The notes under the pieces were generated by a model. That model was not told where the DNA came from. It made no database searches and saw only the letters and a program-made list of their open reading frames with translations. DNA of 64,000 nt from Halovulum dunhuangense (GTDB taxonomy: Bacteria > Pseudomonadota > Alphaproteobacteria > Rhodobacterales > Rhodobacteraceae). Below are positions 1 to 64,000 of this stretch, in pieces; position 1 is the first letter of the stretch; the number at the start of each line of letters is the position of its first letter. Location: the NCBI RefSeq assembly GCF_013093415.1, contig NZ_JABFBC010000001.1, forward strand, positions 1,860,001 through 1,924,000, read 5' to 3'. A program made the position numbers and the translations under genes.

Positions 1-392
1 GGCCCGGTATGGCCGAAGCCCGACACCGCGCCGTAGATCAGGCGCGGATGGCGTGCATGCAGCGTGTCCCACCCATAGCCCAGCTTTTCCATCACGCCGG
101 GGCGGAAGTTTTCCAGCACCACGTCGGCCCGCGCCAGAAGCCGCTCGAACAGGGCGCGGTCGGCGTCCGCCTTCAGGTCCAGCGCGATCGACTGCTTGCC
201 GCGGTTGATCGCCGCGAAATAGCCGCTCATGCCGTCCCGGAAGGGCGGGAAGGCGCGGGTGTCGTCGCCGCCGTCGGGGCGTTCCACCTTGATGATGCGC
301 GCGCCCAGGTCGCCCAGGCTCATCGCGGCATAGGGGCCGGCAAGCACATGGGTCAGGTCGAGGACGACGATATCCTTGAGCGGGCCGGTCAT
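1..392 (-). CDS. CaiB/BaiF family (class III) CoA-transferase, C-terminus outside window
   Basis: Minus-strand gene that runs off the left edge, so only about the first 130 residues are visible. The start MTGPLKDIVVLDLTHVLAGP, followed by MSLGDLGARIIKVERP and then NRGKQSIALDLK and ADVVLENFRPGVMEKLGYG, is the standard N-terminal half of class III CoA-transferases. These enzymes move CoA between carboxylic acids in the cytoplasm. The ATG lies 9 bp after the stop of the upstream methyltetrahydrofolate methyltransferase gene, so the two are probably co-transcribed. The acyl substrate cannot be told from this fragment. The family call is secure and the specific reaction is not. Confidence 0.85.
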   Translation of the reverse strand, partial: MTGPLKDIVVLDLTHVLAGPYAAMSLGDLGARIIKVERPDGGDDTRAFPPFRDGMSGYFAAINRGKQSIALDLKADADRALFERLLARADVVLENFRPGVMEKLGYGWDTLHARHPRLIYGAVSGFGHTG

Positions 393-401
393 CGCAGGAC
401 C

Positions 402-1328
402 TCAGCCGCGCCGCCGGCGGCGCCCCTCGCGGCCGCCGCGGCCGCCCGTCTCGCCCTCGGCGCCGGCGGGCTTGCTGGCGCGGATCCAGGCGGCGCCATG
501 GGGGTCGTTGTTCATCAGCAGGTTCGCGGCGCGGATCGCCTCCATCTCCTGCGGGCGGACCGGGTTCATGATCGCGGAAGTCATGCCCGACGCGATGGCC
601 ATGGGCAGGAAGGCCGCGTTGATCCCGTGCCGGTTCGGCAGGCCGAAGGACACGTTCGAGGCGCCGCAGGTGGTGTTGACCTTCAGCTCCTCGCGCAGGC
701 GGCGGACAAGGGCAAAGACCTGCTGGCCTGCCGTGGCCATCGCGCCGATGGGCATGACGAGGGGATCCACCACGATGTCATGGGCGGGGATGCCGTAATC
801 GGCCGCGCGCTCGACGATCCGCTTTGCGACGGCGAAGCGCACCTCGGGATCCTCGGAGATGCCGGTGTCGTCGTTCGAGATCGCGACCACGGGCACGTTG
901 TATTTCTTGATGAGGGGCAGCACGATCTCCAGCCGCTCCTCCTCGCCGGTGACGGAGTTGACCAGCGGCCGGCCGTGGCAGGCCTCGAGCCCGGCCTTCA
1001 GCGCCTCGGGGACGGAACTGTCGATGCAGAGCGGCACATCCACCAGCCCCTGCACCAGCTCGATCATCTGGCGCATCAGCGGCGGCTCGGTCTCGTTGGG
1101 GTTGGGGTTCGAGTTGTAGACGACGCCCGCGTTCACATCGAGCATGGTCGCCCCGCAGGCCACCTGTTCCAGCGCGTCCTTCTCGACGGTCGAGAAGTCG
1201 CCCGCCTCCAGCTGGGCCGCCAGCAGCTTGCGCCCGGTGGGGTTGATCCGCTCGCCGATCACGCAGAAGGGCTGATCGAAGCCGATGATGGCGGTCTTCG
1301 TCCGGGATTCGACGATGGTGCGGGTCAT
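402..1328 (-). CDS. Methyltetrahydrofolate:corrinoid methyltransferase, pterin-binding part of a split methionine synthase
   Basis: 308 residues with the TIM-barrel pterin-binding fold of the MetH second module and DHPS-like methyltransferases. Visible motifs are VIGERINPTGRK near the N-terminus, TMLDVNAG, PLCIDSS, PLVNSVTGEEER, and TTCGASNVSFGLPNR. It should move the methyl group of 5-methyl-THF to the cob(I)alamin of a partner protein in the cytoplasm. The length covers only this one MetH module. The start MTRTIVESRTKTA at 1328 was preferred over upstream in-frame codons because homology begins there. The last 14 residues, GGRGGREGRRRRRG, hold seven arginines, and a similar tail ends the homocysteine methyltransferase at 35827-36840. 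metF and a small PF13769-like gene lie immediately upstream. The family is clear; its role in a split MetH is inferred from the other two parts at 35.8-37.6 kb. Confidence 0.85.
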   Translation of the reverse strand: MTRTIVESRTKTAIIGFDQPFCVIGERINPTGRKLLAAQLEAGDFSTVEKDALEQVACGATMLDVNAGVVYNSNPNPNETEPPLMRQMIELVQGLVDVPLCIDSSVPEALKAGLEACHGRPLVNSVTGEEERLEIVLPLIKKYNVPVVAISNDDTGISEDPEVRFAVAKRIVERAADYGIPAHDIVVDPLVMPIGAMATAGQQVFALVRRLREELKVNTTCGASNVSFGLPNRHGINAAFLPMAIASGMTSAIMNPVRPQEMEAIRAANLLMNNDPHGAAWIRASKPAGAEGETGGRGGREGRRRRRG

Positions 1329-1492
1329 TCTGTGGTCCTGTCCTGTCTCATGCCCCGGGCCGCGGTGGCGCCCATGGGCCGTCCAATTCCGTTCAAGTCG
1401 TCCGCGGCGCCGCAAAGCCCGCCCGGCTGGAATACATGGAGTTGCGCGACATTGTAATCCGGGTGCGACGCTTTGTGATGCGCAGGGGGCGC

Positions 1493-1798
1493 TCAGCCCC
1501 TGTCGCGGAAGCCGTCGCTTGCGATCAGCGCGCGGATCGTGTCGGGATCGTGCTCTGCCTCCAGTCGGGCGGCCTCGGCTTGCGCGATGTCCTGCGGGTC
1601 GCCCTCGACCTGGTAGGGATCGGCGCGGCGCCATTCGCCAAGGTAGGCGTCGGCGTCGCGCGCGCCCACCTTCATGGCGCAACGGTCGATCGCCTGCTCG
1701 AACCGCTCGGGCAACTGGATCTTGACCGCGCGCCGGCCCTTGCCGACGATGACCTGCGCGGGGATGTCGCGCCAGTAGACGATGGTGACTTCGGGCAT
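1493..1798 (-). CDS. Small 'virulence factor' family protein (PF13769-like)
   Basis: 101 residues beginning MPEVTIVYWRDIPAQVIVGK. The pattern YWRDIPAQV, the basic GRRAVKIQLPERFEQAID and the acidic DAYLGEWRR region match the family annotated only as 'virulence factor'. That name is historical and does not describe a function here. There is no signal peptide or membrane segment, so the protein is probably cytoplasmic. The inner ATG at 1798 was chosen because the conserved sequence starts there and the 29-codon upstream extension is unlike the family. It is divergent from metF (158 bp apart) and precedes the methyltetrahydrofolate methyltransferase in the same direction by 164 bp. A link to one-carbon or methionine metabolism is inferred from context only. 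Confidence 0.7.
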   Translation of the reverse strand: MPEVTIVYWRDIPAQVIVGKGRRAVKIQLPERFEQAIDRCAMKVGARDADAYLGEWRRADPYQVEGDPQDIAQAEAARLEAEHDPDTIRALIASDGFRDRG

Positions 1799-1956
1799 GT
1801 TCGGTCCTATCTGTCCGCAATTCGGTGGTGTGGCGTTGAAGTAGGCGCTGCGCGCGGGATTGTCAGCAGGGCAAGGCAATTGCATCTGTGATCCCGGGGC
1901 CGGATGACGTACAGAGGCATCGCAGCGAAACGCTTTGACGGTAGGATCCGACGCTC

Positions 1957-2859
1957 ATGACTTCCACACGGACAAAGGGCACCCCGCCCAAGACCCTGTC
2001 TTTCGAATTCTTTCCCCCGCAATCCCCCGAGGCGGAGGCGCAGCTCTGGCGCTCGGTCGAGCGGCTGGCGCCGCTTTCGCCCAGCTTCGTCTCGGTCACC
2101 TACGGGGCGGGCGGGACCACGCGCGAACGCACCAAGGTCGCGATCCGCACCATCCAGGAACGCGCGCATCTCAGCGTGGCGGGGCACCTGACCTGCGTCG
2201 GCGCCTCGCGCGCCGAAACGATGGAGGTGGCCCACGCCTATCGCGCCATGGGCGTGACCCGGATCGTGGCGCTGCGGGGCGACCCGCCCAAGGGCGAGAC
2301 GAAGTTCGTGCCCCATCCCGAGGGGTTCACCCATGCGGCCGAACTGGTCGAGGCGCTGGCCGCGGACGGGTTCGACGTGACCGTGGGCGCATACCCCGAG
2401 ACCCATCCCGAGGCGGCCTCTCCGGAGGCGGATATCGACAACCTCAAGCGCAAGCTCGACGCGGGCGCGGACCGGGCGATCACGCAGTTCTTCTTCGAGG
2501 CGGACTGCTTCCTGCGCTTTCGCGACCGCTGCGTGGCGGCCGGGATCGACGCGCCGATCATCCCCGGCATCCTGCCGATCGAGAATTTCCAGCGCATGTC
2601 CCGTTTTGCCAGCGCCTGCGGCACCAGCGTGCCCGACTGGATGGAACGGGGCTTCGCGGATGCCGCCGGCGACGACGCGGCCGAGACGACGCTTGCCACC
2701 ACCATCGCGACCGATCTGTGCGGGCGGATGCTGGAAGAGGGTGTGGATCACCTGCATTTCTACACGCTCAACAAGCCGGACCTGACCTTCAACATCGCCC
2801 GCGCGCTGGGGTTCGAGCCGGTGACGCCGAACCTTGCGGCTGGGAACGGCGTGGCCTGA
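1957..2859 (+). CDS. metF: 5,10-methylenetetrahydrofolate reductase
   Basis: 300 residues, the usual length for bacterial MetF. It reduces 5,10-methylene-THF to 5-methyl-THF using FAD, providing the methyl donor for methionine synthesis in the cytoplasm. Visible motifs are LSFEFFPPQSPEAE at the N-terminus, SVTYGAGGTTRERT, GHLTCVGASR, IVALRGDPPKGE, and KLDAGADRAITQFFFEAD. The ATG at 1957 fits the family start. It is divergent from the small PF13769-like gene and the methyl-THF methyltransferase, so producer and user of methyl-THF are side by side. An imperfect hairpin (2872-2900) follows the stop. No known methionine riboswitch was recognised upstream. Confidence 0.95.
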   Translation: MTSTRTKGTPPKTLSFEFFPPQSPEAEAQLWRSVERLAPLSPSFVSVTYGAGGTTRERTKVAIRTIQERAHLSVAGHLTCVGASRAETMEVAHAYRAMGVTRIVALRGDPPKGETKFVPHPEGFTHAAELVEALAADGFDVTVGAYPETHPEAASPEADIDNLKRKLDAGADRAITQFFFEADCFLRFRDRCVAAGIDAPIIPGILPIENFQRMSRFASACGTSVPDWMERGFADAAGDDAAETTLATTIATDLCGRMLEEGVDHLHFYTLNKPDLTFNIARALGFEPVTPNLAAGNGVA

Positions 2860-2871
2860 GGGTCAAGCCGT

Positions 2872-2900
2872 GCCGACCGCGGCGCTTGCCGCAGGTCGGC
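2872..2900 (+). terminator. Candidate terminator hairpin after metF
   Basis: Arms 2872-2883 and 2888-2900 form a 12-bp stem with one bulged A and a GCTT loop, 12 bases after the metF stop. The downstream CCTTGATG is not a strong T-run, so intrinsic termination may be weak. Thermodynamics were judged by eye. Confidence 0.5.
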
Positions 2901-2964
2901 CCTTGATGTAGCGTCAGGTCAAATGGCCGCCGATCACGGTGCGGCCCATGATTTGGCTGGATAG

Positions 2965-4116
2965 ATGGCGCAGAAAACAGATGTTTCTGCGCAGGACAGG
3001 AAAAAGCGTGCCCGCCATCGCGGGCCGCGCAGCGCCCCTGCGCAGGAGAGCGGCGAGCTTTATGCCGCTCTCGACCTCGGCACGAATTCGTGCCGCATGC
3101 TGATTGCGGCGCCGCAGGGCCCGCAGTTCACGATTGTCGATGCCTTCGCCAAATCGGTGCGACTGGGCGCGGATCTCGAACGGACCGGGGCGCTGTCGCG
3201 CGCCTCGATCGAGCGCACGATCCGCGCGTTGCAGGTCTGTGCGGGCAAGCTGCGCAAACTGGAGGTGCGGCACACAAGGCTGGTCGCGACCGAGGCCTGC
3301 CGGCGGGCGAAGAACGGCCGCGCCTTCATCGAGCAGGTGGAAAAGCGCACCGGCCTGCATCTGGAGCTGATCCGCCCCGAGGAAGAGGCGCGGCTTGCCG
3401 TCATCTCCTGCGCGCCGCTGGTCGAGGCGGAAAGCGAGCATGTGATGGTGTTCGACATCGGCGGCGGATCGACGGAACTGGTCTGGATCGACGTCTCGGG
3501 CGTCGCGGCCGACCAGCGCGCCGAGGCGGTGATGCGGCTCGACATCCGGGGCTGGCGCCGGGCGGGCGGCCCGCAGGATCCGACCCCGGGCGAGGCGCGG
3601 ATCGTCGATTTCATCTCCGTGCCGCTGGGCGTCGCGACCCTGCACGAGCGTTTCGACGACGTGGAGGACGAGAGCGCGCGCTTTGCGCTGATGAGCTGGT
3701 ATTTCGAGGAACAGCTGACGAAATTCCGTCCCTACACGGACCTCGACGTGCTGGACGGGGTGGAGCGGTTCCAGATGATCGGCACCTCGGGCACGGTGAC
3801 GACGGTGGCGGCCGCGCATCTGGGCCTGCGCCGCTACGACCGGCGCAAGGTGGACGGGCTGACCTTGAGCGTGGCGCAGATCGAGACGGTGATCGGCCGG
3901 CTGATGACGCTCGGCCCCGAGGGGCGGCGGATGGACCCCTCGATCGGCAAGGACCGGGCCGAGCTGATCGTCTCGGGCGCGGCGATCCTGCAGACGCTGA
4001 TCCGCATCTGGCCCACCGACCGGCTTGGCGTCGCGGATCGGGGCCTGCGCGAGGGGATGCTTCTGTCGATGATGAACCGCGAGGGCGCGTTGAGATTGGG
4101 GAACAGACATGGCTGA
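2965..4116 (+). CDS. Ppx/GppA family phosphatase (exopolyphosphatase / pppGpp hydrolase)
   Basis: 383 residues of the ASKHA-fold Ppx/GppA family, acting on polyphosphate or guanosine pentaphosphate in the cytoplasm. Visible are the phosphate-1 loop [15 protein letters not shown] after a basic leader of about 30 residues, [23 protein letters not shown], the second nucleotide loop [13 protein letters not shown], and GTSGTVTT. Two inserts rich in Arg and Gly are typical of the alphaproteobacterial branch. The C-terminal HD-like extension of E. coli Ppx is absent, so this is the short form. The 3' end overlaps rlmE by 8 bp, implying co-translation. Polyphosphate and pppGpp substrates cannot be separated from sequence alone. 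Confidence 0.88.
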
Positions 4117-4843
4117 CGATACGCGGCGCAGTTCGGGGCGCGGGCAGCGCGACCTGAAGGTGCGGGTCAAGACCGCGCGCGGGCGGCGCACCAGCTCCAC
4201 CCGCTGGCTGGAGCGGCAGTTGAACGATCCTTACGTCCAGCGCGCCAAGCGCGAGGGCTATCGCGGCCGCGCCGCCTACAAGATCATGGAGCTGGACGAC
4301 AAGTTCCGCTTTCTCGTGCCGGGCGCGCGGGTGGTCGATCTGGGCTGCGCGCCGGGCGGCTGGTGCCAGGTGGCGGTGCCGCGGGTGAACGCGCTGGGCG
4401 AGAAGAAGGGCAAGGCCGTGGGCCGGGTCATCGGCGTGGACCTCCAGGAGGTGGAGCCCATTCCGGGGGTCGAACTGCACCAGCTGGATTTTCTTGCCGA
4501 TGAAGCTGACGAGCAGGTGAAGCAATGGCTCGGCGGGCCTGCCGACGTGGTGATGTCGGACATGGCCGCCGCATCGTCCGGGCACAAGCAGACCGACCAC
4601 CTTCGCATCATCGCGCTTTGCGAGGCGGCCGCGGATTTCGCCGCCGACGTGCTGGAGGAGGGGGGCACATTCGTCGCCAAGGTGCTGGCGGGCGGCGCCG
4701 AGACCGAGCTTCTGGCGCGGCTCAAGCAGGATTTCGTGCAGGTCCGCCACATGAAGCCCCCCGCCAGCCGGTCCGACAGTTCCGAGAAGTTCGTCGTGGC
4801 GACCGGGTTCCGGGGCCGCAAGCGGGACGCGGCCGGGGAGTGA
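4109..4843 (+). CDS. rlmE: 23S rRNA (uridine-2'-O-)-methyltransferase RlmE/FtsJ
   Basis: 244 residues. It methylates U2552 in the peptidyl-transferase A loop of 23S rRNA, using S-adenosylmethionine. Motifs seen are [19 protein letters not shown], the first catalytic lysine in [19 protein letters not shown]-binding [33 protein letters not shown] and the C-terminal [13 protein letters not shown]. The N-terminal 20-30 residues are basic, as in alphaproteobacterial members. The ATG overlaps the end of the Ppx/GppA gene by 8 bp, the usual arrangement in this group. Confidence 0.95.
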
Positions 4844-5202
4844 CGGCAAAAAGCGGGGACCAAGCCACTCGGCCCCCGTCTTGATGCTGAAAGATCGCCT
4901 TAAAACACTTGTCGGCGCGCTGCCGGAGAAGCGGTCCAGCGCCGGGAGAGCCCGACAATCTGCCCACGACCAAATTGGTAGCGGAGAATCGTGACGATTC
5001 CATGACGCGGGCCGCCCGGGCGGCCGCGACAGGCGTTCCGACGGGCAGAAATCCCGGTTTCCGCCATGCCGTCACGCAGGGCGCGGGGGCGGGGCTGCGC
5101 CGATCGTTGCGCCATCAGGCGGATCGGATGCCGCAGCGGAACGGGAACGGGCGCGCCGCTGCGGGCGCGCCCCCTCTTGCGTTTGCGTGGGAATGGATCG
5201 GC
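4844..5202. other. Intergenic region between rlmE and the PhoX gene
   Basis: 359 bp between the convergent ends of rlmE and the PhoX gene. Open frames here continue antisense from neighbouring genes and show no recognisable protein. A weak C/G-rich inverted repeat follows the rlmE stop (about 4852-4880), and a clear 9-bp hairpin sits near the PhoX end (5149-5172). I see no RNA gene. Confidence 0.6.
5149..5172 (-). terminator. Candidate hairpin downstream of the PhoX gene
   Basis: Perfect 9-bp arms GGGCGCGCC (5149-5157) and GGCGCGCCC (5164-5172) with a 6-base loop, 31 bases beyond the PhoX stop codon on the minus strand. No T-run follows, so it may act with Rho or only protect the 3' end. Confidence 0.4.
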
Positions 5203-7092
5203 TCAGCCGACCAGCGCGTTGTCGTCGCGCTTCACCGCCACCACGGTCGATCGCGGCAGCGCCCCATCGCCGTCGGGGAAGGGGGCGTCGGGGTGCTGGA
5301 TGCCCACGAACATGGTGCGCCTGTCGGCCGACCAGGTAAGGCCCGTCACCTCGGATCCGCTGGGCCCGGTGAGGAAACGCTCGATCCGGCCCGTGGCGGG
5401 GTCGCCCGCGAGCATCTGGTTGTTGCCCTGGCCGGCGAAATCGCCCTCGTTGCTGTCGTCGCCGTCGGTCTGGATCCAGACGAGGCCGGTCGAGTCGAAC
5501 ATCATCCCGTCGGGCGAGTTGAACATGTTGCCCTCGTTGATGTTCTCAGAACCGGCATAGGCATCCGAATGCACGGCCGGGTTGCCTGCCATGACATACA
5601 GATCCCAGGTAAAGCCGCTGGCGGCGTGGTCGTCCGCCTCGGGATACCAGCGCACGATCTGGCCATAGCCGTTCTCGGCGCGCGGGTTGGGGCCGCTGGC
5701 CGGGGTCCAGTCGCCGCCCGCATTGGCGCGCACGCCGCGGCGGGTGTTGTTGGTCAAGCAGCAGTAGCCCTCGACCGCGACCGGGTTCACGGCCACCCAT
5801 TCCGGGCGGTCCATGGTGGTGGCGTTCACGCGGCTGCCGGCGGTGCGGCTGAAGATCAGGATCTCCTCGGCCGACATGCCGGTCGCCTCGGGGGTCAGGG
5901 CGACCCATTCGCCGGTCCCGTCGTCGTTGAAGCGGGCAACGTAAAGCTGGCCATCGTCCAGCAGGCCCGAAGTGTCGCCGCCCGGCACATAGATGCCGCT
6001 GGAGACGAACTTGTACATGAACTCGCCCCGCTCGTCGTCGCCCATGTAGACGACCACGCGGCCGTCACGGGCCAGCGCGCAGGCGGCGTTCTCGTGCTTG
6101 AAGCGGCCGAGCGCGGTGCGCTTGACGGGGGTCGACCCGGGGTCCGCGGGGTCGATCTCGACCACCCAGCCGTGGCGGTTCGGCTCGTTGGGGTTCATCG
6201 AGATGTCGAAGCGCGGGTCGAACTGCTCGTAGCGGTAGCGCCCCTCCAGCCCGATACCGTAACGGGCAAAACCCTCCGGACGCTCGAACGACGCATCGGT
6301 CGAGCCGAAGTAGCCGTTGAAGTTCTCTTCGCAGGTCAGGTAGGTACCCCAGGGCGTCTTGCCCGAGCCGCAGTTGTTCAGCGTGCCGAGCGCGAGAACC
6401 CCCTCGGGGTCGGCCTCGGTCTTCATCAGGTCATGGCCGGCCGCGGGGCCGGAAATCCGCATCGGCGTGTTGTGGTGGATGCGCCGGTTGTAGGGGCTGT
6501 CGATCACGACGGCCCAGCCGTCCGGGCCCTCGGCCACTTCCATCACGGTCACGCCCTGCATGTTCTGCAGGATGCGCACCTCGTCCGCATTGGCGGGCAT
6601 GCCGTCCGCGCGATGAGGCAGGTTCACCTTGGTGTTCACATACTCGTGGTTCACCGCGATCAGCTGGCGATTGCCGACCACGAACAGCTCCATCCCGTCG
6701 GTGTTCTCGCCGAACACCTTGTCGGAAGCCTCGAGCGAGATGCCCGTCTCCTGCGAGAGCGGGTCGACACCCGAAAACAGCGGGTCGCCCCACTTGACCA
6801 GCGGCTGCCAGCTGTAGCCCTCGGGAACGTGCACGGTCGCGTCGGTCTGCGCCGCGATCGGGGTAAAGGCGAAGCGGCTCGCCGCTTCCTGCGCGCGGGC
6901 CGAGCCGCTGCTCAGAAGCCCGGTGCCCATCACCGCGGCGCCCGAGCCCAGCACCACCAGGTTGCCGAGGAAGCCGCGCCGCGTCATGGCGCGCTCGACC
7001 ACGCGGTCGAAGCCGGTTTCCTCGGGGCGGGGGTCGTGCAACTCGTCCCACTCGTCCCAGGACAGCGTGGACTTGTCGATCTCGATGTTCAT
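5203..7092 (-). CDS. phoX: PhoX-type alkaline phosphatase (DUF839), Tat-exported
   Basis: 629 residues. PhoX enzymes are Ca/Fe-dependent phosphomonoesterases of the periplasm or cell surface that free phosphate from organic esters. The N-terminus has a long leader, then the twin-arginine motif TRRGFLGN (residues 37-44), a hydrophobic stretch and a cleavage site near SARAQEA. Family motifs include EGYSWQPLVKWGDPLF, NHEYVN, NNCGSGKTPWGTYLTCEENF, GRFKHENA, VVYMGDDERGEFMYKFVS, CLTNNTRRG, GLVWIQTDGDDSNEGDF and GPSGSEVTGLTWSADRRTMFV. The inner start at 7092 was chosen because GGAGG lies about 9 bases upstream and the family begins there. It is divergent from guaB. A Pho-box-like repeat lies about 75-100 bp upstream. 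Specific activity is inferred from the family. Confidence 0.88.
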   Translation of the reverse strand: MNIEIDKSTLSWDEWDELHDPRPEETGFDRVVERAMTRRGFLGNLVVLGSGAAVMGTGLLSSGSARAQEAASRFAFTPIAAQTDATVHVPEGYSWQPLVKWGDPLFSGVDPLSQETGISLEASDKVFGENTDGMELFVVGNRQLIAVNHEYVNTKVNLPHRADGMPANADEVRILQNMQGVTVMEVAEGPDGWAVVIDSPYNRRIHHNTPMRISGPAAGHDLMKTEADPEGVLALGTLNNCGSGKTPWGTYLTCEENFNGYFGSTDASFERPEGFARYGIGLEGRYRYEQFDPRFDISMNPNEPNRHGWVVEIDPADPGSTPVKRTALGRFKHENAACALARDGRVVVYMGDDERGEFMYKFVSSGIYVPGGDTSGLLDDGQLYVARFNDDGTGEWVALTPEATGMSAEEILIFSRTAGSRVNATTMDRPEWVAVNPVAVEGYCCLTNNTRRGVRANAGGDWTPASGPNPRAENGYGQIVRWYPEADDHAASGFTWDLYVMAGNPAVHSDAYAGSENINEGNMFNSPDGMMFDSTGLVWIQTDGDDSNEGDFAGQGNNQMLAGDPATGRIERFLTGPSGSEVTGLTWSADRRTMFVGIQHPDAPFPDGDGALPRSTVVAVKRDDNALVG

Positions 7093-7165
7093 GGCGCCGA
7101 ATCCTCCGTTGGCAGCGAAACACGCATTGGCTGCCATCGGTGTAGGGGGCGGCGTTTACCGATTT

Positions 7166-7194
7166 GTGACGCTTCGGCTGCGCTTGTGCGACAG
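7166..7194 (-). promoter_or_regulatory. Candidate Pho box upstream of the PhoX gene
   Basis: On the minus strand, CTGTCGC (7188-7194) and GCGTCAC (7166-7172) occur 22 bp apart with A-rich spacers, i.e. on the 11-bp repeat register of PhoB sites (consensus CTGTCAT). They match the consensus at 5 of 7 and 4 of 7 bases. The middle repeat is poor. The position, 75-100 bp before the start codon, suits activation under phosphate limitation. Confidence 0.35.
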
Positions 7195-7257
7195 CCCCGG
7201 CCGCGGGGCCGCGCGTTCCGGCGCGGGACTTTCCTTTTCCGGGCACCCGTGAAATAG

Positions 7258-8739
<1,482 letters not shown>

Positions 8740-8763
8740 GGCCGCACCGGGCAAGGAGACGCG

Positions 8764-9951
8764 ATGACCCCCGGTGGCCGTCTTTCGGCGGCGATGGAGA
8801 TCCTTGACGCGGTGATCGCGGGCGAGCCGGCCGAGCGGGTGCTTACCCGCTGGGCGCGGGCCAGCCGGTTCGCCGGGTCGAAGGACCGGGCCGCGATCCG
8901 CGACATCGTCTATGACGTGCTGCGCCGCCGGCGCAGCTGCCTCTGGTCCTCGGGCGCAGGGCAGGAAAGCGGCCGCGCGCTGGTCACAGGGCTTCTGGTG
9001 CAGACCGCGCCGCAGGATCTGACGCTTTATGACGGGGCCGGCCATGCCCCCGCGCCGCTTGGCGCCGAGGAGGAGGCGGGCCAGCGCGCCACGCTGGACG
9101 AGGCGCGGGTGGCGGTGCGCTGCGATTTTCCCGACTTTCTGGAACCGGAGTTGCGCCGCTCGCTGGACGAGCGGCTGGAGCAGGTGATGACCGCCCTGCG
9201 CGACCGCGCGCCGGTGGACCTGCGCGTGAACCGCCTGCGCGCGACACCGGATCAGGCGGCGCAGGCCCTGCGCGCCGAGGGGATCGAGACCGAGCCGCTC
9301 GCCGATGCGCCCGATGCGCTGCGCGTCGTCGCGGGCCAGCGCGGGGTTGCGGGCAGCCGCGCCTATCGCGACGGGATGGTCGAGTTGCAGGACGCGGCCA
9401 GCCAGCAGGTCGCCGCCGCCGTGAGGGCGGAAAAGGGGATGCGGGTGCTCGATCTCTGTGCGGGTGGCGGTGGCAAGACGCTGGCGCTTGCGGCGCATAT
9501 GGGCGGGCAGGGCACTCTTGCCGCCTATGACGCGAACCCCGCGCGGATGCGCGATCTGCCGGCCCGGGCTGAACGGGCGGGCGTGCGGGTGACCATCGCG
9601 GATGACGGGCTGCTGGCGCGGATGCAGGGCGCCTTCGACCGGGTGCTGGTGGATGCGCCCTGTTCCGGCACGGGGGCCTGGCGGCGCAATCCGGATCAGA
9701 AATGGCGCCTGACGCAAGCGGATCTTGCAGAGCTTGTGGCGCTTCAGGCGCGGATCCTCGACCGGGCGCTGACGCTGGTCCGGCCCGAGGGACGGATCCT
9801 TTATGCCACCTGTTCGCTGCTGGCCTGCGAGAACGAGGATCAGCCGCGCGCCTTTCTCGACCGCCATGACCACGCGCTCAAGGGCGCCGAGCGGCGGCTC
9901 GATCCGGGCCCTGGCGGTGACGGTTTCTATTTCTGCGAGCTTTTGCCATAA
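8764..9951 (+). CDS. rsmB: RsmB-family 16S rRNA (cytosine-C5) methyltransferase
   Basis: 395 residues, SAM-dependent m5C methyltransferase of the NOL1/NOP2/Sun family. An N-terminal NusB-like helical part (about residues 1-130) precedes the Rossmann domain. Motifs are VDLRVNRLRATP, QDAASQQVAAAV, SAM site VLDLCAGGGGKTLALA, VLVDAPCSGTGAWRRNPDQKW (motif IV Cys) and ILYATCSLLACENEDQ (motif VI catalytic Cys). AAGGAG is correctly placed before the ATG, and guaB is 24 bp upstream. The exact target base (C967 in E. coli) is assumed from the family, since this branch is shorter and diverged. Confidence 0.88.
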   Translation: MTPGGRLSAAMEILDAVIAGEPAERVLTRWARASRFAGSKDRAAIRDIVYDVLRRRRSCLWSSGAGQESGRALVTGLLVQTAPQDLTLYDGAGHAPAPLGAEEEAGQRATLDEARVAVRCDFPDFLEPELRRSLDERLEQVMTALRDRAPVDLRVNRLRATPDQAAQALRAEGIETEPLADAPDALRVVAGQRGVAGSRAYRDGMVELQDAASQQVAAAVRAEKGMRVLDLCAGGGGKTLALAAHMGGQGTLAAYDANPARMRDLPARAERAGVRVTIADDGLLARMQGAFDRVLVDAPCSGTGAWRRNPDQKWRLTQADLAELVALQARILDRALTLVRPEGRILYATCSLLACENEDQPRAFLDRHDHALKGAERRLDPGPGGDGFYFCELLP

Positions 9952-9990
9952 TCGCGCAACCAGAGAGGGAATCGGCTCGGCCCCGCAGTC

Positions 9991-10010
9991 CAGTTACCAT
10001 CCGTTAACTG
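9991..10010. promoter_or_regulatory. 20-bp inverted repeat upstream of cckA
   Basis: CAGTTA and TAACTG form perfect 6-bp arms around an 8-base spacer, ending 40 bp before the cckA start codon. The right half contains GTTAAC, which resembles the TTAAC core of CtrA sites. A GAATC (GANTC methylation motif) occurs at 9969-9973. The binding factor is unknown and the CtrA link is a guess. Confidence 0.35.
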
Positions 10011-10050
10011 ACCCAGCCGCATACCTGCCCGAAACGGCGAGCGTGAACGC

Positions 10051-12078
10051 ATGGCGGCGATGACATCCGATACCACCCGGGCGGCGGGTCTGGCGGCCGC
10101 GCTGCCGCGCGACCCCTTGTATCTTTTCCTGCCGGTCGCCTGGGGCGGGCTGGGCGCAGCCTGGCTTGGCGGCGCGCCGTCGTGGCTGATCGTGGCGCTC
10201 TGGGTTGCCGGGGGGCTTGCGACGGCGCTGCAGTTGCAAGGGGCGGGCCGCGCCGCGCCGGTCGATCCCGCCTTCGGCCCGGCGCTGTTCCGGCTTTCCA
10301 GGGGCCGCGTGCTGCGCCCGCGGAACCGCGTCGCACGGCGCATGGCCGGGCTCGGCCCGGATCTGTTCGCCACCCTCGCCGGCGGTGTGGAGGGGGGCAG
10401 CGCCGCGCTGTTCCGGATGGGGCAGGAGGCCGAGCGCAAGGGCCATGCCGAAGTCGCCGCGCGATTCTGGGAACGTGCCTACCGGCTGAGCGCCGCGCGT
10501 GCGCGCGACGGCGGGCAGCACTGGCGGCTTGAACCGGTCGGGCCGCCCGGACCTGCGGCAATGCTGCCATCCGACGAGTCGGCCGCACTCGAGGATCTGC
10601 CGGTCGCGGTCGTCCGTCTCGATGCCGATGGCAAGATCCTGGCGGTGAACGCCGCCGCCCGTCGCCTGCTGGGAGAGGCGGCGCTCCCGGGGGTGGCACT
10701 GCCCAGCATCCTCGAGGGCATGGGCAAGCCCATGACCCAGCGCCTGCGAGAGACGATGGCGGGGCAGGCCCAGGGCCGCTCGGAAGTGGCGCGCTGCCAC
10801 GGGGCGGACAGCGACGGCTTTCTCCAGGTCGTGATGACCCGCTGCGAGGGGGCGTGCGGGCCGAGCATCCTTGCGGTGCTGAGTGACGCGACCCAGCTGA
10901 AGACGCTGGAGGCGCAGTTCGTCCAGAGCCAGAAGATGCAGGCCGTGGGCCAGCTGGCCGGTGGGATCGCGCATGATTTCAACAACCTGCTGACCGCGAT
11001 CAACGGCCATTGCGACCTTTTGCTCCTGCGGCACCTGCAGGGCGATGGCGATCATGCGGACCTGATGCAGATCCGCCAGAACGCGAACCGCGCGGCGGCG
11101 CTGGTGCGCCAGTTGCTCGCCTTCTCGCGCAAGCAGACCCTGCGGCCCCAGACGCTGCATCTGTACGATACGCTGGCCGAGCTGGCCAATCTGCTGAACC
11201 GGCTGCTGGGCGAGAAGTTCACCCTGAGGATCCGTAATTCCGAGGATATCTGGCCGGTGCGGGTGGACGAGCGTCAGCTGGAACAGGTGATCGTGAACCT
11301 GGTGGTGAACGCCCGCGACGCGATGCCCGACGGTGGGGTCGTCTCGCTCGAGACCAGGCGGCTGAGCCTGGATGCGCCAAGCGAGCGGGACCGCGCCATC
11401 ATCCCGCCCGGGGACTACGCGGTCATCACCGTCGAGGACAGCGGCGTCGGCATCCCGCGGGACCGGCTGGGCAAGATCTTCGAGCCGTTCTACACCACCA
11501 AGAGGGCCGGCGAGGGGACCGGGCTGGGCCTGTCCACCGCCTACGGCATCATCAAGCAGATGGACGGCTTCATCTTCGTCGAAAGCGAGCCCGGTGTCAG
11601 GACCCGTTTCGAGATATTGCTGCCGCGCAGCACGTCCGAACCCGGCGCGGATGCCGATGCGCCGCCCGCGGTCCCGGCCGTGCGCCGGCGCGAGAGCGAG
11701 GGGCAGGGCGTGGTGCTGCTGGTCGAGGACGAGGCGCCGGTCCGCGCCTTTGCCGCCCGCGCGCTGCAACTGCGCGGGTTCACCGTGATCGAGGCCGAAA
11801 GCGGCGAGGCGGCGCTGGAACTGCTGGAGGATCGCGATCTGCGGGTCGATCTGTTCGTCTCGGACGTGGTGATGCCGGGTCTGGACGGGCCAAGCTGGGT
11901 GCGGCGCGCCTACCAGATGCGGCCCACGGCCAGCACGGTATTCGTGTCGGGCTATTCGATGGACATGTTCTCGGACACGAGCGAGCTGGTCCCGCGGTCG
12001 AGCTACCTGCCCAAGCCCTTTACCCTGAACGACCTGATCGAGCGGGTCCGCGACCACATGGACCGCTACGCGGCCTGA
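10051..12078 (+). CDS. cckA: CckA-type hybrid histidine kinase
   Basis: 675 residues. CckA is the membrane kinase/phosphatase that feeds the ChpT-CtrA phosphorelay (cell cycle, motility and gene-transfer-agent control in alphaproteobacteria). Two N-terminal membrane segments (about residues 17-33 and 39-57) precede a PAS-like part (about 185-280). The H-box [20 protein letters not shown] has His308. The ATPase boxes [34 protein letters not shown] and [17 protein letters not shown] follow. A C-terminal receiver carries [19 protein letters not shown] and Asp605 in [13 protein letters not shown]. Length and domain order match Caulobacter CckA, except that only one PAS is evident. A palindrome lies just upstream of the start. 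Confidence 0.9.
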
Positions 12079-12084
12079 ACGTGG

Positions 12085-12708
12085 TCAGGCAGCACGCGAC
12101 GGCGGCGTCACCGTGCGCGCGGTGCCGCTTTCCCAGATGTCGAGTTCCGGCGCGAAATATGCCTCGAGCCGGGCGCGGGTCGCGGGCGCCAGTTCGGCCC
12201 GTCTGCGCGGCGAGGCGTTGTGATGCTCTATCGTCACCGGATGGTCGAGCCGGCGGGACAGGAAACGCGCGAACAGATCCATCTCCTCGAAGCGGAAGAC
12301 GATGTCCACGATCAGCTTGCCCGAGGCGTCGCACAGGAATGCCTGGGGCCGCCACAGGTCGCGCAGGCAGGGCCGGTCGGCCCGGTCCATGTAGTCGTTG
12401 GCGAAACTCTCGAAACTGATGCCCGCCGTGCTGGCCGCACCCTCTTCTGGGCGGGAGCGGTAGCGCCACCAGCTCTCCAGCCAGTCGACCGGGTGGCGCA
12501 GCTGGCAGACCGTGTCGATCGGGCCGATGCCGGTCTCGGTCAGATAGGGGCGCAGGTAACGTTCGAAGTGATGGGCCGGCATGTGCGTGACCCGGTGGTG
12601 GCGTGTGAAGAGGATGTGGCAGCGCCGCCGGATCGCGTTCTCTACCGAGGTGGACCCGGTCTTGGTCATCGCGAGATAGGCGAAGCGCCCTTCGACATGC
12701 AGCAGCAT
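12085..12708 (-). CDS. Sulfotransferase-family-like protein
   Basis: 207 residues. MTKTGSTSVENAIRR resembles the 5'-phosphosulfate-binding loop of PAPS-dependent sulfotransferases, and CQLRHPVDWLESWWRYR resembles the 3'-phosphate-binding RxP..RxxS region. FRFEEMDLFARFLSRRL is the matching downstream helix. A strong AAGGAGAGAG lies upstream of the ATG. The stop is 6 bp from the convergent cckA stop. Its 5' end shares an intergenic region with recA. It is shorter than typical carbohydrate sulfotransferases, and the acceptor is unknown. The family is fairly likely and the substrate is not assignable. Confidence 0.7.
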   Translation of the reverse strand: MLLHVEGRFAYLAMTKTGSTSVENAIRRRCHILFTRHHRVTHMPAHHFERYLRPYLTETGIGPIDTVCQLRHPVDWLESWWRYRSRPEEGAASTAGISFESFANDYMDRADRPCLRDLWRPQAFLCDASGKLIVDIVFRFEEMDLFARFLSRRLDHPVTIEHHNASPRRRAELAPATRARLEAYFAPELDIWESGTARTVTPPSRAA

Positions 12709-12785
12709 GGACTCTCTCCTTCGGCTTCAGGCTTCTTAAACCAAGAGCGGCGAGGCTGGGAAAGGAAGAAAAATCCTGTTGCAAT

Positions 12786-12827
12786 GTTCTCTTTTTGATC
12801 TCATGGTAAACGGAACAAGAGGCGAAC
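12786..12827 (+). promoter_or_regulatory. LexA (SOS) operator of recA, with a second degenerate copy
   Basis: GAAC-N7-GAAC at 12813-12827 is an exact match to the alphaproteobacterial LexA box. GTTC-N7-GATC at 12786-12800 is a one-mismatch match to the equivalent GTTC-N7-GTTC form, 27 bp upstream. Both lie 50-92 bp before the recA start codon. Repression by LexA until DNA damage is established for this motif in the class. Confidence 0.8.
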
Positions 12828-12877
12828 AGAGCGGCGATTGCCCACCCCGGCAAAGCGTGAAATAAAGGTGCTCAAAC

Positions 12878-13942
12878 ATGGCGACTCCCCTTTTCGACTT
12901 GAGTGAAAAACGCAGCATGGACAAGCAGAAGGCCCTTGAATCGGCTCTGAGCCAGATCGAACGCAGCTTCGGCAAGGGTTCGATCATGCGCCTCGGCCAG
13001 GGCGGCGCGGTGATGGAGATCGAGGCGACCTCGACCGGTTCGCTCGGCCTCGACATCGCGCTCGGCATCGGCGGGCTGCCCAAGGGCCGCATCGTCGAGG
13101 TGTACGGCCCCGAATCCTCGGGCAAGACGACGCTGGCGCTGCATGTGATCGCGGAAGAGCAGAAGAAGGGCGGCGTCTGCGCCTTCGTCGACGCCGAACA
13201 CGCGCTCGACCCGCAATACGCGAGGAAACTGGGCGTCGACCTGAACGAATTGCTGATCTCGCAGCCCGATGCGGGCGAGCAGGCGCTGGAAATCACCGAG
13301 ACGCTGGTGCGCTCGGGCGCGGTTTCGGTCGTCGTGGTCGATTCGGTGGCGGCACTCACCCCGAAATCGGAACTCGAGGGCGACATGGGCGACCACCAGG
13401 TCGGCGCCCAGGCCCGCCTGATGAGCCAGGCCATGCGCAAGCTGACAGGCGCGATCAGCCGCTCGAACTGCATGGTCATCTTCATCAACCAGATCCGCAT
13501 GAAGATCGGCGTGATGTTCGGCTCGCCCGAGACGACCTCGGGCGGCAACGCGCTGAAGTTCTACGCGAGCGTCCGGCTCGATATCCGCCGCATCTCCTCG
13601 ATCAAGGACCGGGACGAGACGGTGGGCAACCAGACCCGCGTCAAGGTTGTCAAGAACAAGGTCGCCCCGCCCTTCAAGCAGGTCGAGTTCGACATCATGT
13701 ATGGCGAGGGCATCTCCAAGGTGGGCGAGTTGGTCGACCTGGGGGTGAAGGCCGGTGTCGTCGAGAAGTCCGGCTCCTGGTACTCCTTCGGGGACCAGCG
13801 CATCGGGCAGGGGCGCGAGAACGCGAAGACCTTCCTGAAGGAGAACCCCGACATCTCTCTCATCATCGAGGACAAGATCCGTGCGGCCCACGGTCTCGAG
13901 TTCGCCATGAGCGAGGATGACGGCGCGGTGGTCGAGGACTGA
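12878..13942 (+). CDS. recA: Recombinase RecA
   Basis: 354 residues. This is the ATP-dependent strand-exchange protein and LexA co-protease. Motifs include GSIMRLGQG, Walker [11 protein letters not shown] (residues 77-84), [25 protein letters not shown], the DNA-binding loop 1 region [39 protein letters not shown] (loop 2), and an acidic C-terminus ending [15 protein letters not shown] precedes the ATG. An inner Met at 12917 ([11 protein letters not shown]) is where many shorter RecAs begin. The LexA box upstream and a long terminator hairpin downstream frame the gene as a single unit. Confidence 0.98.
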
Positions 13943-13980
13943 GCGCGACACCGCGGCATCAGACACCGCGGGATTCAACG

Positions 13981-14012
13981 ATCGGCGCCGGACGGGACCG
14001 TCCGGCGCCGAT
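13981..14012 (+). terminator. Long perfect terminator hairpin between recA and the chemoreceptor gene
   Basis: Arms 13981-13995 and 13998-14012 are perfect 15-base complements, so about 14 bp can pair around a tight loop, followed by TTCGTTC. It lies 39 bases after the recA stop and 48 bases from the convergent chemoreceptor stop, so it may serve both strands. Confidence 0.8.
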
Positions 14013-14059
14013 TTCGTTCAAGGCTATCGTCGATGCGGGACGGGCGGCCGGTTCCCGTT

Positions 14060-15751
14060 TCAGGATGCGCGGGCGAGGCGCGACGGCCCTTCGTCTATGG
14101 TGAAGCTGTCGACGATGGATTTCAGGCTGGCGACCGCCTGCTCGAGGCTGGCCAGCCCGGCGGCGCTGCGCTCGGCCAGTTGCGCGTTCGACTGGACCTC
14201 GTCTTCCATGCTGCGCACCATGCCGTTCATGTCGGCGATCCGCCGGGCTTCCTCGCGGCCGGCCGCGGCGACCTCCGAGATCGCGGCGGTCAGCGTGTCG
14301 AGCGATTTCGAGATCTGGTTGAGCGCCTCGCCGGTTTCGCGCACCATCTGCACCCCCTCGCCGACGCTGGCTGCGGATTGCTGGATCAGCTCGGTGATGT
14401 CGGCTGCCGCCTGCGTGGAGCGCTGCGCGAGCGACCGCACCTCGGCCGCCACCACGGCAAAGCCCTTGCCGGCCTCGCCGGCGCGCGCGGCCTCGACCGC
14501 CGCGTTCAACGCCAGCAGGTTGGTCTGGAACGAGATCGACTCTATCACCGTGGTGATCTCGTTGATGCGGTTCGAATTGCGTTCGATCTTGGCGACCGCG
14601 GCGACCGCCTTCTCGACCGCGGCCGAGCCGCGGCCGGTCCGGTCCGAGACGTCGCTGGCAAGGCGGTCGGCCTCGTCCATGCGGGCACTGTTGCGGCGCA
14701 CGATTCCCGACAATTCGTCCATCGAGGCCGAGGTTTCCTCGATCTTCGCGGCCTGCTGCCCGTTGCGCTGCACCAGGTCGCGGCCGTCCTGCCCCATGCG
14801 CTGGCTGGTTGTGGTGGCCGTTGCGGCGGCCGCGCGGGCCGCGGCTACGACCGAGCGCAGCGAGTCGGCGGCATTCGTCACCCGCTGCTGCATCTGCCCG
14901 AAGCGACCGGCCATGGCCGGGGACGGCTTGTAGGTGAGGTCCCCTGCGCCCAAGGCGATGATACGGGCCTCCAGCTCGCCCATCGTCTGCGCGATCGACG
15001 AGAACAGCCGGTTCAGTTGCTCGGCCAGCCGGACCAGACCGGGGTCGTCGAACCGGCTGTCGATGCGGCGGGTGAAGTCGCCGTCCAGACCGGCCTCGAC
15101 CATGGTCGAGAATTCCTGCTCCATCGTCGACATGATCCGTTGGCGCATTTCGGCGGCCTCTGCCTGGGCGGCTTCCATCGCCTCGCGCGCGGCGGTCGCG
15201 CTGGCGGTGGCGGCACGGGCTTCCTCTGCCTCGGCGCCGGCTTGCTCGAGCAGGCGCAGGCGCTCGCGGATGGTGACGATCATCGCCGCCGATTCCATCA
15301 GCAGGATCGCCGCATGTATCAGGGTGCGCCCGATATCCGCCCCGCCGGGATAGACCAGCTGCGGCGCGAGAAAGTTCAGCCCGAGGTGGTGCACGGCCAC
15401 CACCAGCGTGGCCGCGACGATCGCCTTCACGTCGACCAGCGCCGCAAGGATCGCGACCAGCGCGAAGAAATACATGTGGCTGTCCACCTGCCAGGGATGG
15501 CCGCCCAGCGCCGCGGTGATCAGCGCGGCCTGCCCGACGAGGGCGATCGCCAGCGTCTGCCGCCCCGCGACGGGGTCGGTGCGCAGCATGGCCCAGGCGG
15601 CCGCCGTCAGCGCCAGGGAGATCGCCGGCAGCAGCAGCGCGGGGCCCGACAGGGCTATGGCCAGGCCAGTGATCACCGGCGCATGCGCAAGGCTGAACCC
15701 CAGCAGGATGCGCTGGGCGCGGTGGCGGGAGGTGTCGATCGCGTTCGTCAT
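14060..15751 (-). CDS. Methyl-accepting chemotaxis protein with polytopic membrane sensor region
   Basis: 563 residues. The N-terminal part of about 170 residues is several hydrophobic helices containing [18 protein letters not shown] and [19 protein letters not shown], not a periplasmic ligand domain between two helices. A coiled coil, a HAMP-like stretch (about residues 225-300) and the MCP signalling hairpin follow. The hairpin tip reads [21 protein letters not shown], near residue 405. The protein should signal to CheA/CheW from the inner membrane. The start at 15751 was chosen over 15775 because it gives an ATGA overlap with the upstream small gene and has a GAGAGG site. Chemotaxis genes are absent from the window. 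The ligand is unknown. Confidence 0.88.
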
Positions 15752-16050
15752 ATGTCCTCTCGGGATCTGCCGCAAAGCGCGGTCAGCCGGCCCAGGTCAA
15801 GCATCAGCCAGACATCGCGGCGGCCCTGCACGGCCGCGATCTGTGTTTCGGAGAGCAGCGTCTCGGCGCCGATGCCGCGCGCACCGGTCATCAGCGGCGA
15901 TGCCCCGACCTGATCGAGGATCGCGGCTGCATCGGCCCAGGGCGCGGCGATCACCAGCGCGGGGCGGTCGGGCCGGACAGGCGCGGCGGTGACGGCCCCG
16001 ACCAGCGGGATCGCCATGACCAGGCCCGACAGAAGGATGTTCGCCAGCAT
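15748..16050 (-). CDS. Small putative exported protein coupled to the chemoreceptor gene
   Basis: 100 residues with no family I recognise. The start [24 protein letters not shown] looks like a cleavable signal peptide, followed by about 75 residues with [43 protein letters not shown] and one Cys near the C-terminus. The start at 16050 was chosen over 16182 because GGAG is well placed and the signal sequence begins there. Its stop overlaps the chemoreceptor start in ATGA, so the two are translated together. A periplasmic accessory or sensor role for the receptor is an inference from that coupling. Confidence 0.6.
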
Positions 16051-16214
16051 CGGCGGGCTCCGGTGTGTCGTTGCGGATGCGACCCTCAAACCATGCAAAC
16101 GTAAAGAATTGCCTTTCAGGGTGCGGGCCGCCGGCGAAAAGACGAGTTGTGGACAGTCCCTGCGTGCTGGGATAATCCCCATCGGGTGCGAATGCCGCGA
16201 TCCCGAGGACTTAC

Positions 16215-18878
16215 ATGACCGTCAGCCTGAACGATATCCGCAGCACGTTTCTGGGGTATTTCGAGAAGAACGGCCACGAGGTGGTGCCAAGCGCGCCGCT
16301 GGTGCCGCGCAACGATCCCACGCTGATGTTCACCAATTCGGGCATGGTCCCGTTCAAGAACCTGTTCACCGGGATCGAGCATCGCGACTATACCCGCGCC
16401 ACCTCGTGCCAGAAATGCGTGCGCGCGGGCGGCAAGCACAACGATCTCGACAATGTGGGCTACACCGCACGGCACCACACGTTTTTCGAGATGCTGGGGA
16501 ATTTCAGCTTCGGGGACTATTTCAAGGAAGATGCGATTCCGCTGGCCTGGGACCTGATCACCAAGGAATTCGGGATCCCCAAGGACAAGCTTTACGTCAC
16601 CGTCTATCACACCGATGACGAGGCGGCGGCGATCTGGAAGAAGCACGCCGGCCTGCCCGACGAGCGCATCATCCGCATCGCGACGGACGACAATTTCTGG
16701 ATGATGGGGCCGACGGGGCCCTGTGGCCCGTCCTCCGAGATCTTCTATGACCATGGCGATCACATCTGGGGCGGCCCGCCGGGCAGCCCCGAGCAGGATG
16801 GCGACCGGTTCATCGAGATCTGGAACCTTGTCTTCATGCAGTACGAACAGTTCGAGGACGGCACCCGCCGCCCGCTGCCCAAGCCCTCGATCGACACGGG
16901 CATGGGGCTTGAACGCTTCGGCGCGACCATGATGGGCAGCCACGACAACTACGCCACCGACGTGATGCGCGACCTGATCGAGGCCTCGGCCCATGCGACC
17001 GGCGTGGACCCCTACGGGCCGCAGAACGTGCATCACCGGGTGATCGCGGATCATCTGCGCTCGACCTCGTTCCTGATCTCGGACGGGGTGCTGCCCTCGA
17101 ACGAGGGGCGGGGCTATGTCCTGCGCCGGATCATGCGCCGCGCCATGCGCCACGCCCATCTGCTGGGCGCCAAGGATCCGGTGATGTGGAAGCTGGTGCC
17201 GGTGCTGGTGCGCCAGATGGGCCAGGCCTATCCCGAGCTTGCCCGCGCGCAGAAACTGGTCGAGGAGACGCTGCGGCTGGAGGAAACCCGCTTCAAGCAG
17301 ACGCTCGATCGCGGCCTGAGCCTGCTGGATGCGGAGCTTGCCACGCTGGAGGAAGGCGCGGAATTGCCCGGCGAGACGGCGTTCCGGCTTTATGACACCT
17401 ATGGCTTTCCGCTGGACCTGACCCAGGACGCGCTGCGCGAGCGGGGGCGCGCGGTGAACGTGGCGGGCTTCGAGGCCGCGATGGCCGAGCAGCGCGCCAA
17501 GGCCCGCGCGGCCTGGGCCGGCTCGGGCGAACAGGCGGATGCGGCGATCTGGTACGACATCGCCGAAGCCGAGGGCGTGACCGAGTTCCTTGGCTACGAC
17601 ACCGAAAAGGCCGAGGGCCAGCTTGTCGCCATCATCAAGGACGGCAAGGAAGCCAGCGCCGCGGTGGCCGGCGATGCGGTGGAACTGGTCTTCAACCAGA
17701 CGCCCTTCTACGCCGAATCCGGTGGCCAGGTCGGCGACAGCGGCATGATCCGGACCGAGACGGGCCTTGTCACCATCACCGACACCCGCAAGACGGCCGG
17801 CGTCTTCCGTCACATCGGCACCGTGACCGAGGGCGAGATCGAGACCGGCGCCGCAGCCCAGCTGGAGGTGGATCACGCACGCCGCAGCGCGATCCGGGCC
17901 AACCACTCGGCCACGCATCTGCTGCACGAGGCGCTGCGCCAGGCACTGGGGGAGCATGTCGCGCAGCGCGGCTCTCTCAATGCCGAGGATCGGCTGCGCT
18001 TCGACTTCAGCCACACCAAGGCGATGACCCCGGCAGAGTTGCAGCGGGTCGAGGCCGAGGTGAACGCCTATATCCGCCAGAACACGCCCGTCGAGACGCG
18101 GATCATGACGCCCGAGGATGCGCGCGCGCTGGGGGCGCAGGCGCTGTTCGGCGAGAAATACGGCGACGAGGTGCGGGTCGTGTCGATGGGCGCGCAGGAC
18201 GGCTCGGGCAAGGGGGCGGATGGGCGGACCTATTCGCTGGAACTGTGCGGCGGCACCCATGTGCGCCAGACCGGCGATATCGGCCTGTTCGTGACGCTGT
18301 CCGAGAGTGCCTCGGCCGCCGGCGTGCGCCGGATCGAGGCGCTGACCGGAGAGGCGGCGCAGGCCTATCTGGCGCAGCAGGACGCGACGCTGGCGCAGGT
18401 CGCGGGCGTGCTCAAGACCCAGCGCGCGGACGTGGTCGATCGGGTCAAGGCGCTGCTTGACGAGCGCAAGGCGCTCCAGAACGAACTGGCCGATCTGCGC
18501 CGGCAGCTGGCGCTGTCGGGCGGCGGCAAGTCCGAGGCGGCCGGGCCCGAGACGGTGGCGGGGGTGCCTTTCGTGGGCCAGACGCTTCAGGGCGTGTCGG
18601 GCAAGGATCTGCGCGGGCTGATCGATGCCCAGAAGGAGCGTGTCGGCTCGGGCGTGATCCTGCTGATCGCGGATGCGGGCGGCAAGGCGGCCATCGCGGC
18701 GGGTGTGACCGACGATCTGGTGGCGCGCTTCTCGGCGGTGGATATGGTGCGCGTCGCGGCCGAGGCCATGGGCGGCAAGGGCGGCGGCGGCCGGGCCGAC
18801 ATGGCCCAGGGCGGCGCGCCCGATGCGGGCCGGGCCGACGCGGCGCTTGACGCGGTGCGCGGGCTGATCGCCGGCTGA
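16215..18878 (+). CDS. alaS: Alanyl-tRNA synthetase
   Basis: 887 residues, full length. It charges tRNA-Ala. The order is catalytic domain (motif 1 [36 protein letters not shown], shown here only as landmarks [13 protein letters not shown] and [12 protein letters not shown], motif 2 [21 protein letters not shown], motif 3 [11 protein letters not shown]), tRNA-recognition helices, the editing domain with zinc-type motifs [12 protein letters not shown] and LCGGTHV, then the oligomerisation C-Ala domain with [16 protein letters not shown] lies 6 bases before the ATG. The small DUF1330 gene follows after 33 bp. Confidence 0.97.
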
Positions 18879-18911
18879 GGCAGGATTTCAAAGGCAAGGG
18901 GAGGAACAGCG

Positions 18912-19199
18912 ATGCCGGCACTCTGGATCGCGAACGTGGATGTCTCGGACAACGAGGCCTATGCGAAATACGCCAAGCTTGCGTCCGAGGTGATCCCGGC
19001 GCATGGCGGCACCTTCATCGCGCGGGGCGCGCGCTATGTTCAGCTCGAGGGGCGGGAGTTTCCGCGCAACGTGGTCGCCCGTTTCGATACCGTCGAGGCG
19101 GCGGTCGCCTGCTACAACTCGCCCGAATACCAGGCGGCGCTGGCCCATGCCGAGGGCGCGGCCGAGCGTCAGCTGGTGATCGTGGAAATCACGGAATAA
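18912..19199 (+). CDS. DUF1330 family protein
   Basis: 95 residues with a dimeric ferredoxin-like (ABM-type) fold expected. ALWIANVDVSDNEAYAKYAKLASEVIPAHGGTF begins the domain (landmarks WIANVDVSD and IPAHGGTFIARG), followed by RNVVARFDTVEAAVACYNSPEYQAAL. No catalytic role has been established for the family, so none is given. GGGGAGGAA is correctly placed upstream, and alaS is 33 bp before it in the same direction. The small size and family match make it a real gene. Confidence 0.85.
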   Translation: MPALWIANVDVSDNEAYAKYAKLASEVIPAHGGTFIARGARYVQLEGREFPRNVVARFDTVEAAVACYNSPEYQAALAHAEGAAERQLVIVEITE

Positions 19200-19230
19200 T
19201 CTGCTGAAACAAGTAACTGCGTCGCGGTAT

Positions 19231-19839
19231 TCACATCGCGACGTAGCGGTCGCGCCGGTGGTTGATGGCGATGATCAGGTTCATCACCACAGCACCTGCA
19301 AGCGACCAGGCGACCGATGCGGGCGGCAGCACGAACAGGGCCAGGCCGAACACCACAGCGTCGACCAGAAGCTGCGTCCAGCCGGCGCGAAAGCCGATCC
19401 GGTCCTGGAGATAGACGGCAAGGACGCCCACGCCGCCCAGGGATGCCCCGTGCCGGAAAAGCGCGAGCAGCCCCGAGGCGGTGATCATGCCGAACAGCAC
19501 CGATCCCAGCAGCGGGTGCGACCAGTCCAACGTGACCTGGCCGGCCAGCCAGCCCGAGAGAACCGAAAGCAGGCTCACCGCCGCAAAGGTCTTGAGCGTG
19601 AAGCGCAGCCCCATGCGCCTCAGCGCGAGCCAGTAGAAGGGCAGGTTGATCGCGAAGAACACGGCGCCAAAGCTCCAGCCCGTGGCGTAGGAGATCACGA
19701 TGGCAAGCCCGGCGGTCTGCCCCGTCACCAGCCCGAGACCCTGGAGGATCACCAGCCCGAAGGCGCACATAGCAGCCCCGAAGACGATGCCTTGTGCATC
19801 GTCCATCGCGCTGTGGCGTTTGGGGTCTGGCTGCGACAT
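19231..19839 (-). CDS. YitT family membrane protein
   Basis: 202 residues with about five hydrophobic helices. GIVFGAAMCAFGLVIL, GQTAGLAIVISYATGWSFG, FAINLPFYWLALRRMG, GMITASGLLALFRHGASLGGVGVLA and LQDRIGFRAGWTQLLVDAVV follow the DUF161/YitT pattern. The C-terminal DUF2179 domain of Bacillus members is absent, so this is the short form. AGGAAAG is suitably placed before the start at 19839. Convergent with the DUF1330 gene. The transport role and substrate are unknown for this family. Confidence 0.85.
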   Translation of the reverse strand: MSQPDPKRHSAMDDAQGIVFGAAMCAFGLVILQGLGLVTGQTAGLAIVISYATGWSFGAVFFAINLPFYWLALRRMGLRFTLKTFAAVSLLSVLSGWLAGQVTLDWSHPLLGSVLFGMITASGLLALFRHGASLGGVGVLAVYLQDRIGFRAGWTQLLVDAVVFGLALFVLPPASVAWSLAGAVVMNLIIAINHRRDRYVAM

Positions 19840-19911
19840 GGGCGGGCTTTCCTGTGACCGCATCCGCATGCACCGGCCGGGCCGAAGGTGCAACCCCCCG
19901 GCCCGCACGCT

Positions 19912-21126
19912 TCAGCCGGGAAGCGCCTTGTTCAGGTTCTCCTCGACTGCTGCGAGAAAGCCCTCGGTGGTCAGCCAGCCCTGGTCCGGGCCGACCAGCA
20001 GGGCCAGGTCCTTTGTCATGGATCCCGCCTCCACCGTCTCGACCACGACGCGTTCCAGCGTTGTCGCGAAAGTCATCAGCGCCGCGTTCTCGTCCAGTTT
20101 GGCGCGGTGCTTCAGTGCCCCGGTCCAGGCGTAGATCGAGGCGATCGAATTGGTCGATGTCGCCTCGCCGCGCTGGTGCTGGCGGTAGTGCCGGGTCACG
20201 GTGCCATGCGCCGCCTCGGCCTCGATGATGCGGCCATCGGGGGTCATCAGCACGCTTGCCATCAGGCCCAGCGACCCGAAGCCCTGCGCCACCATGTCGG
20301 ACTGCACGTCCCCGTCATAGTTCTTGCAGGCCCAGACGAAGCCGCCCGACCATTTCAGGGCCGAGGCGACCACGTCGTCGATCAGCCGATGCTCGTAGGT
20401 GATCCCGGCGGCCTTGAACTTCTCGGCGAATTCGGTGTCGAATACCTCCTGGAACAGGTCCTTGAAGCGGCCGTCATACACCTTGAGGATGGTGTTCTTG
20501 GTGGACAGATACACCGGCCAGCCCAGGCTGAGCCCGTAGTTGAACGACGCGCGCGCGAAATCGCGGATCGACGCGTCGAGGTTGTACATCCCCATGTAGA
20601 CCCCGGCGGACGGCGCGTCATAGACCTCGCGCTCGATCACGGTGCCGTCCTCGCCCACGAATTTCAGGCTGAGCTTGCCCCTGCCGGGGAAGGCGATGTC
20701 GGTGGCGCGGTACTGGTCGCCGAAGGCGTGGCGCCCGATCACGATGGGCCGCGTCCAGCCCGGCACCAGGCGGGGGACGTTGCGGCAGATGATCGGCTGG
20801 CGGAACACCACGCCGCCCAGGATGTTGCGGATCGTGCCGTTGGGGCTGCGCCACATCTGTTTCAGGCCGAATTCCTCGACCCGGCCCTCGTCGGGGGTGA
20901 TGGTCGCGCATTTCACGCCGACGCCGATCTCGCGGATGCGGTTGGCCGCGTCGATGGTGACCTGGTCATCGGTGCGGTCACGCTCCTCGATGCCGAGGTC
21001 GTAATAGAGCAGGTCGATGTCGAGATAGGGCAGGATCAGCCGATCCTTGATGAAGCGCCAGATGATGCGGGTCATCTCGTCGCCGTCCAGTTCCACGATG
21101 GGGTTCGCCACCTTTATTCTGGTCAT
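19912..21126 (-). CDS. icd: NADP-dependent isocitrate dehydrogenase, homodimeric type
   Basis: 404 residues. It oxidises isocitrate to 2-oxoglutarate in the TCA cycle, reducing NADP+. The start [23 protein letters not shown] and [17 protein letters not shown] belong to the eukaryote-like subgroup (as in mitochondrial IDH2), not E. coli Icd. Further landmarks are [57 protein letters not shown] and [13 protein letters not shown]. It stands alone, with 72 bp to the YitT gene and a divergent methyltransferase upstream. Confidence 0.97.
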
Positions 21127-21283
21127 CCCGGTCCCTCCGTCTGAATGCCTGGCGCGGCTTTAGCGCAAGGCGGGCGGGATGGGAAGGCTTTGCATGCATT
21201 TGTATACCAAATGGCGTGGCCGCCGCGATTGCAACCGAAGGGCAGGGACTGTATCACCCGCGCCGGACCGCAGGGAGACAGGC

Positions 21284-22048
21284 ATGGCAGGCACCGATCA
21301 CGCACAGGGCAGGGACTGGCACGGGCCGCAGCCCGTTTTCGTGCTGGTACGCCCGCAGATGGGCGAGAATATCGGCGCGGCGGCCCGCGCGATGTGGAAT
21401 TTCGGGCTGGAGCACATGCGCATCGTGGACCCGCGCGACGGCTGGCCGAACCCGGCCGCGTCCGCCACTGCCTCGGGGGCGGCGCGGGTGCTGGACCAGG
21501 TGCGGATCGATGCGACCACGGCGCAATCGGTCGCCGACCTGACCCATGTCTACGCCACCACCGCCCGCCCGCGCGAACTGACCAAGCCCGTCCTGTCCCC
21601 GCAGGAGGCGATGGAGGATGCCCGTGCGCGCATCGCCGCAGGCGAGCGGGTGGGGGTGATGTTCGGGCCAGAGCGCGCGGGGCTGGAAAATGCCGACGTG
21701 GTGCTGGCCAACACCATCATCACGGTGCCGGTCAACCCGGCCTTCGCCTCGCTCAACCTGGCGCAATGCGCGTTGCTGGTCGCCTATGAGTGGGGCCGCG
21801 AGGTGCTGCCCGTGGCCCGGCCCGAGCAGAAGCACCGCCCCGCCAACCGGGTCGAGGTGACCAGGCTGCTGGAGGCGCTGGAGGCGCGGCTGGACCGGGC
21901 GGATTTCTACCGCCCCGAGCACAAGCGCGAGCACATGCGCACGACGCTGCACAACATGTTCTACCGGCTGGACCTGACCGAGGCAGACATCCGCATCCTG
22001 CACGGCATCCATCGCGCGCTGGCCGACCGGCACCCGACGCGGGAGTGA
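21284..22048 (+). CDS. TrmJ-like SPOUT RNA 2'-O-methyltransferase
   Basis: 254 residues. The knotted SPOUT core shows VFVLVRPQMGENIGAAARAMWNFG, IVDPRDGWPNPAASATASGA, VGVMFGPERAGLENADVVLAN and VPVNPAFASLNLAQCALLVAYEW. These are the three SpoU motifs in the form seen in TrmJ, which methylates position 32 of tRNAs with SAM. A basic C-terminal helical part with YRPEHKREHMRTTLHNMFYRLDLTEADI completes it. The start at 21284 was chosen because GGGAG lies upstream and the motif core follows soon after. Divergent from icd. The tRNA target is inferred from the family. Confidence 0.85.
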   Translation: MAGTDHAQGRDWHGPQPVFVLVRPQMGENIGAAARAMWNFGLEHMRIVDPRDGWPNPAASATASGAARVLDQVRIDATTAQSVADLTHVYATTARPRELTKPVLSPQEAMEDARARIAAGERVGVMFGPERAGLENADVVLANTIITVPVNPAFASLNLAQCALLVAYEWGREVLPVARPEQKHRPANRVEVTRLLEALEARLDRADFYRPEHKREHMRTTLHNMFYRLDLTEADIRILHGIHRALADRHPTRE

Positions 22049-22132
22049 CGCGCGGGCCTTGCGCGAAATTGTCCGCTTGAGCGCCTTCGCGCCGGGGCCT
22101 AAATCTGGCCGCGCAGAGACAAGGACCACGCC

Positions 22133-23263
22133 ATGACCGCAAAGCGCAGCATCTTCGAGGAAGTGTCCGGCAAGACGCAGGCCGCGCCCGCGCCGCGCCG
22201 CGCCGACCCGCGCGAGGGCGCGCGCACAGCGATCCGCATCTGGATGATGGTGCTTTTCGCGCTGGTGGTGGTGATGATCGCCGTGGGCGGGCTGACGCGC
22301 CTGACCGACAGCGGGCTGTCGATCACCGAATGGGCCCCGGTCACCGGGGCGATCCCGCCGATGAGCGACGCCGCCTGGCAGCTGGAATTCGACAAGTACC
22401 GCGAGATCCCCCAGTACCGGCTGATGAACGCGGGCATGACGCTTGAGGAATTCAAGTTCATCTACTGGTGGGAATGGGGCCACCGCCAGCTTGGCCGGTT
22501 CATCGGGCTTGTCTGGGGGCTTGGCTTCTTCTGGTTCCTGATACGCCGCCGCATCCCCGTGGGCTGGACGCCGAAGCTGCTGGCGCTTGGCGCGCTTGGC
22601 GGGCTTCAGGGCGCGATCGGCTGGTGGATGGTCGCCTCGGGGCTGACCGGCGACATGATCTCGGTCGCCTCATACAGGCTTGCCACGCATCTGGGCATCG
22701 CCTTTGTCATCCTGGGGCTGCTCGCCTGGTACATCTACGAGTTGCGCCAGCCGCAGATGGCGCTGATCCAGGCCCGCCGCCGCCGCGAGGGGGGCGCCAT
22801 GGGCGCGACGCTGGTCGTGGGCATGGTGTTCGTGCAGGTGCTTCTGGGCGCGCTGGTCGCGGGCATCGACGCGGGCCGCACCTATGTCACCTGGCCGCTG
22901 ATGGATGGGGGGCTCGTGCCCGACAACGCGCTCATCATGGATCCCGTGTGGCGCAACTTCTTCGAGAATGCGGGCACGGTGCAGTTCATCCACCGCATGT
23001 GGGCCTATGGGCTTCTGCTGGTGACGCTGGCGGTCTGGTGGCGGGCGCGCAAGCTGAGCGTCACCGCGCTGCGCCGCCGCTTCGACTGGCTGATGGTGGC
23101 GATGCTGGGCCAGACGGTGATCGGGGTGGTGACCGTGCTTTACGGCGCCCCTTGGGAGATTGCCATCGTCCACCAGTTCGGCGCGGTGGTGCTGTTCGCG
23201 CTGGCGCTCAGGGCGCGGTTCGGCGCGCTCTACCCGCCCGAGCAGCGCATCGCCCGCGCCTGA
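22133..23263 (+). CDS. ctaA: Heme A synthase (COX15/CtaA family, type 2)
   Basis: 376 residues with eight predicted membrane helices. It oxidises heme O to heme A for cytochrome aa3 oxidase. Landmarks are VGGLTRLTDSGLSITEWAPVTG, EFKFIYWWEWGHRQLGRFIG (heme-ligand His), GLQGAIGWWMVASGL, RLATHLGIAFVILGL, LVAGIDAGRTYVTWPLMDGG, FIHRMWAYGLLLV and IVHQFGAVVLFALAL. The basic 40-residue N-terminus is cytoplasmic. Length and motifs suit the alphaproteobacterial type. The oxidase subunit genes are not in the window. Confidence 0.95.
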   Translation: MTAKRSIFEEVSGKTQAAPAPRRADPREGARTAIRIWMMVLFALVVVMIAVGGLTRLTDSGLSITEWAPVTGAIPPMSDAAWQLEFDKYREIPQYRLMNAGMTLEEFKFIYWWEWGHRQLGRFIGLVWGLGFFWFLIRRRIPVGWTPKLLALGALGGLQGAIGWWMVASGLTGDMISVASYRLATHLGIAFVILGLLAWYIYELRQPQMALIQARRRREGGAMGATLVVGMVFVQVLLGALVAGIDAGRTYVTWPLMDGGLVPDNALIMDPVWRNFFENAGTVQFIHRMWAYGLLLVTLAVWWRARKLSVTALRRRFDWLMVAMLGQTVIGVVTVLYGAPWEIAIVHQFGAVVLFALALRARFGALYPPEQRIARA

Positions 23264-23282
23264 CCCATCGATTCCCGAGGCG

Positions 23283-24074
23283 CTACTGCCGCCATTCGGG
23301 TTCGCGCTTGGCCAGAAAGGCGTCGATCCCCTCGCGGGTTTCGTCGAAAAGCATGTTCTCGGCCATGACGCGGCCCGCATGGGCATAGGCGTCGTCCAGT
23401 CCCATCTCGGCCTGGGCGTAGAAGGTCTCCTTGCCGATGGCCACCGCACGTCCCAGCTTGGCCGCGATCTGCGCGGCCAGCGCCCGCGTGTCCGCCTCCA
23501 GCATGTCGGGCGGGCTGACCCGGTTCACCAGCCCCAGTTCCGCCGCGCGGGGCGCGGACAGGAAATCGCCGGTGACAAGCAGTTCCAGCGCGCGCTTGCG
23601 GGGAATGTTGCGGCTGAGCGCCACCATCGGCGTAGAGCAGAACAACCCGATATTGACCCCGTTCACCCCGAAGCGCGCATCCTCGGCCGCCACCGCCAGG
23701 TCGCAATGCCCGACCAGCTGGCAACCGGCCGCGGTGGCGATGCCGTGGACCTGCGCCACGACGATCTGCGGCAGACGGGTCAGACCCAGCATCACCGCCG
23801 AGCAGCGGGCGAACAGGTCGCGATAGGCCGCCCGCCCGCCATCGGGGGCCTGGCGGCTTGCCTGCATCTCCTTCAGGTCATGGCCCGCGCAGAAGGCGCG
23901 CCCGGCCCCCCGCAGGATCACCACCCGGACGGATCGGTCCGCGCGCAGCGCCGCGATCTGGTCCGAAAGTGCCGCCAGCAGGTCGTCCGACAGCGCATTC
24001 AGCGCCTGCGGCCGGTTCAGCGTCAGCGTGGCGATGGCGTCGCGGTCCTCGCGCAACAGGATCGGCTCGGGCAT
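23283..24074 (-). CDS. Enoyl-CoA hydratase/isomerase family protein
   Basis: 263 residues of the crotonase fold. ATLTLNRPQALNALSDDLLAAL, GAGRAFCAGHDLKEM (oxyanion hole) and VHGIATAAGCQLVGHCDLAVAAEDARFG are standard. The catalytic Glu pair of true hydratases is not clearly in place: the usual GGG.E is replaced by TAAGCQLV. The reaction could therefore be isomerisation or another crotonase chemistry, as in ECHDC3-like proteins. The start at 24074 has AAGGAGAT upstream, and the upstream in-frame extension is dropped. Divergent from the thioesterase, convergent with ctaA. Confidence 0.82.
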   Translation of the reverse strand: MPEPILLREDRDAIATLTLNRPQALNALSDDLLAALSDQIAALRADRSVRVVILRGAGRAFCAGHDLKEMQASRQAPDGGRAAYRDLFARCSAVMLGLTRLPQIVVAQVHGIATAAGCQLVGHCDLAVAAEDARFGVNGVNIGLFCSTPMVALSRNIPRKRALELLVTGDFLSAPRAAELGLVNRVSPPDMLEADTRALAAQIAAKLGRAVAIGKETFYAQAEMGLDDAYAHAGRVMAENMLFDETREGIDAFLAKREPEWRQ

Positions 24075-24146
24075 CTCGATCTCCTTGCATCCGTCGGGCG
24101 AAGTCTCGACAGTCGCGGGCAAAATGGCAAGGGACAGGGTAAGGAC

Positions 24147-24578
24147 ATGGAACCGGTTCTGGGCGCGGCAGAGGTGGAGGCCTATCTCGACGAGGTGTTC
24201 CCGCAGGTGAGGGGGCGGTTCCGGATCCTGGAACTGGGCGAGATGCGGCTTTCCTGCGAGATGGCGGTGACCGACGCGGACCTGCGCCCGGGCGGCACCG
24301 TCTCGGGCCCCGCGATGTTCACCGCCGCCGACTGCGCCTTCTACATGCTGACGCTTGCCATGATCGGCCGCGAGGCGCTGACCGTGACCACCGGGGCCAC
24401 GATCAATTTCATGCGCAAGCCCCGTCCGGGCCCGATCCGCGCCGAGGCGCGGCTTCTGAAGCTGGGCCGGTCGCTGAGCGTCGGCGACGTGCTGCTCTAC
24501 TCGGATGGCGTTGCGGCCCCCGTGGCGCAGGCCAGCCTGACCTATTCCATCCCGCCGAAGCGGGGGCAGGGTGGCTGA
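24147..24578 (+). CDS. PaaI-type hotdog-fold thioesterase
   Basis: 143 residues. [44 protein letters not shown] (landmarks [14 protein letters not shown] and [12 protein letters not shown]) is the hotdog helix and sheet of PaaI/YbgC-like acyl-CoA thioesterases, which cleave acyl-CoA to free acid and CoA. The catalytic acid is probably the Asp after TAA. AAGGA precedes the ATG at 24147 within 73 bp of the divergent enoyl-CoA hydratase gene, a natural fatty-acyl pair. The acyl specificity is unknown. A short AT-rich hairpin follows the gene. Confidence 0.8.
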
Positions 24579-24585
24579 AATATGG

Positions 24586-24606
24586 GGTATTCAAATACCT
24601 TATTTT
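24586..24606 (+). terminator. Candidate terminator after the thioesterase gene
   Basis: GGTATT (24586-24591) and AATACC (24594-24599) can pair, with TTATTTT next. The stem is short and AT-rich with a tight loop, so it is weak. It stands out in an otherwise GC-rich sequence. Confidence 0.35.
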
Positions 24607-24647
24607 CAAGCCACTGAAATTGAAGCATTTATTCCGAACGCATCTAC

Positions 24648-24675
24648 TTGACTGCGCCGCGCAATCGAATAGAAC
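24648..24675 (+). promoter_or_regulatory. Candidate sigma-70 promoter of rplM-rpsI
   Basis: TTGACT (24648-24653) and TAGAAC (24670-24675) are spaced by 16 bases in an AT-rich stretch, about 65 bp before the rplM start codon. Matches to TTGACA and TATAAT are 5 of 6 and 4 of 6. Confidence 0.55.
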
Positions 24676-24739
24676 CCCCGCATCCGTCATGCGTGGCGCG
24701 GAACTGTCCGCCTCACGCCCAAGAACCGGGACGAACACG

Positions 24740-25204
24740 ATGAAAACCTACTCCGCCAAACCGGCAGAGATCGAGAAGAAGTGGGTCGTGATCGACGCCG
24801 AGGGCGTCGTTCTGGGCCGGCTTGCCTCGATCGTGGCCATGCGCCTGCGCGGCAAGCACAAGGCCAGCTTTACCCCGCACATGGACATGGGCGACAATGT
24901 CATCGTCATCAACGCCGAAAAGGTGCAGATGACGGGCAACAAGCGCGCCGACAAGAAATACTACTGGCACACCGGCTTTCCGGGCGGCATCAAGCACCGC
25001 ACCGCGGGCCAGCTGCTGGAAGGCCGCTTCCCCGAGCGCGTGATCATGAAGGCCGTGCAGCGCATGCTGCCGGGCGGGCCGCTGAGCCGCAAGCAGCTGT
25101 CGAACCTGCGCGTCTATGCCGGCCCCGAGCACAACCACGCGGCGCAGTCGCCCGAGGTTCTCGACGTCAAGTCGATGAACCCCAAGAACACCCGGAGCGC
25201 ATGA
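24740..25204 (+). CDS. rplM: 50S ribosomal protein L13
   Basis: 154 residues. L13 is an early-assembling protein of the large subunit. [65 protein letters not shown] and [16 protein letters not shown] are typical, and [15 protein letters not shown] ends the protein. The inner ATG at 24740 was chosen because L13 begins MKTYSAKP. rpsI follows with only 1 bp between stop and start, the universal rplM-rpsI operon. A candidate promoter is at 24648-24675. Confidence 0.98.
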
Positions 25205-25205
25205 G

Positions 25206-25688
25206 ATGGCTGACGATATCAAGACCCTCGACGATCTGAAGAACGTCGTCGCCCCCGCCCAGCCCGAGACCGTGACCCGCGCCGAGCCGGTCCGCGACAG
25301 CCTGGGCCGCTCCTACGCCACCGGCAAGCGGAAGGACGCGGTCGCCCGCGTCTGGATCAAGCCGGGCTCGGGCAAGGTCGTGGTCAACGGCAAGCCGATG
25401 GGTGAATACTTCGCGCGCCCCGTGCTGCAGATGGTGATCGGCCAGGCCTTCACCGTCGCTGGCGTCGAGGGCGAGTTCGACGTGATGTGCACCGTCAAGG
25501 GCGGCGGCCTGTCGGGCCAGGCGGGCGCCGTGAAGCACGGCATCTCCAAGGCGCTGACGCTCTATGAGCCCTCGCTGCGCCCCGCGCTGAAGGCGGCCGG
25601 CTTCCTGACCCGCGACAGCCGCGTGGTCGAGCGCAAGAAGTACGGCAAGCGCAAGGCACGCCGGAGCTTCCAGTTCTCCAAGCGCTGA
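25206..25688 (+). CDS. rpsI: 30S ribosomal protein S9
   Basis: 160 residues with an N-terminal extension of about 30 residues, usual in alphaproteobacteria. S9 contacts P-site tRNA through its basic C-terminal tail. Landmarks are [66 protein letters not shown] and the final FQFSKR. It is translated with rplM and followed by a strong intrinsic terminator. Confidence 0.98.
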
Positions 25689-25715
25689 TCCGCTCGGACA
25701 TCGAATTTCGGAAAA

Positions 25716-25740
25716 GGCAGCGCCCCGGCGCTGCCTTTTT
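25716..25740 (+). terminator. Intrinsic terminator of rplM-rpsI
   Basis: GGCAGCGCC (25716-25724) and GGCGCTGCC (25727-25735) are perfect complements, followed at once by TTTTT (25736-25740). The arms lie 28 bases after the rpsI stop. This is the clearest rho-independent terminator in the window. Confidence 0.9.
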
Positions 25741-25748
25741 CGTTGGCG

Positions 25749-25764
25749 TTAGGCCCGCCTTAAC
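25749..25764 (+). promoter_or_regulatory. CtrA-box-like site upstream of the acyltransferase gene
   Basis: TTAG-N7-TTAAC, continuing as TTAACCAT, matches the CtrA consensus TTAA-N7-TTAAC with one mismatch. It ends 42 bp before the ATG at 25807. Pattern match only. Confidence 0.35.
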
Positions 25765-25806
25765 CATGGTCCCCCAGCACTGGAGCAAGTGTTCCGGGGG
25801 CAGGCG

Positions 25807-27693
25807 ATGCGCTACAGGGCCGATATCGACGGACTGCGCGCCATCGCGGTGCTGGCCGTCATTTTCTACCACGCCGGCCTTCCGGGCGTGGGCGGCGGCT
25901 TTGTCGGCGTCGACGTGTTTCTCGTCATCAGCGGCTATCTGATCGCCACACTGCTGCTTGAGCAAGAGCGCGTGCGCGGCCGGATAGACCTGTGGGACTT
26001 CTGGGCGCGGCGGGTCCGGCGGCTTCTGCCGCTCACGCTGACGGTGGCGCTGGTCGCGCTGCCCCTGGGCTGGGTGCTGCTTCTTCCCCATTACCTGAAG
26101 GATTTCGGCCAGAGCCTTGCGCTTTCGCCATTTTTCGCCACCAACCTGCTGTTCTGGCAGGAGGCGGGGTATTTCACCGCGCGCGCCGCCGACAAGCCGC
26201 TTCTGCACCTGTGGAGCCTGGCGCTCGAGGGGCAGTTCTACCTGGTCTTTCCGCTGCTGTGGATCCTGCTGCGCCGGGCAGGCGACGCGCGCTGGCCCCT
26301 TGTCGGGGCGCTGGCGGCGGTCAGCTTCGCCCTGTCGCTGCGGGCCAGCCATGCCATGCCCGAAGGCGCCTATTTCCTTCTGCCCTTCCGGTTGTGGGAA
26401 TTCCTTGCCGGTGCGCTGCTGGCAGCCCGTCCACTGGCGGGGCGATCGACGCAGCCCGGCTGGGTCGGCCTCGGCCTCATCCTGCTGGCTGCCGTCAGCC
26501 TCGATGCCGCAACGCCCTTTCCGGGGGTCGCGGCACTTCTGCCCGTGCTGGGGACGGTGCTTGTCATCCTCTGGCCTCCGCGCGTGCTTGGCGCGGCGCC
26601 GCTGGCCTTTCTCGGGCGGATCAGCTTCGGGCTTTACCTGTGGCATTTCCCGGTCTTCGTCCTGTTGGCGCAGGTCTGGCCCGATGCGCCGCTCTGGCCC
26701 GCGCTTCCGCTGCTGCTGCCGGGTCTGGTCGCGCTTGGCTGGGCAAGCTGGCGCTGGATCGAGCAGCCGATGCGCAGGCCGGGTGCCGGTCGGCATCTTC
26801 TGCCCGGTGCCGTCCTGGCGGCGCTGGTGGCGGGGCTTGGGCTGCATCTGTCGCAGGGCGCGCCGGGCCGCCTGCCGCCGGCCGCACGGATACCTCTTGC
26901 CCATGCCGAACGCTGGGCGATGCCCTGCCATGACACGCTGCACGCATCCGATCTGCGGGCGGGCCGTCTTTGCCGCATCGGCGCGGAAGGCGTCGCGCCG
27001 GGCATCGCGCTGCTTGGTGACAGCCATGCCGGGCATCTGACGCCCGCGCTCGGGCCGATGCTGGCCGCACGCGGGCAGGCGGCGCTGGTCTTCTCGCGCG
27101 GCTGGTGCGCGCCCATCCCCGGTTTCGGAACGGCCGCGCCGGGTCGGGGGCCGGAATGCGCGGACTTCATGGACGCCGCATGGGACAGTCTGGACGGGAT
27201 CGACACCGTGATCCTGTCCGCGCAATGGGCGAATTTCACCGAAGGCAGGCGGGGGAACATGCCGCCCGTCAGCTATGGCCCGGCCCGGCATCCCGGTGAG
27301 AACCCGGCCGCGTTCGCCACAGCGCTGGACGGGCTTGCGGCGCGGGTGGCGGGGCGGCGCGTCATCGTGATCGGACCGGTTCCCGAATATCCGCGCCCGG
27401 TGCCCGACATGCTGGCCCGCGCGGTGCTTGCCGGACAGGGGGCGCCGGCCTCCGTACCCTATGGCACCCGCAACGCCCAGGCGCTGGCCGCCCTGCGGGC
27501 GTTTGCGGCGCGCACCGGTGCCGGGTTTCTCGACCCGCGCGACGGCTTCTGCACCCCCGTATGCCGCGCGGCCGATCCCGCGGGCGTGCCGTACTACCGC
27601 GACGAGGCGCATCTCTCGACGGCGGGCGCAACGCTGCTCGTGCAGCAGCTGATGCCGCTGCTCGATGCGCAGGTTTCGGCCCGCTTGCGGTAG
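25807..27693 (+). CDS. OafA-type membrane acyltransferase (acyltransferase 3 + SGNH domains)
   Basis: 628 residues. Residues 1-350 form the acyltransferase-3 domain with about ten membrane helices. RYRADIDGLRAIAVLAVIFYHAG, GGFVGVDVFLVISGYLI, FWARRVRRLLPLT, LHLWSLALEGQFYLVFPLLW and GLYLWHFPVFVL are diagnostic. The C-terminal periplasmic SGNH domain has IALLGDSHAGHL (nucleophile Ser406) and the Asp/His pair in DEAHLS (Asp599, His602). Such proteins move acetyl or other acyl groups to lipopolysaccharide, capsule or peptidoglycan sugars. The ATG at 25807 was preferred to the GTG at 25789 because the family starts MRYRADIDGLRA. No glycan genes adjoin it, so the acceptor is unknown. Confidence 0.9.
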   Translation: MRYRADIDGLRAIAVLAVIFYHAGLPGVGGGFVGVDVFLVISGYLIATLLLEQERVRGRIDLWDFWARRVRRLLPLTLTVALVALPLGWVLLLPHYLKDFGQSLALSPFFATNLLFWQEAGYFTARAADKPLLHLWSLALEGQFYLVFPLLWILLRRAGDARWPLVGALAAVSFALSLRASHAMPEGAYFLLPFRLWEFLAGALLAARPLAGRSTQPGWVGLGLILLAAVSLDAATPFPGVAALLPVLGTVLVILWPPRVLGAAPLAFLGRISFGLYLWHFPVFVLLAQVWPDAPLWPALPLLLPGLVALGWASWRWIEQPMRRPGAGRHLLPGAVLAALVAGLGLHLSQGAPGRLPPAARIPLAHAERWAMPCHDTLHASDLRAGRLCRIGAEGVAPGIALLGDSHAGHLTPALGPMLAARGQAALVFSRGWCAPIPGFGTAAPGRGPECADFMDAAWDSLDGIDTVILSAQWANFTEGRRGNMPPVSYGPARHPGENPAAFATALDGLAARVAGRRVIVIGPVPEYPRPVPDMLARAVLAGQGAPASVPYGTRNAQALAALRAFAARTGAGFLDPRDGFCTPVCRAADPAGVPYYRDEAHLSTAGATLLVQQLMPLLDAQVSARLR

Positions 27694-27795
27694 CCTGCGG
27701 GGGATTTGCCGCTAATCTGAACCGGGTGCGAATCGACAGGTCCGGCAAGAAGGCGCAGAGACAGGCGCCCGGCAGACCAACCGGGGAGGATGCGG

Positions 27796-28755
27796 ATGCG
27801 GCGCGGCGCGATTCTGGCGGGACTGTTTGCGGCGGCGCTCGCACAGGGGGCGGGCGCGCAGGATCACGGTTTCCTGGCCATCGGCGCCGGTTCGGTCGGC
27901 GGGGTCTACTACCCGACCGCCAGCGCCATCTGCCGGCTGGTGAACCGCGAGACGGACCGCCATGGCGCGCGCTGCGCGGCACAGGCCAGCGGCGGATCGG
28001 TCGCCAATATCGAAGCGATCCGCGACGGGTCGATGGAATTCGCCGTCGTGCAAGGCGACATAGAGCGTGCCGCGATGCTGGGAGAAGGGCCTTTCGAGGG
28101 CGTGGCCCTGCCAGAGTTGCGGGCGGTCTTTGCCGCCCATTCCGAGCCCTTTACGCTGATCGTGCGCGAGGGCAGCGGCATCGCGGGGATCGCCGATCTC
28201 CGGGGGCGGCGCGTGAACCTTGGCGCCCCCGGGTCCGGGCAGCGTGTCACGACCGAGCGGGTCCTGGCGGCGCAGGGGCTCGACATCGGCAGCATAGTGT
28301 CCACCGAAGCCTCGGGCCGGGCCGTGGCGGCAGAGATCTGCGGGGGCGGGGCCGATGCGCTGATCTATACCATCGGCCACCCGGCCGCGATCCTGCGCGA
28401 GGCGGCCGAGACCTGCGACCTGCGGTTTCTGCCGGTGGGCGGTCCTGAAATCGATGCGCTGCTCGAGGAAAGCCCGGCCTACAGCCGGGCCGTCATCCCC
28501 GCCGGGCTGTATCCGGGGACAGAGACCCCGGTCGAAAGCTTTGCCGTGGGCAGCGCGCTGGTGACGCGGGTCGACGTGGACGACGCGCTGGTCGCGACCG
28601 TCGCCCGCGCGGTCCTTGGCAATCTTGCGGAATTCCGGGCCCAGCACCCGGCGCTTGTCGGTCTGGATCCGAAGGCGATGCTGAGCGGTGGCACCACCGC
28701 GCCGCTGCATCCGGGCGCGCTGGCCGCCTATCGTGACATGGGACTGATCGACTGA
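27796..28755 (+). CDS. TAXI-family TRAP solute-binding protein
   Basis: 319 residues. A signal peptide (RRGAILAGLFAAALAQGAGAQD) leads to the TAXI core FLAIGAGSVGGVYYPTASAICRLVN, AQASGGSVANIEAIRDGSMEFAVVQGD, LRGRRVNLGAPGSGQRVTTERVL and ADALIYTIGHPAAIL. TAXI proteins bind a carboxylate in the periplasm for a TRAP permease. No permease gene is in the window. The start at 27796 was chosen over 27790 because GGGGAGG then has 6-base spacing. Its stop overlaps the ATG of the acyl-CoA dehydrogenase (TGATG), indicating a shared pathway. The ligand is unknown. Confidence 0.9.
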   Translation: MRRGAILAGLFAAALAQGAGAQDHGFLAIGAGSVGGVYYPTASAICRLVNRETDRHGARCAAQASGGSVANIEAIRDGSMEFAVVQGDIERAAMLGEGPFEGVALPELRAVFAAHSEPFTLIVREGSGIAGIADLRGRRVNLGAPGSGQRVTTERVLAAQGLDIGSIVSTEASGRAVAAEICGGGADALIYTIGHPAAILREAAETCDLRFLPVGGPEIDALLEESPAYSRAVIPAGLYPGTETPVESFAVGSALVTRVDVDDALVATVARAVLGNLAEFRAQHPALVGLDPKAMLSGGTTAPLHPGALAAYRDMGLID

Positions 28756-29987
28756 TGGACCTGGGCATTACCCAAAAGGTCGCCCCGCTGGTCGAGGCGG
28801 TGCGCCAGATGGTGCGCGAGGAGATCTCGCCGCTCGATGCGGAATTCCACGCCGAGGTGGGCAAGACGGGCGACCGCTTTGCCTATACGCCGCGCATGAC
28901 CGGGATCCTGGAGGGGCTGAAGGAAAAGGCGCGCGCGCGCGGCCTGTGGAACTTCTGGCTGACCGAAGGGATCGGCGGCAACGGGCTGTCCACCGTGGAA
29001 TATGCCTACCTGGCCGAAGAGATGGGCAAGGTCCGGATCGCGGCCGAGGTGTTCAACTGCTCCGCACCCGACACCGGCAACATGGACGTGCTGCGCCGCT
29101 ATGCCGAGAAGTCGCACCAGGAACGCTGGCTTGTGCCGCTGATGGAGGGGCGGATCCGTTCGGCCTACCTGATGACCGAGCCGCAGGTCGCAAGTTCGGA
29201 CGCGACCAACATCTCGCTCTCCTGCATCCGGGACGGCGACAGCTATGTCCTGAACGGCGAGAAGTGGTGGGCGAGCGGCGCGGGCGACCCGCGCTGCGCG
29301 CTGTATATCGTGATGGTGCGCACCGGGGGCGAAGACCTGCCGAAGCACCAGCGCCACTCGATGATCCTGGTGGACCCGAAGTCGCCCGGGATCGAGGTGC
29401 TGCGCCCGATGCAGGTCTATGGCCATGACGACGCGCCGCACGGGCACATGCATGTCCGCTTTGCCGATGTCCGGGTGCCGGCGGAGAACCTGCTTCTGGG
29501 CGAGGGGCGCGGCTTCGAGATCGCGCAGGGGCGGCTGGGTCCGGGGCGGATCCACCACTGCATGCGCGCGATCGGCCACGCAGAGGCGGCGCTGGAACTC
29601 ATGTGCCGCCGCGCGCTGGACCGGTCGGCCTTTGGCAGGCCCCTGGCGCAGCTGGGCGCGAACTACGACATCATCGCCGAGTGCCGCATGGAGATCGAGC
29701 AGGCGCGGCTTCTGTGCCTGAAGGCGGCCTGGATGATGGAGCAGGGCGATGCGCGCGCGGCCGCACCCTGGATCAGCCAGATCAAGGTGGTGGCGCCGCG
29801 GGTCGCGCTGAAGGTGGTGGACGAGGCGGTGCAGATGTTCGGTGGGCAGGGCATCAGCCAGGACACGCCGCTGGCAGCCAGCTGGACGCATCTGCGCACG
29901 CTGCGGCTGGCGGACGGTCCGGACGCCGTTCATCGGCGCCAGGTGGCCCGCGCGGAACTCCGGCGTTACACGAATGACAAGGTGTAA
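28755..29987 (+). CDS. ACAD10/11-like acyl-CoA dehydrogenase
   Basis: 410 residues, FAD-dependent. The N-terminal helical domain includes GLWNFWLTEGIGGNGLSTVEYAYLAEEMG. The middle sheet has AYLMTEPQVASSDATNISLSC (substrate/FAD loop) and VLNGEKWWASGAGDPRC. The C-terminal domain has GRGFEIAQGRLGPGRIHHCMRAIG, ALDRSAFGRPLAQLG and MFGGQGISQDTPLA. The GRIHHCMR and WNFWLTEG forms are typical of the ACAD10/ACAD11 branch, not of straight-chain dehydrogenases. It is co-translated with the upstream TAXI gene and followed 29 bp later by an APH-fold kinase, the two halves fused in eukaryotic ACAD10/11. The substrate is inferred, probably a (phospho)hydroxyacyl-CoA. Confidence 0.88.
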   Translation: MDLGITQKVAPLVEAVRQMVREEISPLDAEFHAEVGKTGDRFAYTPRMTGILEGLKEKARARGLWNFWLTEGIGGNGLSTVEYAYLAEEMGKVRIAAEVFNCSAPDTGNMDVLRRYAEKSHQERWLVPLMEGRIRSAYLMTEPQVASSDATNISLSCIRDGDSYVLNGEKWWASGAGDPRCALYIVMVRTGGEDLPKHQRHSMILVDPKSPGIEVLRPMQVYGHDDAPHGHMHVRFADVRVPAENLLLGEGRGFEIAQGRLGPGRIHHCMRAIGHAEAALELMCRRALDRSAFGRPLAQLGANYDIIAECRMEIEQARLLCLKAAWMMEQGDARAAAPWISQIKVVAPRVALKVVDEAVQMFGGQGISQDTPLAASWTHLRTLRLADGPDAVHRRQVARAELRRYTNDKV

Positions 29988-30016
29988 GGGACTGTTCAGT
30001 CGGGGTTATCGCCCAC

Positions 30017-31051
30017 ATGGCTGAGGCTGCCGACCTGCTGCCCGTCGCGCGGGCCGAAGAGTGGCTGCGCGGCCGCATCCCCGGCTTCAGCCGGATCCAT
30101 GCGGCGCAGAAGACGGCGACGGGGCAGTCGAACCCGACCTTCATCCTGGAAACCGATGCGGGGCGGCTGGTGCTGCGGCGCAAGCCGCCGGGGCGGCTTC
30201 TGAAATCGGCCCATGCGGTGGAACGCGAATACCGCGTGCTGTCGGCGCTGCATGGCAGGGGCGTGCCCGTGCCGAAGCCCTGGTGCCTGTGCGAGGACGA
30301 GGCCGTGCTCGGCACCGCGTTTTTCGTGATGGAGCATGTGGCGGGCCGGTGCGAGAACGACCCCCGCGCGCCGGGGCTTTCGCGGTGGACGCGGGCGGCA
30401 CTTTACGACGACATGAACCGCTGCCTTGCCGCGTTGCACGCGCTCGACCCCGATGCGATCGGGCTTTCCGATTTCGGGCGGCCGGGCGATTATTTCGCGC
30501 GCCAGCTTTCCCGCTGGACCGCCCAGTATCGCGCCAGCCAGACCGAGCCCCAGCCGCAGATGGAGGCGCTGATCGACTGGCTCGGCGCGCATCTGCCGCC
30601 CGAGGATGGCATGGTCGCGCTCGTGCATGGCGACTGGCGGCTCGACAACCTGCTGTTCGACCCCGCGTCGGGCCGCATCACCGCGGTGCTTGACTGGGAA
30701 CTTTCGACGCTCGGCCATCCGCTGGCCGACCTGGGCGCGCAGATCATGCAATGGCAGATGCCGGTGGGCCCGGACAGCCGGGGACTGGACGGCGTGGATC
30801 GGGAGGCGTCGGGTATCCCGTCCGACGCGGCCTATGTCGCCCGCTATGCCGAGCGCAGGGGCTGGCGCGCCCCGCCCGACATGCGTTTCCCGGTCGCCTT
30901 TGCCTTTTTCCGCATGGCCGCGATCCTTCAGGGTGTGCGGAAGCGGGCCCTGGACGGGAATGCGTCCAACCCCGAAAAGGCCCTGCGCATGGGGGCTTAC
31001 GGCCCGGAATTCGCCCGCCGCGCGACCCGGTGGATCAGCGCGGGATCCTGA
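30017..31051 (+). CDS. APH-fold phosphotransferase (ACAD10/11 N-domain / LvaA-like)
   Basis: 344 residues with the aminoglycoside phosphotransferase kinase fold. GQSNPTFILETDAGRLVLRRKPPG is the ATP-binding lobe. The catalytic loop is LVHGDWRLDNLLFD (His204, Asp206), and the Mg-binding VLDWELSTLGHPLADL carries Asp226. The segment HAVEREYRVLSALHGRGVPVPKPWCLC is shared with ACAD10/11 kinase domains. Next to an ACAD gene this is most likely an acyl-CoA hydroxyl kinase, not an antibiotic resistance enzyme. In Pseudomonas, the related LvaA phosphorylates 4-hydroxyacyl-CoA. The 3' end overlaps the convergent histidine kinase gene by 17 bp. The fold is certain and the substrate inferred. Confidence 0.85.
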   Translation: MAEAADLLPVARAEEWLRGRIPGFSRIHAAQKTATGQSNPTFILETDAGRLVLRRKPPGRLLKSAHAVEREYRVLSALHGRGVPVPKPWCLCEDEAVLGTAFFVMEHVAGRCENDPRAPGLSRWTRAALYDDMNRCLAALHALDPDAIGLSDFGRPGDYFARQLSRWTAQYRASQTEPQPQMEALIDWLGAHLPPEDGMVALVHGDWRLDNLLFDPASGRITAVLDWELSTLGHPLADLGAQIMQWQMPVGPDSRGLDGVDREASGIPSDAAYVARYAERRGWRAPPDMRFPVAFAFFRMAAILQGVRKRALDGNASNPEKALRMGAYGPEFARRATRWISAGS

Positions 31052-32375
31052 AGACGCAGCGCAGCCCGCCAAGATCGGGGCTGTCCGACAGGTCCAGGGC
31101 CCCGCCATGCGAGCGCGCCACGTCTTGTGCTATGGCAAGGCCCAGCCCCACGCCCGCGCCCTTGTCCTGGTTGCGCGCGGTGTCGAGCCGGGTGAAGGGG
31201 CGCATCACCTCCTCGCGCTTGTCCTCGGGCACCCCGGGGCCGTCATCCTCGACGATGAAATTCGCCGCGCGTTGCGTGAGCCGCAGGGTCAGGCGCACGC
31301 GGCTGGCGTGCCGGGCGGCGTTGTTGACCAGGTTGGTCAGCGCGCGTCTGATCGCCGCCTCGCGCAGCGGCATGGTTGCCGCGCCCGGTGTCTCTACCTG
31401 GACCGAGGTTTCCAGCAGGATGCCCGACCGGGCCGCCTGCTCGGCCAGTTCGGCGATCAGGCCGGGCAGGTCCACCTCCTGCATCTCTTCCATCTGGTCG
31501 CCCTTGGCGAAGGCGAGAAAGGCGTCGAGCATCCGCTCCATCTCGTTCAGGTCGCGGTTCATCTCGGCCGCCTCGGGCATGTCGTCGGCCAGCGCAAGCG
31601 TCAGCTTCATCCGCGTCAGCGGCGTGCGCAGGTCGTGGCTCACGCCCGACAGCATGAGCGTGCGCTGCTCGATCGCGCGCTCGATCCGGGCGCGCATCGA
31701 CAGGAACGCATTGCCGGCGCGGCGCACTTCCTCGGCACCGGCGGGCCGGAACGGGACAGAGCGGCCCTTGCCGAAGGCGTCTGCCGCATCCGCCAGGTCC
31801 AGGATCGGGCGCATCTGGTTGCGCAGGAACAGGATCGCGATGGCCGCCAGCACCAGCGAGACGACGATCATCAGCACCAGAAGCTGGTGGGGGTTCGACG
31901 CGGTGACCCGCACGCGGGGAATGATCGCGTGCAGCACGCCCCGGTCGGTCTGAAGCCGCGCATCCACCATGCGGTCGTTGCTGCGCAGATCGACCCGCAG
32001 ATCCGGGCCCAAGAGCGCCGTCATCTCCTGGATCAGGGCGCGGCCCGACAGGTCGTACCACAGGCGCAGGTTGTCGCCCGAGACGGTTTCCAGCGGTTCC
32101 AGGTCCAGCGTGATCGCCAGCGGCTCTGACAGGTTCTGAAGCCGAAGCTGCGCGATGGCCGCGGTCGGGGAAGTGTCGATCACCTGCTGGGCAACCGCGA
32201 TCTCGCGCGCGATGGAGCGGGTCATCTGCCGCGTGACCCCCTCGAAATGGCGCTGCACGAAGACAAAGGCCACGACCAGTTGCAGGGCGATCAGCGGCAC
32301 CATCACGATCAGGATGGTCCGGGGCAGCAGCGAGCGCGGCAGATAGGTCTTGAGCGGCGGGGCTTTCATCGCCAT
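31035..32375 (-). CDS. EnvZ-like sensor histidine kinase, orphan
   Basis: 446 residues. Membrane helices at about residues 15-37 and 165-187 flank a periplasmic domain of about 125 residues. A HAMP domain (FLRNQMRPILDLADAADAFGKG) follows, then the H-box MLSGVSHDLRTPLTRMKLTL and the ATPase boxes LTNLVNNAARHA, VEDDGPGVPEDKREEVMRPF and GAGVGLGLAIAQDVARSHGG. The closest architecture is EnvZ, which signals to OmpR. No response regulator gene adjoins it. The start is uncertain between 32375 (MAMKAPPL) and 32369, as neither has a clear ribosome site. The gene overlaps the convergent APH kinase gene at its 3' end and is divergent from the MBL hydrolase. Confidence 0.85.
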   Translation of the reverse strand: MAMKAPPLKTYLPRSLLPRTILIVMVPLIALQLVVAFVFVQRHFEGVTRQMTRSIAREIAVAQQVIDTSPTAAIAQLRLQNLSEPLAITLDLEPLETVSGDNLRLWYDLSGRALIQEMTALLGPDLRVDLRSNDRMVDARLQTDRGVLHAIIPRVRVTASNPHQLLVLMIVVSLVLAAIAILFLRNQMRPILDLADAADAFGKGRSVPFRPAGAEEVRRAGNAFLSMRARIERAIEQRTLMLSGVSHDLRTPLTRMKLTLALADDMPEAAEMNRDLNEMERMLDAFLAFAKGDQMEEMQEVDLPGLIAELAEQAARSGILLETSVQVETPGAATMPLREAAIRRALTNLVNNAARHASRVRLTLRLTQRAANFIVEDDGPGVPEDKREEVMRPFTRLDTARNQDKGAGVGLGLAIAQDVARSHGGALDLSDSPDLGGLRCVFRIPR

Positions 32376-32418
32376 CACAGGCTTAGCGGGCGCCCGCCGC
32401 CCCCGCAAGGAGAAGCCC

Positions 32419-33303
32419 GTGCCTGACGCGCCATTCCCGCCCGGCCTGCGCCGCCTGATCGCGCCCAACCCGTCGCCGATGACGGCGGAGGGCACCAACA
32501 CCTGGCTTCTGGGGCAGCGGCAGGTCGCGGTGATCGATCCGGGCCCGGACGATCCGGCGCATGTTGCGGCCATTCTCGGCGCGCTGGGGCCGGGGGCCGA
32601 GATCAGCCATATCCTCGTGACCCACGCCCATGCCGATCACTCGGGCGCCGTGCCCCGGCTGAAGGCCGCGACGGGGGCCGAGGTGCTGGCCTTCGGGCAG
32701 GCGACCGAGGGCCGCGCGCCCGCGATGGCGGCGCTGGCCGCACGCGAGGGGCTTGCCGGAGGCGAGGGGATCGACGCGGCCTTTGCCCCCGATCGCAGGC
32801 TGGCCCCCGGCGCGCGGGTGGAAAGCGACGAATGGCGGCTGACCGCGCTGCACACGCCGGGCCACCTGTCGAGCCACATGTGCTTCGTGCTGGAGGATGC
32901 GGCTGCGGTGTTCACCGGGGATACGGTGATGGGCTGGTCGTCCACGCTGATCTCGCCCCCCGATGGCAGCGTGAGCGAGTATCTTGCCTCGATCGATCTG
33001 CTGATGGACCGATCCGAGGATCTGTACCTGCCGGGCCATGGCGCCGCCGTGCCGCAGGGGCGGGCGCTTGCGGCCAGCCAGAAGGCGCACCGACTTGGGC
33101 GCGCGGCAGAGATCGTTGCGGGACTGGAAAAGGGGCCTGCCACGCTGGCGGCGCTGACCGCGGGCATCTACGCGGACCTGCCCGAACGCCTGCACCGGGC
33201 TGCGATGCGCAACGTGCTGGCGCATCTGATCGACCTGTCGTTGCAGGGCCGGGTCGCGCTGCCCGACGGCCCGCTCGACCGGGGCAGTTTCCGGCTGTCG
33301 TGA
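32419..33303 (+). CDS. MBL-fold metallo-hydrolase, LACTB2-like
   Basis: 294 residues. THAHADHSGAVP is the metal-binding HxHxDH motif. VIDPGPDDPAHV, HTPGHLSSHMCFVLEDAAAVFTGD, MGWSSTLISPPDGSVSEYLASID and LYLPGHGAAV give the remaining ligands, and a C-terminal winged-helix tail follows (ERLHRAAMRNVLAHLIDLSLQGRV). This is the order in LACTB2 and related hydrolases, which include RNases and thiolesterases. The start is a GTG at 32419, chosen because AAGGAGA lies 6 bases upstream. An upstream ATG frame overlaps the divergent kinase and lacks homology. The reaction is not assignable from motifs. Confidence 0.85.
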   Translation: MPDAPFPPGLRRLIAPNPSPMTAEGTNTWLLGQRQVAVIDPGPDDPAHVAAILGALGPGAEISHILVTHAHADHSGAVPRLKAATGAEVLAFGQATEGRAPAMAALAAREGLAGGEGIDAAFAPDRRLAPGARVESDEWRLTALHTPGHLSSHMCFVLEDAAAVFTGDTVMGWSSTLISPPDGSVSEYLASIDLLMDRSEDLYLPGHGAAVPQGRALAASQKAHRLGRAAEIVAGLEKGPATLAALTAGIYADLPERLHRAAMRNVLAHLIDLSLQGRVALPDGPLDRGSFRLS

Positions 33304-33365
33304 CGCGGGCCGTCTGCCCCGGAAGAGGCGGGCAGGACGCGTGGCAGAAACTGGCCATATTCCTC

Positions 33366-33394
33366 TGGACGCTCCGGAATCGCTTTGCTATACG
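33366..33394 (+). promoter_or_regulatory. Candidate promoter of tRNA-Asn
   Basis: TGGACG (33366-33371) and TATACG (33389-33394) are 17 bases apart, ending 29 bp before the tRNA. Each matches the sigma-70 consensus at 4 of 6 bases. Confidence 0.45.
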
Positions 33395-33423
33395 CGCCTC
33401 CAAGGTCGATGAAGCGGCTCTGA

Positions 33424-33498
33424 TCCGGCGTAGCTCAGTGGTAGAGCATCGGACTGTTAATCCGCTGGTCGTAGGTTCGAATCCTACCGCCGGAGCCA
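33424..33498 (+). tRNA. tRNA-Asn (anticodon GTT)
   Basis: A complete cloverleaf can be drawn. The acceptor arms TCCGGCG (33424-33430) and CGCCGGA (33488-33494) pair. The D arm is GCTC..GAGC, the anticodon loop CTGTTAA gives GTT, and the T arm is GTAGG TTCGAAT CCTAC. Discriminator G and CCA are encoded. The outermost anticodon-stem pair is a T-C mismatch. Single gene, not in a cluster. Confidence 0.95.
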
Positions 33499-33625
33499 GC
33501 TTCCGACCTTTGTTTTCAACATTTTACGCATTGGTCGCCGTACAGGCGGGCGTCCGCGTCGTTCCGGCGGGCGGGCGGCAATTTACGCCGTGGCAAAGCC
33601 GAAAACGGCGTCGTATAAGGCCGGC

Positions 33626-34786
33626 ATGATCACGATCACGACAACCTCCGCACTTCAGGATTTCTGCACCCGCGCCGCCGCCCATGACTTCGTGACGGTG
33701 GACACCGAATTCCTGCGCGAGCGCACCTATTACGCCCAGCTCTGCCTGATCCAGCTTGCCGTACCCGGCGAGGCGGAAGAGGACGCCGTGCTGGTGGACA
33801 CCATGGCCGAGGGGCTCGATCTTGCGCCGCTCCATGCGCTTTTCGCCGACCCGTCCGTGGTCAAGGTCTTTCATGCCGCGCGCCAGGATCTGGAGATATT
33901 CTACCATCTCTCCGGGGCCATTCCCGCGCCGCTTTTCGACACGCAGGTGGCCGCGATGGTCTGCGGCTTCGGCGAGCAGGTCGGCTACGAGACGCTGGTG
34001 CGCAAGATCTGCAATGCGGGTCTCGACAAGTCGTCGCGCTTCACCGACTGGAGCAGGCGGCCCCTGTCGGACAAGCAGCAGGCCTATGCGCTGGCCGACG
34101 TGACCCATCTGCGCGACATCTACCTCCACCTGTCGCGGCAGCTGCACGAGTCGGGCCGGGCCGGGTGGCTGGAAGAGGAGCTGGCGATCCTGACCAGCCC
34201 CGACACCTATGTCACCTTGCCGCAGGATGCGTGGAAGCGGGTCAAGACGCGATCGAACTCGCCGCGCTTCCTGGCGGTGGTGCGCGCGCTGGCCGAGCTG
34301 CGCGAGCATCTGGCCCAGACGCGCAACGTGCCGCGCAGCCGCATCTTCAAGGATGACGTGATCCTGGAACTGGCCGCCACCCGGCCGACGCAGGCCGAGG
34401 ATCTGGCGAAATCGCGGCTCTTGCAGCGCGAGGCCCGCAAGGGCGACGTCGCCGAGGCGATCCTGGCCGCGGTGAACGCCGCCATGGCCCTGCCGAAGGA
34501 CGCGCTGCCGCAGGTCGAGGAGATCCGCGAGCGGCGGCAGGGGCAGGAAAGCCTTGCCGACCTGCTGCGCGTGATGCTGAAGGCCAAGGCCGAGGAAACC
34601 GGCGTCGCGCAGAAGCTGATCGCCACCTCCTCGGATCTGGACGACATCGCCGCCGGTGCCGACGAGGGCTGCCCGGTATTGCGTGGCTGGCGCCGCGACG
34701 TGTTCGGCGAGGATGCGATCCGCCTGCGCGAGGGGCGGATCGCCCTGTCGGCCAATGGCGAAAAGATAAGGATCGTCGAGCTTTAA
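33626..34786 (+). CDS. rnd: Ribonuclease D
   Basis: 386 residues. This is a 3'-5' exoribonuclease that trims tRNA precursors. The DEDD exonuclease domain shows FVTVDTEFLRERTYYAQLCLIQLA (DxE), VFHAARQDLEIFYHL, FDTQVAAMVCGFGEQVGYETLV, the substrate loop SSRFTDWSRRPLSDKQQAYALADVTHL, and an HRDC helical domain (RFLAVVRALAELREHLAQTRNVPRSRI). The ATG at 33626 was preferred over the GTG at 33590 because AAGG is upstream and the family starts near here. It follows a tRNA gene. The 3' end overlaps the convergent lipoprotein gene by 4 bp. Confidence 0.93.
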   Translation: MITITTTSALQDFCTRAAAHDFVTVDTEFLRERTYYAQLCLIQLAVPGEAEEDAVLVDTMAEGLDLAPLHALFADPSVVKVFHAARQDLEIFYHLSGAIPAPLFDTQVAAMVCGFGEQVGYETLVRKICNAGLDKSSRFTDWSRRPLSDKQQAYALADVTHLRDIYLHLSRQLHESGRAGWLEEELAILTSPDTYVTLPQDAWKRVKTRSNSPRFLAVVRALAELREHLAQTRNVPRSRIFKDDVILELAATRPTQAEDLAKSRLLQREARKGDVAEAILAAVNAAMALPKDALPQVEEIRERRQGQESLADLLRVMLKAKAEETGVAQKLIATSSDLDDIAAGADEGCPVLRGWRRDVFGEDAIRLREGRIALSANGEKIRIVEL

Positions 34787-35271
34787 CGCCTCAGATCGAC
34801 GCTGTTGGTGCGCGCGACCACCCGGAAGCCGCGCACCTCTGCCAGGTCCGCATCGGGCACGAAGGTCGCGACGATCAGCCGGCGCTGCGTGTCGGTGCCC
34901 GTGGGCTCGACCGTCTCGGGCGGCAGGACGCGGAACTCATAGGTCACGACGCCGGCCTCGTCGGGCAGGCCGCCATTGACCGGGGCAAGCCGGGCGCCGA
35001 AATAGCCCTGGGTCGAGGCGATGCCGCTGGCGCGGATAATGACGCCGCGCAGCGCGGGCTCCGGCCGCACGGTTTCAAGCCGCTCGACCAGCACGCTGCC
35101 ATCGGCGGGGGCGACCGGCATTCCGTCGCTGCTGCGCGCCGGCGCTTCGTCGCGGCCGCCGAAGGGATTGAGCGAGCCGATGGAGCCGAGCGATCCGAAT
35201 GGATTGCTCGATCCGCCCGAACAGGCCGAAAGTGCGACAAGCGACAGCATCGCAATGGCTTTTGCCCGCAT
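34783..35271 (-). CDS. Putative lipoprotein, function unknown
   Basis: 162 residues. The N-terminus RAKAIAMLSLVALSACSGG is a lipoprotein signal with lipobox LSAC, so the mature protein starts at Cys and is anchored to a membrane facing the periplasm. A Gly/Ser/Pro-rich linker follows (SSNPFGSLGSIGSLNPFGG), then a compact domain with VERLETVRPEPALRGVIIRASGIA and QRRLIVATFVPDADLAEVRGFRVVART. I do not recognise a function. The start at 35271 has AAAGGGG upstream, and 36 upstream codons are rejected for lack of a signal. Divergent from sufE. Confidence 0.8.
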   Translation of the reverse strand: MRAKAIAMLSLVALSACSGGSSNPFGSLGSIGSLNPFGGRDEAPARSSDGMPVAPADGSVLVERLETVRPEPALRGVIIRASGIASTQGYFGARLAPVNGGLPDEAGVVTYEFRVLPPETVEPTGTDTQRRLIVATFVPDADLAEVRGFRVVARTNSVDLRR

Positions 35272-35398
35272 GAATGACGCCCCTTTCAACCTGTTACCCG
35301 AATTCGGTGATACCCAACACGCCTTCGCTTGAAAAGGGGCGACTGGACGTTGGGGGCTTAAGGGCATACATGGCGCAGGGAGTTATCTGGAACGGACA

Positions 35399-35830
35399 AT
35401 GGCCGAGAACTTCGACGACATCGCCGCGAATTTCGCCTTCCTCGACGATTGGGAAGACCGCTACCGCTATGTGATCGAGCTGGGCAAGGAGATGCCCGGC
35501 CTCGACGAGAGCCAGCGCCTGCCCGCAACGAAGGTCGAAGGTTGCGCCAGCCAGGTCTGGCTGGTCCCGCATGTCGAGGGCAGCGGCCCCGGCGCGCGCA
35601 TCCGCTTCGAGGGCGACAGCGACGCGCTGATCGTGCGCGGGCTGATCGCGGTGCTGCGCGCGCTCTACAACGGGCACAGCGCCACCGAGATCGCGGGCAT
35701 CGACGCCCAGGCGAAACTGGCGGAACTGGGGCTGGACCAGCATCTTTCGGCGCAGCGCTCGAACGGGCTGCGCGCCATGATCGGGCGCATCCGCGCCATC
35801 GCCAAGCAGGCAGAAGAGGCCGCCGCATGA
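35399..35830 (+). CDS. sufE: Cysteine desulfuration protein SufE
   Basis: 143 residues. SufE takes persulfide sulfur from SufS for Fe-S cluster assembly in the cytoplasm. NFAFLDDWEDRYRYVIELGKEMPGL, the sulfur-acceptor Cys49 in KVEGCASQVWL, and ALIVRGLIAVLRALYNGHSA are family landmarks. The suf operon is not in the window. Its stop overlaps the start of the homocysteine methyltransferase (ATGA), so it is translated with the split methionine synthase genes. Confidence 0.93.
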   Translation: MAENFDDIAANFAFLDDWEDRYRYVIELGKEMPGLDESQRLPATKVEGCASQVWLVPHVEGSGPGARIRFEGDSDALIVRGLIAVLRALYNGHSATEIAGIDAQAKLAELGLDQHLSAQRSNGLRAMIGRIRAIAKQAEEAAA

Positions 35831-36840
35831 GAATTTCCCTCGAACAGCTGCTGGCGCAGCGCGACTGGATCCTGACCGACGGGGCGACGGGGACCAACCT
35901 TTTCAACGCGGGGCTTCCCGCGGGCGAGGCGCCGGAGCTGTGGAACACCGAGAACCCGGATGCCATCCGCGCGCTCTATCGCTCGGCCGTGGATGCGGGC
36001 AGCGACCTGTTCCTGACCAACACCTTCGGCGGCAACGCCTCGCGGCTGAAGCTGCACAATGCCGCGCACCGGGTTTACGAGCTGAACCGCGCCGCGGCCC
36101 TGCTGGGCCGCGAGGTGGCCGATGCCAGCCCGCGCCCGATCGTCGTGGCAGGATCGATGGGTCCGACCGGAGAGATCATGCAGCCCGTGGGATCGCTGAG
36201 CGAGGCCGACGCCGCCGACATGTTCGAGGAGCAGGCGCGCGGGCTGATGGATGGCGGGGCCGACGTGCTCTGGGTCGAGACGATCTCGGCACCCGAGGAA
36301 CTGCGCGCCGCCGCCATCGGCATTGCCCGCGTGGGCGCGCCCTGGTGCTGCACCATGAGCTTCGACACCGCCGGGCGCACCATGATGGGCGTCACCTCGG
36401 CCGGGATGGTGGCGCTGATCGAGGAATTGCCGCACCGTCCCATCGCGTTCGGGGCGAATTGCGGGGTGGGGGCCTCGGACCTGCTGCGCACCGTGCGCGG
36501 CATGCATCTGGCCGGCGCCACGCTGCCGCTGATCGCAAAGGGCAACGCCGGGGTGCCGAAATTCGTCGAGGGGCATGTGCATTACAACGGCACGCCCGCC
36601 CTGATGGCCGATTACGCGCGGCTGGCAATGGATTGCGGCGCAAGGATCATCGGCGGGTGCTGTGGCACCGGGCCCGAGCATCTGGGCGCGATGCATGACG
36701 CGCTGGGGGCGCATCGCAAGGGGGCGGTGCCCGAGCTCGAGACCATCGCCGAACGGGTCGGAGGGTTCTCTTCCGACGTGGATGGCACCGGCGACAATGA
36801 CGGCGGCGAACGCCGCGTCCGCCGCCGGCGCCGCGGCTGA
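35827..36840 (+). CDS. bmt: Homocysteine S-methyltransferase (zinc-type), part of a split methionine synthase
   Basis: 337 residues, equal to the first MetH module only. DGATGTNLFNAGLP, LFLTNTFGGNASRLKLH and the zinc ligands Cys212 (FGANCGVG) and Cys278/Cys279 (IGGCCGTGPEHL) have the spacing of MetH and betaine-homocysteine methyltransferase. It should methylate homocysteine from a methyl-corrinoid protein. The next gene encodes such a protein and the pterin-binding enzyme is at 402-1328, so a MetH role is preferred to a betaine-dependent one. After residue 310 comes an acidic linker (SDVDGTGDNDGGE), then RRVRRRRRG, seven arginines at the very C-terminus. It overlaps sufE by 4 bp. Confidence 0.88.
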   Translation: MRISLEQLLAQRDWILTDGATGTNLFNAGLPAGEAPELWNTENPDAIRALYRSAVDAGSDLFLTNTFGGNASRLKLHNAAHRVYELNRAAALLGREVADASPRPIVVAGSMGPTGEIMQPVGSLSEADAADMFEEQARGLMDGGADVLWVETISAPEELRAAAIGIARVGAPWCCTMSFDTAGRTMMGVTSAGMVALIEELPHRPIAFGANCGVGASDLLRTVRGMHLAGATLPLIAKGNAGVPKFVEGHVHYNGTPALMADYARLAMDCGARIIGGCCGTGPEHLGAMHDALGAHRKGAVPELETIAERVGGFSSDVDGTGDNDGGERRVRRRRRG

Positions 36841-36912
36841 AAAACGCGCGGCCGACCGCCGGCAGAAGGCATCCCCGCCTGAGCGTGGGCAACAAGAGAC
36901 GGAAACGACGCA

Positions 36913-37620
36913 ATGTCCGATGAAGACGATGATCTCGTCCTGAGCGAACTGGACGACGACGAACTGGTCGAGCAGATGATGGACGATCTCTATGACGGGA
37001 TGAAGCCCGAGATAGAGGAAGGCGTGAACATCCTGCTGGAACGCGGCTGGACCCCCTATGACATCCTGACCAAGGCACTGGTGTCGGGCATGAAGGTGGT
37101 GGGCGACGATTTCCGCGACGGCATCCTGTTCGTCCCCGAGGTGCTGCTGGCCGCCAACGCGATGAAGGGCGGCATGGGCATCCTCAAGCCGCTGCTGGTG
37201 GAAACCGGCGCGCCGCGGCTGGGAAAGATGGTGATCGGCACCGTGAAGGGCGACATCCACGACATCGGCAAGAACCTGGTCGCCATGATGATGGAGGGTG
37301 CGGGCTTCGAGATCGTGGACCTGGGCATCAACAACCCGGCCGAGAACTACATCGACACCGCCCGCAAGGAAGGCGCGGACATTATCGGCATGTCGGCGCT
37401 GCTGACCACCACCATGCCCTACATGAAGGTCGTGATCGACACCATGAAAGAGCAGGGCATCCGCGACGAATACATCGTCATGGTCGGTGGCGCGCCCCTG
37501 AACGAGGAATTCGGCCGCGCGATCGGGGCCGATGCCTATTGCCGCGACGCGGCGGTGGCGGTCGAGACGGCGAAATCGCTGATGGCGCGCAAGCACAACC
37601 AGCAGGCGGCCAACGCCTGA
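36913..37620 (+). CDS. mtbC: Corrinoid (methyl-B12 carrier) protein, part of a split methionine synthase
   Basis: 235 residues, MtbC/MtaC-like. A helical cap (ILLERGWTPYDILTKALVSGMKVVGDDFRDG, FVPEVLLAANAMKGGM) precedes the B12 domain with lower axial His116 in VKGDIHDIGKNLV, IIGMSALLTTTMPYM and VMVGGAPLNEEFG. It should carry the methyl group between the pterin enzyme (402-1328) and the homocysteine enzyme just upstream. The first 28 residues hold 14 Asp/Glu and no Lys or Arg (MSDEDDDLVLSELDDDE), not a usual feature of the cap domain. No reactivation domain is present, so a separate RamA-like or other reductase is needed; none is in the window. The gene starts 72 bp after bmt. Confidence 0.9.
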   Translation: MSDEDDDLVLSELDDDELVEQMMDDLYDGMKPEIEEGVNILLERGWTPYDILTKALVSGMKVVGDDFRDGILFVPEVLLAANAMKGGMGILKPLLVETGAPRLGKMVIGTVKGDIHDIGKNLVAMMMEGAGFEIVDLGINNPAENYIDTARKEGADIIGMSALLTTTMPYMKVVIDTMKEQGIRDEYIVMVGGAPLNEEFGRAIGADAYCRDAAVAVETAKSLMARKHNQQAANA

Positions 37621-38045
37621 GGGCGCCCAGGCGGGCCGACCGGCCGGGAACACTCTGCATCAGCGCCGCGATCTGCGGGGAGGTCCTTCGTGCGGGCGCG
37701 GCGTCTTGAAAGCCGGAGTCACCGGAATGGTGGCCGGAACGGCGTGCGGATTGCCGCGCTGGCGATCGGCAACCATCGGCATCTGCGCCACGTTGTCCGG
37801 GTAGTCGAAGCCATTTCGGCATGATCTCTTGATCGGGGGGCAGGTAGCGCCCGGTGGGTATGGCCCCCGCCTCGGCGCGATATCTCGGGACGTCCGCGCA
37901 TCGCCCCGCGGCAGAGGCGGTGGCTCCACGGACCTCGTTTGACGATCTTGCGCCGGCCCCGGGTCAGTCTGGTCCGGGTCGATCCGGTTTGCATAAAGCG
38001 CGCCCCGACGATAGGGAAGCATCAGCCAGGGGGGACAAGCCCGTG
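37621..38045. other. 425-bp region between the corrinoid protein and DUF1638 genes
   Basis: No convincing gene. Open frames exist on both strands (minus 37660-38022 is the longest closed one), but none shows a known motif or a good ribosome site. I looked for a cobalamin riboswitch B12 box and SAM motifs and did not find them. A GCATAAAG tract and an AGGGGGG ribosome site lie at its right end, suggesting a promoter and leader for the DUF1638 gene. Confidence 0.5.
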
Positions 38046-38708
38046 ATGGATGACACCGATCTTCCGGACGACGTGACGCTGACCGAAACCGGCCTGGCGG
38101 CCCAGGGGCAGGGGCGGGTGTTGCTGCTGGCCTGCGGGGCGCTGGCGCGCGAGATCCTCGCGTTGAAGGCCGTGAATAGCTGGGACCATCTCGACCTGCG
38201 CTGCCTGCCCGCGAAACTCCATCTGTGGCCCGACCGGATCCCGGATGCGGTCGAGGCGGCCGTGCGCGAGGCGCGGGCGGAGTATGATCGGATCTTCGTC
38301 GTCTATGCCGATTGCGGCACGGGAGGCGCGCTGGCGACGCGCTGCAAGGCGCTTGGGGTCGAAATGGTGCCGGGGCCGCATTGCTACGCCTTCTTCGACG
38401 GCAACGAGACCTTCGCCGCGCGCGGTGACGAGGAAATGCGCGCCTTCTACCTGACCGACTTCCTGGTCCGGCAATTCGACGCCTTCGTCTGGCAGCCGAT
38501 GGGACTCGACCGTCATCCGGAACTGCGGGACATGATCTTCGGCAATTACGAGCGGCTGGTCTACCTGGCCCAGACCCGCGACCCGGCGCTGGTCGAAAAG
38601 GCGCGGGAGGCGGCTGCGCGGCTGGGCCTCGATTTCGAGATGCGCTTTACCGGCTATGGCGATCTGGCCACGGCCATTCGCGGCGCCGCGACCGACGATC
38701 AGATGTAG
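38046..38708 (+). CDS. DUF1638 domain protein
   Basis: 220 residues. VLLLACGALAREILALKAVNSW, LRCLPAKLHLWPDRIPDAV, RIFVVYADCGTGGAL and VEMVPGPHCYAFFDG match DUF1638. Three conserved cysteines (ACGA, ADCGTGG, PHCYAFF) could bind a metal or cofactor. The family's biochemical function is not established, but it is often found next to corrinoid methyltransferase genes, as here. The start at 38046 follows AGGGGGGAC by about 10 bases; a GTG three bases upstream is equally possible. The upstream reading frame lacks family sequence. The 3' end overlaps dctD by 10 bp on the opposite strand. Confidence 0.85.
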   Translation: MDDTDLPDDVTLTETGLAAQGQGRVLLLACGALAREILALKAVNSWDHLDLRCLPAKLHLWPDRIPDAVEAAVREARAEYDRIFVVYADCGTGGALATRCKALGVEMVPGPHCYAFFDGNETFAARGDEEMRAFYLTDFLVRQFDAFVWQPMGLDRHPELRDMIFGNYERLVYLAQTRDPALVEKAREAAARLGLDFEMRFTGYGDLATAIRGAATDDQM

Positions 38709-40054
38709 TCGGCGCGCACGAGCCCGTATTTCGCCATCTTCTCGTTCAGCGTTCGGCGGGGCAGGGCCAGCTCCTCCATCACCGCCGCGACAGAGCCGCG
38801 GTTGCGGCGGAGCGCGTTGTCGATCAGCATCTTCTCGAAGGCCTCGACATGCTCGCGCAGGGGCTTTTCCACCAGCACATGCGGGCCCGACACGCTGCCC
38901 GCGCGCTCGCCCTCGTCCAGCAGGCCCGACAGGCTTTCCTCGCCCCGGCGCTTGTTCAGCACCGCGCGCTCGGCCACGTTCATCAGCTGGCGGATGTTGC
39001 CGGGCCAGGGCGCCTGGATCAGGCGGGCCGCGTCCTCGGCCGACAGCTCGGGCGGTTCGCAGCCGTAATCCTCGGCAAACTGGGCGCAGAAGCGGTTGAA
39101 GAGAATGAGGATATCCTCGCCCCGCTCGCGCAGGGCGGGGGTCGAGAGATGCAGCGCCGCGACGCGGTAGAACAGATCCTCGCGCATCCCCTCGGGGGGC
39201 GTCTCGGTCGAGGTGATCTGGCTGGAGATCGCGATGATGTGCAGGTTGCGCGGCGCCTGTTCGACATCCGCCGTCTCGGGGCGGCTGAGTTCCGTCACCA
39301 GCCGCGCCTGCGTCGACTCGGGCAGGCTTTCGATGTTCTCAAGCGTCAGCGTCCCGCCGTCGGCGGCCTCGATCGCGGGGCGCTTGCCCGGTCCCTCGAC
39401 CGGGCCGAACAGAACCTTGTCAATTTCTTCAGGGGCATAGGCCGCACAGTTGACGTAGACATAGGGCTTGCCCTTGCGCGGGCTACAGGCATGTAGCGCG
39501 TGGGCGATCAGCGACTTCCCGGTCCCCGTCTCGCCGGTGATCAGCACATGGCCGTCGGCCTGCGCCATGTCGAGGATCGTCTCGCGCAGCTTCTCGATCA
39601 CCGCCGAGGATCCGACCAGCTTGCGCAGAAGCATGGTGCCGTCAGACATCTCGCGCCGCAGGTTGCGGTTGTCGAGGGTCAGGCGGCGGGTGACGGCCGC
39701 GCGCTTGACCATCTCGGCCAGGCGCTCGGGATCGAAGGGCTTCTCGATGAAGTCGTACGCCCCGCCGCGCATCGCCTCGACCGCCAGCGACACGTCGCCA
39801 TGCCCGGTGATCAGGATGACGGGCAGCGACGAATCCATCTGCTGAAGGCGCTTCAGAAGCATCATGCCATCGACCCCGGGCATGCGGATGTCGGAGATTA
39901 CGACGCCAGGGAAATCCGCGCGGATCTGCTTGAGCGCGTTCTCGCCCGAGTCGTAGGCGACCGCCTCGAAGCCCGAAAGCGTCAGCCACTGCGCGATGGA
40001 TCCCCGCATGTCGGCTTCGTCGTCGATGATCGCGACAAGGGTCTTGCTGGCCAT
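38699..40054 (-). CDS. dctD: DctD-type response regulator with degenerate AAA+ domain
   Basis: 451 residues. Receiver domain (phospho-acceptor Asp55 in VVISDIRMPG), AAA+ domain and a Fis-type helix-turn-helix ending FEKMLIDNALRRNRGSVAAVMEEL. Walker A is intact (GETGTGKSLIA). The GAFTGA loop that contacts sigma-54 is missing: LFGPVEGPGKRPAIEAADGG stands in its place. Walker B reads GGTLTLENIESLP instead of GGTLFLDEIGDMP. It therefore probably does not act as a normal sigma-54 activator, as known for Rhodobacter capsulatus NtrC. Paired with dctB, 9 bp upstream. C4-dicarboxylate transport genes are not nearby, so the target is inferred from similarity. Confidence 0.85.
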   Translation of the reverse strand: MASKTLVAIIDDEADMRGSIAQWLTLSGFEAVAYDSGENALKQIRADFPGVVISDIRMPGVDGMMLLKRLQQMDSSLPVILITGHGDVSLAVEAMRGGAYDFIEKPFDPERLAEMVKRAAVTRRLTLDNRNLRREMSDGTMLLRKLVGSSAVIEKLRETILDMAQADGHVLITGETGTGKSLIAHALHACSPRKGKPYVYVNCAAYAPEEIDKVLFGPVEGPGKRPAIEAADGGTLTLENIESLPESTQARLVTELSRPETADVEQAPRNLHIIAISSQITSTETPPEGMREDLFYRVAALHLSTPALRERGEDILILFNRFCAQFAEDYGCEPPELSAEDAARLIQAPWPGNIRQLMNVAERAVLNKRRGEESLSGLLDEGERAGSVSGPHVLVEKPLREHVEAFEKMLIDNALRRNRGSVAAVMEELALPRRTLNEKMAKYGLVRADYI

Positions 40055-40063
40055 GATTTTCGC

Positions 40064-41827
40064 TTACTCCGCAGCCTTCATTGCGTCTTCCTTTGCACGC
40101 GGCAGCTGAAGTTCGAAGACGGCGCCCTTGGGGCGGGCATTTCTGGCAAGAAGGCGCCCACCCAACTCGTTGGCGATCCCGGCCGAAATGGCAAGACCGA
40201 GCCCCACGCCCTCGCCGGGCTTCTTGGTGGTGTAGAACGGCTCGAACAGGGCTTCGGGATCCTCGATCCCGTGGCCGTTGTCGCGCACCGACAGCGACAC
40301 CTGCTGGCCCTGCACGAGAAGAATGTCGATCATCGGGTCGGGTTCCTCGGACACCGCGTCAAGCGCGTTCCTGAGCAGGTTGACGATGATCTGGTCCAGC
40401 CGCACCGGGTCTGCGCGCACCATGACCGGGACGTTCGGCATGGTCTTGCGCAACTCTACCCGGGTGTGGCCCAGTTGCGGCGCCATCATCGACAGGCTGC
40501 CGTCGACGGCATCGCGCAGGTCCACCAGCGTCAGCGAATCCGCGCCCTTGCGGGCGTAGGATTTCATCTGCCGGGTGATCGCACCCATCCGCTCGATCAG
40601 GTCGTCGATGCGGTGGAAGGATGTCAGCGCCTCGTCCACCCGCTTGCGCTGGAGAAGCAGCCGGGCGCCGGCCAGATAGGTGCGCATCGCGGCAAGCGGC
40701 TGGTTCAGCTCGTGGCTGACGGCCGCCGACATCTGGCCGATGGCGGCCAGTTTCGACGCCTGCTCAAGGCTTTGCTCGGCGACCTCGAGATGGCGCTCGA
40801 CCTTCTGGCGCTGCTCGATCTCTTCGCTGAGCCGGGCGTTCAGCTGGCGCAGCTGGTCCGACTCCTCTGCGATCAGCCGCGACTGGCGCTGCAACCGCTT
40901 GTTGGCGAGGAACAGGAACAGCGTCAGCAGCAGCGCAAGGCCGGTCAGCTCCAGCGCGAGGATGCCGTTCACCTGCGTGCGAACGTCGGTCAGCGTCGAG
41001 AAATAGGTCAGCCGCCAGCCGCGGAACCCGGTCCGGATCTCGGTCCTGAGCAGCGGCACACCGTCGAGATAGACATACGGGTTGTCTTCCGCCCTGTTGC
41101 GCGGCGGACCAAAGGCCAGCCCCAGCCCGCTGGGCGGTGGCTCTGACGCCAGCACGTTCGTCAGCGTATTGTGCCGCCAGCTTGAGATGGATGTCAGGAT
41201 GACCGTATCGGCGCTGTCGGTGACCGCCACCATGTCGTTGCGGTTGCGCCAGCTGGTTTCCACCTGGCGCATGTCCACCTCGACCACGATCACGCCCAGC
41301 GTGGTGTTCCCGCTCACGACGCGGCGCGAATAGTAGAAGCCGTGCGCGCCCCCGTCATCCGCGGATCCGGTCACCGTGAAGATGGTGCGCGGCTCGCGCA
41401 GGGCCTGGGTCACGAAGGTCTGGTCCGCCTTGAGTGCCCCCAGATTGCGCCGGTCAGAGGCGGCGACGACACGCCCCTCGATATCCACCAGCGACAGCGA
41501 GGCGACGCGGATATCCTCTGCCACCTCGATCAGCCTTTGCGAGGTGTTGGCGTACTCCCTGCTTTGCAGTGCCGTGATGAAGGCCGGGTCGCGCGCCAGC
41601 AGCAGCGGCACCAGCGACTGCTGGCGCAGAAGCGTGACCATGTTGGCCGAATAGAGCGCCGCGCGCAGTTGCGCATCGGCGCGCTGGTCCTCGGAAAAGC
41701 GCTGGGTCAGGAAGTGGTTGGTCGCCACCATCAGCGCGATGCCGAAGATCATGAAAGCCGCGATGCCCGCCCGCATCCAGGGCGACATGTTGGTGTTCAG
41801 GATCGTCGGGCGCGGCTGGTCGGTCAT
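40064..41827 (-). CDS. dctB: DctB-type sensor histidine kinase
   Basis: 587 residues. The first membrane helix (about residues 18-38) is followed by a double-PDC periplasmic sensor of about 250 residues (LVDIEGRVVAASDRRNLGAL, FYYSRRVVSGNTTLGVIVVEVD, PYVYLDGVPLLRTEI). A second helix (about 298-318), a coiled coil, the H-box GQMSAAVSHELNQPLAAMRTYLAG, and the ATPase boxes [32 protein letters not shown] and GEGVGLGLAISAGI follow. DctB senses C4-dicarboxylates such as succinate. It should phosphorylate the DctD-like regulator encoded 9 bp downstream. Confidence 0.9.
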   Translation of the reverse strand: MTDQPRPTILNTNMSPWMRAGIAAFMIFGIALMVATNHFLTQRFSEDQRADAQLRAALYSANMVTLLRQQSLVPLLLARDPAFITALQSREYANTSQRLIEVAEDIRVASLSLVDIEGRVVAASDRRNLGALKADQTFVTQALREPRTIFTVTGSADDGGAHGFYYSRRVVSGNTTLGVIVVEVDMRQVETSWRNRNDMVAVTDSADTVILTSISSWRHNTLTNVLASEPPPSGLGLAFGPPRNRAEDNPYVYLDGVPLLRTEIRTGFRGWRLTYFSTLTDVRTQVNGILALELTGLALLLTLFLFLANKRLQRQSRLIAEESDQLRQLNARLSEEIEQRQKVERHLEVAEQSLEQASKLAAIGQMSAAVSHELNQPLAAMRTYLAGARLLLQRKRVDEALTSFHRIDDLIERMGAITRQMKSYARKGADSLTLVDLRDAVDGSLSMMAPQLGHTRVELRKTMPNVPVMVRADPVRLDQIIVNLLRNALDAVSEEPDPMIDILLVQGQQVSLSVRDNGHGIEDPEALFEPFYTTKKPGEGVGLGLAISAGIANELGGRLLARNARPKGAVFELQLPRAKEDAMKAAE

Positions 41828-41864
41828 TGCCCGAGGCTATGCCAGAGCGGGAGGCGCGGCAAGC

Positions 41865-42539
41865 TCAGGCCACGCGTTCCAGCGCGGCCGCGAGCCCGGC
41901 GAACAGCGCCTTTCCGTCGGTGCCCCCCAGCGCCGGATCGGCGGCGCGTTCGGGATGGGGCATCATGCCCAGAACGCGACGGTTGCCCGACAGGATGCCG
42001 GCAATGTCCGCGGTCGCGCCGTTGGGGTTCTCGACATAGGTGAAGGCGATGCGATCCTCGCCCTTCAGCCGGGCCAGGGTGTCGGCATCGGCGATGTAGT
42101 TGCCGTCGTGATGCGCGACCGGATAGGCCACGATCTGCCCGGTCTCGTAGCCGCGGGTAAAGGCGCTGTCGCCGGTCTCGACCCGCAGGTGCACGGTCCG
42201 GCAGATGAACTTCAGGCCCGCGTTGCGCATCAGCGCGCCGGGCAGAAGCCCCGCCTCGATCAGCACCTGGAAGCCGTTGCACACGCCCAGCACATGCCCG
42301 CCGGCATGGGCGAAGTCCGCCACCGCGCGCATCACCGGCGCCTTGGCCGCGATGGCGCCGCAGCGCAGGTAGTCGCCGAAGGAAAACCCGCCCGGAATGG
42401 CGATCAGGTCCAGCCCCCGGGGCAGGGCGGCGTCCTTGTGCCAGATCATCGCGGGCTTCTGGCCCGTCGCCTGTTCGATGGCGACCGCCATGTCGCGATC
42501 GCAGTTCGATCCCGGAAAGACGATGACCCCCGCCTTCAT
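41865..42539 (-). CDS. purQ: Phosphoribosylformylglycinamidine synthase subunit PurQ
   Basis: 224 residues. PurQ is the glutaminase of the PurLQS complex in purine synthesis. [40 protein letters not shown], the nucleophile region [21 protein letters not shown], and the His/Glu pair in MMPHPERA are complete. Its ATG overlaps the purS stop (ATGA), giving purC-purS-purQ in one unit. purL is not in the window. Confidence 0.96.
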
Positions 42540-42781
42540 TCCGCCAGCACCTCGATCCGGTAATCCTCGATCACAGTATTGGCGAGCAGCTTCTCGCACA
42601 TCTGCGCGACTTCGGCCTCGGCGGCCTTGGGGTCGGTGGCGGACAGGGTCAGGTCGATCAGCTTGCCCTGGCGCACGCCCTGGACGCCCGCGAAACCCAG
42701 CGTCCCCAGCGCGTGGCGCACCGCTTCGCCCTGGGGGTCGAGGACGCCGTTCCTGAGTGTCACATAGACGCGCGCCCGCAT
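42536..42781 (-). CDS. purS: Phosphoribosylformylglycinamidine synthase subunit PurS
   Basis: 81 residues, normal for this small bridging subunit of the PurLQS complex. [39 protein letters not shown] and [18 protein letters not shown] are typical. The start at 42781 was taken from the conserved N-terminus. A longer upstream reading frame runs into purC. purC ends 14 bp upstream and purQ overlaps by 4 bp. Confidence 0.95.
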
Positions 42782-42795
42782 GGCCGTCTCCTTCT

Positions 42796-43557
42796 TCACT
42801 GAACCAGTTTCGGGCCCTTCACGGTCCCGTTGCTGCGCGGCAGCACGCCCAGCCGGCGGGCCACCTCGGTATAGGCATCGGCCAGGTTGCCGAGATCGCG
42901 GCGGAACACGTCCTTGTCCAGCTTCTGCCCTGTCTCGATATCCCACAGCCGGCAGCTGTCGGGCGATATCTCGTCGGCGATCACCAGACGCTGGAAATCG
43001 CCCTCGAAGATGCGGCCGATCTCGATCTTGAAGTCCACCAGCTTGATGCCGACCCCGTACATCACGCCCGACAGGTAGTCGTTCACCCGCAACGCCAGCG
43101 CGATCATGTCGTCGATGTCCTGCTGGCTGGCCCAGTTGAAGGCGATGATGTGCTCTTCGGTGACCAGCGGATCGCCCAGCTTGTCGTCCTTCAGGTAGAA
43201 TTCGATGATCGGGCGGGGCAGGGGCGTCCCCTCCTCGATGCCCAGCCGCTTGGCCATGGAACCGGCCGCGACATTTCGCACCACCACCTCGAGCGGGATG
43301 ATCTCGACCATCCGCACCAGCTGCTCGCGCATGTTGATGCGCTTGATGAAATGCGTGGGCACACCCATCTGGTTCAGCCCGGTCATGAAGAACTCGGACA
43401 GGCGGTTGTTCAGGACGCCCTTGCCCTCGATCACGCCCTTCTTCTGCGCGTTGAAGGCGGTGGCATCGTCCTTGAAGTATTGAATCAGTGTATCGGGCTC
43501 GGGCCCCTCGTAGAGGATCTTGGCCTTGCCCTCATAGATCATGCGTCGGCGCGCCAT
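42796..43557 (-). CDS. purC: SAICAR synthetase
   Basis: 253 residues. It joins CAIR with aspartate using ATP in purine synthesis. [72 protein letters not shown] and [14 protein letters not shown] are all present. First gene of purC-purS-purQ, divergent from the F1-ATPase inhibitor gene. Confidence 0.97.
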
Positions 43558-43701
43558 GGCGATTGCTCCGATCCCTTGGGTTGGCCGATGCTATATGGGG
43601 TGCGGCCGGAAGCTACAAGGATTCTCGCGTCCGGGACTTGTGAGACGGGCCACCGGTCGCATAGGTATCAGATCGACGCATACCCCATGCTGGAGGACAG
43701 G

Positions 43702-44022
43702 ATGACCACCTTCGACGATCGCGAACAGGCCTTCGAGAAGAAATACGCCCATGACGCCGAGATGCAGTTCAGGGCCGAGGCCCGCCGCAACAAGCTGCTT
43801 GGCCTGTGGGCGGCCGAGCTGCTGGGCAAGACCGGCGCCGATGCCGATGCCTATGCCCGCGAGGTGATCAAGTCCGATTTCCAGGAAGCCGGCGACGAGG
43901 ACGTGTTCCGCAAGCTGTCGGGCGATCTGGGCGACATCGCGACCGAGGCCGAGATACGCACCAAGATGATCACGCTGCTGGCGCTCGCCAAGGAGCAGAT
44001 CATGACCGAGGCCGGGAACTGA
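43702..44022 (+). CDS. F1-ATPase inhibitor zeta subunit (DUF1476)
   Basis: 106 residues. The start MTTFDDREQAFEKKYAHDAE, then AEARRNKLLGLWAAELLGKTG, DADAYAREVIKSDFQEAGDEDVFRKL and a C-terminal helix match DUF1476. In Paracoccus denitrificans this protein is the zeta subunit, whose N-terminal helix blocks ATP hydrolysis by F1. The start at 43702 was chosen because GGAGG lies 5 bases upstream. An ATG at 43687 is less likely. It sits apart from any atp operon, next to purine genes, and its stop overlaps the next small gene. Confidence 0.9.
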   Translation: MTTFDDREQAFEKKYAHDAEMQFRAEARRNKLLGLWAAELLGKTGADADAYAREVIKSDFQEAGDEDVFRKLSGDLGDIATEAEIRTKMITLLALAKEQIMTEAGN

Positions 44023-44186
44023 GCCGCCAGAAGGAAAAGGGCGGGTTCCGCAATCCGCAGAACCTGCCCACCAGGACCTGCGCCGCCTGCGGGCGCCCGT
44101 TCACCTGGCGCAGGAAATGGGCGCGCGACTGGGACCAGGTCAAGTTCTGTTCCGACCGTTGCCGCAAGGGCGGGGCGAAAGCCTAG
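44019..44186 (+). CDS. DUF2256 small zinc-ribbon-like protein, apparent CTG start
   Basis: About 55 residues. NLPTRTCAACGRPFTWRRKWARDW and VKFCSDRCRKGG form the CxxC...CxxxC core of DUF2256, probably zinc binding. There is no in-frame ATG, GTG or TTG between a distant GTG at 43806 and the conserved core. The most natural start is a CTG at 44019 overlapping the stop of the zeta inhibitor gene, i.e. translational coupling. Function unknown. The 3' end overlaps the convergent glutathione peroxidase gene by 4 bp. Confidence 0.65.
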   Translation: MSRQKEKGGFRNPQNLPTRTCAACGRPFTWRRKWARDWDQVKFCSDRCRKGGAKA

Positions 44187-44704
44187 AGCAACGCCTCGAT
44201 CGCGCCCGAAAGCTGGGCGCTTTCGGGGCGAACCGATGACGGGAAATCCCCGACGATCCGCCCCTCGCCATCGAGCAGGATCTTGTGGAAGTTCCAGCGC
44301 GGGGTCACGCCCTGTTCGGCCGCCCAGCGGTAGAAGGGGTGCGCATCGCCGCCGCGCACGCGCGTTATCTCGGTCATCGGCAGGGTCAGGCCGAAATTGA
44401 CCTCGCAGAATTCCTTGACCTCGGCCCCGGTCGCAAGCTCCTGCCCGCCGAAATCGTCGGAAGGCACCGCCAGCACCAGCACACGGCCGCCGAAGCCCTC
44501 GTGCAGGGCCTGAAGCCCGTCATACTGGTCGGTAAAGCCGCAGCGCGAGGCGGTGTTCACGACCAGCACCGGCTTTCCGCGATGGGCGGTCAGGTCGATC
44601 TGTCCGCCGTCTATGCTGGAAAAGCGGAAACCGTCATCGGCCATGGCTGCCGTTCCTGTCCAGAATACGATCCCAAGGGCAAGCGCCGCGCGACGTGTGA
44701 ACAT
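44183..44704 (-). CDS. Glutathione peroxidase family protein, exported
   Basis: 173 residues. The signal peptide FTRRAALALGIVFWTGTAAMA has a twin-arginine-like start and puts the enzyme in the periplasm. LVVNTASRCGFTDQYDGLQAL carries the peroxidatic Cys. LAVPSDDFGGQE and the Trp/Asn pair in PRWNFHKILLD complete the active site. It reduces peroxides using thiols. In the periplasm, thioredoxin-like donors are more likely than glutathione. It is followed 60 bp upstream on the same strand by purB. Confidence 0.9.
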   Translation of the reverse strand: MFTRRAALALGIVFWTGTAAMADDGFRFSSIDGGQIDLTAHRGKPVLVVNTASRCGFTDQYDGLQALHEGFGGRVLVLAVPSDDFGGQELATGAEVKEFCEVNFGLTLPMTEITRVRGGDAHPFYRWAAEQGVTPRWNFHKILLDGEGRIVGDFPSSVRPESAQLSGAIEALL

Positions 44705-44764
44705 GCATCCCTCCTGTTTTCGGAGGATATACGTCGCGCGGGGCGCTTTGGTTTCAGTCCGGCT

Positions 44765-46072
44765 TCACGCCGCGCCGAAAACCCGGGCGAAGATCGTGTC
44801 CACATGCTTGGTGTGATAGCCAAGGTCGAACTTTTCCTCGATCTCGGCCTCGCTCATCGCGCGGCGCACATCCGGGTCGGCCTTCAGCTCTTCCATGAAG
44901 TCCTTGCCCTGTTCCCAGACCTTCATCGCGTTGCGCTGGACCAGGGTGTAGGCGTCCTCGCGGCTGACGCCCTTCTGGGTCAGCGCCAGCAGGACGCGCT
45001 GCGAATGCACCAGGCCGCGGAACTTGTTCATGTTCTTCAGCATGTTGTCGGGATAGATCACCAGCTTGTCGATCACCTGCGTCAGCCGCGCCAGCGCGAA
45101 ATCCAGCGTCACGGTGGTGTCGGGGCCGATGTTGCGCTCCACGCTGGAGTGGGAGATGTCGCGCTCGTGCCAGAGCGCCACGTTCTCCATCGCGGGCACC
45201 ACCGCCATGCGCACGAGCCGCGCAAGACCCGTCAGGTTCTCGGTCAGGACCGGGTTGCGCTTGTGGGGCATCGCGCTCGACCCTTTCTGGCCGGGCGAGA
45301 AATATTCCTCAGCCTCCAGCACCTCGGTGCGCTGGAGATGCCGGATCTCGATGGCGATGTTCTCGATCGAGGACGCGATCACGCCCAGCGTGGCGAAGAA
45401 CATCGCGTGCCGGTCACGCGGGATCACCTGCGTGGAAACCGGCTCGGGGGTAAGCCCCATCTTCTCGCAGACATGCGCCTCGACCGCCGGGTCGATATTG
45501 GCGAATGTCCCGACCGCGCCCGAAATGGCGCCCGTCGCCACCTCGGCCCGCGCTGCCACCAGACGCGCGCGGTTGCGGTCCATCTCGGCGTGGAAGCGGG
45601 CGAATTTCAGGCCCATCGTCACGGGTTCCGCATGGATGCCGTGGCTGCGGCCGATGCAGACGGTGTCCTTGTGTTCCATCGCGCGGCGCTTGAGGGCCGC
45701 GAGCAGCCCGTCCATGTCCGCGAGCAGGATGTCGGCCGCGCGCACCAGCTGCACGTTGAAGGTGGTGTCGAGCACGTCCGACGAGGTCATGCCCTGGTGG
45801 ACGAAGCGCGCCTCCTCGTTGCCGATGAGCTCGGCCAGGTGGGTGAGAAAGGCGATCACGTCGTGCTTGGTCACGCGCTCGATCTCGTCGATGCGGTCCA
45901 CGTCGAAGGTCGCGTCCTTCGCCTTCCACACCGCCGCGGCGCTTTCCTTCGGGATCACGCCCAGCGCCGCCTGCGCGTCGCAGGCATGGGCCTCGATCTC
46001 GTACCAGATGCGGAATTTCGTCTCGGGCGACCAGATGGCGACCATCTCGGGGCGGGAATAGCGCGGGATCAT
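44765..46072 (-). CDS. purB: Adenylosuccinate lyase
   Basis: 435 residues. It acts twice in purine synthesis (SAICAR to AICAR, and adenylosuccinate to AMP). IPRYSRPEMVAIWSPETKFRIW, VHQGMTSSDVLDTT, CIGRSHGIHAEPVTMGLKFA, the signature GSSAMPHKRNPVLTENLTG and WHERDISHSSVERN with catalytic Ser loop are standard for the short (B. subtilis-like) type. It is divergent from the DUF6314 gene and close to purCSQ, but not in one operon with them. Confidence 0.97.
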   Translation of the reverse strand: MIPRYSRPEMVAIWSPETKFRIWYEIEAHACDAQAALGVIPKESAAAVWKAKDATFDVDRIDEIERVTKHDVIAFLTHLAELIGNEEARFVHQGMTSSDVLDTTFNVQLVRAADILLADMDGLLAALKRRAMEHKDTVCIGRSHGIHAEPVTMGLKFARFHAEMDRNRARLVAARAEVATGAISGAVGTFANIDPAVEAHVCEKMGLTPEPVSTQVIPRDRHAMFFATLGVIASSIENIAIEIRHLQRTEVLEAEEYFSPGQKGSSAMPHKRNPVLTENLTGLARLVRMAVVPAMENVALWHERDISHSSVERNIGPDTTVTLDFALARLTQVIDKLVIYPDNMLKNMNKFRGLVHSQRVLLALTQKGVSREDAYTLVQRNAMKVWEQGKDFMEELKADPDVRRAMSEAEIEEKFDLGYHTKHVDTIFARVFGAA

Positions 46073-46150
46073 GTGTCTCTCTCGGGGCCGGTTGTCTGAG
46101 GATTGGCGCCCTCATAGACTGCACCCGACCAGGCGGCAAGGGAGCGGTCC

Positions 46151-46567
46151 GTGGAAGGTTCGCCGGATCTGTGGGATTTCGCGGGCGACTGGCGGCTTTC
46201 GCGCCGGATCGACGATCGCCGCGCGGGCACGGCCGCGACCTTCGAGGGCAGGGCGGTCTTTGCGCCAGATGGCGACGGGCTCGCCTATGTGGAGACGGGA
46301 ACGCTGCACTTGCCGGGCCAGCCACCGCTGGAGGGCAGCCGGCGCTACCAGTGGCGGCCGGGCATTCATGTACATTTCGAGGATGGCCGCTTCTTCCACG
46401 CGATCCCGCCGCAAGACCTGCGCCCCGAGGCGTCGCATGACTGCGCGCCGGACCTCTACCATGTGTCCTACGACTTCTCTGACTGGCCCGTCTGGCGCGC
46501 GGAATGGCGGGTTCAGGGGCCGCGAAAGGACTACACCCTCGTCTCGGACTACACGCCCGAAAGGTGA
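46151..46567 (+). CDS. DUF6314 family protein
   Basis: 138 residues. DLWDFAGDWRLSRRIDDRRAG, FEGRAVFAPDGDGLAYVETGTL, RRYQWRPGIHVHFEDGRFFHAI, HDCAPDLYHVSYDFSDWPVW and KDYTLVSDYTPER suggest a small lipocalin-like beta barrel, and this set is the DUF6314 pattern. The start is a GTG at 46151 with GGGAG upstream. Divergent from purB. Function unknown. Confidence 0.8.
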   Translation: MEGSPDLWDFAGDWRLSRRIDDRRAGTAATFEGRAVFAPDGDGLAYVETGTLHLPGQPPLEGSRRYQWRPGIHVHFEDGRFFHAIPPQDLRPEASHDCAPDLYHVSYDFSDWPVWRAEWRVQGPRKDYTLVSDYTPER

Positions 46568-46633
46568 TTTCGCCTTGCGTGAACGGGGTACCGGGTGCAA
46601 AACATCCCGAAACGCAATCGAAGAGGAACCGAG

Positions 46634-47236
46634 ATGGCGACTGCGATGACCGACAAGGTGCTGGCGGACCTGGGCCCCGATCAGGGCACGGCGCTGTGGA
46701 TCAAGCGGGTGGCGCTGGTGGTGCTGGGCGTGGCGCTGCTGGCCGCGACGGCAAAGATCAAGGTGATGATCCCGCCCTCGCCGGTGCCGATCACGATGAC
46801 GACCTTCGCGGTGCTGACCATCGGGGCGGCCTATGGCGCGCGGCTCGGGTTCGCCACTGTGTTCGGCTACCTGGCGCTGGGCGCCATGGGCTACGACGTC
46901 TTCGCCTCGTCCTCGGCGACGGCGAACGGCATCGCCTACATGGGTGGCAGCACCGGCGGCTACCTGCTGGGCTACCTGCTGGCGACCGCCGCGATCGGTG
47001 CGCTGGCGCGGCGCGGCTGGGACCGGAGCGTTGGCGGCATGGCGCTGGCGATGCTGGTCGGCACCGCGCTGATCTATGTGCCGGGCGTCGCCTGGCTGGG
47101 CATGCTCTATGGCTGGGACCAGCCGATCCTGGCCTGGGGCCTGACGCCGTTCCTGATCGGGGATGCGATGAAGCTGGCGCTGGCCGCGCTGATCCTGCCG
47201 CTGGTCTGGAAGCTGGTGGGCGACGCGCGGACCTGA
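46634..47236 (+). CDS. bioY: Biotin transporter BioY
   Basis: 200 residues with six membrane helices. KIKVMIPPSPVPITMTTFAVLTIGAAYG is the conserved first-helix region (short landmark PPSPVPITMTTF). YLALGAMGYDVFASSS, GGSTGGYLLGYLLATA and TPFLIGDAMKLALAALI follow. BioY is the biotin-binding S component of an ECF transporter and can also work alone. No bioMN or biotin synthesis genes adjoin it. The start at 46634 follows GAGGA, and the upstream ATG at 46595 lacks a ribosome site. A strong terminator hairpin follows. Confidence 0.93.
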   Translation: MATAMTDKVLADLGPDQGTALWIKRVALVVLGVALLAATAKIKVMIPPSPVPITMTTFAVLTIGAAYGARLGFATVFGYLALGAMGYDVFASSSATANGIAYMGGSTGGYLLGYLLATAAIGALARRGWDRSVGGMALAMLVGTALIYVPGVAWLGMLYGWDQPILAWGLTPFLIGDAMKLALAALILPLVWKLVGDART

Positions 47237-47262
47237 GCCCCGCCTCTGGCAAGAGAGATCGG

Positions 47263-47292
47263 ACGGGCGCCCCTGCGGCGCCCGTTTCCGTT
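47263..47292 (+). terminator. Terminator hairpin after bioY
   Basis: ACGGGCGCC (47263-47271) and GGCGCCCGT (47277-47285) are perfect 9-bp arms with a 5-base loop, followed by the T-rich TTCCGTTTCTT. It also separates bioY from the convergent binding-protein gene. Confidence 0.75.
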
Positions 47293-47295
47293 TCT

Positions 47296-48942
47296 TCAGG
47301 GCACCAGCCCCCACTGGTCGTGGTGGTGTTCGTCCATCGGGTGCCGGCGCACGCCGGTCACGCGCTCTGTGTGGTGCCAGGCCAGCTGACGCCAGTAGGG
47401 CTGGATGATCGTCCCGTCGGCAACGAGGATCCCCTCCAGTTCGGCCATGACCGCGCGGCGGGCATCGGGATCGACCAGGCCCAGCGCCAGCCGCAGCAGC
47501 TGGTCGAAATGCGGATCGGCAAAGCCGGTCTCGTTCCACATGCCGGTGCTGGCATAGCCAAGCGCAAGCGTCTGCACGCCGAGGGGGCGCATGTTCCAGC
47601 CGGTGCAGGAAAACCCGTGGCTCTGCCAGCTGCTCCAGAAATCGTCGCCATGCAGGATGGTGCGCCGCACCTGGATGCCCGCGTCGCGCAGTTGGGCTGC
47701 GATGGCATCTGCACTCGCCCGGTTCCAGTCGTCGTCGATCGAGACCAGCTCGTGTTCGTACTCCTCCAGCCCCGCCTCGCGGATCAGGGCAAGCGCCGCG
47801 TCGGGATCGGGCTCGGGGCGACCGATATCCGCATAATCGGGGTTCATCGGCGCGACGTGGTGGTTCTCGCCCACCGCGCCCAGGTCGGCATAGCCCAGTT
47901 CCAGGATGACGGCGTTGTCCACCGCCAGTTGCAGCGCCCGGCGCACCCGGGCATCGGCATAGACCGGCGCGGTGCGGCGGTTGGTGCGACACACCAGCGT
48001 CGCACCCGACAGCACGTCCTGCCGGATCAGTCCCAGGTCGTCGAACATCTGGACGAAGGCACCGGTGCTGTCATGGATCATGTCGATGCGCGCCTCGACG
48101 ACGGCGCGGGCGAAATCGGACGGGTCGGTGCCCAGATCGACATACTCGATCCGCTCCACCGCCACCTCGCCGCCCCACCAGCCGTCGCGGCGGACCAGCA
48201 CGGCCCCCTCGCCGGGCAGGATCGCGTCGAGCGTGTAGGGGCCGGTGCCGACCGGGTTCAGCGCGATGTTGGCGCCCTGGGCGTCGAAGTCGCGATGCAC
48301 GATCAGCGCGGGGTAGTCGGCCATGCCCGGGATCAGCGTCACGTCCGGATCGACGAGCGTCAGTTCCACCGTCAGCGGATCGGGCGACGCGATGGCGCCC
48401 TCGCGCGCCTGTCCCGTCGCCGGGTCGATCAGCGAGGCCATGCGGTTCGTCATCGAATTGCCGGGAACGGTGGTGTCGCACCAGCGCCTCAGGTTGGCCA
48501 CCACATCCTCGGCGGTGAAGGGATCGCCGTTCGACCATGTCACGTCGGGCCGCAGGCGCAGGACGTAGTGCCGGGCATCGTCCGACACCTCCCAGTCGCT
48601 GAGAAGCCAGGGCTCCAGCGTGAAATCGGCGGTGTAGCGCACCAGGTTCTCAAGCAAGCCGCGGGCGATGTTGCCCTTCTCGGACCAGTCGAAAAGCCGC
48701 GGATCGTCCACCGGAAACACCCGCATCTGGCAGCGCAGGATGCCGGGGGCGGGCAGGGGCGGGGCCTCCTGCGCGCGGGCGGGGGCGGGCAGGCCAAGCG
48801 CCATGTGCGCGGCCGGTCCGCTCAGGCCAAGGGCTGTCGCAAGGGTCAGGAACTCGCGCCGGTCCATCCGCCCCGTGCGTGCCGCCCGGGCCAGGGGCGC
48901 GATGGCGGGATGCGGCGGTCTTCCGTCTTTCGTTCCGGCCAT
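47296..48942 (-). CDS. Oligopeptide-type ABC transporter substrate-binding protein (SBP_bac_5), Tat-exported
   Basis: 548 residues. The leader has the twin-arginine motif DRREFLTLATALG near residue 27 and a cleavage region PAPARAQEA. The mature protein follows the family 5 pattern: ARGLLENLVRYTADFTLEPWLLSDW, YVLRLRPDVTWSNGDPFTAEDVV, NPVGTGPYTLD, RRALQLAVDNAVI and DAALALIREAGLEE. It would capture a peptide, opine or similar ligand in the periplasm. The start at 48942 was chosen because long upstream codons show no homology; MDRREF at 48867 is another possibility. Divergent from a second binding protein at 49136 and without a permease on its strand. Confidence 0.9.
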   Translation of the reverse strand: MAGTKDGRPPHPAIAPLARAARTGRMDRREFLTLATALGLSGPAAHMALGLPAPARAQEAPPLPAPGILRCQMRVFPVDDPRLFDWSEKGNIARGLLENLVRYTADFTLEPWLLSDWEVSDDARHYVLRLRPDVTWSNGDPFTAEDVVANLRRWCDTTVPGNSMTNRMASLIDPATGQAREGAIASPDPLTVELTLVDPDVTLIPGMADYPALIVHRDFDAQGANIALNPVGTGPYTLDAILPGEGAVLVRRDGWWGGEVAVERIEYVDLGTDPSDFARAVVEARIDMIHDSTGAFVQMFDDLGLIRQDVLSGATLVCRTNRRTAPVYADARVRRALQLAVDNAVILELGYADLGAVGENHHVAPMNPDYADIGRPEPDPDAALALIREAGLEEYEHELVSIDDDWNRASADAIAAQLRDAGIQVRRTILHGDDFWSSWQSHGFSCTGWNMRPLGVQTLALGYASTGMWNETGFADPHFDQLLRLALGLVDPDARRAVMAELEGILVADGTIIQPYWRQLAWHHTERVTGVRRHPMDEHHHDQWGLVP

Positions 48943-49135
48943 CCTGCCCTGTCCCCCGTGGCTTTCTGTTAGGCCCCACCCTAGACCAGTCACGCCGCAA
49001 CCCGCAACGCGTGCGGGCGGCGTGTCGGCGGGAAACCGGGGGCAAAGCGGCAATGTTACCAAAACTTGTCTGGAATTCCCGGCCGGTATCCTTAACCTTG
49101 TCGGCGACATTTGACCGACAGGAATGGAAAGACGC

Positions 49136-50743
49136 ATGACCAGCCCCGAGACCGACCGCATCCTTGCCCGCATGATCGAGGCTGCCCGCCGCCGAAGGCT
49201 GGGCCGGCGCGGCTTCATGCAGGGCGCGCTTGCGACCGGGATGGGCGTGGGCGCGGCCACCGGGCTGTGGACCGGGCAGGTCATGGCGCAGACGCCGAAA
49301 CGCGGTGGCATCTTTCGCGTGGGCATCAACGACGGCAATACCGGCGACCAGCTCGATCCCGGCCTGATCCAGTCCATCTTCGAGATCCAGATCTCTCATT
49401 GCCACCGCAGCTGGCTGACCGAGATCACCGACACCAACCAGCTTGGCCCCGACCTTGCTACCGGCTGGTCGGCGGCCGAGGGTGCCGCCGAATGGCGGTT
49501 CGAGCTGGCGCGCGACGTGACCTTTCACAGCGGTCGGGCGCTGACGGCGGCTGACGTGGTGGCCTCGCTCAATCACCACCGGGGGGCGCAGAGCACTTCG
49601 GCGGCAGCATCGCTGCTGGCGGATGTGACGGATGTCCGGGCGGATGGCGATCACGCCGTCATCATCACGCTGGCCGCGGGCAATGCCGATCTGCCCTATC
49701 TGCTGTCGGACTACCATATCCAGATCTGCCCCGCGAACGAGGATGGCAGCATCGACTGGCAGTCGGGCGACGGGACCGGGCCCTACCGGATCGTCAGCTA
49801 CGAGCCGGGCGTCGGCGCCGAACTCGAGCGTCACGAGGGCTGGCATCGCGAGGGGGCCTGGTTCGACGGCATCCGCCTGACGGTGCTGAACGACCCCAAC
49901 GCGCGGCAGACGGCGCTGGTCACCGGCGAGGTGGACGCCATCGCCACCGTGGATCTGAAGACCGTCGGCCTGTTGCAGAACGCGCCCGGCATCCAGATCG
50001 ACGACGTGGCCTCGGGCGCGCATGTGACGATGCCGATGTTCTGCGACGTGGCGCCCTTCGACAATCTCGACGTGCGGCTGGCGATGAAATACGCCATCAA
50101 CCGCGAGGAACTGATCGAGAAGATCCTGTTCGGCTACGGCTCGCTGGGCAACGACCACCCGATCGCGCCCTCGCTGCCCTACTGGGCGGACCTGCCGCAG
50201 CGCGAATACGACCCCGAGCGGGCGCGCTTTCACATGGACCGGGCCGGGCTTGGGCCGATCACGGTCGACCTGTCCACCACCGACAGCGTGCTGGCCGGGG
50301 GCGTCGATCTCTGCGTGCTGTTCGCCGAGCAGGCCAGAGCCGCCGGCATCACGATCAACGTCGTGCGCGAGCCGGCCGACGGCTACTGGTCGAACGTGTG
50401 GCTGAAGAAGCCCTTCAGCCTGATTTCCTGGGGCGCGCGGCCGACGCCGGACGTGATGTTCTCGCTGGCCTACAAGGCCGATGCCGCCTGGAACGAGAGC
50501 CACTGGCAGAACGAGCGCTTCAACGAGTTGCTGGCGCTCGCCAAGGCCGAGCTGGACGACACGAAGCGCGCCGAGATGTATGCCGAGATGCAGCTTCTCT
50601 GCCGGGACGATGGCGGGACCATCGTGCCCTTCTTCCAGAACCGGGTGATGGCGCGGCGCGACAATGTCATGCACGGGCCGAACATCGCCTCGAACTGGGA
50701 AATGGACGGCGCGCGCGCCTATCACCGCTGGTGGTTCGCCTGA
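49136..50743 (+). CDS. Oligopeptide-type ABC transporter substrate-binding protein (SBP_bac_5), Tat-exported
   Basis: 535 residues. RRRLGRRGFMQGALATG is the twin-arginine signal (about residues 20-36), cleaved near VMAQTP. The mature part has RGGIFRVGINDGNTGDQLDPGL, NQLGPDLATGWSA, DVTFHSGRALTAADVVASLNHH, GTGPYRIVSYEPG, VRLAMKYAINREELI and PFFQNRVMARRDNV. The ATG at 49136 has GGAAAG upstream, while the ATG at 49124 directly abuts AGGA and is less likely. It converges on the DHDPS-permease operon (17 bp between stops), so it is probably the partner of that transporter. The ligand is unknown. Confidence 0.9.
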   Translation: MTSPETDRILARMIEAARRRRLGRRGFMQGALATGMGVGAATGLWTGQVMAQTPKRGGIFRVGINDGNTGDQLDPGLIQSIFEIQISHCHRSWLTEITDTNQLGPDLATGWSAAEGAAEWRFELARDVTFHSGRALTAADVVASLNHHRGAQSTSAAASLLADVTDVRADGDHAVIITLAAGNADLPYLLSDYHIQICPANEDGSIDWQSGDGTGPYRIVSYEPGVGAELERHEGWHREGAWFDGIRLTVLNDPNARQTALVTGEVDAIATVDLKTVGLLQNAPGIQIDDVASGAHVTMPMFCDVAPFDNLDVRLAMKYAINREELIEKILFGYGSLGNDHPIAPSLPYWADLPQREYDPERARFHMDRAGLGPITVDLSTTDSVLAGGVDLCVLFAEQARAAGITINVVREPADGYWSNVWLKKPFSLISWGARPTPDVMFSLAYKADAAWNESHWQNERFNELLALAKAELDDTKRAEMYAEMQLLCRDDGGTIVPFFQNRVMARRDNVMHGPNIASNWEMDGARAYHRWWFA

Positions 50744-50759
50744 TCCTGAGGGGCGCGCT

Positions 50760-51650
50760 TCACAGCGCGCCCACCCGCACCAGCGCGGTGCGGATATCGG
50801 CCAGCGCCTCGGGCCCGAGCGGGGCCTGTGGCGCTATCGGGTCGCCGCAATCGAAGCCCTGCATCGCGAGCCCGGCCTTGATCGCACCGGCCAGGTTGTA
50901 GCGGGCAAAGACCTCGTTCACGGCCCACAGATCGCGCTGCAACGCCATGGCCTCGTTCCAGTTACCGGCGCGGCACAGATCGTAGAGCCGGACGCTCTGG
51001 CGCGGCACGATGCAGGACGGCCCGGCCATCCAGCCCCTCCCGCCGATCAGCATCACGGCGGTGGTGACATGCGAGGACGCGGCGAAGACGCCCAGATCCT
51101 CGCCCACCCGGTTCATCACCGTCAGCAGCCGCCCGGTATTGGTCGAGGCATCCTTCAGGTAGCGGATGTTGGGGTGCCGGGCGAGGGCGGCAATGGCCGG
51201 CACGCTCAGGTCGGAGCGCTGGAAATTCGGGTTGGTGTAGAGGGTTACCGGCAGATCCGTCGCATCCGCGATGGCGGTGAAATAGGCGACGACGCCGGCT
51301 TCCGAAATCGGGAAATACGCCTCGAGCACGGCCAGGATCCCGTCGGCGCCGATATCACGCCAGGCTTTCGCCTGCGCGGTCGCGTGGGTCGTGGCGGTCG
51401 CGGCAACCCCCGCGATCACCGGCACGCGTCCGGCCGCCGTCTCGACCACCGTCTCGATCACCGCGCGGCGCTGGGCGAAGTCGAGATAGGCGAACTCGCC
51501 GGTCGAGCCAAGCGGCGCAAGGCCATGAACGCCCTGGGAAATCAGGTGCTCGCATAGCCGCGCCAGCGTCTTGCGGTCGATGTTGCCGCGCGCATCGATC
51601 GGTGTCGCCACATAGGGAATGACGCCGTGCAGGTCCTTGGGGTCGCTCAT
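50760..51650 (-). CDS. DHDPS/N-acetylneuraminate lyase family aldolase
   Basis: 296 residues, (beta/alpha)8 barrel forming a Schiff base. [26 protein letters not shown] (GxxGE), [12 protein letters not shown] with Tyr138, and the Schiff-base Lys166 in IRYLKDAST are present. The family cleaves or condenses 2-oxo acids. This one lies inside an ABC transporter operon rather than a lysine operon, so it more likely degrades an imported compound. Its ATG overlaps the stop of the ATPase gene (ATGA). The substrate is unknown. Confidence 0.85.
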
Positions 51651-53314
51651 CTTTCCTCCGCCGTCGGTGGGCTGCCCAGTTCCTTGCCGATGGCATCCCG
51701 TCCACGCTCGGCCAGCAGCCGGGTCAGCCAGTCCGGGTCCATCTGCGGCACCGAAGAGAGCAGCAGATCCGTGTAAGGGTGGTGCGGCGGGCGGAACATG
51801 TCGGCTTTCGGCCCCTGTTCCACGACGCGCCCCTCCTTCATCACCACCACCTCATCGGCGATCGCGCGCACCGTGGCAAGATCATGGGTGATGAACATGT
51901 AGGACAGGCCAAGCTCGCGCTGGAGCCGGTCCAGAAGCCGCAGGATCCCCTCGGCCACGATCTGGTCGAGCGCGGATGTGACCTCGTCGCAGATGATGAA
52001 GGCCGGGTCGGCCGCAAGCGCCCGGGCGATGCCCACGCGCTGCTTCTGGCCCCCCGACAATTCGGAAGGCAGCCGGTCGCGGTACTCGGCGGGGGCAAGT
52101 TCGATCTGGTCCAGCAATTCGTCCACCCGCCGCCGGAGCGCGGCCCCGCCCAGGCCCCGGTAGAAGCGGACCGGCCTGCCCACGGTCTCGGCCACGGTCA
52201 TGCGGGGGTTCAGCGCGGTGTCCGCGGACTGCCAGATCATCTGGATCCGGCGCAGCAGGTCGCGCGGCCGCTTGCGGAAATCGGTCGGCAGGGGCGTGCC
52301 GTCGAACAGGATCTCGCCCGCATCGGGTGGCAGCAGCCCCGTGATGCAGCGCGCCGCGGTCGACTTGCCCGAACCCGACTCGCCCACAACCGCCACCGTG
52401 CGGCCGCGGTGGATATCGAAGGACACGTCCTCCAGCACGCGGCTGTCGCCGTAGCTGGCCGATACGCCGCGCAGCGACAGAAGCGGCGCCTCGGCCGCGG
52501 GCGGGGCAGGGCGCGCGGGCCTGCGGAAGCTGCGCACCGCCCAGAGCGAGCGGGTATAATCCTCTTGCGGGGCATCGAGCATGACGCGGGTGTCGGCCTC
52601 CTCGACATGGTCGCCCCTGAGCAGCACCTTGATGCGGTCGGCCATCTGCGCGACCACGGCCAGGTCGTGGGTGATGTAGATGGCGGCGGTGCCGAACTGC
52701 TCGACGATGTCGCGGATCGCGGCCAGCACCTCTATCTGCGTGGTGACATCCAGCGCCGTCGTCGGCTCGTCGAAGATGATGAGGTCGGGGCGGCAGGACA
52801 TGGCCATCGCCGTCATCGCCCGTTGCAGCTGCCCGCCCGAGACCTGGTGGGGATAGCGAAAGCCGATCTCCTCCGGGTTGGGCAGGCGCAGGCGGCGGTA
52901 CAGCTCGACCGCGTCGGCCTCGCTGTCCTCGCGCGATGCCAGCCCGTGGATGCGCGGGCCTTCGGTATGCTGGTCGATCAGCCGGTGCGCGGGGTTGAAG
53001 GACGCCGCCGCCGATTGCGCGACATAGGCGATCCGGGCGCCGCGCAAGCCACGCCGCGTGGCCTCGGGCGCCTGGACCAGGTCCATCCCGTCGAACACGA
53101 CGCTGCCGCCCGAGATGCGGCAGCCGTCGCGGGTGAAGCCCATGGCGGCAAGGCCCAGGGTGGATTTGCCCGCGCCCGACTCGCCGATCAGTCCCAGCAC
53201 CTCGCCGCGGTGCAGGGTCAGATCGACGCCCTTCACGATCTCGGACCAGCCATCGGATGACTGCGCTTCGATCCGCAGGTCGTTGATCTGCAACAGGACT
53301 TCGCCAGCGCTCAT
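51647..53314 (-). CDS. Fused dual-ATPase of an oligopeptide-type ABC transporter
   Basis: 555 residues with two nucleotide-binding domains in one chain. Domain 1 (about residues 5-260) has Walker [20 protein letters not shown], signature [15 protein letters not shown] and Walker [13 protein letters not shown]. Domain 2 (about 280-530) has [31 protein letters not shown] and [12 protein letters not shown]. It corresponds to DppD plus DppF fused and powers the two permeases encoded just upstream. The stop overlaps the aldolase start, and the upstream permease ends 4 bp before the ATG. Confidence 0.93.
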
Positions 53315-53318
53315 GGCA

Positions 53319-54233
53319 TCATTCCTTCAGGCCCGAGGACAGGTGCAGCATCCAGTCCACCACGAAATTGACGCCCACCGTCAGCAGCGCGATCGCCGCC
53401 GCCGGGATCAGCGGCGTGACCAGCCCGAAGGAGATCATCGTTGCCGTCTCGCGCACCATCGACCCCCAGTCGGCCGTGGGCGGTTGCAGGCCGAGGCCCA
53501 GGAAGGACAGGGCGGAAATCGCGAGGAACACGAAGCAGAAACGCAGTCCGAACTCGGCCGCTAGGGGGGCTGCGATGTTGGGCAGCACCTCGCGGCGCAT
53601 GATGTGCCATGTTCCCTCGCCCCGGAGGCGCGCGGCGGTGACGTAGTCGAGCACGACGATGTTGCCCGCGACCGCCCGCGTCAGGCGGAATATCAGCGGC
53701 GCGTAGAGCAGCGCGATGATCAGCGTCAGGTTCAGGATAGAGGTGCCGGTGATCGTGAGCAGCAACAGCGCGAAGATGAGTTGCGGGATCGCCATCAGCA
53801 TGTCCGCGATCCGGCCCAGCGCCTGGTCGACCCAGCCGCCAAGCGCGGCCGCAAGCAACCCCGTGACGACGCCCGCGACAAAGGCGATGCCGGTGGTCAG
53901 AAGCGCGATGCCCACGGTGTTGCGCGCGCCGTAGACAAGGCGCGAGAACAGGTCGCGGCCGATCTGGTCGCCGCCCAGCCACATCTGGCCATCCGCGGGC
54001 TGGAAGGCGCGGCCCACGACCTCGGCCTCGCCGAAGGGGGCGATCAGCGGTGCGAAAAGCGCCGCGGTGGCATAGGTCACGATGACGATCAGGCCGAAAC
54101 AGGCGGTCAGGGGCGCATCCCCGAACAGCCGTCCGGCGCGGTCGGGCAGGGCGCGGGCAAGCGCCTCCCGCACGGCCCAGGACAGGGCGATCGCGGCACC
54201 AAGGGCGCCAAGTGCCAGCGCAAGGCCGCTCAT
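53319..54233 (-). CDS. ABC transporter permease, DppC-like
   Basis: 304 residues with about six helices. The N-terminal helix and FGLIVIVTYATAALFAPLIAPFGEAE, then MWLGGDQIGRDLFSRLVYGARNTVGIALL (the DppC hallmark), and AAEFGLRFCFVFLAISALSFLGLGLQPPTADWGSMV with the EAA-type loop. It forms the channel with the adjacent DppB-like permease. Its ATG overlaps that gene's stop (ATGA). Substrate as for the system, unknown. Confidence 0.92.
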   Translation of the reverse strand: MSGLALALGALGAAIALSWAVREALARALPDRAGRLFGDAPLTACFGLIVIVTYATAALFAPLIAPFGEAEVVGRAFQPADGQMWLGGDQIGRDLFSRLVYGARNTVGIALLTTGIAFVAGVVTGLLAAALGGWVDQALGRIADMLMAIPQLIFALLLLTITGTSILNLTLIIALLYAPLIFRLTRAVAGNIVVLDYVTAARLRGEGTWHIMRREVLPNIAAPLAAEFGLRFCFVFLAISALSFLGLGLQPPTADWGSMVRETATMISFGLVTPLIPAAAIALLTVGVNFVVDWMLHLSSGLKE

Positions 54234-55186
54234 TTCGGATGCCTCAGCCGGGGGTTGGACAGGATCGCGCCCAGATCCGCGATCAGGTTGAACAGGATGA
54301 AGGTGGCCGCGAAGATCAGGCAGCAGGCCTGCACCACCGGAATGTCGCGGCGCGACACGCTGTCCACCAGCAGCTGGCCGATGCCGGGATAGACGAACAC
54401 CACCTCGACCAGCACCACGCCGGTGATCAGATAGGCCAGGTTCAACGCCACCACGTTGATGATCGGGGCCAGCGCATTGGGCAGCGCATGGCGGGTCACG
54501 ACCCGCGCGTTCGATGCGCCCTTGAGCCGTGCCATCTCGATATAGGGCGCGGCCAGCAGGTTGATGATGGCGGCCCGCGTCATGCGCATCATGTAGCCCG
54601 TGACCACCAGCGCCATGGTCAGCGCGGGCAGGAAGGAACGGTAAAGCCGTTCGCCCAGTTCCATGTCGGCGCTCACGCTCGAGATGGCCGGGAAAAGCGG
54701 CGTCTTGACCGCAAGAAGGACGATCAGGACGTAACCGAGAAAGAACTCCGGCGAAGAGATCGAAACCAGGCCCGCCGCGTTCGAGACGCGGTCGAAAATC
54801 GTGTTGCGCAGCAAGGCGGCAAGGATCCCCAGACCCAGCGCAAGCGGCACGGCGATGGCGGCCGCCAGCGCGGCAAGAAACAGCGTGTTGGCGAAACGGG
54901 GCAGGATCTGGTCCGCGACAGAACGGCCATTCGCAAGCGAGACGCCGAAATCCCCGCGCAGGACGCCACCCAGCCAGCCAATGTACCGCTCATGCGGGGG
55001 CAGGTCCAGGCCGAGTTGCCGGCGCAGCTGCGCGACGTTTTCCTCGGTCGCGCCCTGGCCAAGCACCTGCTGCGCCAGATCGCCGGGCAGGAGTTCCACC
55101 GCGCCGAATATCATGAGCGAGACGACGAACAGCGTCCCGAGCCCAAGTAGCAGTCGTTTCGCGATCAGCGGCAGGATGCCGGACAC
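54230..55186 (-). CDS. ABC transporter permease, DppB-like
   Basis: 318 residues with six helices. LIAKRLLLGLGTLFVVSLMIF, AVELLPGDLAQQVLG, LGLDLPPHERYIGWLGGVLRGDFGVSLANG and FFLGYVLIVLLAVKTPLFPA are typical, and the EAA loop is YIEMARLKGASNARVVTRHALPNAL. The start is a GTG at 55186 with GGGAGA 7 bases upstream. First gene of the permease-permease-ATPase-aldolase operon. miaA is divergent. Confidence 0.92.
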   Translation of the reverse strand: MSGILPLIAKRLLLGLGTLFVVSLMIFGAVELLPGDLAQQVLGQGATEENVAQLRRQLGLDLPPHERYIGWLGGVLRGDFGVSLANGRSVADQILPRFANTLFLAALAAAIAVPLALGLGILAALLRNTIFDRVSNAAGLVSISSPEFFLGYVLIVLLAVKTPLFPAISSVSADMELGERLYRSFLPALTMALVVTGYMMRMTRAAIINLLAAPYIEMARLKGASNARVVTRHALPNALAPIINVVALNLAYLITGVVLVEVVFVYPGIGQLLVDSVSRRDIPVVQACCLIFAATFILFNLIADLGAILSNPRLRHPK

Positions 55187-55342
55187 GCCAGATCTCCCGT
55201 TTCTGGCCGTCTCCTGGCCTGTCCCTCACGCTCTAGGTCGCAAGAGCGCGCCCATGGGGTCAACCCCCGAGAGGGCACAGGTAGCGTGACCGGGCGCGAT
55301 TTCCGGTCATGGCCGGGTTTTTCGACATGACATCAAAAGCCG

Positions 55343-55356
55343 ATAATCAATATTAT
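55343..55356. promoter_or_regulatory. AT-rich palindrome upstream of miaA
   Basis: ATAAT-CAAT-ATTAT is a perfect 5-bp inverted repeat within an AT-rich stretch (55326-55372) that stands out in the GC-rich sequence. It lies 74 bp before the miaA start in the divergent gap with the ABC operon. It may be promoter DNA or an operator. No named regulator fits convincingly. Confidence 0.3.
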
Positions 55357-55429
55357 GTTAAATATGTGCAATGCCACCGCTGCCGGACCCCACTGGACGC
55401 CAACGCGAAAACCCAGCAAAGAAAGCCAC

Positions 55430-56347
55430 ATGCGACCCGACATGCAAAGACCGATCCTGATTGCAGGCCCGACCGCCAGCGGGAAATCCGCACTCGCGCT
55501 TGCGCTTGCCGAGCGTTGCGACGGGATCGTCGCCAATGCCGACGCGTTGCAGGTCTATGACTGCTGGCGCGTGCTCAGCGCGCGGCCGTCGGACGCCGAT
55601 CTGTCGCGCGCGCCACATGCGCTTTACGGTCATGTGCCGGCCGCCACCGTCTATTCCGTCGGCGCCTGGCTGCGGGACCTGACGCCGCTGCTCGGGTCGG
55701 ACAAGCGCTTGATCATCGTCGGTGGCACGGGGCTTTACCTGTCGGCGCTCACGCGCGGCCTGGCCCCGATACCGCCCACGCCGGACACCATCCGCGCCGA
55801 AGGTGACGCGCTGCGCATGACGCGTGGACTGGACCCGTTCCGCGCCTACCTGGAACGGCACGACCCCGAGATCTGGGCCCGGATCGACCGCGCCAACGGC
55901 ATGCGCCTCCAGCGCGCCTGGGAGGTGCACCGCGCGACCGGGCGGCCCTTGTCCGCATGGCAAAAGGATACCGGCAAGCCATTGATATCGCTGGATACGG
56001 CCCATCCCTTCGTTCTGGAAAGCCAGCCGGAATGGCTTGCGCGCCGGATCGACGCGCGTTTCGACGCGATGCTGGACCAAGGCGCGCTCGAGGAGGCGCG
56101 CGCGAACCTGCCTGGTTGGGATCCCGACAGACCCTCGGCCAAGGCCCTGGGCGGGCCCGAACTCGTGGCCCATCTTCAGGGAAAGATCAGCCTGCAAGAG
56201 GCTGTCGAAAAAGGAAAAACCGCCACGCGGCAATTTGCAAAGCGCCAGCGCACCTGGTTCCGGTCCAACATGAAGGCGTGGCGCCGTCTCGACGCCGGTC
56301 TGGCGACCGATGCCGAGACGATTTCCGAAATTCTTTCAATGGCTTGA
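55430..56347 (+). CDS. miaA: tRNA dimethylallyltransferase
   Basis: 305 residues. It adds dimethylallyl to A37 of tRNAs reading UNN codons. Walker A ILIAGPTASGKSALALALAE, IVANADALQVYDCWRVLSARPS, ALYGHVPA, VGGTGLYLSALTRGLAPIP, RLQRAWEVHRATGRPLSAWQ and KTATRQFAKRQRTWFRSN are present. The start at 55430 (MRPDMQRPIL) was chosen over 55355, whose extra 25 residues look non-conserved; MQRPIL at 55442 is a further option. The 3' end overlaps the convergent hflX by 12 bp. Confidence 0.96.
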   Translation: MRPDMQRPILIAGPTASGKSALALALAERCDGIVANADALQVYDCWRVLSARPSDADLSRAPHALYGHVPAATVYSVGAWLRDLTPLLGSDKRLIIVGGTGLYLSALTRGLAPIPPTPDTIRAEGDALRMTRGLDPFRAYLERHDPEIWARIDRANGMRLQRAWEVHRATGRPLSAWQKDTGKPLISLDTAHPFVLESQPEWLARRIDARFDAMLDQGALEEARANLPGWDPDRPSAKALGGPELVAHLQGKISLQEAVEKGKTATRQFAKRQRTWFRSNMKAWRRLDAGLATDAETISEILSMA

Positions 56348-57604
56348 GTAAAGCGCCTCGAACTGGCTCTTCTGCTTCCGGGTCCAGAGCACCGACAGGT
56401 GGTAGCCGTCGTCATCCTGCGCCTCGCGGGTGACGACATTCTCCTTGAACAGCCAGGCGCGCGCCCTGCCCTCGGAAAAGCCCAGATCGACCACCTCGGC
56501 GGTGACCGGCTCGGACAGCGTCGCCTCGATCGTGGCGAGAAGCTCGTCCACGCCCTCGCCGCTGGTGGCGGACAGCGCGACATGCTGCGCGGTGCGCCCG
56601 CTGCGGCGCTGCATCGCGGCCCGATCGTCGTCGGACAAGAGGTCGATCTTGTTCCAGACCTCGATCATGTGGTCCTGGCGTTCCTCGCCTATGCCAAGCT
56701 CTGCAAGGATCTTGCGCACGTCGGCGGCCTGTTCCTCGGTTTCGGGATGGGCGATGTCGCGCACATGCAGGATCAGGTCCGCGTCCAGCACCTCCTCCAG
56801 CGTCGCGCGGAATGCCGCGACCAGCTGCGTCGGCAGGTCCGAGATGAAGCCCACCGTGTCCGACAGGATCGCCTGCTTTCCGCCCGGCAGCGCGATGCCG
56901 CGCATCGTCGGATCGAGCGTCGCAAACAGCATGTCCTTGGCCAGCGTGCTGGCACCGGTGATCCGGTTGAACAGCGTCGACTTGCCGGCGTTGGTGTAGC
57001 CCACGAGTGCTATGATCGGGAACGGCACCTTCTTGCGCCCGGCCCGGTGCAGTTCGCGCGTCTTGACCACCTTGGACAGCTGCTTCCGGATCTGCACGAT
57101 CCGCTCTGCCAGCGCGCGGCGGTCCGCCTCGATCTGCGTTTCGCCGGGGCCGCCGATGAAGCCCAGCGCACCGCGCTGGCGTTCCAGGTGGGTCCAGCTG
57201 CGCACCAGGCGCGATTTCTGGTAGCTCAGATGCGCAAGCTCGACCTGAAGCACGCCCTCGCGGGTCTGCGCACGGTCACCGAAGATTTCCAGGATCAGGC
57301 CGGTCCGGTCGAGGATCTTGACCTTCCACGCCTTTTCCAGGTTGCGCTGTTGAACAGGGCTGACGGGCCCGTCGATCACGACGAGCCCGATCTCGTTTTC
57401 GCGGCAGATCTCTGCCAGCTCCTCGACCTTGCCCGGGCCGAAAAGATGACCCGCGCGCGGGCGCGGAACCGGCACGACCAGGGCGCCGGCAAGCTCGAGC
57501 CCCGGCAGCGCCTCGGTCAGGCTGACCGCTTCGTCCAGCGCAAGCCGCGGCTCACGCTCGTATTTCGTTCCGGGCAGTACCGGATGCAGAACCTGGGTAC
57601 GCAA
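56336..57604 (-). CDS. hflX: GTPase HflX, apparent TTG start
   Basis: 422 residues. HflX is a ribosome-associated GTPase that rescues stalled or stressed ribosomes. The N-terminal domain shows GHLFGPGKVEELAEICRENE, DGPVSPVQQRNLEKAWKVKILDRTGLILEIFGDRAQTREG (landmarks VQQRNLEKAW and DRTGLILEIFGDRA), then SRLVRSWTHLERQRGALGFIGGPGETQIE. The G domain has G1 GYTNAGKSTLFN, G3 DTVGFISDLP and G4 NKIDLL. The start appears to be a TTG at 57604, directly after the hfq stop. The hfq-hflX order is conserved in the class. Confidence 0.93.
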   Translation of the reverse strand: MRTQVLHPVLPGTKYEREPRLALDEAVSLTEALPGLELAGALVVPVPRPRAGHLFGPGKVEELAEICRENEIGLVVIDGPVSPVQQRNLEKAWKVKILDRTGLILEIFGDRAQTREGVLQVELAHLSYQKSRLVRSWTHLERQRGALGFIGGPGETQIEADRRALAERIVQIRKQLSKVVKTRELHRAGRKKVPFPIIALVGYTNAGKSTLFNRITGASTLAKDMLFATLDPTMRGIALPGGKQAILSDTVGFISDLPTQLVAAFRATLEEVLDADLILHVRDIAHPETEEQAADVRKILAELGIGEERQDHMIEVWNKIDLLSDDDRAAMQRRSGRTAQHVALSATSGEGVDELLATIEATLSEPVTAEVVDLGFSEGRARAWLFKENVVTREAQDDDGYHLSVLWTRKQKSQFEALYSSH

Positions 57605-57847
57605 TCAGTTCCCGTCTTCCCCCTCGTAGAGAGAGACCGGTTGAGAGGGCATGATGGTCGAGATGGCGTGCTTGTAGACAAGCTGTGACTGGCCATCGCG
57701 GCGCAGCAATACGCAGAAATTGTCGAACCAGGTGATCACGCCCTGGAGTTTCACGCCGTTCACGAGGAATATCGTGACGGGTATCTTCGCCTTGCGGACG
57801 CTGTTGAGAAACGCGTCCTGCAGGTTCTGTTTCGTTTCGGCAGCCAT
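57605..57847 (-). CDS. hfq: RNA chaperone Hfq
   Basis: 80 residues. Hfq hexamers pair small RNAs with mRNAs. [58 protein letters not shown] is a full Sm1-Sm2 core (landmarks [18 protein letters not shown] and YKHAIST). The long C-terminal tail of E. coli Hfq is missing, as in other alphaproteobacteria. ATG at 57847. hflX follows with no gap, and trkH ends 126 bp upstream. Confidence 0.98.
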
Positions 57848-57973
57848 TTTTGAGCCTTATCGCTTCTCTTGCCCGCTGTGCGGGATTATCGTTTGCAGTC
57901 GGTGACAATGGGTATGGTTTCGCAGATTTCCAGACCCGTGCCAAGGAATCTGTCCCGCAGTGCCGCAATAACG

Positions 57974-59488
57974 TCACTCGCGCCAGAAGTCCGGGTTGAA
58001 AAGCGATATCAGCACCAGGACCTCGACGCGGCCCAGGATCATGGCCGCACTCAGCACCAGCCGCTCGGGCCCCTCGAGCAGACCGTAGCTCAGGTTCGGG
58101 ATGATCAGTTCCGCCGCCGGTCCCGTGTTGGTCAGGGCCGCCACGCCAAGCGCCATCGCCACGTCGAAATTCGTGCCCAGCGCGGTCAGGATCAGCAGGA
58201 GCAGGCTAGAGGCGAGCAGCAGCAGCATGACGAAGACAAAGGCGATCTGCGCGCCCTCGCGACGGATGCGCCGGGCCGTGACCCCTGCCCCGCCCACGGA
58301 ATTGGGATGGATCATGCGCTGCATCTCGCGCACGCCGTGCTTGTAGAGCGCGTAGACCCGCAGCAGCTTGACGCCCCCGGTGGTGGTGGCGATCCCGCCG
58401 CCCATCATGCACAGCGTCAACAGGATCAGCCCGGGCGTCTGCAGGGCCGACCAGTCCTGCGCCGCGGCCCAGTCGCGGCTGTTGAAGCCGGTAGTCGACA
58501 TGAAGCTGAGCGTGTTGAAAAGCGTCCCCCAGAAAGCCGAGAGCGCGCCCACCACGTCTTCCTGCACCGATACCTCGTAGGCGCCGACGAAATGGCGCAG
58601 GAACAGAAGCGCCGTGACGCCCAGCACCGCCACCGCCGCAAGCCGGTATTCGGGGCCGATATCGAACGGCCTGCCACGCACCTGTCGCCAGCCCAGCGTG
58701 GTCGAGCGCCGGCTGATGGCGATGACGATGAAGACAAGCACCAGCGCCTCGCCGACATGCCCTGAAGCCGCCTGCGAAAAGTCGCGCAGCGGCGTGATGC
58801 CGCTTGTGGAAAGGACCGACATCGCATGGACCAGCGCGACCAGCGCCCGATCCCCCGCCGCCATCAGCCCGAAGGTCAGCGCCAGCGTAAGGCCGGCATA
58901 GATCGGCAGCAGCGCCAGCGCGTGATGGCCAAGCCGCAGGCTCGGCGGCTCGTCCGTCCGCAGCGCCCGCTGCGCCTCGCCCTGGCCGCGGGCCATGGCG
59001 GCCCGGATCTCGAACCCGCCAAGGTTCAGGGGCTGCAGGATGGCCACCGCCGCCACGAGGATCAGGAAGCCCCCCGCCCAGCCGACCATGCCGCGCCACA
59101 GATGTACCGGGTCCGGCAGGCGCTCGGGTGCGTCGAACACCGTCGCCCCGGTTGTCGTCAGGCAGGACACCATCTCGAAATAGAGCTGCCCGAAGGTGAA
59201 GGTGGGCGCCAGCGGCACCATTGGCGTGGCCAGCATGACGGGCAGTGCGGCATAGGCCAGAAGCAGCGTCAGGATCTCGCGCCCGGGGCGCATCGCGGGG
59301 CGCGCCCGGCTGCTTGCCATGGCGATCATGCTGCCGATCACAAGGAAGAACATGCCATGCCAGAAGAACACCCGCCCGACGAAGTATTCCTCCAGCCACA
59401 GCGCGTGCAGCGCCGGTCCCATCATCATCAGCGCCGCGATGATCAGCAGGCAGGCCAGCGGCGGAATGTCCCTCAGCGCGGCTGCCAT
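57974..59488 (-). CDS. trkH: Potassium uptake channel subunit TrkH
   Basis: 504 residues, ten or so helices in four channel repeats. The four selectivity-filter segments are CLTTTGATVF, SVLSTSGITPL, SFMSTTGFNSRDW and AALTNTGPAAEL. TrkH forms the inner-membrane K+ channel gated by TrkA. The ATG follows the trkA stop directly (TAG then ATG on the minus strand), so they are co-translated. Confidence 0.96.
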   Translation of the reverse strand: MAAALRDIPPLACLLIIAALMMMGPALHALWLEEYFVGRVFFWHGMFFLVIGSMIAMASSRARPAMRPGREILTLLLAYAALPVMLATPMVPLAPTFTFGQLYFEMVSCLTTTGATVFDAPERLPDPVHLWRGMVGWAGGFLILVAAVAILQPLNLGGFEIRAAMARGQGEAQRALRTDEPPSLRLGHHALALLPIYAGLTLALTFGLMAAGDRALVALVHAMSVLSTSGITPLRDFSQAASGHVGEALVLVFIVIAISRRSTTLGWRQVRGRPFDIGPEYRLAAVAVLGVTALLFLRHFVGAYEVSVQEDVVGALSAFWGTLFNTLSFMSTTGFNSRDWAAAQDWSALQTPGLILLTLCMMGGGIATTTGGVKLLRVYALYKHGVREMQRMIHPNSVGGAGVTARRIRREGAQIAFVFVMLLLLASSLLLLILTALGTNFDVAMALGVAALTNTGPAAELIIPNLSYGLLEGPERLVLSAAMILGRVEVLVLISLFNPDFWRE

Positions 59489-60865
59489 CTAGAAATAGTC
59501 GATGCTGACCTGGAACAGGCGTTCCACTGCGGCCACGTCCTCGCGCAGGGCGAATACGGTCATCGTGTCGCCCTCTTCGATCAGGGTGTCGCCGCGCGGC
59601 AGGATCAGCGTGTCGCGCTTGCGGATCGCACCGACCAGCGCCCCTTCGGGCAGGCCCGAATCCCGCACCCGCTTGCCCGCGATGGGGGATGTGCCCAGCA
59701 CCTGCGCCTCCAGCACTTCGGCCTCGGCGTCGCCGATCGAATAGACGGCGCGGATCCGGCCATGCCGGATATGGCGCAGGATCGAGGATACCGTCGTCGC
59801 GCGCGGGTTGATGAAGGCGTCGATCCCGAGCGGCTGCATCAGCGGCGCAAGCGAGGGGTCGTTGATGAGCGCGATCACCAGCGGGCAGCCTTCGGCCTTG
59901 GCCCGGGCGCAGGACAGAAGATTGGTCTTGTCGTCGTCGGTCAGGGCAAGGACCGCGTCCGCCTTCTCGATATTGGCTTCCTCCAGCATCTGCACGTCAA
60001 GCCCGTCGCCATGCAGCACGATGGTCCGGCTGAGCGCGTCTGCCGTCGCCTCGGCCACATGGCGGTCGCGTTCGATCAGTTTCACCCGCGTCTTGCCCGG
60101 CGCCTGTTCCAGCGCCCGGGCGACCGACCGGCCGACGCTGCCGCCGCCGATGATGATGATGCGCTCGGACTTGCGATGCGTCTTGCCGAAGATCTCCATG
60201 GTGCGGGCCACGTCCTCGGTCGCGGCCATGATGTAGATCTCGTCGCCGACGAAAAGCTGGTCTTCGGGCTCGGGGGCGAAAAGCCGTTCGTCGCGCCGGA
60301 TGCCCACCACGACCGCGCGCAGGGTGGAAAACAGCTCGGAAAGCTGCCGCAGCGGCGTATTGATGACGGCGCAATCCTCCTCGATGGTCAGGCCGATCAG
60401 CTGCGCCTGCCCGTCGAGGAAGCTTTCGGTATCGAATGCCGCGGGCGCCGCGAGCCGTTGAAGCGCCGCCTGCGCCACCTCCTGCTCGGGCGAGATCACC
60501 ACGTCGATGGGCAGGTGATCGCGGCGGAACAGGTCGGAATAGATCGCGTCCAGATAGGCCTTGGCCCTGAGCCGCGCCACCTTGCGCGGCACCGAAAAGA
60601 TCGAGTGCGCCACCTGGCAGGTCACCATGTTGACCTCGTCCGACTGGGTCGCCGCGATCAGCATGTCCGCGTCGCGGGCCCCTGCCCGCTCCAGTATGTC
60701 GGGATGCGATGCGAAGCCGGTGATCCCCGTCACGTCGATGGTCTCGGTTATGCGGCGGATCAGGCTCTCGCTCTGGTCGACGACCGTGACCTCGTTGCCC
60801 TCGGCCGCCAGGTGGCGGGCCAGCTGTCCGCCGACCTGTCCCGCGCCACAGATGATGACCTTCAT
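59489..60865 (-). CDS. trkA: Potassium transporter regulatory protein TrkA
   Basis: 458 residues. Two RCK modules, each a Rossmann NAD-binding half (KVIICGAGQVGGQLARHLAAEGNEV at residues 1-30, IIIIGGGSVGRSVARALEQ near 235) and a TrkA_C half. It is a cytoplasmic ring that gates TrkH. Its ATG overlaps the ntrX stop (ATGA), linking K+ uptake to the NtrYX operon. Confidence 0.96.
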   Translation of the reverse strand: MKVIICGAGQVGGQLARHLAAEGNEVTVVDQSESLIRRITETIDVTGITGFASHPDILERAGARDADMLIAATQSDEVNMVTCQVAHSIFSVPRKVARLRAKAYLDAIYSDLFRRDHLPIDVVISPEQEVAQAALQRLAAPAAFDTESFLDGQAQLIGLTIEEDCAVINTPLRQLSELFSTLRAVVVGIRRDERLFAPEPEDQLFVGDEIYIMAATEDVARTMEIFGKTHRKSERIIIIGGGSVGRSVARALEQAPGKTRVKLIERDRHVAEATADALSRTIVLHGDGLDVQMLEEANIEKADAVLALTDDDKTNLLSCARAKAEGCPLVIALINDPSLAPLMQPLGIDAFINPRATTVSSILRHIRHGRIRAVYSIGDAEAEVLEAQVLGTSPIAGKRVRDSGLPEGALVGAIRKRDTLILPRGDTLIEEGDTMTVFALREDVAAVERLFQVSIDYF

Positions 60866-62268
60866 GCCAGATCGTCCATTTCGGCCGGATCGCCCACCCG
60901 CGCGCCGCCGCGCGCCGTGGTGATGACGTTCAGCGATTTCAGTTTGCGGTGCAGGGCCGAACGTTCCATGCCCACGAAGCTTGCCGTGCGAGAGATGTTG
61001 CCCCCGAAACGGTTGATCTGCGCGATCAGGTACTCGCGCTCGAACTGCTCGCGCGCCTCGCGCAGCGGCAGGCCGGCATAGATCGCCGAGATGATGGCAT
61101 GCGCATTGTCGGCGCCGCCGGTATTGGCCGGGAATTCCGATGCCTCGATCATGCCGCTGTCGGGGCCGAGGATCAGGCAGCGTTCAAGCACGTTGCGCAG
61201 CTGCCGGATGTTGCCGGGCCAGGACAGCGTCTGGAGATGCGCCTCGGCATCCTCGGACAGACGCCGCAGGGGCAATCCCTGCGTCGCGTTCAGTTCGGCA
61301 ATGAAATGACGCGCCAGTTCGGGAATGTCATCGCGCCGCGCATCGAGCGGCGGCACCTCGATCGGGACCACGTTCAGCCGGTGATACAGATCCTCGCGAA
61401 AGGCGCCGAGCGCGATCTGGCTCTTGAGGTCCTTGTTGGTGGCCGACAGCACGCGCACATCGACCCGCACCGTGTCGGACCCCCCTGCCCGCTGGAAAGC
61501 CTGTTCGATCAGCACGCGCAGGATCTTGGACTGGGTGCCGGGCGGCATGTCGGCCACCTCGTCCAGGAACAGGATCCCGCCATGGGCCTGCTCGAACAGG
61601 CCCGGCTCGTGCCCTCGCTCGGGCGTGAAGCGGCCGAACAGCACCTCTTCCATGCGCTCGGGCTCTATCGTGGCGGCCGAGGCCACGACGAAGGGGCCGT
61701 TGGCGCGGTCGGATCTGAGATGGATGAAGCGGGCGGCGATCTCCTTGCCGCTGCCGGCGGGCCCGGTCAGCATTACCCGGCCATTGCCGCGCGCCACCTT
61801 TTCGAGCTGCGATTTCAGGTTTCTCAGCGCGGCCGAGGATCCGATCATCTCGGTCGCGGTCACGTCGCGGCGGCGCAGCTTCGCGTTTTCCCGCCGCAGA
61901 CGCGAGGTTTCCAGCCCGCGGGTGATCACGACCATCAGCTGGTCGATGTTGAAAGGCTTCTCGATGAAGTCGTAGGCGCCCTGCTTCACGGCCGCGACCG
62001 CGATCTCGATGTTGCCATGACCCGAGATGATGACCACCGGGATCGCGGGATTGTCCCGGCGCACGGATTTCAGGATGTCGATACCGTCGAGCTTCGAGTC
62101 CTTCAGCCAGATGTCGAGGATGATCAGGTCGGGCGGCTCTCGGTTGATCTCGGTGAACGCGCTGTCGCTGTCCCAGGCAAGCCGCACGCTGTGGCCCTCG
62201 TCGCGGAGGATGTCGCCGACCAGCTCGCGGATGTCCCGCTCGTCATCCACTACAAGAATGTCACCCAT
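60862..62268 (-). CDS. ntrX: Response regulator NtrX
   Basis: 468 residues. Receiver with Asp52 in LIILDIWLKDSKLDG (the NtrX-type insertion), AAA+ domain with Walker A TGPAGSGKEIAARF and Walker B GGILFLDEVADMP, and a C-terminal Fis-like helix-turn-helix (GGNISRTASFVGMERSALHRKLKSL). The sigma-54 contact motif GAFTGA is replaced by LFGRFTPERGHEPGLFEQ, as is known for NtrX, which can act without sigma-54. NtrYX responds to nitrogen, oxygen or redox conditions. It lies 27 bp after ntrY and overlaps trkA by 4 bp. Confidence 0.95.
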   Translation of the reverse strand: MGDILVVDDERDIRELVGDILRDEGHSVRLAWDSDSAFTEINREPPDLIILDIWLKDSKLDGIDILKSVRRDNPAIPVVIISGHGNIEIAVAAVKQGAYDFIEKPFNIDQLMVVITRGLETSRLRRENAKLRRRDVTATEMIGSSAALRNLKSQLEKVARGNGRVMLTGPAGSGKEIAARFIHLRSDRANGPFVVASAATIEPERMEEVLFGRFTPERGHEPGLFEQAHGGILFLDEVADMPPGTQSKILRVLIEQAFQRAGGSDTVRVDVRVLSATNKDLKSQIALGAFREDLYHRLNVVPIEVPPLDARRDDIPELARHFIAELNATQGLPLRRLSEDAEAHLQTLSWPGNIRQLRNVLERCLILGPDSGMIEASEFPANTGGADNAHAIISAIYAGLPLREAREQFEREYLIAQINRFGGNISRTASFVGMERSALHRKLKSLNVITTARGGARVGDPAEMDDLA

Positions 62269-62295
62269 GGCATCCGCCCCCCGATCTAGTCTTTT

Positions 62296-64000
62296 TCATG
62301 CAACATGCGCCTCTGGCGCAGGCTCGCCCGCAAGCCGGTCCTCGCCGATGGGCAGCACGATCCGTGCCTCGGCGCCCAGATGCCCGTCGGGGGCGAAACA
62401 GGGCGCGTCCATCAGTTCCAGCTGGCCGGAATGCTCCTCGATGATCTTGCGCACGATCGACAGTCCCAGCCCGGTGCCCTTCTCCTTATGCGTGACGTAA
62501 GGCTCGAACAAGCGGGTGCGCTGCGCCGGCAGTCCGGCGCCATTGTCCTGGATCTGGATGAGAAGCGCGCCCTCGATATCCGTCACCAGTACCCGGATCT
62601 CTGGCGCGTAGCCATCAGAGCCGTTATTTTTGACATGCTCGTCAATCGCTTCCGTCGCGTTCTTCAGAAGATTGGTCAGCGCCTGGCTCATCATCGTCTC
62701 GTCGATGCTGGCCATCACCGGGTGCGTCGGCGCCTCGAGCGCGAAGCGGATATCGGACCTTGCGCTTTCCTGAAGCAGCACCGCCGATCGGATCACCGCC
62801 ATCAGGTCGGCGATGCGACGCTCCGGCGCGGGCATCCGCGCGAACTTGGAAAACTCGTCCACGATCCGGCGCAGATCGCCGGTCTGGCGGATGATCACGT
62901 CGGAATACTGCTCCAGCGTCTCGCGCTGGTCGCCGACGATGGGGCCGAACTTGCGCCTGAGGCGTTCCGCCGAAAGCTGGATCGGGGTGAGCGGGTTCTT
63001 GATCTCGTGCGCGATGCGGCGCGCGACGTCGCCCCAGGCGGCCATGCGCTGCGCCGATACCAGGTCCGACACGTCGTCGAAGGTCACAACGAACCCCTCG
63101 ACCTGCCCGTCAGAACCGGCGCGGGTGGACATGCGCACCAGCAGCACCTCCTCGCGACCGCCGCGGACCAGCCGGACCTCGCCCTGGGTGACGGCACCGA
63201 TCCGCCGCTCCAGCCGGTCGAACAGGGCCGCGAATTCCGGGATCGCCTCGGCCAGCGGCACCGACCCCGGCGCAAGGTCGTGCAGGGCAAGGTGTTCCGT
63301 CGCCGCGGAATTCGCCATCTCGATCCGGCCCTGCGCGTCGAGCCCGACCACGCCCGCGGTCACGCTCGACAGGATGCTGTCGAACAGGCGGCGGCGGCGC
63401 TCGGTCTCGCGGTTGGCCTCGACCAGGGCGTCGCGCTGCCCCTTCACCTGCCGGGTCATGCGGTTGAACACGCGGCCCAGCATGGCGATCTCGTCCTCGC
63501 CCTTGTCCTCGGGCACCTGCACGTCCAGATCCCCCGCGCCCACCCGCTGCGCGGCCGACGCCAGCCGGCCCACGGGCCGCGACAGCCGTTCGGCGAACCA
63601 CAGGCCCAGCCAGATCGCGGCGAGAATGACGATCAGGGCGAAGCCCAGGTAGATCAGCGCGAACTCGAACAGCAGCCGCCCGCGGTCGCGTTCGAGCTGC
63701 TGGTAAAGCCCCACCGTCTCGCGCGTTTCGTCCAGAAGGTTCAGGATGTCGCCGTCCACGTCGCGGGTGACATAGAGATAGCGGTCCGGATAGGCCGAAA
63801 GCGCCAGCAGCGCCCGGAACTCGAAGTTGACCGTATCCTCGATGATGACCGTCTCTCCGGCGGCGGCGCGCGCGATCTCCTCGGGCAAGGGGGGCTCGTA
63901 GTCGAACAGGTAGCTGCGGTCCCCCCGCGCGCGCAGGTCGCCCGCCCCGTCGATCACGAAGGCCTCGGGCAGCTCGCGCTGCATCTGCACCTGCCCGCGG
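62296..64000 (-). CDS. ntrY: Sensor histidine kinase NtrY, N-terminus outside window
   Basis: About 568 residues of the C-terminal part are visible, and the reading frame is open at the right edge. NtrY is about 750 residues, so its first membrane helices are missing here. Seen in order are part of the periplasmic region, a membrane helix (FALIYLGFALIVILAAIWLGL), HAMP (RLSRPVGRLASAAQRVGAGDL), a PAS domain, the H-box DVARRIAHEIKNPLTPIQLSAERL, and the ATPase boxes LTNLLKNATEAI, IQDNGAGLPAQRTRLFEPYVT and KGTGLGLSIVRKIIEEHSG. It is the kinase for NtrX. Confidence 0.95.
   Translation of the reverse strand, partial: RGQVQMQRELPEAFVIDGAGDLRARGDRSYLFDYEPPLPEEIARAAAGETVIIEDTVNFEFRALLALSAYPDRYLYVTRDVDGDILNLLDETRETVGLYQQLERDRGRLLFEFALIYLGFALIVILAAIWLGLWFAERLSRPVGRLASAAQRVGAGDLDVQVPEDKGEDEIAMLGRVFNRMTRQVKGQRDALVEANRETERRRRLFDSILSSVTAGVVGLDAQGRIEMANSAATEHLALHDLAPGSVPLAEAIPEFAALFDRLERRIGAVTQGEVRLVRGGREEVLLVRMSTRAGSDGQVEGFVVTFDDVSDLVSAQRMAAWGDVARRIAHEIKNPLTPIQLSAERLRRKFGPIVGDQRETLEQYSDVIIRQTGDLRRIVDEFSKFARMPAPERRIADLMAVIRSAVLLQESARSDIRFALEAPTHPVMASIDETMMSQALTNLLKNATEAIDEHVKNNGSDGYAPEIRVLVTDIEGALLIQIQDNGAGLPAQRTRLFEPYVTHKEKGTGLGLSIVRKIIEEHSGQLELMDAPCFAPDGHLGAEARIVLPIGEDRLAGEPAPEAHVA

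Follow-up and report, generated by a model that had tools for sequence, protein, structure and literature searches.

A stand-alone ACAD10/ACAD11-type dehydrogenase and kinase pair predicted to act on 4-hydroxyacyl-CoAs in Halovulum dunhuangense

In this study, we identified in Halovulum dunhuangense a two-gene counterpart of ACAD10/ACAD11, in which an APH-fold kinase would phosphorylate a 4-hydroxyacyl-CoA and a dehydrogenase-fold enzyme would expel the phosphate to yield a 2-enoyl-CoA. We regard this reading as highly probable; protein identity, active-site residues, phylogeny and co-occurrence were observed directly, while the chemistry is carried over by analogy. The reaction has been published for mouse ACAD10/11, for the Lva enzymes of Pseudomonas putida and for a pair from Burkholderia pseudomallei, and the genes described here therefore join a known kind. 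This is thus a sound identification within a known and widespread bacterial system and not a new system. In mammals, a single protein, ACAD10 or ACAD11, readies 4-hydroxy fatty acids for normal β-oxidation (PMC12440821, PMC11342911). As the physiological substrates of these proteins are still under study, the pair also offers a tractable unfused bacterial model of them.

Both genes are located on the forward strand of the window, the 64,000-nucleotide stretch of DNA that was analysed. The dehydrogenase gene spans positions 28755 to 29987 (410 amino acids, ATG start, stop codon included) and is followed after 29 bp by the kinase gene at 30017 to 31051 (344 amino acids, ATG start), and their codon-position GC is consistent with real genes. 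An initial sequence-only reading had described an ACAD10/11-type dehydrogenase followed 29 bp on by an APH-fold kinase, and the open reading frames, spacing and families were all confirmed. Immediately upstream, on the same strand, a gene for a TAXI-family TRAP solute-binding protein (27790 to 28755; TIGR02122, 259.7 bits against a cutoff of 84.35) shares one nucleotide between its stop codon and the dehydrogenase start codon (tgATG). At the other end, the last 17 bases of the kinase gene are overlapped by an opposite-strand gene for an EnvZ-like histidine kinase that ends at 31035. Query searches found one copy each of the dehydrogenase and the kinase in the source genome. In the window the two form separate open reading frames. 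Long open frames at ten bacterial loci had hinted at fusions, but none was found there: either the kinase and dehydrogenase occupy different reading frames or one of the two is missing, and the long frames are therefore high-GC artefacts.

The dehydrogenase contains the N, M and C domains of the acyl-CoA dehydrogenase family in Pfam (C domain, 1.9e-35). Its best matches among PDB sequences are 4hr3 from Mycobacterium abscessus (3e-125), human ACAD11 (2wbi, 2e-120) and mouse ACAD11 (8v3u/8v3v, ~1e-119), whereas the first acyl-CoA dehydrogenase (ACAD) of another kind, MCAD, follows at 4e-40, a gap of ~80 orders of magnitude. Entry 4hr3, the closest solved sequence, is named only as a putative acyl-CoA dehydrogenase. 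Identity to the ACAD domain of mouse ACAD11 is 50% (191 of 384 aligned residues). In a quick tree without bootstraps (63 rows, comprising 61 ACAD10/11-type sequences and other ACADs of the same genome), all 61 ACAD10/11-type rows, including the window protein, formed one clade split from the other ACADs with an SH-aLRT support of 100. On this sequence evidence, the window dehydrogenase is of the atypical ACAD10/ACAD11/LvaC kind. It falls within an alphaproteobacterial subclade (support of 98 to 99) that is further from ACAD11 (49% identity) than many other bacterial members are (57 to 58%), which leaves room for a different substrate.

The kinase matches the APH family (PF01636, 3e-52), and its best PDB-sequence matches are 3dxp (4e-101) and mouse ACAD11 (4e-71), with 44% identity to the ACAD11 kinase domain (137 of 308 residues). 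The title of 3dxp, "putative acyl-CoA dehydrogenase", is a mislabel, since the deposited sequence is the kinase. A quick kinase tree without bootstraps (51 rows) has a deep split, with an SH-aLRT of 100 on both sides; the window kinase falls on one side together with mouse ACAD11 and 3dxp, and divergent kinases including 9o56 make up the other. The phylogenetic check proposed in the sequence-only reading thus assigns the dehydrogenase to the ACAD10/11-type clade and puts the kinase on the mouse ACAD11 side; neither protein falls in an unrelated clade. The divergent kinases share 30 to 35% identity with ACAD11, close to the 29% published for LvaA (PMC11342911), and because of this similarity in percent identity alone we infer that they are LvaA type. 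LvaA is therefore unlikely to be the model nearest to the window kinase. Histidine-phosphatase genes recur beside the divergent kinases (L099, L100, L102, L127 and L121), also on a plasmid of Deinococcus radiodurans; such a phosphatase may possibly limit the phospho-intermediate, an idea modelled on the HAD domain that ACAD10 carries.

This placement bears on the alternative that survives best, namely, that the pair carries out the same chemistry as part of a levulinate and 4-hydroxyvalerate pathway, i.e., an lva operon. The enzyme families match, and PMC6692424, citing Rand et al. 2017, describes a kinase, LvaA, and an ACAD-family enzyme, LvaC, that in P. putida convert 4-hydroxyvaleryl-CoA, a 4-hydroxyacyl-CoA, through a 4-phospho intermediate, as predicted here. 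However, the window kinase lies on the ACAD11 side, apart from the group equated with LvaA by percent identity, and no acyl-CoA synthetase, LvaD-like short-chain dehydrogenase (SDR), small LvaB or sigma54 regulator was recognised directly beside the pair. Unlike in the P. putida operon, LvaB, LvaD, LvaE and LvaR were not seen next to the two genes. An LvaA-B-C-D-E set with LvaR is absent beside the pair, whose neighbours are the TAXI solute-binding protein, the histidine kinase and a metallo-beta-lactamase-fold protein. With nothing resembling an lva operon nearby, levulinate is not specifically indicated, and we consider this alternative improbable. In the genus of one sampled genome (G112), an ACAD10/11-type dehydrogenase is present in 144 of 149 sampled genomes, and the kinase is mostly unlinked in the few members examined; around the second copies inspected from these 149 genomes, no lvaABCDE arrangement was found.

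A second alternative, an ordinary acyl-CoA dehydrogenase next to a kinase for an unrelated small molecule, would fit the generic database names of the two proteins (acyl-CoA dehydrogenase family protein and phosphotransferase family protein). The dehydrogenase residues argue strongly against it. In mouse ACAD11, R626, H634 and R637 hold the 4-phosphate and D753 acts as the base, and replacing any of these four residues abolished the activity of the dehydrogenase domain (Rashan et al., PMC12440821). In alignments with 8v3u and 8v3v, whose PDB chain index is one below the numbering of that paper, the phosphate-binding helix of the window protein, RLGPGRIHHCMR (29532 to 29567, forward strand), has R260, R265, H268 and R271 at the positions of mouse R626, R631, H634 and R637. 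The codon at 29913 to 29915 (forward strand) specifies D387 in LADGPD, the equivalent of D753 and an aspartate in place of the usual glutamate; 8v3v, the entry for a catalytic Asp-to-Asn mutant, has an asparagine at exactly this position. The four helix residues and D387 are invariant in all 61 aligned ACAD10/11-type dehydrogenases, whereas the base is a glutamate and the R/H/R set is incomplete in two ordinary ACADs encoded by the same genome. An arginine beside a conserved glutamate, at PDB chain index 83 against R86 of the paper (the exact correspondence being ambiguous), is part of an Arg-Glu pair that is conserved as R70 and E71 in the window protein.

The near-perfect co-occurrence of the two genes likewise speaks against an ordinary ACAD with an unrelated kinase. 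In a single draw of ~299 genomes of the phylum used for both genes, 83 genomes besides the source genome contain both, one contains the dehydrogenase alone and two contain the kinase alone (Fisher p of ~1e-70, without correction for shared ancestry). In four of these genomes (G125, G173, G193 and G117), the two genes lie far apart or on separate contigs, and their joint retention despite the lack of linkage suggests that function, and not linkage alone, keeps them together. Among 80 named relatives, the 16 loci of the closest group have both genes in the same orientation with the kinase second, in some overlapping the dehydrogenase end (-3 to -7) and in three lying 0.6 to 1 kb away. The two genes are divergent in 23 others, most of which are of the Mesorhizobium and Hoeflea types. 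In the remaining 41, mainly Roseovarius and Ruegeria types and short contigs, no kinase was found within the fetched flank. Furthermore, ACAD10/11 were inactive on plain acyl-CoAs (PMC12440821). Taken together, this makes the ordinary-ACAD alternative very unlikely.

The kinase has the residues expected of an ACAD10/11-type enzyme. In ACAD11, D220 is catalytic, and modelling adds N225 and, for CoA, R176 (PMC12440821). The corresponding residues of the window kinase are D206 and N211 in the catalytic loop D-W-R-L-D-N (30632 to 30649, forward strand; D206 codon at 30632 to 30634) of VHGDWRLDN and R162, and the entry for a kinase-dead Asp-to-Ala mutant, 8v3u, has an alanine at the position aligned with D206. 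The sequence and the alignment of kinases also show a metal-binding DWE motif (30692 to 30700, forward strand, within VLDWELS) with D226 (codon at 30692 to 30694) and E228. All five residues, D206, N211, D226, E228 and R162, are invariant in 51 of 51 aligned kinases, and the earlier description of intact HGD and DWE motifs was thus accurate. While the APH fold and these two motifs are shared with aminoglycoside-resistance enzymes, there is next to no chance that the kinase is one, as the sequence-only reading had also held, since it scores 36.1 bits with the NCBIfam APH(3') model, below the cutoff of 205, ACAD11 and 3dxp are the nearest relatives with solved structures, and the sole true aminoglycoside-modifying kinase listed among its PDB matches is a hygromycin-B kinase at 5e-4.

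We therefore favor a 4-hydroxyacyl-CoA kinase and its partner dehydrogenase, and the proposal of an ACAD10/11-like pair that is unfused and works on a hydroxyacyl-CoA is borne out, as a prediction from sequence, by homology, by the catalytic and phosphate-binding residues, by phylogeny and by co-occurrence. In mouse ACAD10/11, the kinase produces a 4-phosphoacyl-CoA, which the ACAD domain converts to a 2-enoyl-CoA with a redox-active FAD and without an external electron acceptor (PMC12440821, PMC11342911). By analogy, the kinase would phosphorylate the 4-hydroxyl of a 4-hydroxyacyl-CoA at the expense of ATP, and the dehydrogenase-fold enzyme would bind the resulting 4-phosphoacyl-CoA through R260, H268 and R271. 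D387 would then take the alpha proton, and FAD would be used transiently to expel the phosphate, giving a trans-2-enoyl-CoA that could enter β-oxidation with no net redox change. The phosphorylation step suggested from the sequence alone agrees with this scheme, but the "isomerisation" proposed to follow it is too loose a term, as the published reaction is an FAD-dependent elimination of phosphate to a 2-enoyl-CoA (PMC12440821, PMC11342911).

Similar to mammalian ACAD11 and ACAD10, the window pair has both domains, all of the catalytic and phosphate-binding residues and, by prediction, the two-step chemistry (PMC12440821, PMC11342911); unlike them, it is not fused but consists of two genes, dehydrogenase and then kinase. 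ACAD10 carries an extra HAD domain (PMC12440821, PMC11342911). Separate proteins are also found in B. pseudomallei, whose kinase and ACAD orthologues can replace either ACAD10 domain in vitro (Paquay et al., PMC11342911), and the same activities are predicted for the window proteins. The window kinase shares 53% identity with one from Burkholderia arboris, and a B. arboris dehydrogenase, 50% identical to that of the window, falls outside the alphaproteobacterial ACAD subclade. The routine labels "acyl-CoA dehydrogenase" and "aminoglycoside phosphotransferase" mask a predicted step of 4-hydroxy acid catabolism in ~28% of the genomes sampled from the phylum, and recognising the pair removes a false hint of antibiotic resistance.

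Less certain are the origin of the substrate and the length of its carbon chain; candidate sources are 4-hydroxy fatty acids derived from lipids, gamma-lactones, and 4-oxo acids that a partner SDR would reduce. In window-clade relatives, SDR, MaoC, MDR and 4HBT genes occur within 2.5 kb of the dehydrogenase or kinase at 0.95, 0.41, 0.82 and 0.12 per 10 kb, respectively, compared with 0.03, 0.01, 0.07 and 0 per 10 kb beyond that distance, an enrichment that is biased upward because the queries were picked from the tested loci and the loci are related. The families (SDR, MaoC hydratase, MDR reductase and 4HBT thioesterase) were confirmed on example proteins. Acyl-CoA synthetase genes were not enriched near the pair in these relatives. 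In the source genome, no companion β-oxidation gene adjoins the pair, and a search with the MaoC protein of a relative gave no more than a weak homologue (4e-11).

In Oceanibium sediminis (L129), the gene order is TAXI binding protein, 874-amino-acid TRAP permease (DctM, PF06808), dehydrogenase and kinase, and this arrangement suggests that the locus takes up a carboxylate. In the window, no TRAP permease was called between the TAXI gene and the dehydrogenase gene; the nearest permease homologue in the source genome, 51% identical, is at C1:2176394. The TAXI gene is probably cotranscribed with the dehydrogenase gene, and its product is a possible component of substrate uptake. A conserved role for it was rejected, as a TAXI gene precedes the pair in the closest relatives only (L129 to L131). 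One tentative and rather doubtful proposal is that the alphaproteobacterial subclade (Rhodobacterales plus Mesorhizobium and Hoeflea) is a functionally distinct branch that salvages lipid-derived or marine 4-hydroxy or 4-oxo acids and not levulinate, such as products of 4-hydroxyalkenals after reduction by the adjoining MDR-type enzymes, and that it is fed by a dedicated TAXI-TRAP importer in the Oceanibium lineage.

Two further features of the region are of note. Beyond the pair, the EnvZ-like histidine kinase gene (31035 to 32573) is accompanied by a metallo-beta-lactamase-fold gene (32350 to 33303), and the same is seen in the relatives L129, L138, L140 and L142. At 35449 to 37620, a homocysteine-methyltransferase-like open reading frame is followed by one resembling a corrinoid-binding protein, an arrangement that by eye resembles a split methionine synthase.
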